Shown: one piece after another, positions 1 through 20,503 of the stretch
How positions within the stretch are numbered: position 1 is the first letter of the stretch
Layout of the letters: each line of letters begins with the position of its first letter
Source of the DNA: a virus
Strand: one strand, 5' to 3'
DNA length: 20,503 nt
IMG/VR virus record: IMGVR_UViG_3300009529_003332
Location: 1-20,503 of that record
Translations under genes and position numbers: made by a program
Notes under the pieces: generated by a model
Databases searched by the model: none
The model's input: only the letters and a program-made list of their open reading frames with translations
What the model was told of the DNA's origin: nothing

Positions 1-2
1 AG

Positions 3-218
3 TTCTACGCGGCCCAAGACGGCACGTGCGGCATCTGCGGCAAGCCGGAGACCGCCACAACTGACGGAGCGATCAAAAAGCTGGCCGTAGACCATAACCA
101 CAAGACCGGTACGGTTCGCGGGCTGCTGTGCGGCAAATGCAACTGTGCTATCGGCCTGTTGAAAGACGATCCGCAGCTATGCAAGAAAGCTGCCGCACAC
201 CTCGAAGCCGCCGATTAA
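3..218 (+). CDS. Recombination endonuclease VII (HNH, zinc-binding), 3' end only
   Basis: The gene enters from the left edge; its start lies outside the window and about 71 codons are visible. The visible protein has a CGIC knuckle, then AVDHNHKTG, then RGLLCGKCN. This is the layout of the phage endonuclease VII family: two CxxC zinc knuckles around a DHxH catalytic core. In that family the enzyme cuts four-way junctions and other branched DNA, clearing replication and recombination intermediates before packaging. The TAA stop overlaps the end of the convergent minus-strand gene by 4 nt. The family call is strong; the role in this phage is inferred. Confidence 0.9.
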   Translation, partial: FYAAQDGTCGICGKPETATTDGAIKKLAVDHNHKTGTVRGLLCGKCNCAIGLLKDDPQLCKKAAAHLEAAD

Positions 219-907
219 ACAGTGCTCGGCACCAGCCTGATGACTTTGTACGTGCCATCAGGATAACTGAATGTGAAGTCATCGTCCAGGGTGTACGATG
301 GCGGCAGCGATGGATTCGGCACCGTAGGGTGTACACCATCCGCAATAATTAAAAAAGCGTCCACGAAGGCCCGACTACCTGAAACACCGTTCACGATTGC
401 AATTGCAGCCGTGCTCCCGTCGGTGAAGATGCAGTACCAACCAGCGACAATTTCGCCGTCGGCGCATTCGAGGTTACGGCCGTTAGCAAGGACATCCCTG
501 TACGTGGCCAGCTCAGCCTTCGGTACGACCAACCTGGCGGTATCGTAGCCTACGCGTTCGAAAACCGCACCGTCTATGGGGAGATGCACAAGCTTCACAA
601 GCGAGTGCCTAGCCAAATTGCGATCGAAAAACGTCTGTATATCTGCCACCCGGGGTTTCGCTGCCGGAGCGGCGGGTGGCCCAGGTTCCTTCACAGGCTC
701 CGGCGTCGCCGGGGCCGATAACTCTTCATCGAGGACATCCATGTAGCCATGGAAGTCTCGAAGTGACATCAGTTTGCCAGGGGCGACAAAAAGCTCGAGG
801 CCTCCGATCAGGGCCAGCTGGGCTTCAGCTGGCAGCTTGTATTTGTCCGTCAGAGCCAGCAATCGCTCCGCCGGTGTCAGTGTTTGTGGCACGTTTGAAG
901 TATCCAA
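215..907 (-). CDS. Hypothetical protein with proline/alanine-rich linker
   Basis: About 230 residues, not recognised. The N-terminal part (residues 1-62) is predicted helical. A proline/alanine-rich linker follows at about 64-86, then a C-terminal domain of about 140 residues rich in beta-type segments and aromatic residues. The longest frame begins at a TTG (907) with no convincing Shine-Dalgarno and overlaps the upstream gene by 83 nt. A GTG at 892 and an ATG at 769 are alternatives, so the start is uncertain. The stop overlaps the endonuclease VII stop region by 4 nt in convergent orientation. The two-domain layout would suit an adaptor, but no function is claimed. Confidence 0.65.
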   Translation of the reverse strand: MDTSNVPQTLTPAERLLALTDKYKLPAEAQLALIGGLELFVAPGKLMSLRDFHGYMDVLDEELSAPATPEPVKEPGPPAAPAAKPRVADIQTFFDRNLARHSLVKLVHLPIDGAVFERVGYDTARLVVPKAELATYRDVLANGRNLECADGEIVAGWYCIFTDGSTAAIAIVNGVSGSRAFVDAFLIIADGVHPTVPNPSLPPSYTLDDDFTFSYPDGTYKVIRLVPSTV

Positions 908-1709
908 ATGGTGATAGGAATCGTTTCCCTTTTACGGCGTTCAGGAACGTGGCCATTATAGTCGCGTCGCTGGCCATCCAGCCCGGGGGGTATCGGAAGA
1001 TGTTCCCGATGCTCTTGGCTATCGTAAAATTTCGCGGGTTCTTGATGATGACGGTATCATCGATGTCCGCATCCCAGTCCGGCGGCATCACTGCCACGCA
1101 GCTGTGCAGTCGCAGCCATCTGCCGCAGCTACCGTCGTCTGCAGGCTGACTATAGACCAACGGAGCAACAGTGTACCAGTAGAATCCGCCGATGGCGTCC
1201 TTCAGATACATGTCGCGGAATTGCTTCGGGCACGCGTGGTCGTGTGCTAGCACTTCTTGCAAATTGCCACGCAAATCGCCTTCGTGATCGAAGTAGATCT
1301 CGTCAGCCTCCTTGCTGATATAGCCGCGATGCTGTCGGTACGTCAATACCGTGCCATGCCGCTCACGTACCAGCTCGCTGATTTTGGTGTAGACCTTGTT
1401 GACGCGTCTGGCGAAGCAGAACGGGCAGATCGGCAAGTTGCACGGTATCTGCCACGGATCAACGAACACGCAGCACGGCGAACAGTTGCGGGCGTACATG
1501 AACTTCTTGCTGGCGATCTGTTGCCAGCCGGCGTGCAGTAGTTCGCTACCGCGTAGCGTCCACCGCAGCCGTACTGCACGCAACGCCGCTGGCAAGTCTT
1601 GTGGATAGTTGTTCACACGGCCCACCAGCGGCACTATGGTCGAGAGATATTCCGCGTACATCGCCGGGGATGATCGCGGAACTGTCATCTTAAACTGAGT
1701 CGTCGCCAT
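825..1709 (-). CDS. Hypothetical protein with cysteine cluster (putative zinc-binding)
   Basis: 294 residues from the ATG at 1709; GTG at 1718 is an in-frame alternative. A GGGA sequence lies about 12 nt upstream of the ATG. Residues 76-98 carry six cysteines (C76, C79, C80, C90, C95, C98), including CSPCC and CPFC, followed by a basic segment (ARRVNK). This looks like a structural zinc site next to a nucleic-acid-binding surface. A cysteine knuckle before an arginine/lysine-rich helix also occurs in some replication initiators, but I see no HUH motif or catalytic tyrosine context. The rest is rich in W, Y and H. Its 3' end overlaps the next gene by 83 nt unless that gene starts later. Confidence 0.65.
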   Translation of the reverse strand: MATTQFKMTVPRSSPAMYAEYLSTIVPLVGRVNNYPQDLPAALRAVRLRWTLRGSELLHAGWQQIASKKFMYARNCSPCCVFVDPWQIPCNLPICPFCFARRVNKVYTKISELVRERHGTVLTYRQHRGYISKEADEIYFDHEGDLRGNLQEVLAHDHACPKQFRDMYLKDAIGGFYWYTVAPLVYSQPADDGSCGRWLRLHSCVAVMPPDWDADIDDTVIIKNPRNFTIAKSIGNIFRYPPGWMASDATIMATFLNAVKGKRFLSPFGYFKRATNTDTGGAIAGSDGQIQAAS

Positions 1710-1811
1710 CAATTGCACACTTCCCTGTCAAGAACGGACGCACCACCACATCGTCGAACGCTTCCGCTAGCAACACCGCGTCCGTGTGTCTGCACCTTGT
1801 GGACCAAAGCG

Positions 1812-1840
1812 TCCGGGCGCCCCGCAGCGGGGCGCCCGGA
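1812..1840. terminator. Long GC-rich hairpin without U-tract
   Basis: A perfect inverted repeat of 14 nt arms (1812-1825 and 1827-1840) around a single base gives a very stable stem of about 12 bp with a small loop. It lies in the 135-nt gap between two minus-strand genes, just after the stop of the 224-residue gene, where a transcription end is expected. Neither strand has a T-run after the stem, so it is not a textbook intrinsic terminator. RNA-end protection or a processing site are alternatives. Open frames crossing the hairpin look like artefacts. Confidence 0.5.
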
Positions 1841-1853
1841 ACGATTGAATACG

Positions 1854-2528
1854 TTACAAGCCAGCCAAAGCAGCGGTCGCTTCATCAATGCCAAGTAGCA
1901 GCTCCTGCATGGCCTGCATCATCAACAACGGCACTTCGAACGTAGGTGCCGTGGCGGCCCCGTCCAATATCGTTCTCGCCGCTAGCGCCCGCCGCACAAG
2001 CCCGCCGGGCGGAATGTGCTCCGACGGCGGCAACGTCACCTTCTCGCCCTCCGCCAGCTTTCCGCCCGCCGGGACCTTCCGTACCTTGATGGTCTGCTTG
2101 CGGTCCTCGCGAGCCTGGCCGCGGGCCGCATAGGACCGCTCGACGGACGTCGACACACCGGCAACGATGCACGCCTTCACCGCCCCTTCATGGCTGCCGG
2201 AATACATGTGCTTCTCCCAGTACGTACGGAGAATCACCATGTCGTCCTGCTCGCGAGGACTCCGGCGATGCTTGTTCAAGGTGTTCGCGGCCCGGGTTTT
2301 GTTGCGACGGGCGATGGTCAAGTGGGAAGGTCCCCCGTTTCCGTCGCGCGACTTGTGCAGCAATGACTTCAGTTGGTGCGATAACTTGAGCATCGCGGCA
2401 GCGTCCCTACGACGAAAGCCGTGAGCCCTCGCGTAGTCTACTGCCTGCTTGTGCGTGCCATAGGGATTCGCCAGCCACCATGCTCGCAGAATGTCCGTCG
2501 GTGTCGTGGTTCCTTTTTTCTTCGTCAT
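1854..2528 (-). CDS. Hypothetical basic protein with an internal repeat (helical module twice)
   Basis: 224 residues from an ATG at 2528, preceded by a purine-rich GAGAGGGA Shine-Dalgarno region. Not recognised. Two segments resemble each other: residues 13-37 begin ILRAWW and 99-124 begin ILRTYW. Both continue with a TH/SH motif and an alanine-rich helix (KQAVDYARAHG versus EGAVKACIVAG). This suggests a duplicated helix-turn-helix-like module joined by a very basic linker at about 60-95. The C-terminal part is hydrophobic and acidic. Nucleic-acid binding is inferred only from the basic, duplicated layout. The gene ends just before the hairpin at 1812-1840. Confidence 0.7.
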   Translation of the reverse strand: MTKKKGTTTPTDILRAWWLANPYGTHKQAVDYARAHGFRRRDAAAMLKLSHQLKSLLHKSRDGNGGPSHLTIARRNKTRAANTLNKHRRSPREQDDMVILRTYWEKHMYSGSHEGAVKACIVAGVSTSVERSYAARGQAREDRKQTIKVRKVPAGGKLAEGEKVTLPPSEHIPPGGLVRRALAARTILDGAATAPTFEVPLLMMQAMQELLLGIDEATAALAGL

Positions 2529-2582
2529 GTGTCTATCCCTCTCTTGCGAAAGTTGCGGGCCGCCTACAGACGTCCCGGAAAA

Positions 2583-2903
2583 CTACCAGTCGAATACTGG
2601 TAAAAAATCGTAAGCTGGCCCGTCGGCATCGAATCTTACGATGTCGATTGACCTACGAATGGCCAGCTTTAAGATGTGGATTACTGCATTGCTGACGCCG
2701 CAGGCCGCGAGACGTGCCCAGAAATAACCGTCGGCGATCTCGCTCCGTGTGGGCACAAGCACCCAAAAGCCTTCCTTGTACTCATAGACGACCAGCTCGT
2801 GGACCTGGCTGAGAATCTTAGAATCCTCTTGCGTCATGTGTACGGTGCTGAACGTCCAAAGTTTAGAGACCGGAAGCTCCAGCGTTGTCTTCTCTCCCGT
2901 CAT
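2583..2903 (-). CDS. Hypothetical protein (106 aa)
   Basis: Not recognised. The ATG at 2903 overlaps the TGA of the upstream gene in an ATGA arrangement, so translation is probably coupled; there is no strong separate Shine-Dalgarno. The protein is acidic-aromatic with a mixed beta/alpha pattern and no transmembrane segment or cysteine cluster. A helical stretch at about 70-85 (SNAVIHILKLAIRRS) is the most regular element. The reading frame is supported mainly by exact coupling to its neighbour and by filling an otherwise empty stretch. Confidence 0.65.
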   Translation of the reverse strand: MTGEKTTLELPVSKLWTFSTVHMTQEDSKILSQVHELVVYEYKEGFWVLVPTRSEIADGYFWARLAACGVSNAVIHILKLAIRRSIDIVRFDADGPAYDFLPVFDW

Positions 2904-3175
2904 TTAACGATCAGAACTTCGACCCGTTCGGATCCGTCCTGCCTCCATTCAGCGGGGTTGATCGCGTCGCCGTAGTCCTCGCTCCACGAACCATCGGGAT
3001 GGCGGACGGCCGTACCGCGATGCACAAACATTTCGCGATATTGATGATCGGTAAACGGCTCAAGGAGCGGCATCGCCCTGTCACAGTCGTAGGTGAGCTT
3101 ACGCAGCTCACCGACATTCTTCGCTTGCTTCATTGCATTGACCAACACCTCGACAAGTGTGAATTCTCGAAGCAA
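2900..3175 (-). CDS. Hypothetical protein (91 aa), TTG start
   Basis: Not recognised. The frame can be extended to a TTG at 3205, but that stretch contains the AAGGAG Shine-Dalgarno (3183-3188). It sits 7 nt before a second TTG at 3175, so 3175 is the better start. The protein begins LREFTLVEVLVNAMKQAK: a helical N-terminal half, then a mixed part ending RVEVLIVK. There is no membrane segment. It is first in a two-gene unit with the 106-residue protein (4-nt overlap) and is preceded by an unusual structured leader of about 270 nt. Confidence 0.65.
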   Translation of the reverse strand: MLREFTLVEVLVNAMKQAKNVGELRKLTYDCDRAMPLLEPFTDHQYREMFVHRGTAVRHPDGSWSEDYGDAINPAEWRQDGSERVEVLIVK

Positions 3176-3182
3176 TGTGTGG

Positions 3183-3188
3183 CTCCTT
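3183..3188 (-). promoter_or_regulatory. Ribosome binding site that fixes a TTG start
   Basis: AAGGAG on the minus strand lies 7 nt before the TTG at 3173-3175. It rules out the longer frame that begins at 3205, because that reading would translate through the site. Confidence 0.7.
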
Positions 3189-3205
3189 TTTGTTAATGAG
3201 ATCAA

Positions 3206-3447
3206 AATCGATACAACCTAGACTCGCTAGCTTAACTAAAGCTCGTAGAGTCTCGAGTCTGCTGGATTTTGAGGCTTCTAGTTACAAGTCTAGTACTAGT
3301 AACAACTTAGCTCGATACCCCTCTCTCGGCGGAGTGCTATTTAAGATTGTATGTACCAGTATCACTTCGTTCTACTGGTACTACGCTTTTCGTCCGGATG
3401 TGCCATCCGGTCCTCAAGCTCTGTAAAACAAACAAATTTCTTCAGAA
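3206..3447 (-). other. Intergenic region with two hairpins and many short inverted repeats
   Basis: No convincing gene lies here. In minus-strand reading order, after the 29-codon peptide gene, there is a stem CCGGATG/CATCCGG with a 3-nt loop (3394-3410). Next comes a 9-bp stem (3353-3361 with 3373-3381) with an 11-nt loop. Then follows an AT-richer stretch dense in CTAG/ACTAGT-type words and small inverted repeats (for example AGACT/AGTCT and AGCTT/AAGCT between 3228 and 3260). The first hairpin may end transcription of the membrane-protein unit, though no T-run follows. The second half may be a promoter region or a structured leader for the gene at 3175. I could not fit a convincing -35/-10 pair or a complete tRNA cloverleaf. 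Confidence 0.45.
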
Positions 3448-3537
3448 TCAGTTGACACCAAAGATCAAAGCGAGCCCAATCAAGATGGCAGCGAAGAGGA
3501 TCATCATCTCCATGAATGGCGGTAGTTGCTGTTTCAT
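3448..3537 (-). CDS. Small membrane peptide (29 aa), coupled to the upstream membrane protein
   Basis: A 29-codon frame starts at the ATG at 3537, which overlaps the TGA of the upstream 183-residue gene by 4 nt (ATGA). It ends at TGA 3448-3450. The peptide has a short polar N-terminus (MKQQLPPF), then a continuous hydrophobic stretch from about residue 11 to 28 (for example FAAILIGLALIF), enough for one membrane span. The exact stop/start coupling to another membrane protein, and the lack of any other gene here, make it more likely real than chance. Small phage membrane peptides include holin-like, antiholin and accessory-subunit types; the sequence alone does not choose between them. Confidence 0.6.
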   Translation of the reverse strand: MKQQLPPFMEMMILFAAILIGLALIFGVN

Positions 3538-4085
3538 GAGCGAGAGTCCAATTCAACCGCCGCGATACCGCACCCGAAGATCGCAGCCGCTATGACTATC
3601 CACCCGCCCACGAACCACATTCCCTGATTTGGAAAGACAACGATATTGGGCGGCACCGTTACCACGACCCCTTTGCTCCCGTCATCGAGCAAGGTCTCTC
3701 GCAGCTTCATCAACTGGTTCGAGGTCGTCAACGCGTCGGCATCCTTCGGAAACGATACCAGCTCGGCGAGTGCCGTCTCGATATTGTCATACCAGAATCC
3801 GACATCGCACGCTGGTGTGTACCAGAGTACGTGCGAGCGGCCTGTTGTACAGCCGCGTGCTTCCATGCCTTTCAAGGCGGCCTGCAGCTCCGTCACGGCC
3901 AGTTCGATCGAGTTCGCGTCTGCTGCCCGCTTGAGGCGGCCGCCAACATCTTGAGTGAACCCGATGCCTTTAACGATCCCCGCGCCTCCGAGCAGCACGA
4001 GCGGTATCACGAGCAGCAGCCCGAGTATAACGCGACTACCGGTATTCGCAGTACGCCTGCGGCTGTAGCTTGCCATATTTGTCAT
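3534..4085 (-). CDS. Two-TM membrane protein with large external loop
   Basis: 183 residues. The frame continues upstream, but a perfect AGGAGG (4092-4097) lies 6 nt before the ATG at 4085, which fixes the start. A basic N-terminus (SYSRRR) is followed by TM1 at about 19-38. A loop of about 115 residues holds two cysteines (C79, C93) that could form a disulfide. TM2 is at about 157-175, with a short polar tail. By the positive-inside rule the loop would face outside the cytoplasm. The gene is translationally coupled to the 29-codon membrane peptide after it. No family is recognised; a role in membrane remodelling, lysis control or superinfection exclusion is possible but not shown. Confidence 0.75.
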   Translation of the reverse strand: MTNMASYSRRRTANTGSRVILGLLLVIPLVLLGGAGIVKGIGFTQDVGGRLKRAADANSIELAVTELQAALKGMEARGCTTGRSHVLWYTPACDVGFWYDNIETALAELVSFPKDADALTTSNQLMKLRETLLDDGSKGVVVTVPPNIVVFPNQGMWFVGGWIVIAAAIFGCGIAAVELDSRS

Positions 4086-4125
4086 ACTAACCCTCCTATA
4101 GTTGGTTTTCGCCGAACGGCCCACA

Positions 4126-4172
4126 TCACTCGCATGGATGCCGTTGTGTCGATAGCTGGTCGCCAGATCGCC
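4126..4172 (-). pseudogene. Duplicated fragment of ndk around the catalytic histidine codon
   Basis: Bases 4131-4172 match 4540-4581 inside ndk at 40 of 42 positions, with a few more matching bases to the left. The fragment covers the codons for GDLAT..RHN.IHASD, including the catalytic histidine. It reads in the same frame as ndk and is open, in frame, into the downstream membrane protein: 36 codons with no stop between a TAG (4194-4196) and the ATG at 4085. The strong AGGAGG before that ATG suggests it is not normally translated as a fusion. It looks like a relic of a local duplication or template switch. Confidence 0.75.
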
Positions 4173-4250
4173 CCCTACGGCGCACAGCGTGGCCTATAAG
4201 AGCCATACGGGAGAAATAGGGTGTAATGCAAGACGCAAAAACGCCAGCAT
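4169..4250. repeat. Tandem repeat, copy 1 (about 82 bp)
   Basis: This copy aligns along its whole length with the adjacent unit at 4251-4328. The strongest part is the stretch from CCTATAAGAGCC to ACGCCAGCATCGCCC, with two substitutions and a 4-nt GTAA insertion in this copy. The more divergent left part still shares CCCCTACG.CGC. On its left side the unit runs directly into the ndk fragment at a shared GGCGAT (minus strand). Confidence 0.85.
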
Positions 4251-4328
4251 CGCCCCTACGTCGCCCAGTATGACCCTATAAGAGCCGCACGGGAGAAATA
4301 GGGTTGCAAGACGCAAAAACGCCAGCAT
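4251..4328. repeat. Tandem repeat, copy 2 (about 78 bp)
   Basis: Second unit of the pair, directly abutting copy 1. It is followed by another CGCCC and a 14-base perfect palindrome, AGAAGGGCCCTTCT (4334-4347). It contains no gene. The unit may be a recombination by-product or a repeated regulatory or RNA element downstream of ndk. Confidence 0.85.
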
Positions 4329-4424
4329 CGCCCAGAAGGGCCCTTCTCGCTAACCTACGAGCATGCCAGCGATGTGGGCAAGGGCGATTGCCTTTCTTCG
4401 CGCAAGTCGTTGCTAGCCGCGGGT

Positions 4425-4465
4425 TTGTGGGAGACGGAGCGCATCCGAGCGACGATTCCCCACAA
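4425..4465 (-). terminator. Hairpin downstream of ndk
   Basis: Arms TTGTGGG (4425-4431) and CCCACAA (4459-4465) enclose a loop that contains a second small stem (CGGA/TCCG). It begins about 11 nt after the ndk stop on the minus strand. It lacks a clear T-run, so the terminator call is tentative. Confidence 0.4.
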
Positions 4466-4476
4466 GCCACAGCGCA

Positions 4477-4899
4477 CTAGTCAAGATAACCCGGAAAGAA
4501 GATCCGGATCTCCCGTTGAGCGTTCTCGTACGAATCGCTCGCATGGATGACGTTGTGTCGATTGCTGGTCGCCAGATCGCCACGGATCGTTCCGGGGGCG
4601 TTCTTGACCTCGTCGCCATCTCCGGCACCGATGAGCGTTCGCATCGCCGCGATGGCGCCCATTCCGTCTGCATCAACAATCATACGGACAGATGGTCCTC
4701 CCTCCATGAACGCCACCAGGTCGTCGAAGAACGGCTCGTGTTGGAATTTAACGTAGAGTGCTCCCGCTGCAAAGCGTCCCATGATCATCCTGTCCATCTT
4801 AACGATCTTGAGCCCCTTACGCTCGATACGTGCGATGATCTCACCCATTTGCCTCGCCTTGACAGCGTCGGGCTTGATGATTACCAATGTTTTTGCCAT
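4477..4899 (-). CDS. ndk: Nucleoside diphosphate kinase
   Basis: 140 residues, the normal length for the family. It transfers the gamma phosphate from a nucleoside triphosphate to (d)NDPs through a phosphohistidine, the last step of dNTP synthesis. Visible motifs are TLVIIKPDAV at the N-terminus, the Y..FQHEPFFDDLV region (about 49-62), APGTIRGDLA (101-110) and the active-site RHNVIHASDS with catalytic H119. The usual HGSDS reads HASDS. The ATG at 4899 follows an AGGAG 11 nt upstream. Phage-encoded NDK is uncommon but known. The dNMP kinase and HAD nucleotidase at 7.7-8.8 kb give a consistent nucleotide-pool context. The gene lies between the terminator at 4993-5030 and the repeat region. Confidence 0.96.
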   Translation of the reverse strand: MAKTLVIIKPDAVKARQMGEIIARIERKGLKIVKMDRMIMGRFAAGALYVKFQHEPFFDDLVAFMEGGPSVRMIVDADGMGAIAAMRTLIGAGDGDEVKNAPGTIRGDLATSNRHNVIHASDSYENAQREIRIFFPGYLD

Positions 4900-4902
4900 G
4901 GC

Positions 4903-4931
4903 TTTTTGTTCTCCTGATCAAAATTGGTTGC
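4903..4931 (-). promoter_or_regulatory. Leader box shared with two other genes
   Basis: The ndk leader (minus strand) contains AATTTTGATCA, then GGAG, then AACAAAAA just before the start. The leader at 17596-17622 has GCAACGAATTTTGATCA, then AGGAACAAA. The leader at 3186-3213 has CGATTTTGATC, then AACAAAAAGGAG. The part before GATCA matches at 16 of 17 positions between the first two. It overlaps the ribosome-binding region, so it may be a translational control site or a common descent trace. Confidence 0.5.
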
Positions 4932-4952
4932 GGGCTACTGTGCGCTGCTGCA

Positions 4953-4978
4953 CTTTACACCCCACGCCCACTGTAAAG
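4953..4978. repeat. Inverted repeat CTTTACA/TGTAAAG
   Basis: Perfect 7-bp arms (4953-4959 and 4972-4978) around a 12-base loop, in the 5' region of ndk about 55-80 nt before its start. It could be an operator or an RNA hairpin in the ndk leader. No clear -35/-10 pair was found beside it. Confidence 0.45.
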
Positions 4979-4992
4979 CAGGCGTCCGTAGT

Positions 4993-5030
4993 AAAACCAC
5001 AAGCCGCCGCTACGCCGCGACGGCTTGTGG
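4993..5030 (-). terminator. Rho-independent terminator (minus strand)
   Basis: Stem CCACAAGCCG (4997-5006) with CGGCTTGTGG (5021-5030), 10 bp, closed by a GC-rich loop. On the minus strand it is followed directly by TTTT (4993-4996). It lies about 55 nt after the stop of the 84-residue gene and separates that unit from ndk. Confidence 0.75.
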
Positions 5031-5085
5031 CGGTTCTGGCTGCCGGCCGACTCAAGGTAAGCAGCCATAGATTTGATAGCACGCA

Positions 5086-5340
5086 CTATTTGGATCGCTT
5101 CTTCACAGCTCGCTGCGGAAGCAATCGTCTGATCACAGCGGCGCCGTCTCTACCCCATTTGGCTTTGACAGCCTCCAGCAGTTTGCCGCCGGACTGCACG
5201 AGCTCGCGGTCGAACTTCGCGACGTCGAGGCCACACGCGTTGCCAAGCCAGAAGTCATCCAGGCATCGCCCGAATATCTTCCCGAACTTTCCGTACATTT
5301 GCATGTGACCCGTACCGAACCGCAGCACAGCTTTACGCAC
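5086..5340 (-). CDS. Hypothetical basic protein (84 aa), GTG start
   Basis: Not recognised. The longer frame reaches 5493, but its extra N-terminus is only the shadow of the upstream gene. The GTG at 5340 overlaps the upstream stop (GTGCGTAA), with GGGAG 5-6 nt before it, which fixes the start. The protein is compact, with RCLDDFWLGNACG in the middle and a strongly basic tail (PQRAVKKRSK). The positive tail suggests contact with nucleic acid or another acidic partner, but that is weak. It is followed by the terminator at 4993-5030. Confidence 0.7.
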   Translation of the reverse strand: MRKAVLRFGTGHMQMYGKFGKIFGRCLDDFWLGNACGLDVAKFDRELVQSGGKLLEAVKAKWGRDGAAVIRRLLPQRAVKKRSK

Positions 5341-5620
5341 CGCGGCTCCCGCTCTTGGCCTGTCTGGCTTTGGCTTCTGCTTCTTCGCGGGCTTCGATGA
5401 TTGGGCTGTAGTTGACGTCGCTGAACTCGTCGAACGTGCGGAGCACGAACCGCGGCTTCCAACCGTTTTTCTCGTCTTCAATGAGCTTGCCATTGTGTAC
5501 CCTTATCTCGTGGTCCATGAAGTTGCAGAATTTTATATTGACGTCATAGCAGTAACTGTCGCCCCGCAAGAACGCCTTTCGAGACTTCTCCGCTTGTTTC
5601 TTCCACAACTGCTTCAGCAC
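5333..5620 (-). CDS. Hypothetical protein (95 aa)
   Basis: Not recognised. The GTG at 5620 has no good Shine-Dalgarno and is the weakest point of the call. The basic N-terminus (LWKKQAEKSRKAF) leads into a beta-like middle with aromatic residues (SYCYDVNIKFCNFM) and a helical, charged C-terminus (about 75-92). The stop overlaps the GTG of the next gene by 8 nt, typical of coupled phage genes. Confidence 0.6.
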   Translation of the reverse strand: MLKQLWKKQAEKSRKAFLRGDSYCYDVNIKFCNFMDHEIRVHNGKLIEDEKNGWKPRFVLRTFDEFSDVNYSPIIEAREEAEAKARQAKSGSRGA

Positions 5621-5640
5621 CCGGAACCGCGGCTGCGAAC

Positions 5641-5661
5641 AATGCCTAGAATAGGGGCATT
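5641..5661 (-). terminator. Small hairpin after a stop codon
   Basis: Arms AATGCC (5641-5646) and GGCATT (5656-5661) with a 9-base loop start 5 nt after the TAA of the 216-residue gene (minus strand). There is no T-run, so it may be an attenuator or RNA-stability element rather than a full terminator. Confidence 0.35.
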
Positions 5662-5666
5662 CTGCA

Positions 5667-6317
5667 TCAGTTAACGCCGAGCTGCTTGATGCTGGCCTCG
5701 AGCTGTGCGTCCAGCATGTCGACCAGCTCCTTGCCCTCGGCCGAGGACCTGAGCCGCTGCTCGGCTACGGCTGCCTTCGCGCGACGTTCGAGCGTGGGCA
5801 GGTCGTAGAGCTTACGCCGCATGATCATCCATGCCTCGTTGTTATCCTTATCCGCCTTGCTGTTGGCCGCTTGCTGCTTCAGCGTCTCTTTAACGCTTGC
5901 GGGCATTTTGGCTTCCTGCACGACGGTCCAGTTGATGGAGGGCTTTTCGCCCGTAACGAGAAGGTTGCAGTCGACGGTGCCGTTACCGTTGTCGTCCAGG
6001 TCGTGGTACCTGTACGCGGTCGTGGCTTTGATGTCCTTGACCTTGAGACGGCGGGCCGCTTCCGTCATCGTCTCGATCGCCGTTTCGAAGTGGGCAGCAG
6101 CGACTTCGGCCAGCTGCTTTTGCAGCTGGTCCGCCAGCGTCTTCCGCGCCTCCTCGCATACCTTTTCCTGCTTCTGGTGCTTCTTGATCTCGCCCTTGAG
6201 GAAGTCCTCGGCACGCGACATCAAGATTGCGGCAACGTCATCCTTGTCCAGGGTGACAGCGATGTTGACGAGTTCGATCGGCAGGGCCGGTACGTTAGCT
6301 TGTGGCTCTTTTGCCAT
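5667..6317 (-). CDS. Hypothetical protein, strongly helical, coiled-coil N-terminal half
   Basis: 216 residues from the ATG at 6317. A second ATG three codons upstream (6326) lies too close to the CGGAG Shine-Dalgarno. Residues of about 35-95 are rich in E, K, Q, A and L with heptad-like spacing (for example FLKGEIKKHQKQEK), suggesting a coiled coil. A short beta region with aspartates (YRYHDLDDNGNG) follows, then another helical region to the C-terminus. There is no cysteine cluster or membrane span. It is the first minus-strand gene of the block and faces the 6318-6587 regulatory region. A structural, scaffold-like or regulatory role would fit but cannot be chosen. Confidence 0.75.
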   Translation of the reverse strand: MAKEPQANVPALPIELVNIAVTLDKDDVAAILMSRAEDFLKGEIKKHQKQEKVCEEARKTLADQLQKQLAEVAAAHFETAIETMTEAARRLKVKDIKATTAYRYHDLDDNGNGTVDCNLLVTGEKPSINWTVVQEAKMPASVKETLKQQAANSKADKDNNEAWMIMRRKLYDLPTLERRAKAAVAEQRLRSSAEGKELVDMLDAQLEASIKQLGVN

Positions 6318-6404
6318 GGTTCTCATAACTCCGGTGACAGCCCAGTTCGCAGCGTTTTGCCCGAACTTCTGTCATGTTTCCGCTAAAACTAGATCATGTT
6401 GTAT

Positions 6405-6427
6405 GGCTACCGGGGGGTCCAGTAGCC
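6405..6427. repeat. Hairpin GGCTAC/GTAGCC in the divergent region
   Basis: Perfect 6-bp arms (6405-6410 and 6422-6427) around a loop with a run of six G. It sits between the divergent genes and could act as an operator or as leader structure for the minus-strand gene. Confidence 0.35.
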
Positions 6428-6437
6428 CAAGTAAGTA

Positions 6438-6466
6438 TTGACTTGCTTCCTGTACCTGCATCTGAT
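6438..6466 (+). promoter_or_regulatory. Candidate sigma70-like promoter for the plus-strand operon
   Basis: TTGACT (6438-6443) is a near-consensus -35. After 17 bases comes TCTGAT (6461-6466), a weak -10 with 4 of 6 matches. The placement upstream of the 6588-9616 operon is right, but the -10 is poor and the 5' leader would be about 115 nt. Confidence 0.35.
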
Positions 6467-6522
6467 GTGACGAAATTCAGAAGATGCACCTTTCCTTTTT
6501 CACACAAACCTGGTAGACTTAC

Positions 6523-6537
6523 GATATCGGTGATATC
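6523..6537. promoter_or_regulatory. Candidate operator GATATC-GGT-GATATC
   Basis: Two GATATC hexamers, each a palindrome, separated by 3 bases form a perfect 15-base dyad 50 nt before the first gene of the plus operon. A second inverted repeat, GGTCTG/CAGACC, lies just downstream (6543-6563). These may bind a regulator or fold in the leader. Confidence 0.4.
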
Positions 6538-6587
6538 TGTTAGGTCTGTTAGTACGGCAGACCACATCTCGCACTACAGGATGCATA

Positions 6588-7727
6588 ATGGCCAGAAAAA
6601 AATCGGCTATGTCACTTCCCGAGCTCGAACAACTCGAGCGAATCGCCGCTCTCGGCGAGGATGAGCAAATTCAGCTCATCCGCGACCTCGAACGCAGTCA
6701 GGCCACAGAACGAGCCAAACGGCGTGCCGTAGAACGCAGATTTCGACAGTCCGAGACCGAACTCAGAGCTACCGAAGCCGCGCTGACACGCGTGCTCGAT
6801 CTGGAGGGCACCGAAACGTACCGTAAGTACGCGACGGCCTCGAAGAAGAGTGGGAAGAGCCAAGCCACCGCCATCGTATGTGCCAACGACTGGCACGTCG
6901 AAGAAACCATTGATCCGGCCTCGGTAGGCGGAGTCAACGAATTCAATCTCGATATAGCGGATAGGCGAATTGCCCGCCTGTGGAAGAAAGCAGCTTACTT
7001 GATCGAATTCGCTCGAAAGATCAGTGACGTCGACGAGGTCATTGTTTGGGCAGGCGGCGACCTTATCAACGGACTCATACACGAGGAATTTCAGCAGTCC
7101 AACAGCATGGGCATGAACGATGTGCTCGATTATGTCCGTGATCATTTGGTTTCGGGAATCAAAAAGCTCGCACACGACACGAAGTGTTCCCATCTTCGTT
7201 TTCTCGGCAGCTACGGTAATCACGGCCGGATGCAGCCGCACAAGCGTATCCATACGGCACGTCAAAACTCGTTCGAGGTCAGCATCTACAGCAACGTGAT
7301 CGCCCTTATCACGGCCGATCGCGAGTTGGCAGGTATGTTCTCGTACGAGGTTGCCGACGGCCCGCTCCTCATAGCCGACATCCAAGGCTGGCGGTGTCGC
7401 TTCAATCACGGCGACAACCTCAAGTTCTACGGGGGTCTTGCCGGAATTACCGGACCCGTCAACAAGGCCGTTGCCGCGTGGAATCAAGTTTACGGCTACG
7501 CCGAACTGGACGTGATCGGTCACTTCCATCAGTTTCTTACCACGCCGAACTTCGTGGCTTGTGGTTGTCTCTGCGGCTACGACCCGTATGCCGCCAGCAT
7601 CAATGCGAAATGGCAGCTGCCGTCGCAGACGTTGATCGTCGTCGACCGTGCGTACGGTAAGGTTATGACCGAACAGATCTTTTGCGAAGAACGGCCTGAT
7701 GCACATCACCAACGTAGCGCCACCTAG
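6588..7727 (+). CDS. Calcineurin-like metallophosphoesterase
   Basis: 379 residues; the ATG follows AGGA at about 8 nt. Residues 1-75 are a charged helical, probably coiled-coil N-terminal extension. The catalytic domain shows the metal-binding blocks in order: NDWH (D101, H103), GGDLING (D158), GNHG (N211, H212), NHGDN (H274) and GHFH (H312, H314). This is the dinuclear metallophosphoesterase fold, which hydrolyses phosphodiesters or phosphomonoesters; the substrate cannot be read from sequence. Relatives in phages include nucleases and SbcD/Mre11-like proteins, but no SbcC-type partner is visible. It opens a five-gene operon and its 3' end overlaps the HAD gene by 29 nt. Confidence 0.92.
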   Translation: MARKKSAMSLPELEQLERIAALGEDEQIQLIRDLERSQATERAKRRAVERRFRQSETELRATEAALTRVLDLEGTETYRKYATASKKSGKSQATAIVCANDWHVEETIDPASVGGVNEFNLDIADRRIARLWKKAAYLIEFARKISDVDEVIVWAGGDLINGLIHEEFQQSNSMGMNDVLDYVRDHLVSGIKKLAHDTKCSHLRFLGSYGNHGRMQPHKRIHTARQNSFEVSIYSNVIALITADRELAGMFSYEVADGPLLIADIQGWRCRFNHGDNLKFYGGLAGITGPVNKAVAAWNQVYGYAELDVIGHFHQFLTTPNFVACGCLCGYDPYAASINAKWQLPSQTLIVVDRAYGKVMTEQIFCEERPDAHHQRSAT

Positions 7728-8295
7728 GCCGGATAACAGGCACCTCTATCTGGACATGGACGGCGTGCTGTGCGACCTGTACAAAGCGATATTGTCGTTC
7801 CACGACCGGATGGACCTGTTCAACCAACCCGCCCCGTATGCTTTGGAAGCCGCTCTCGGTATGACTATCGCCGAGGTCTGGCTGCCCATCATAGCCGCCG
7901 GATGGGAGTGGTGGGCCGACATCGAACCGTTTCCGTGGACGTTCGAGCTGTGGGCGTGGGCCCATGAAGTGGCGAGCGAAGTCTACATTCTGACCAGCCC
8001 GCTTCTGCTCGATCACCTGGACGGCCGTGACGTCGGGTACGCCGTGCATGGCAAGATGGTGTGGATCCGGCGCCACTTTGGACGCAAGTTCCGCAAGGTC
8101 ATCTTCACTTCCGCAAAGCACACGGTCTCCCAGCCTGGCACCGTCCTGATAGACGATGACGAAGGGCACGAGGCCGCATTTAACCGTTCGGGTGGACGAC
8201 AGATTGTCTTCCCCTGCCACCACAACAGGCTCCGCGACGTTGCCCAGCATCCGATGGAAAACGTCCGGGCCCAATACCAGTTGCTGGAGAATTGA
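7699..8295 (+). CDS. HAD-superfamily 5'(3')-deoxyribonucleotidase-like phosphatase
   Basis: 198 residues. HAD motif I is LYLDMDGVLCD (nucleophile D19, acid/base D21), motif II is ILTSP (T99/S100), a basic segment with candidate motif III lysines lies at 119-140, and motif IV is LIDDDE (150-155). The DMDGVL.D signature and the W-rich cap match the 5' nucleotidase deoxy type (NT5C-like) common in phages. That enzyme dephosphorylates (d)NMPs, for example to remove unwanted nucleotides from the pool. The start lies inside the 3' end of the metallophosphoesterase gene (29-nt overlap). The dNMP kinase gene follows with a 1-nt gap, so opposing activities on nucleoside monophosphates are made together. 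Confidence 0.88.
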   Translation: MHITNVAPPRPDNRHLYLDMDGVLCDLYKAILSFHDRMDLFNQPAPYALEAALGMTIAEVWLPIIAAGWEWWADIEPFPWTFELWAWAHEVASEVYILTSPLLLDHLDGRDVGYAVHGKMVWIRRHFGRKFRKVIFTSAKHTVSQPGTVLIDDDEGHEAAFNRSGGRQIVFPCHHNRLRDVAQHPMENVRAQYQLLEN

Positions 8296-8296
8296 A

Positions 8297-8785
8297 ATGA
8301 AGATCGCCATCTGCGGTCCCGGACGTTGTGGTAAAGATACCGCCGCGGACTGGCTGCACGACAACACCACGCTGTGCTATCATGAAAGCACTTCGGAGGC
8401 AGCAGCCAATATGTGTTTTGCCGTCCTAAAGGCAAAATACGGGTACTCCAGCGTGAAGCAGGCTTTCGACGACAGACACAACCACCGCGAAGAATGGGCA
8501 AAATTGATATGGGAATACAACAAGCCTGACGGCCTGACCCTATATCGTGGTATGCTGTTGGACGGCGACATCCTGAACGGTATCCGCCGAGCGCCGGAAC
8601 TGCTAGCACTCCGGCAGAAGTCGATGATCGACCTGGTCATCTGGATAGAACGGGATGTGCCGAACGACCCTTCGTTGGAGATGGCCTCCGACGTCGCAGA
8701 CATCATCATCCCAAACAATGCCACGCTGGCTGAACTCTACAAACGATTGCAGAGGTTCGCCAGCGTGGCACAGATCCTAAGGTGA
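8297..8785 (+). CDS. P-loop deoxynucleoside monophosphate kinase
   Basis: 162 residues from the ATG at 8297, with GGAGA about 8 nt upstream. The frame extends further upstream but only as a shadow of the HAD gene. The N-terminus is MKIAICGPGRCGKDTA, a Walker A loop (G7-T15, lysine K13). Its form, with KDT after the loop, is typical of phage dNMP kinases and adenylate-kinase-like enzymes. A later strand with VIWIERDVP matches the end-of-core segment used for base and lid contacts. It would phosphorylate dNMPs to dNDPs, which NDK (4477-4899) would carry to dNTPs. The exact nucleotide specificity is not visible. Confidence 0.85.
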   Translation: MKIAICGPGRCGKDTAADWLHDNTTLCYHESTSEAAANMCFAVLKAKYGYSSVKQAFDDRHNHREEWAKLIWEYNKPDGLTLYRGMLLDGDILNGIRRAPELLALRQKSMIDLVIWIERDVPNDPSLEMASDVADIIIPNNATLAELYKRLQRFASVAQILR

Positions 8786-8789
8786 TCCG

Positions 8790-9362
8790 GTGGACATCGG
8801 CCTTGGTTGGTTGTCGGATCTGATGCGGTGGGCATCAAACATCTTCCCGAGAGCTGTGCATGTCGACGCAACTCAGGAAGGTGTGATGTTCACGCTCAGT
8901 AGAGTCAAGCGAATCAGGCCTGGCTTGCATTTCTACTGGCCGCCCATCCAACGGCCGATGGTCCATCCGGTCAACAGAGATACCATTGACCTCGATCCGC
9001 AGACGTTGCCGCATGGATCGAATCATCCGATCGGTATTACGATCTCTGTTACTGTAGTGTACACGATCAACGACATCATGAAAGCCCTGGTTGAGACCTT
9101 CAACTTCCCGTCGACGATCAAAGATCGTGCACAGGCCGGCGTCATCGAAGCATGCGTCGGCAAGACCATCCAAGATCTCACCGACAGACATCAACGAATC
9201 AACAACGCCATCATGCGGAAGATCCGCAAGTCGCTCGAACCGTTCGGCGTGAATGTGGAAGACGCATTCATGTCCGATTTTCATCTGACCAACATGCATC
9301 GAGTTCACGGCGGTATGACCGTTTTGCCGATGGCTGCTGCCGAAAAGGAGGAAGAAGAATAA
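8790..9362 (+). CDS. SPFH/band-7 domain protein (stomatin/prohibitin-like)
   Basis: 190 residues from a GTG at 8790, four bases after the kinase stop and preceded by AAGGTG. The N-terminus is amphipathic (about 3-22, GLGWLSDLMRWASNIF) rather than a clear transmembrane helix. The core has the band-7 signature: GVMFTLSRV, then RPGLHFYWPPIQR (43-55), then a beta strand ISVTVVYTIND (about 85-95). A helical region follows with QAGVIEACVGKTIQDL and LEPFGVNVEDAFMSDF, as in the SPFH helical part. The C-terminus is an acidic tail. SPFH proteins form rings on membranes and often recruit proteases. A phage copy could target the host membrane or an HflKC/FtsH-type system; that is inference. Confidence 0.8.
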   Translation: MDIGLGWLSDLMRWASNIFPRAVHVDATQEGVMFTLSRVKRIRPGLHFYWPPIQRPMVHPVNRDTIDLDPQTLPHGSNHPIGITISVTVVYTINDIMKALVETFNFPSTIKDRAQAGVIEACVGKTIQDLTDRHQRINNAIMRKIRKSLEPFGVNVEDAFMSDFHLTNMHRVHGGMTVLPMAAAEKEEEE

Positions 9363-9616
9363 TGGGAAGGGCCGAAGCCAAAGATCCATTTGCGGATCTG
9401 GACGGACATGATCGTTGCGTCACACCGCGGGTGCTCCGCGGGAAGCCAAAGGAAATCTGGAACCAGTTCGTCAAGAACTACCACAACAACCGATACGCCG
9501 GCATGTCGATGCGTCTGCTCTTCGAATGGGCCCAGAAGCATTGCGGGCTCACGTGCTCGGTCAGCTCCTTTCGTAAGGCTATTCTTGATCAAGCGCCGGG
9601 TTGTAAACGCCCTTGA
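9362..9616 (+). CDS. Hypothetical protein (84 aa), last gene of the plus operon
   Basis: Not recognised. The ATG at 9362 overlaps the previous TAA by one base, with AGGAGG 10 nt before it, so the longer upstream frame is rejected. The protein is charged, with a helical segment around KPKEIWNQFVKNYHNN, a helix MSMRLLFEWAQKHCG and a C-terminal SSFRKAILDQ helix. The pattern is compatible with a small DNA- or RNA-binding fold. Its 3' end overlaps the convergent minus gene by 38 nt. Confidence 0.75.
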   Translation: MGRAEAKDPFADLDGHDRCVTPRVLRGKPKEIWNQFVKNYHNNRYAGMSMRLLFEWAQKHCGLTCSVSSFRKAILDQAPGCKRP

Positions 9617-10526
9617 TTCTGATCTTCCGCAGATATCGCCCGGCCGATTGTTCGCCGTCCATCAGGACGGCGCCAACATCTATAGCCGCCAGGGCGCTGT
9701 ACATGGCGGTACGTAGCCTGTCGAGATCCATTGCCTGCCGTGCCAGCTCCGTGCGGTAGCGATCCTGCTCATCCTGCCGCTCTGTGATGCTTGCTTCCAA
9801 CCTACGCCGCTCGTTCGCGAGTTCTGCTTGTTTCGCGTGCAGGCTGGCGACTTCCTGGTTGGCACGGGCCTCCATACGCTCCACCGTGGTCTCGCGAATC
9901 GTCAACGCCCGCGCTTGGTCGGCCAACATCTCACGCACCACGTGCGTCTGCGCGAGACACTCCGCATGCTTGCTGTGGAGTTCGCGAGCCTTTTTCGTGT
10001 AAAGCTGCTCGCCTGCAGACATGATAGCGTCATGTCGGTTAAGCTTTCCCGGCTGCTTACGCCGCGGATGCTTGAGCGGCCCGCCTTCGTAGAAGCGTTT
10101 ACGGACGCGGGCGCCGAATGCGGCAAGCACGGTAGCAACGTCACTGCTGTGTATGCCCTCTTTGTCGCTAGAATTCATCCAGGTCCACGACAGCACATCC
10201 TCTGCCTCTTCACGACTGGCGAAGTTGACATAGCATGACAATCCCGTGGGAATATGCAGCCCGATCCAGCGACCCTTCTTGTCTTTGGACGGATACACCG
10301 CCCATACACCATCTGTGCCGACGACAGGATAGGCATCGACCGGATCTGCGGAGCTGCAATTTGTCTGTCGTGTTACGGCGACCATAAGCGGGTCACCGTC
10401 ATTATCGACCGCCAACGAAGTCAAATCTGTTGCGGGACGTTTTGCTGTGTCCGGCGCCGCAGATTTGACATGCGTTGGTCGGCCGTTCGCTATGGGCCAT
10501 GGATTCTGCATCTTGGGTAGCGACAC
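9579..10526 (-). CDS. Hypothetical protein with C-terminal coiled coil
   Basis: 315 residues, read from the GTG at 10526 that overlaps the upstream TAG (TAGTG), with GAAGGG just before it. The frame extends to 10793 but only as a shadow of the upstream gene. An alternative ATG lies six codons in. Residues of about 65-115 hold a compact part with W, G and charged residues (WAVYPSKDKKGRWIG). Residues of about 180-285 are a long charged helix with heptad-type spacing (for example AELANERRRLEASITERQ), a probable coiled coil. The C-terminus is basic. It converges with the plus operon and overlaps it by 38 nt. Function unknown. Confidence 0.7.
   Translation of the reverse strand: MSLPKMQNPWPIANGRPTHVKSAAPDTAKRPATDLTSLAVDNDGDPLMVAVTRQTNCSSADPVDAYPVVGTDGVWAVYPSKDKKGRWIGLHIPTGLSCYVNFASREEAEDVLSWTWMNSSDKEGIHSSDVATVLAAFGARVRKRFYEGGPLKHPRRKQPGKLNRHDAIMSAGEQLYTKKARELHSKHAECLAQTHVVREMLADQARALTIRETTVERMEARANQEVASLHAKQAELANERRRLEASITERQDEQDRYRTELARQAMDLDRLRTAMYSALAAIDVGAVLMDGEQSAGRYLRKIRIKGVYNPALDQE
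9653..9672 (+). terminator. Hairpin 37 nt after the plus-operon stop
   Basis: An 8-bp perfect stem (9653-9660 with 9665-9672) and an ATCA loop lie inside the 3' coding part of the convergent gene. There is no T-run. It could help end plus-strand transcription, but coding constraint alone may explain it. Confidence 0.3.
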
Positions 10527-10915
10527 TACAGGCCCTTCGACATTCCGTATTCGGCGATAGGCTTGGAAAAGTACGAGTTGGTCTTCACCCAACTGTCGGT
10601 CCAGTCCCAGTTGTCGTCGACCAGGTTCGAGAAGTCGCGCTCGTCCAGCGCGACCGTTTCCGCAGTCGTATGCTCCAACATGCGGATCGCCCTGGCGTAA
10701 TCGGCAGCGTGATCCGCCGGCGGCGACATGTTGATATGGACGTGTGTCAGCTTTCTGCACGTACCACGTAAGTCCTCGAGAACCTGCTTGCACTGCGCGG
10801 CCGCGTCCTCAAGGTAACCTGCAAGGGCTTCTTCACGCATGTCCTCGTGTCGCTTTTTGTTCACCTGAACAATTTTCAACAGCTCGGACACGGTCATAAT
10901 ACAGGGGGCGTTCAA
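10526..10915 (-). CDS. Hypothetical helical protein (129 aa), TTG start
   Basis: Not recognised. The TTG at 10915 is preceded by AAGGAG at about 8 nt, a better fit than the later ATG (six codons in). The protein is almost entirely helical and acidic, with a helix ELLKIVQVNKKRHEDM, three cysteine/histidine-containing helices in the middle and an acidic-aromatic segment (DNWDWTDSW) near the end. The stop overlaps the GTG of the coiled-coil gene by one base, so the two are probably co-translated. It lies downstream of the terminator that follows the DNA ligase gene. Confidence 0.7.
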   Translation of the reverse strand: MNAPCIMTVSELLKIVQVNKKRHEDMREEALAGYLEDAAAQCKQVLEDLRGTCRKLTHVHINMSPPADHAADYARAIRMLEHTTAETVALDERDFSNLVDDNWDWTDSWVKTNSYFSKPIAEYGMSKGL

Positions 10916-10940
10916 TGTATCTCTCCTTATTGGGTTATCG

Positions 10941-10969
10941 AAAACAACACGAGCGAGACTCGCGGTGTT
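10941..10969 (-). terminator. Terminator after the DNA ligase gene
   Basis: On the minus strand, AACAC...GTGTT with an inner GCGAG/CTCGC stem (10946-10969) is followed by GTTTT. It lies about 78 nt after the ligase stop and before the next gene, a good place for transcription to end. The stem has a small bulge. Confidence 0.55.
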
Positions 10970-11046
10970 CCCAATGGAATCACCGAGGACCTCTTCTGCG
11001 ACAAAAATCCACCTTGTAGGCCGTCGGGATCTTATCGCCCAGAATG

Positions 11047-13125
11047 CTAAACGCCGGCAAGCACATTGAACTCCTCCTCGGTCAGCAACGTCACGCCCAG
11101 CTTCTCGGCCTTGGCCAGCTTGCTGCCGGCATCGGCGCCGACCACCAAGTAGTCGGTCTTCGACGAGACGCTGCTCGCCGCTTTCCCGCCAGCGGCCACG
11201 ATGGCTGCCTTGATGCTGTCGCGGCTATAGCCCACGAGCTTTCCGGTCGCCACGATCGCCTTGCCAGCCAGCGGTTGCGGTCCGGCCGGAGCTGCTTCCG
11301 GTTTGGGATCTACAAGCCCCATATTCAACCCAGCTTGCCGCAACCTGTTCAGAAGCCCCTGGTTCGACCGCTTACTGAACCAGTTCGTGACGGACTTGGC
11401 GGTCTTCTCACCGATACCGCCCAGCTGCTTCAAAGCCGCCCTGTCCCGCCCGCACAGTATCGCGAATACGTCACAGTTGTCCCAGTTGGCGCGTTCTTGA
11501 ACCGCCTTGCAGATCAGCTCCGAATTGGTGCGTCCGCAGTGCTTGATGTTGAGCGAGGCCAGCAAACGCCATGAGGGCTGCGTCTTGGCCCCTTCCAGAG
11601 CCGCCAGGAGCTTCTTCGACTTCCCGGGCGTCATTCCTGCAATGGCCCCCTTGGCGTCCACAGCGTCCTTCAGGACCCACAGAGAGGCCAGATCTTCGAT
11701 GACATCGGCGCCTATCATGGCTTGGATGGCCGCAGGACCGAGTCCGTCGATATCCAGCCGGCTGCGATGGCCAGCTGCGAGAAGTACGCGTTCTAGTTGA
11801 GCTGGGCAACCTGCGGTATTTGTACAAAATACCCGGGGTCCGTCACGCTCCGTCGAGGCGCCACAGACCGGACACGTAGTTGGCGGCCCGAACTTCTGCG
11901 GTCGGCCCTTCCGCTTGTCCTCGTGGACACGGACGAGATGCGGAATGATCTTCCCCGCCTTTTCAAGAGTAACCGTATCCCCCACACGCGGATCCATTCG
12001 CCTCACCTCGTCGAAGTTGAACAACGTCGACTTCGTCACGGTGGTCTCGGCGATCTCCACAGGCGCGTAGAACGCAACCGGCGTCAGCGTTCCATGTTTA
12101 CCGACCTGCGTCTCAAGTTTGACGATCGTGGTCTCCGCCTCGTACCGCTCCCACTTGTAGGCCAAGGCCCACGAGACGTGCCGGGACGAGGACTGGCCGA
12201 GCGCTAGCCGGTCGGCGAAGCTGTCAAGCTTCAGTACGATGCCGTCGACCGGATAATCAACGGCGCTGAGCACCGAGATCATCATCTCGATGTGCTTCTT
12301 CACCGCATCATAAGACATCCGCCCGCTACCAAGATCGATGATTGGGATGCCCAACATGTGCAATCCCCACATCGTATTGCTGTACAAACCGTCGATGTAG
12401 TCCGGATCGAACACGCCAAGGCCGTGGGCGACAAAACGCAGCGCGCGGCGGTAGCACTCTTTCGGATCCAGTTGTTGCATGGCGCCGGACGCCGCACTTC
12501 GCGAGTTCTTGAACGGCGCTATACCGGCCTGCTCCTGGCAGGTCACAATCTGGTGGAAGACAGAATTGGGGATGTACACTTCGCCGCGTACCTCCACGAC
12601 ACCCGTGACATCGAGATTGTGGTCGCGCGGATGAATGACCGACGACTCTACACGTCGCAACACCGGCGGCACGCCGCGAATGGACGCAGCATTATGCGTA
12701 ATGTCGCTGCCGGAGTGGCCGTCGCCCCGCGTGACCACACGCACCAGCTTGCCGTCCTGGTAGATCAGGCTCGCGGCACATCCGTCGATCTTCCAATCAG
12801 CAGCGTAGTCCGGCGCGTGCCCGAGGGCTTTCGTCACCCTGGCGTGGAACTTATCCAACACCTCCATCTCGAAGCCGTTGTCGATCGACAGCATCGGTAC
12901 GGCGTGTACCACGGTTGCCAGTCCTTTGACTGGAGCGCCTCCGACGCGTTGAGTCGGGCTGTCGGCCGACATCAGTGCGGGATTCGCCCGCTCAAGCTCG
13001 AGCAGCTCGCAAAACTTCTTGTCGTACACGACGTCCGTCACCAGCGGAGTGCTGTAAACGTAGTACGCCGTGTCGTATTGCGCGATCTCCTCGCGGAGCA
13101 TCGCAATTCTTTTATCCGGGCTCAT
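11047..13125 (-). CDS. ligA: NAD+-dependent DNA ligase
   Basis: 692 residues, full length for the bacterial family. It seals nicks using NAD+. Domain Ia has the NMN-binding residues Y21, Y22, D31, Y34, D35 and the SPTQRVGG motif (56-63). The adenylation domain has KIDG with K112 as the adenylated lysine, VTRGDG (131-136), EVRGEVY (178-184) and DGIVLKLD (294-301). After the OB fold comes a zinc finger (C418, C421, C434, C440), helix-hairpin-helix repeats (about 455-580) and a C-terminal BRCT domain (618-692). The usual NPRNAAAG region reads NSRSAASG, a divergent variant. The ATG at 13125 follows GGAG at 7 nt and overlaps the next gene by 14 nt. Most phage ligases are ATP-dependent, so this is notable. 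Confidence 0.96.
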   Translation of the reverse strand: MSPDKRIAMLREEIAQYDTAYYVYSTPLVTDVVYDKKFCELLELERANPALMSADSPTQRVGGAPVKGLATVVHAVPMLSIDNGFEMEVLDKFHARVTKALGHAPDYAADWKIDGCAASLIYQDGKLVRVVTRGDGHSGSDITHNAASIRGVPPVLRRVESSVIHPRDHNLDVTGVVEVRGEVYIPNSVFHQIVTCQEQAGIAPFKNSRSAASGAMQQLDPKECYRRALRFVAHGLGVFDPDYIDGLYSNTMWGLHMLGIPIIDLGSGRMSYDAVKKHIEMMISVLSAVDYPVDGIVLKLDSFADRLALGQSSSRHVSWALAYKWERYEAETTIVKLETQVGKHGTLTPVAFYAPVEIAETTVTKSTLFNFDEVRRMDPRVGDTVTLEKAGKIIPHLVRVHEDKRKGRPQKFGPPTTCPVCGASTERDGPRVFCTNTAGCPAQLERVLLAAGHRSRLDIDGLGPAAIQAMIGADVIEDLASLWVLKDAVDAKGAIAGMTPGKSKKLLAALEGAKTQPSWRLLASLNIKHCGRTNSELICKAVQERANWDNCDVFAILCGRDRAALKQLGGIGEKTAKSVTNWFSKRSNQGLLNRLRQAGLNMGLVDPKPEAAPAGPQPLAGKAIVATGKLVGYSRDSIKAAIVAAGGKAASSVSSKTDYLVVGADAGSKLAKAEKLGVTLLTEEEFNVLAGV

Positions 13126-13633
13126 ATTGGGTCTCCATGGTTACGTGTTCCATTTCACGAACGTAAAAGTCCGCGTAAATGTCAAACGGTAACGGATGCG
13201 TGTAGAACTCGACCGGATGTTCGCTATTGAAGAACCTCCAGCCGAATCGCGGACGCTGTTGGGGCCGCCAGGTGACAGCCAGCTCGTACCTCCGCGCTTT
13301 CGTCACTGCGCGGCACGGCATAGTCAAACAGTTCGACGGCATGGTCGTAATCCAATTGGATATGAGATTGCTGTGCCAACGCTTGCCCCACGCGCCCATG
13401 CGGTCGATCCAATCGGACAGACTGTGCCCGTAGAGCCAGATGTTTGCAGCGCCGGCGAACCGCATCTCCCGCAGCGTCCTGTCATGTTCGTCATGCGTTT
13501 GCTCGATCAACTTGCTGCATTTATCCAGGCGGTACAGGACATCTTTGCTCAGCTCCAGTACGGCTGCCAGCATCCTGTGGTCGTTGTCATCCGTCGTAAT
13601 GGTCGCCAGGGCGACCCTCGGATTTAGCCCCAT
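13112..13633 (-). CDS. Hypothetical protein (173 aa)
   Basis: Not recognised. The ATG at 13633 has AGGAG 7 nt upstream. The N-terminal half is helical (VLELSKDVLYRLDKCSKLI), the C-terminal half is rich in R, W, Y, F and H with beta-like segments. There is no clear metal site or membrane span. The stop lies 14 nt inside the ligase gene, so the two are coupled. The gene overlaps the upstream gene by 47 nt. Confidence 0.75.
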   Translation of the reverse strand: MGLNPRVALATITTDDNDHRMLAAVLELSKDVLYRLDKCSKLIEQTHDEHDRTLREMRFAGAANIWLYGHSLSDWIDRMGAWGKRWHSNLISNWITTMPSNCLTMPCRAVTKARRYELAVTWRPQQRPRFGWRFFNSEHPVEFYTHPLPFDIYADFYVREMEHVTMETQYEPG

Positions 13634-13940
13634 TGACTTTCTCCTGTATGATGAACGGTCGCGTTGCCTTACGCCAATCCGGCCGATCCGTCAGCCACTC
13701 ATCCAAGTTCGTTGTGAAGTCATACGCCGACCCTATTGTGGTCAGCACGATAGTATCGCGTTCGCCGTCGAAGAAAACCGGTCCGAGTGGCATTAGCCCG
13801 TTCGTTAGCTTGTGCACCAGGTAGTGCCCCATCTGTGGCTGATACCACATCGGCAGCCGGATCTCCGCTTCGACGATTTCGCTCATGTTCCCGTTGAGAA
13901 CAACAGGCATCTGTATGAACGCCACATAGTGGTCGCTCAC
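13587..13940 (-). CDS. Hypothetical protein (117 aa), GTG start
   Basis: Not recognised. The GTG at 13940 overlaps the TGA of the upstream zinc-ribbon gene (GTGA), with a possible GGAG 14 nt before it. The protein is mostly beta (YVAFIQMPVVLNG, DTIVLTTIG) with a proline/tryptophan-rich middle and a basic, glycine-rich end. The 47-nt overlap with the next gene is long but supported by that gene's clear ribosome-binding site. Confidence 0.65.
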   Translation of the reverse strand: MSDHYVAFIQMPVVLNGNMSEIVEAEIRLPMWYQPQMGHYLVHKLTNGLMPLGPVFFDGERDTIVLTTIGSAYDFTTNLDEWLTDRPDWRKATRPFIIQEKVNGAKSEGRPGDHYDG

Positions 13941-14179
13941 GGTTTCGATATTGTCTCCATCTCTTCGAGTTTGCCTGCGTTTTCCGCGGACAGGTCATTT
14001 CGCGACCTATACCGCACCTCATCTTCGTAGCAGCTATCGCACCGTACAAACGGCAGATAGCCGCCACCGGTCGTCGGATACCAATCACGTGTTTGTCTTA
14101 GACAGCCACGTCTAGTGCATGTCTTGAGTTCCTTTACCTGCGGCTTCCGCTGCGGCCTTCTCTTTTGTGTACTCTTCAT
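13937..14179 (-). CDS. Small zinc-ribbon-like protein (80 aa)
   Basis: A basic N-terminus (KSTQKRRPQRKPQVK) is followed by a C-x4-C pair (CTRRGC, about 21-26) and a C-x2-C pair (CDSC, about 47-50), then a charged helical tail. The spacing suits a zinc ribbon or knuckle. Such small basic zinc proteins in phages often bind nucleic acid or host transcription factors; no family is recognised. The start ATG (14179) has only a weak GGGTG before it and lies inside the upstream gene (68-nt overlap). Its TGA overlaps the following GTG by 4 nt. Confidence 0.7.
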   Translation of the reverse strand: MKSTQKRRPQRKPQVKELKTCTRRGCLRQTRDWYPTTGGGYLPFVRCDSCYEDEVRYRSRNDLSAENAGKLEEMETISKP

Positions 14180-14450
14180 ATAGCACCCCTATTACGTGTA
14201 CAAATCGAAAGAGTTGTGGGCATTGTGCACAGCGTTTAAGTAGGTCAGGACGTCTCCTTATGATCCAGAGGTCGACAGCGTTTCTCTGCCTCTTGGACAT
14301 GAATTCCGTCCAATACTCTAAGACTGCGGCTTCGCCTAACACAATACGGTTGTCCAACGCATTTTGAATCGACCACGGGTAATATATCACGGCGGCAAAG
14401 GCTGCCGACGTGCTCCATTTGGTTGCGTTTGCATAGTTACGTGCCTCCAT
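14112..14450 (-). CDS. Hypothetical protein (112 aa)
   Basis: Not recognised. The frame reaches back to 14531, but the ATG at 14450 lies 10 nt after the stop of the GHKL gene and is the likely start; no good Shine-Dalgarno is present, so it may depend on coupling. The protein is helical with aromatic residues, a CAQC pair at about 75-78 and an alanine/lysine-rich, alanine-repeat tail (EKAAAEAAGKG). Confidence 0.6.
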   Translation of the reverse strand: MEARNYANATKWSTSAAFAAVIYYPWSIQNALDNRIVLGEAAVLEYWTEFMSKRQRNAVDLWIIRRRPDLLKRCAQCPQLFRFVHVIGVLYEEYTKEKAAAEAAGKGTQDMH

Positions 14451-14460
14451 GGTAAGAGGA

Positions 14461-16260
14461 TTATGTAGCGACGTCCTCCGGTTCCACCCGGTCTTCGTCA
14501 GCGATAAGGTCCTGCCCCGCGAGGGCAGCACGACCTGCCTCGACGCGGTATATTTCCCGCAACTCGGTTTCCGTCAGCCGCTGACGCACACGTGCGGCAA
14601 CGGCTGGTGTTGCGACCGTACAAGCCCACGCGAATCCGCCTACAACCCAGCGGAGCGCCATCCAGTTATGGTAGTGTTCGTAGAATGCTTTGGAGTGCTT
14701 GTGGGGCGTGATCGTCGGTTTGTCATGCAGTGCCTCGTGCATGATCAGATGGGCATATTGGGCCCACGCTCCCGGCCCAGCCTTTATCTTACGGACGAAT
14801 GCGCGATTGATCGCAACGTAGGACGCACCGTCGGTCCAGGAACGAAGAGGCCCGCGGCCCAGCACTATGCGCAGATTGCGAATCATACGCCTTTTTGGCC
14901 CGCTCGCAAAACTGGGAGGACGATACACGATATGTTTGAGATGCGCACGAATTACGCCGAGCACGACGGACTCGATACGGTTCAGCTGTGCATCCGGCAC
15001 AACTTGGCAATCGGATTTTACCGCTGTAACCAGATCGGCCCACTCTACATACTTCAGTACGTGTCTGTCATATGAACTGATAACGCCATTGACCAATGCG
15101 ACCAGCGCCGGCCCGCTGTCGAGACCGAACCGTTCCAGTGTGCTGCAGTGAACAACGCAGGCCAACGCATTCATGTTGATCTGGTCGACTATGGAACGTA
15201 TGTCCCAGCTGTGTGCGCTGTACGGCGCCCCCGCGTCCGGCGGCACCGTGATCACGCCCTTGGCGACATTGGCAATCTGCCGCACCGTAAAGTTGGCCGA
15301 CGACCCGTACTTTCTGAACAGCCGGGCACTCTTGAACTGGCCGGCCTCCAGATTGCCATCCTTGGCCTGATTGCACAGCCGTACTCGGTCAGCTTCGGTC
15401 AGCCGGACAGCCGCGGCCCGTCTCCGTGACGTCGTCTGCGGAGGCCCGTCTTCACCGACGTTCCGTGTGCGTGTCTGTTGAGTATTGACATGCTTTCGCA
15501 GCGCCGCAACGATCTTGGCCCAGACAGGGCAGTCGACCATGATGTCATTGCGTGCGAAGTTTGTTTTGATTGGAACCTTCGTCACGACGTCGCCGCCCAC
15601 GCCGTAGTGGTGGCGGTAATACGCCAGCACCTTAACTCCCTGGTTGTAGACACGCAAATCTTGATTCTGCCGGAGCACAATATCCGCTTCCGGCAGTTCC
15701 AGATCCCAGGAGATCTGCGATGTATCGGCAGTGAACTTATTGCCGTTCAACGTCACCGCGATACCGACGTATTTGGCGTTGTCCTTGATCTCGTCGAGCA
15801 TCCTCGCGTAGTCCGTATGACTCAGCTGTTGATACAGCTCGACAGTGATCCTGCAACCATCCTGATGATCGAGACCGTCCTCCAGGTGGTAATCGAGACC
15901 CTTATGATCGATGTCGATCGTCATCTCGAACTTGCCGGACCGCCAAGTATTAAAGCCGAACGCGAATAGCTGACCGCGGCCCATTCTGAATGTGCCAAAC
16001 GTCTTGTTTTCGCGGGCCTCGTGTTTCATCCCGAACCGCTCGAAAAAGGTTGTGATCTCGTTTCGAGAACGAAAACCCTTCCCGTTATCCTGAATGATCA
16101 GTTGCTCACGTGTGAGCCTGATGTCGCATCTGGAAGCGCCTGCGTCGACGGCATTCATGATGCCTTCGACTACGGCCTTCCACAAGCTGCCGGCCTGACG
16201 TTTGATGATGTCAACCAGCAGCTGCGGATCTGGCTTAAAGCTACGTTTCTCTCTTGCCAT
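14461..16260 (-). CDS. GHKL-type ATPase with C-terminal HExxH motif
   Basis: 599 residues. The N-terminal domain has the Bergerat ATP-binding motifs: the N box EGIMNAVDA (E32, N36, D39), the G1 box DNGKGF (58-63) and the G2 box FRMGRGQ (91-97). This is the fold of Hsp90, MutL, histidine kinases, MORC and phage rIIA-like proteins. No histidine-kinase dimerisation helix is seen. A middle region of about 400 residues is unassigned. Near the C-terminus is HEALH (508-512), followed by H522-x3-F526, resembling SprT/WLM-type zinc metallopeptidases (HExxH then HxxxF). The protein may thus pair an ATPase with a zinc protease-like site. It overlaps the upstream gene by 20 nt. The ATPase call is firm; the peptidase call is a hypothesis. 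Confidence 0.85.
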   Translation of the reverse strand: MAREKRSFKPDPQLLVDIIKRQAGSLWKAVVEGIMNAVDAGASRCDIRLTREQLIIQDNGKGFRSRNEITTFFERFGMKHEARENKTFGTFRMGRGQLFAFGFNTWRSGKFEMTIDIDHKGLDYHLEDGLDHQDGCRITVELYQQLSHTDYARMLDEIKDNAKYVGIAVTLNGNKFTADTSQISWDLELPEADIVLRQNQDLRVYNQGVKVLAYYRHHYGVGGDVVTKVPIKTNFARNDIMVDCPVWAKIVAALRKHVNTQQTRTRNVGEDGPPQTTSRRRAAAVRLTEADRVRLCNQAKDGNLEAGQFKSARLFRKYGSSANFTVRQIANVAKGVITVPPDAGAPYSAHSWDIRSIVDQINMNALACVVHCSTLERFGLDSGPALVALVNGVISSYDRHVLKYVEWADLVTAVKSDCQVVPDAQLNRIESVVLGVIRAHLKHIVYRPPSFASGPKRRMIRNLRIVLGRGPLRSWTDGASYVAINRAFVRKIKAGPGAWAQYAHLIMHEALHDKPTITPHKHSKAFYEHYHNWMALRWVVGGFAWACTVATPAVAARVRQRLTETELREIYRVEAGRAALAGQDLIADEDRVEPEDVAT

Positions 16261-16681
16261 GCCTCACCAATGAAATTCGACGCAGCGCCCTGTTCTCGGT
16301 CGACGTTACGACCTCGGGTGGCTCTTCGTCATGGGTATGGAAACGTGGATGTCGGTAGATTACGCGGTTGCCGAGCGTCGCTTCGATCTTGACGATGTTG
16401 TTCATCAGAATCGCAGGACCGCCGGTGCTGTTGCAATTGTGAAGTACGATCGGGGCCGGTTGAGTTCCAGTGCTCATGGAGACGTAGCCCGTATCGCAAT
16501 CGCCCCAGGCTCTACCCGTGAGGGGCTCGCCATAATGAAATCGGAACCGCTCACCCAGGTATGTGTGGCTGGCTAGATACTGCAATTGCCTCTCGAAGAA
16601 CACGATGAGCTGCAGCGGTGTATGCGGACCGTAGAGGTCCGGATAGTAAGACGCTTTCCTGAGCTTAGTCTGAAAACTCAT
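16241..16681 (-). CDS. Hypothetical protein (146 aa)
   Basis: Not recognised. The frame reaches 16792, but the ATG at 16681 lies in the 3' end of the RNase H-like gene (17-nt overlap), the usual pattern here; no strong Shine-Dalgarno is visible, so the start is likely but not certain. The protein has an aromatic, histidine-rich N-terminal half (HYGEPLTGRAWGDCDTGY) and a beta-rich middle (PAPIVLHNCNSTGGPAILM). Its tail is basic. It is directly followed by the GHKL ATPase gene (20-nt overlap), so the two may work together. Confidence 0.65.
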   Translation of the reverse strand: MSFQTKLRKASYYPDLYGPHTPLQLIVFFERQLQYLASHTYLGERFRFHYGEPLTGRAWGDCDTGYVSMSTGTQPAPIVLHNCNSTGGPAILMNNIVKIEATLGNRVIYRHPRFHTHDEEPPEVVTSTENRALRRISLVRHGKRET

Positions 16682-17303
16682 AGATGGAGGCGTCTTCGGG
16701 GAGGCCGGGGTACTTTCGACACAAGGTATCGAGGGCCCGGGTATACGTTTCTTCAACATCAAGCCTCGCTTGTCTGGATACTTCGTCCACAAGGATATTC
16801 AGATTGACACGATCGCGTTCGACAAAGTGGAAGTTCAGGATGAAGCCCCGCTTGCGGTACTCGTCGAAGGCTGCCCACAACTCTTGGTGGGCCCGTCGCG
16901 ATTCGGGATGATTACCGCAGGTCGCAATGATCTGCGAATCGGTCACTATATGTATCTGCATCTGTTTGTTCACGGACTGGAGTTCTCGGCGACGATGACG
17001 GCCGGGGCCGTCGCGACTAGTGTACCAGCTGAGTGCGTGCAGATACGGAAAGAGTTCGCCAAGCGTCACCGTGCCGGTGTTCATGGCGCCGTAGAAGAGC
17101 TTCCTGGCGCTGCTGTACTTATCGATCAGTACCGCAGCCCAACCCGCCCCCATCTTCCATCCGGTTCCCGAGCCGTCGCCAACAATGATGGCGCCCCATT
17201 CGGTGATTTTGAGATGGGCGATGAGATCAGCCAGGCTGGCCAGTCCCGGCAGTACCGATTTCTTCTTCTTAGGGGCTCGACGGGTCTTCTTTTCGCTTGG
17301 CAT
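16665..17303 (-). CDS. RNase H-fold protein (RNase HI-like)
   Basis: 212 residues; the start follows AGGAAACAG at a good distance. The first 16 residues are lysine/arginine-rich. The four acidic positions of the RNase H fold can be read in order: D43 in VGDGSG, E83 in TLGELFPYLHAL, D122 in VTDSQ, and D173 in NILVDEVSRQAR, close to the N...D...A.A pattern of RNase HI. H159 is a candidate for the late histidine. RNase HI cuts RNA in RNA-DNA hybrids and removes primers. The lysine-rich N-terminus may bind hybrids. An integrase or other RNase H-fold nuclease is less likely given the RNase HI-style motif order. It overlaps neighbours by 17 and 35 nt. Confidence 0.8.
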   Translation of the reverse strand: MPSEKKTRRAPKKKKSVLPGLASLADLIAHLKITEWGAIIVGDGSGTGWKMGAGWAAVLIDKYSSARKLFYGAMNTGTVTLGELFPYLHALSWYTSRDGPGRHRRRELQSVNKQMQIHIVTDSQIIATCGNHPESRRAHQELWAAFDEYRKRGFILNFHFVERDRVNLNILVDEVSRQARLDVEETYTRALDTLCRKYPGLPEDASIYEFSD

Positions 17304-17595
17304 CTGTTTCCTGTGTCAATTGGTCATGTGCCTTCATCGCTCGCACGATGTGCTGGGACACGCCTTGTGAAACCATGGACTGCAGCTTGGCTACTTGTAG
17401 GCCCATGCGGCAGATCAGGTGTGGATCATTCAAATCGCCGAGAACCAGACAGGCTGGCACATCGCCGAGTTCCGGAGTGTACGTGAGTGCGATAGCCGCA
17501 CCTTCCAACTCCGGAAACTCGTCGATCAGCTTTGTAACGACGTCACGCAGCCGCTCATTGATCTCCTCGTAGAACTTCTTTCGTTGCTCGGACAT
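17269..17595 (-). CDS. Hypothetical protein (108 aa)
   Basis: Not recognised. The frame extends to 17649, but the ATG at 17595 with AGGA 7 nt upstream is the better start. The N-terminal part is a charged helix (KKFYEEINERLRDVVTKLIDEF), then a beta-rich middle (AIALTYTPELGDVPACLVLGDL), then more helices. It starts 14 nt after the stop of the 72-residue gene and ends 35 nt inside the RNase H-like gene. Confidence 0.7.
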   Translation of the reverse strand: MSEQRKKFYEEINERLRDVVTKLIDEFPELEGAAIALTYTPELGDVPACLVLGDLNDPHLICRMGLQVAKLQSMVSQGVSQHIVRAMKAHDQLTQETDAKRKEDPSSP

Positions 17596-17622
17596 TTTGT
17601 TCCTGTGATCAAAATTCGTTGC
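17596..17622 (-). promoter_or_regulatory. Leader box before the 108-aa gene
   Basis: GCAACGAATTTTGATCA, then AGGAACAAA, is almost the same as the leader of ndk (4903-4931) and similar to that at 3186-3213. Here its first half also encodes the last residues of the upstream gene (NEF and stop). Confidence 0.5.
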
Positions 17623-17827
17623 CGGCGCCGGCGGGCTCCTTAGGGACAAATACGACGGCTTCGTTCAGCACGACCGCCGCCTCCGCCAGCGCCGCCAACT
17701 CGTCGCGCTGCGCGTTGAACTCTCCGGCTGCCTCGTCGCGGGTGCTGCTAATGATGGTTGCCCGGTCGGCTGATACGGTAACCTTCACATCTATTGATAT
17801 ATGCACCGGAATGGTAAAGGATTGCAT
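17609..17827 (-). CDS. Hypothetical small protein (72 aa)
   Basis: Not recognised. The ATG overlaps the upstream TGA by one base (TGATG). The N-terminal part is beta-like (IPVHISIDVKVTVSAD), then a helix with many alanines and glutamates (QRDELAALAEAAVVL), then a basic/glycine end. There is no membrane span. Confidence 0.65.
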   Translation of the reverse strand: MQSFTIPVHISIDVKVTVSADRATIISSTRDEAAGEFNAQRDELAALAEAAVVLNEAVVFVPKEPAGAGNEF

Positions 17828-18180
17828 CAGTCGTTCTCCGGGTCATTCTCGATCGGGAGTGATGCTGTCAGCGAACCGATCAGCAACGACAAACGGGTAG
17901 CCGCCAGGGAGTAGACTGGTAGAAACCAGACTACTGCCCAGGGCGGCGACAGCCAGAAATGGCTGGGCAAGTAGAAGACGACCATGAGCCAGAAGGCAGC
18001 GTGGTACGTCAGGCAGACGCGGCAGTTCAACAGCGTAGCGAAGAACCAGCGCCAGCCGGACTGGTCGCCCCAGATGGCCAGCCAGTCACGCCAGCCCGCA
18101 AACAATCCGTCTTTCTTCATCCACGCATTGACGACTGCCCCTGCTGCCAGGAACAGCGCCACGAAGTCTAGCAGGTCCAT
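17827..18180 (-). CDS. Membrane protein with three predicted TM segments and CxxC...H motif
   Basis: 117 residues; AGGAT lies just before the ATG. Hydrophobic segments lie at about 4-21, 61-78 and 81-101, joined by short loops. Between the first two is NCRVCLTYH, with C53, C56 and H60 near the membrane face, possibly a metal or disulfide site. The C-terminus is acidic (PIENDPEND). No family is firmly recognised; small phage membrane proteins with a CxxC pair near a TM are known, but their role is unclear. It lies with three other small genes of similar type, probably one operon. Confidence 0.7.
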   Translation of the reverse strand: MDLLDFVALFLAAGAVVNAWMKKDGLFAGWRDWLAIWGDQSGWRWFFATLLNCRVCLTYHAAFWLMVVFYLPSHFWLSPPWAVVWFLPVYSLAATRLSLLIGSLTASLPIENDPEND

Positions 18181-18183
18181 ATC

Positions 18184-18378
18184 CTATTTCCCTTTACGTC
18201 GACCGTCGTGTCGAGTCTGGTCCGCTTGTGCGAAACCCTTAGCGGCATGGAATAGCAAATATACCACTCCACCAACGACAAACAACGGTATGAATGATTC
18301 AATGCCACCGACCATAATCGCGATCAGCACGGCAATCGCAAGCATACTGCCTGCCAATTTGAGCCACTCTTCGAACAT
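18184..18378 (-). CDS. Small two-TM membrane protein (64 aa)
   Basis: TM1 at about 8-25, TM2 at about 29-45, then a basic C-terminal tail (RHDGRRKGK). The tail should face the cytoplasm. It ends 3 nt before the start of the next gene, so coupling is likely. The Shine-Dalgarno is weak. Size and two-span topology are compatible with a holin-like role, but no signature supports it. Confidence 0.65.
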   Translation of the reverse strand: MFEEWLKLAGSMLAIAVLIAIMVGGIESFIPLFVVGGVVYLLFHAAKGFAQADQTRHDGRRKGK

Positions 18379-18383
18379 GAGGT

Positions 18384-18605
18384 TCAGCTTTCATCAGGTC
18401 CGAGGTGCCACGGGTCGTTCTGAGTCGATGACCTGTCTGGCGGCGGGTAGCCATCCAGGATCCCGAGCGGCGACGGCAAAGGCCGGTCGACGGGGTAGGA
18501 GTGGATTTGACTATCGCCGGGGACAACAGTTGCGATCGGCCGCCTGTACGTCGGCCGGATTTTCGCACGCTCAAGGAACAACCGCGCATTTCGTGTGACT
18601 GTCAT
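18384..18605 (-). CDS. Hypothetical small protein (73 aa), proline-rich C-terminal half
   Basis: The ATG at 18605 has a perfect AGGAGG 6 nt upstream (18612-18617). The N-terminal part is basic (TRNARLFLERAKIRPTYRR) and the rest is rich in P, D and S, likely disordered. It is the first clearly expressed member of the small-gene run at the right end of the minus block. The strong ribosome-binding site suggests high translation. Function unknown. Confidence 0.7.
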   Translation of the reverse strand: MTVTRNARLFLERAKIRPTYRRPIATVVPGDSQIHSYPVDRPLPSPLGILDGYPPPDRSSTQNDPWHLGPDES

Positions 18606-18659
18606 AGCAGCCCTCCTACAGGCTGGAGTTTATGGTCTTCGCATTTCAGCAGGACCTAC

Positions 18660-18679
18660 GCTATCATGCTATAGATAGC
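18660..18679. terminator. Hairpin at the end of the 46-aa gene
   Basis: Arms GCTATC (18660-18665) and GATAGC (18674-18679) with an 8-base loop overlap the stop of the 46-residue gene. There is no T-run, so it may be a processing or attenuation site rather than a terminator. Confidence 0.35.
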
Positions 18680-18809
18680 AAACCATCATCCCGACCGCCC
18701 AGGCGATCAAGACGACGATCCAAAATGGTTTGGTTCGTGACCACGCCTGGCTGCAGAAGTTTTCGAAGGCTTCGAACTTCTCCAGGTCATCATCAGGATT
18801 CTTTGACAT
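18669..18809 (-). CDS. Small tail-anchored membrane protein (46 aa), overlapping TerL start
   Basis: The ATG (minus strand, 18807-18809) shares the CATG with the plus-strand ATG of the terminase. AGGG lies 7 nt before it. The N-terminal part is acidic (NPDDDLEKFEAFENF), then a single hydrophobic segment at about 27-45 (FWIVVLIAWAVGMM) runs to the C-terminus. That layout, and its place in a run of small membrane proteins, support a real gene. Its promoter would have to lie within the terminase coding region, or the mRNA would be leaderless, which is a reason for caution. Confidence 0.5.
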   Translation of the reverse strand: MSKNPDDDLEKFEAFENFCSQAWSRTKPFWIVVLIAWAVGMMVCYL

Positions 18810-20503
18810 GGACAACCCTGTATTTGCGGAACCGTTGGCCCTGGAATCACTGCTATTACAGGCCTCCAAGGCCTTCGGCAACCAGGGCGCCGAGCAGCTA
18901 GCTTCTGATCGTGTAGTCGCCTACAGCAAGCTGCTCCAGAGGGGCCAAATCGACACGCTGGCCCACGCGTTGCCGCTCATGCTCAATCTCAAGGGAAAAC
19001 CGTACACGCTGGTGGACCACTTCCCGTTCGAAGAGGTCTTTCGGTTCCGCATGCCCGCAGCCCTAATCTACAAGACAGGACGGCAGGTAAGCAAGTCGAC
19101 ATCGCTGGCGGCTCACGGCATCATCACGGCAATCTCGATCCCGAACATCACCACGCTGTACGTCATGCCGCTTTTTGAGCAGGTACGGCGGTTCAGTTCG
19201 ATGTTCGTGCAGCCATTTATCGACCAGTCGCCGGTCAAACGGCTGTGGTGTGGTACCGATACCGTGAATTCTGTGCTGCATCGGAGCTTCCGAAATCACT
19301 CGAAGATGCTCTTTTCGTTCGCGTTCCTGGACGCCAACCGCATCCGCGGTATTAGCGCCGACAAAATGGCCGTGGACGAGAGCATAACTCCTTGCTATGT
19401 AAGGACTTACGACGATGGCCGTTTGTCTGAGAAGTGGCTGCTCGACATAAATCCGGGTGATATAGTATTATCGGTTGCTGAGGGCGGGCAATTGGTGCCG
19501 GCCACGGTGCAAAACCTTAGCTACCACGGGAAAAGATGTTGCTGGCGGATCACTACTGCAAACGGCAGCTACATCGAAGCAACCTCGGAGTCCTGGATAG
19601 CTACAGCAGAAGGATGGCAGCGTGTCTCAACCATTATCGAACGGCAGTTTGACCGAATTTCGCAGCCGTATGCCGCAAACACTGACACGTGCGCAGGAGC
19701 ACGGGTGGTGCCAACATGCGTACAACTTGGAAAAGCGCCGGATCTTGTCTGCGTTCGTGCATATACCACCCAAAAAGCGGAAGAACTGCGGCTACGGCGA
19801 ATGGTTGAGCGTATGGACAACGTTTGGCGAGGCTGCGCTAGATTATTACTGGCACCTGTGCTGCCCGACATGCAAGCCGAAAGTTGTTCACAGGAACAAA
19901 ATCCGGTCGGCCTCGAAGCGGCCGAAATCGTCCGCATTGAGTACATAGGCGAACACGACGTCTATGACATCGAAACTGACGGTAACCATACGTTCTTCGC
20001 CAACGGCATGCTGGTCCATAACTGCCAGGATATGAACCACGAGCATCTGCCGATCATCCGTGAGACGATGTCTGCGAGTCCGCTGGCGCTGCGACAGTTC
20101 ACCGGTACACCCAAAACGCTCGATAACACGCTCGAAGCCTTGTGGAGCGCATCGTCGCAGGGGGAGTGGTTCATACCATGTCTGCACTGCACGACGGACG
20201 GCTTCCCGACGTGGAACATCCCGACCATAGAGTTCCATCTGGAACGCATGATTGGCCCGTACCATTCGGACATTTCGGAATGTCATCCGGCCACCGTTTG
20301 CCACAAATGTGGCAAACCGATCAGTCCGCGAGTGGGCCGCTGGGTGCATCGCTACCCGGACCGCCTCTGGCTGCAGGCCGGCTATCACGTGCCGCAGATC
20401 ATCATGCCGTTGCACTATGCCCAACCTGACAAGTGGGCTGAGCTGCTGGCCAAGATGGCCGGCAAGGACAACACGCCGCTGAACGTGTTCTTCAACGAGG
20501 TGC
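18808..20503 (+). CDS. Terminase large subunit with intein, open at the right edge
   Basis: 565 codons are visible with no stop. The ATG at 18808 has AGGA 9 nt upstream. The ATPase domain has Walker A GRQVSKST (91-98) and Walker B MAVDE (187-191). The intein (192-405) interrupts directly after this, and the extein resumes at C406 with CQDMN; joined, they give VDECQDM, the normal terminase Walker B region. A motif III-like TGTPKT follows, then EWFIPCLHC and CHKCGKPI, a zinc site like that of lambda gpA-type terminases. The nuclease domain is past the edge. It drives ATP-dependent DNA packaging into the procapsid. No small terminase subunit is seen beside it. The TerL call is firm. Confidence 0.93.
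   Translation, partial: MDNPVFAEPLALESLLLQASKAFGNQGAEQLASDRVVAYSKLLQRGQIDTLAHALPLMLNLKGKPYTLVDHFPFEEVFRFRMPAALIYKTGRQVSKSTSLAAHGIITAISIPNITTLYVMPLFEQVRRFSSMFVQPFIDQSPVKRLWCGTDTVNSVLHRSFRNHSKMLFSFAFLDANRIRGISADKMAVDESITPCYVRTYDDGRLSEKWLLDINPGDIVLSVAEGGQLVPATVQNLSYHGKRCCWRITTANGSYIEATSESWIATAEGWQRVSTIIERQFDRISQPYAANTDTCAGARVVPTCVQLGKAPDLVCVRAYTTQKAEELRLRRMVERMDNVWRGCARLLLAPVLPDMQAESCSQEQNPVGLEAAEIVRIEYIGEHDVYDIETDGNHTFFANGMLVHNCQDMNHEHLPIIRETMSASPLALRQFTGTPKTLDNTLEALWSASSQGEWFIPCLHCTTDGFPTWNIPTIEFHLERMIGPYHSDISECHPATVCHKCGKPISPRVGRWVHRYPDRLWLQAGYHVPQIIMPLHYAQPDKWAELLAKMAGKDNTPLNVFFNEV
19381..20022 (+). mobile_element. Mini-intein inserted in the terminase Walker B motif
   Basis: 214 codons, in frame with no stop. 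Its N-terminal residue is serine (SITPCYV), followed at standard distance by a glycine (block A) and INPGDIVLS. A block B-like segment reads ANGSYIEATSESWIAT, then AEGW. Here the usual TxxH histidine is serine (TSES). The C-terminal end is a good block F/G: HDVYDIETDGNHTFFANG, then MLVHN, followed by Cys (+1). A middle part of about 110 residues shows no LAGLIDADG or HNH motif. Codons such as ATA, TTA and AGG are used more freely than in the flanking terminase, suggesting later entry. The intein call is strong; splicing activity is not shown. Confidence 0.88.

Follow-up and report, generated by a model that had tools for sequence, protein, structure and literature searches.

Inteins are usually described as fusions, in which the homing endonuclease is a domain of the protein that is spliced out. 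In mycobacteriophage terminases (TerL) they lie near the P-loop, the Walker B motif and the C-motif of the ATPase, and those that have been tested splice (PMC5050341). The nearest published case that we found to the arrangement described here is the ShiLan domain, in which a phage DNA methylase conceals an HNH endonuclease in another reading frame (PMC11855218, 2025). The element analyzed here resembles ShiLan in its insertion that leaves the host frame open, with a homing-type endonuclease in another frame, in its location at a conserved position within a phage gene and in its sporadic distribution. It shares this frame layout with ShiLan but not membership, since ShiLan has no splicing domains and encodes an HNH nuclease, whereas the present lineage has a HINT domain and a LAGLIDADG endonuclease. 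It also differs from the mycobacteriophage inteins, which sit in terminases of the terminase_1 and terminase_6 types and of which the two tested for cutting carry an in-frame LAGLIDADG domain; the terminase here is of the GpA type and the endonuclease is out of frame. Within the open-licence literature, our searches brought up no intein described as having its endonuclease out of frame, and an earlier mention is possible in Gorbalenya (1998, "Non-canonical inteins"), which the ShiLan paper cites in the passage where it remarks on overlapping frames (PMC11855218).

The window, that is, the whole stretch of DNA analyzed, is the complete IMG/VR record IMGVR_UViG_3300009529_003332 of 20,503 bases. 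Its terminase gene starts at an ATG at 18808 on the plus strand and forms a single open frame (18808-20502) that leaves the record at its right end; its exteins place it in the GpA-type terminase family (Pfam GpA_ATPase, 3.9e-7; phrog_675, 3e-28). Taking sequence comparisons and structural models together, we consider it very probable that this gene is interrupted by a terminase intein lacking the block B histidine, from a lineage with an out-of-frame homing endonuclease that has been eroded in this copy. The parts of the gene are as follows.

18808..19380, plus strand: TerL N-extein, 191 residues, colinear with the N-terminal part of the intein-free terminases L002-L006
19381..20022, plus strand: intein, 214 residues in the terminase frame, placed by intein profiles, the HINT-fold model, Foldseek and the exact empty site
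19381..19644, plus strand: N-terminal splicing half, blocks A and B, residues 1-88, from motif alignment and the AlphaFold model
19582..19593, plus strand: block B, TSES, with Thr68 kept and Ser71 replacing the conserved His, from motif alignment
19915..20022, plus strand: C-terminal splicing half, blocks F and G, residues 179-214, from profile match, motif alignment and model
20023..20502, plus strand: TerL C-extein, beginning with Cys+1 and running off the record end, from comparison of the C-extein with empty relatives

Searches with C-exteins returned 164 terminase loci (105 distinct ones when compared over 200 bases of the C-extein), and 152 of the 164 show the N- and C-exteins directly joined, without an insert at either Walker motif. 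The closest relatives, with C-exteins 84, 81 and 79% identical, have no insert and run ungapped from AIDE into VQDM; more generally, the +1 residue at empty sites is Val or Ile in 149 of the 154 sites read. The insert is thus a precise mobile element accompanied by its Cys+1, and the empty sites exclude the reading of it as a normal TerL domain of close relatives. Its position between VDE and CQDM is as exact as first proposed, comprising 214 open codons in the TerL frame (TerL residues 192-405) between MAVDE and CQDM. The original prediction had it splitting the Walker B motif; it does adjoin the motif, but does not divide it, since the N-extein ends in ISADKMAVDE, the Walker B Glu is residue -1 of the intein, and the insert directly after this Glu leaves the motif intact on the N-extein side.

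A single empty site among those read, in L080, has Cys at +1 (IDECQDM), which could mark the former presence of an intein or a position prepared to receive one. A second intein site in this terminase family lies inside Walker A, where the intein (C..HN) stands between QVSK and STSLA; the LAGLIDADG domain of the L021 copy is of the ordinary, in-frame kind. All of these inteins retain the block B His; their positions are as follows.

L017, 5290-5712: Walker A-site intein
L021, 4471-5715: Walker A-site intein
L023, 277-705: Walker A-site intein

The identity of the insert as an intein is indicated by both profiles and fold. It matches Pfam Intein_splicing (3e-9) and NCBIfam TIGR01443 intein_Cterm (4.7e-7), and solved mini-inteins align to both of its ends. 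An AlphaFold model, calculated with nine intein rows in the alignment, gave block-mean pLDDT values of 90-97 over residues 1-90 and 91-97 over residues 181-214, while the middle is predicted to be disordered (pLDDT below 50 over residues 94-129 and 143-177). Foldseek matched the model to several inteins, among them those of Ssp DnaB and Npu DnaB (for 1mi8, E 5e-7 and a TM of 0.74 on the target), and together with the confident model this shows that the HINT core is present, as a structural check of the original prediction called for. The Ser1 (19381-19383), the closing His213-Asn214 and the Cys+1 are likewise all in the sequence as claimed. With these residues, the predicted HINT fold and a precise insertion that has intein-free alleles, the insert is, as judged from sequence and model, a true intein of the class 1 type that occupies the ATPase centre of a phage terminase, and we infer that it excises itself and joins the exteins. 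A class 3 intein was rejected, given Asp196 rather than Cys at block F:4 (19966-19968) and the presence of Ser1, as was a split intein or fractured gene, given the one open frame through 18808-20502. A search for the window intein itself in viral contigs gave no matches.

The exception among the class 1 features is block B, where the TxxH histidine, nearly universal in inteins but not an absolute requirement, is indeed absent, as had been noted, and TSES stands in its place. Inteins at the same site of the same terminase family occur in L050 (510 residues), L069 and L072 (418 residues) and L049, and that of L022 is inserted four residues upstream. Block B reads TSES in the window and in L050, TSDS in L069 and TKDS in L022, so that Ser occupies the His position in all four Walker B inteins of this family that are readable there (the L049 contig begins inside the intein, past block B, and was left out of the count), even though the inteins of L050, L069 and L022 are only 27-39% identical to that of the window. 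The His is kept in the Walker A-site inteins (TPDH in L017 and L023, AGTH in L021), in an intein of another phage protein (L119, TDDH) and in that of Xanthomonas phage FoX3 (TSNH), to which we return below. With Ser in place of His throughout the lineage, the first acyl shift must draw on some other assistance. All four Ser-bearing inteins have Arg81, which the aligned His-bearing ones lack, and the -1 residue of the window intein is a bulky Glu; these residues may compensate for the missing His, and we offer them as leads only. In an engineered intein, a large side chain at -1 can make up for the lack of this His (PMC6333167).

A 2014 review knew of two inteins without the block B His, one of them a pseudogene and the other Tko CDC21-1, which uses a lysine (PMC4031507). 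The window intein is like Tko CDC21-1 in lacking this His, whose role in CDC21-1 is taken by Lys58, a basic residue outside the blocks (PMC4031507; PMC6333167), but it resides in a different host protein and belongs to a group in which Ser is found at the His position in four divergent members. The Ser-bearing lineage therefore offers a natural series in which to test the first acyl shift without His, the most conserved intein residue. At L050:3983-4000 and L049:442-459, the same-site inteins end in Pro-Gln before Cys+1 and not in His-Asn; these two may either use Gln in splicing or fail to splice, and not every member of the lineage need splice.

The second feature of the lineage lies in the middle of the intein. 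In L050, L069 and L022 the +1 frame overlapping this region is long and open, with one stop inside it in L022, and matches Pfam LAGLIDADG_2 (8.7e-20, 9.1e-22 and 2.9e-15, respectively), while no endonuclease model matched the host-frame middles of these three. All three carry the two motifs of a LAGLIDADG homing endonuclease (PF03161), and the I-SceI-type fold is seen in the model of the L069 protein (pLDDT 82.6), which superposes on I-WcaI and I-SceI (E 4e-14, TM 0.75, rmsd 2.5). The +1 offset is identical in L050, L069, L022, L049 and the window. The endonucleases of the relatives are presumably translated, through an internal start or a frameshift, and would cut the empty site. Searches of viral and genome collections with the endonuclease alignment yielded no further hidden case beyond FoX3; two other candidates from these searches were rejected, L119 because its endonuclease is in frame and L120 because it has no overlapping long frame.

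In the window, the corresponding frame is represented by a remnant.

19601..19945, plus strand: open +1 frame of 115 codons over the intein middle, remnant of a LAGLIDADG gene, from the frame scan and the L069 match
19700..19888, plus strand: 63 codons matching the L069 endonuclease (51% identity, E 1e-18), from comparison with L069

Both LAGLIDADG motifs are missing from it, the remaining fragment lies between the motif positions, and no Pfam model matches. As neither catalytic motif is kept, the window endonuclease is dead; on sequence grounds it is best read as a deletion derivative of the overlapping gene. The original prediction had reported no recognisable homing endonuclease and an unassigned middle of about 110 residues. 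The former is correct for the TerL frame only, as a remnant is present in the +1 frame, and the latter has to be replaced: the middle is what an eroded LAGLIDADG endonuclease gene yields when read in the wrong frame. We would accordingly describe the lineage by two traits, the replacement of the block B His by Ser and a homing endonuclease that is not fused in frame; in the window copy, deletion of both LAGLIDADG motifs would have left 63 codons whose wrong-frame reading forms the middle of the intein. A scan for the intact closest relative of the remnant found only the L069 contig and its duplicate.

An independent case of the same layout is provided by the isolate Xanthomonas phage FoX3 (NC_055837), whose helicase (L112:1908-4274) carries an intein immediately behind its Walker B DE. 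Here the host protein differs from the terminase, and the other of the two shifted frames holds the LAGLIDADG gene. The hidden endonuclease of FoX3 carries no annotation, and the helicase is named "head morphogenesis" in RefSeq and "putative DNA helicase" in GenBank. In the Pectobacterium phages Abuela and Amona (L121 and L122, 1617-4727), the break in the helicase falls at the equivalent position, just behind the Walker B DE, and a LAGLIDADG gene lies in a different frame between the intein halves; the annotation gives the helicase in two pieces, and block B retains its His (TGNH). These resemble the window lineage in having an out-of-frame LAGLIDADG gene within an intein inserted after the Walker B DE. 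However, their host frame has 12 stops against 12-13 expected, whereas that of the window lineage is open and would allow cis-splicing. With the host frame broken and the gene in two pieces, splicing in Abuela and Amona must occur in trans. The open frames of FoX3 and the TerL relatives and the broken frame of Abuela and Amona thus indicate that host-frame openness follows the need for cis-splicing. Abuela and Amona are a possible evolutionary link between inteins with a hidden endonuclease and split inteins.

The openness of the host frame was assessed by permuting the synonymous codons of the endonuclease, which keeps its protein and codon usage, and counting host-frame stops. The expected numbers were 10.1 for L050, 6.6 for L069, 6.7 for L022 and 2.6 for FoX3, and none was observed in any of the four. 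For L050, none of 20,000 permutations was as open as the observed host frame, and the probabilities were about 2e-4 for L069, 1e-4 for L022, 0.02-0.03 for FoX3 and 0.02 for the partial copy in L049. The short remnant of the window taken alone was not unusual (P 0.07) and would not prove the overlap, so the statistical support rests on the relatives. The third frame has stops in the number expected, and in L111, L114 and L021, whose inteins carry the endonuclease in frame, the other frames contain 10-38 stops. Comparison of members with one another gave mean BLOSUM62 scores of 1.3 to 2.6 for the conserved endonuclease frame but of about 0 for the host frame, which is far less conserved (1.16 for the window and L069), in an alignment made in the endonuclease frame and hence favouring it; the remaining frame scored at or below the host frame in most pairs.

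These counts bear directly on whether the shifted frame could be an artefact, with an endonuclease truly in frame that paired indels, arising as assembly errors or natural frameshifts, have displaced. Indel errors do occur in draft metagenome contigs, and the L022 copy has its stop, but paired indels would fill the host frame with stops, of which none is seen against 6-10 expected; as the offset is also constant in L050, L069, L022, L049 and the window, and FoX3 is a sequenced isolate, we regard this as extremely unlikely. How the hidden frame would be expressed is a separate matter. Programmed frameshifting from the terminase message would yield an endonuclease fused to the N-extein and the first half of the intein, with no start of its own, and the constancy of the +1 offset across the TerL family agrees with this, as does L069, where we looked for start signals near the endonuclease domain and found none convincing, and where the +1 frame is open from intein codon 8 on. 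FoX3 uses the other frame, though, and candidate internal starts with Shine-Dalgarno-like motifs are plausible in L050 and L022, so that frameshifting seems rather unlikely, if worth keeping in mind.

A different doubt concerns the splicing activity itself, since the loss of the His together with an eroded endonuclease might mark a dying element that splices poorly or not at all and leaves the terminase defective. The window endonuclease is plainly broken, and one of the two His-less inteins of the 2014 review is a degraded pseudogene (PMC4031507). Yet the Ser is common to inteins only 27-39% identical to that of the window, the endonuclease genes of L050 and L069 are full length, and the window intein has kept its other motifs, its junctions and its open frame between exteins intact to the record end. 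An unspliced insert at the Walker B motif of an essential motor would meet strong counter-selection. We therefore hold decay to be quite unlikely. The original prediction had left the choice between an active site built differently and splicing that is slow or conditional. The first is favoured, because the Ser is common to a divergent family with full-length endonuclease genes, and a loss of the His shared in this way points to an active site that works by other means, more than to simple decay. The second, by which a slow, signal-responsive site without His would time DNA packaging, gains some appeal from the location of the insert at the ATPase centre; but 152 of the 164 related loci package DNA without an insert at the two Walker motifs, and the sporadic distribution is consistent with a selfish element, which makes it highly unlikely.

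Setting the preferred reading, a His-less intein over an out-of-frame endonuclease, beside FoX3 and the Pectobacterium phages, we lean towards the view that they represent a class of phage inteins in which the splicing domain and the homing endonuclease are separate, superimposed genes, the host frame is held open only for the sake of the whole host protein, an open or closed frame acts as the switch between cis-splicing and split forms, and one lineage is free of the His. With the two functions on one piece of DNA but in different reading frames, their separate translation, loss and regulation become possible. Such an overlap explains "mini-inteins" with nonsense middles, and the Pectobacterium version without an open frame suggests a route to split inteins. 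In addition, endonucleases will escape intein surveys that read only a single frame.

Several other genes of the window may be mentioned. An SPFH/Band 7 protein, prohibitin-like and unusual for a phage genome, is encoded at 8790-9362 on the plus strand (Pfam E 2e-15). The minus strand encodes a nucleoside diphosphate kinase at 4477-4899 (Pfam 3.3e-41), an NAD-dependent DNA ligase with adenylation, OB and BRCT domains at 11047-13125, and at 14461-16260 a protein of 599 residues with a GHKL-type ATPase domain (HATPase_c_3, 2.2e-7), beyond which a HEALH sequence recalls a metalloprotease motif.
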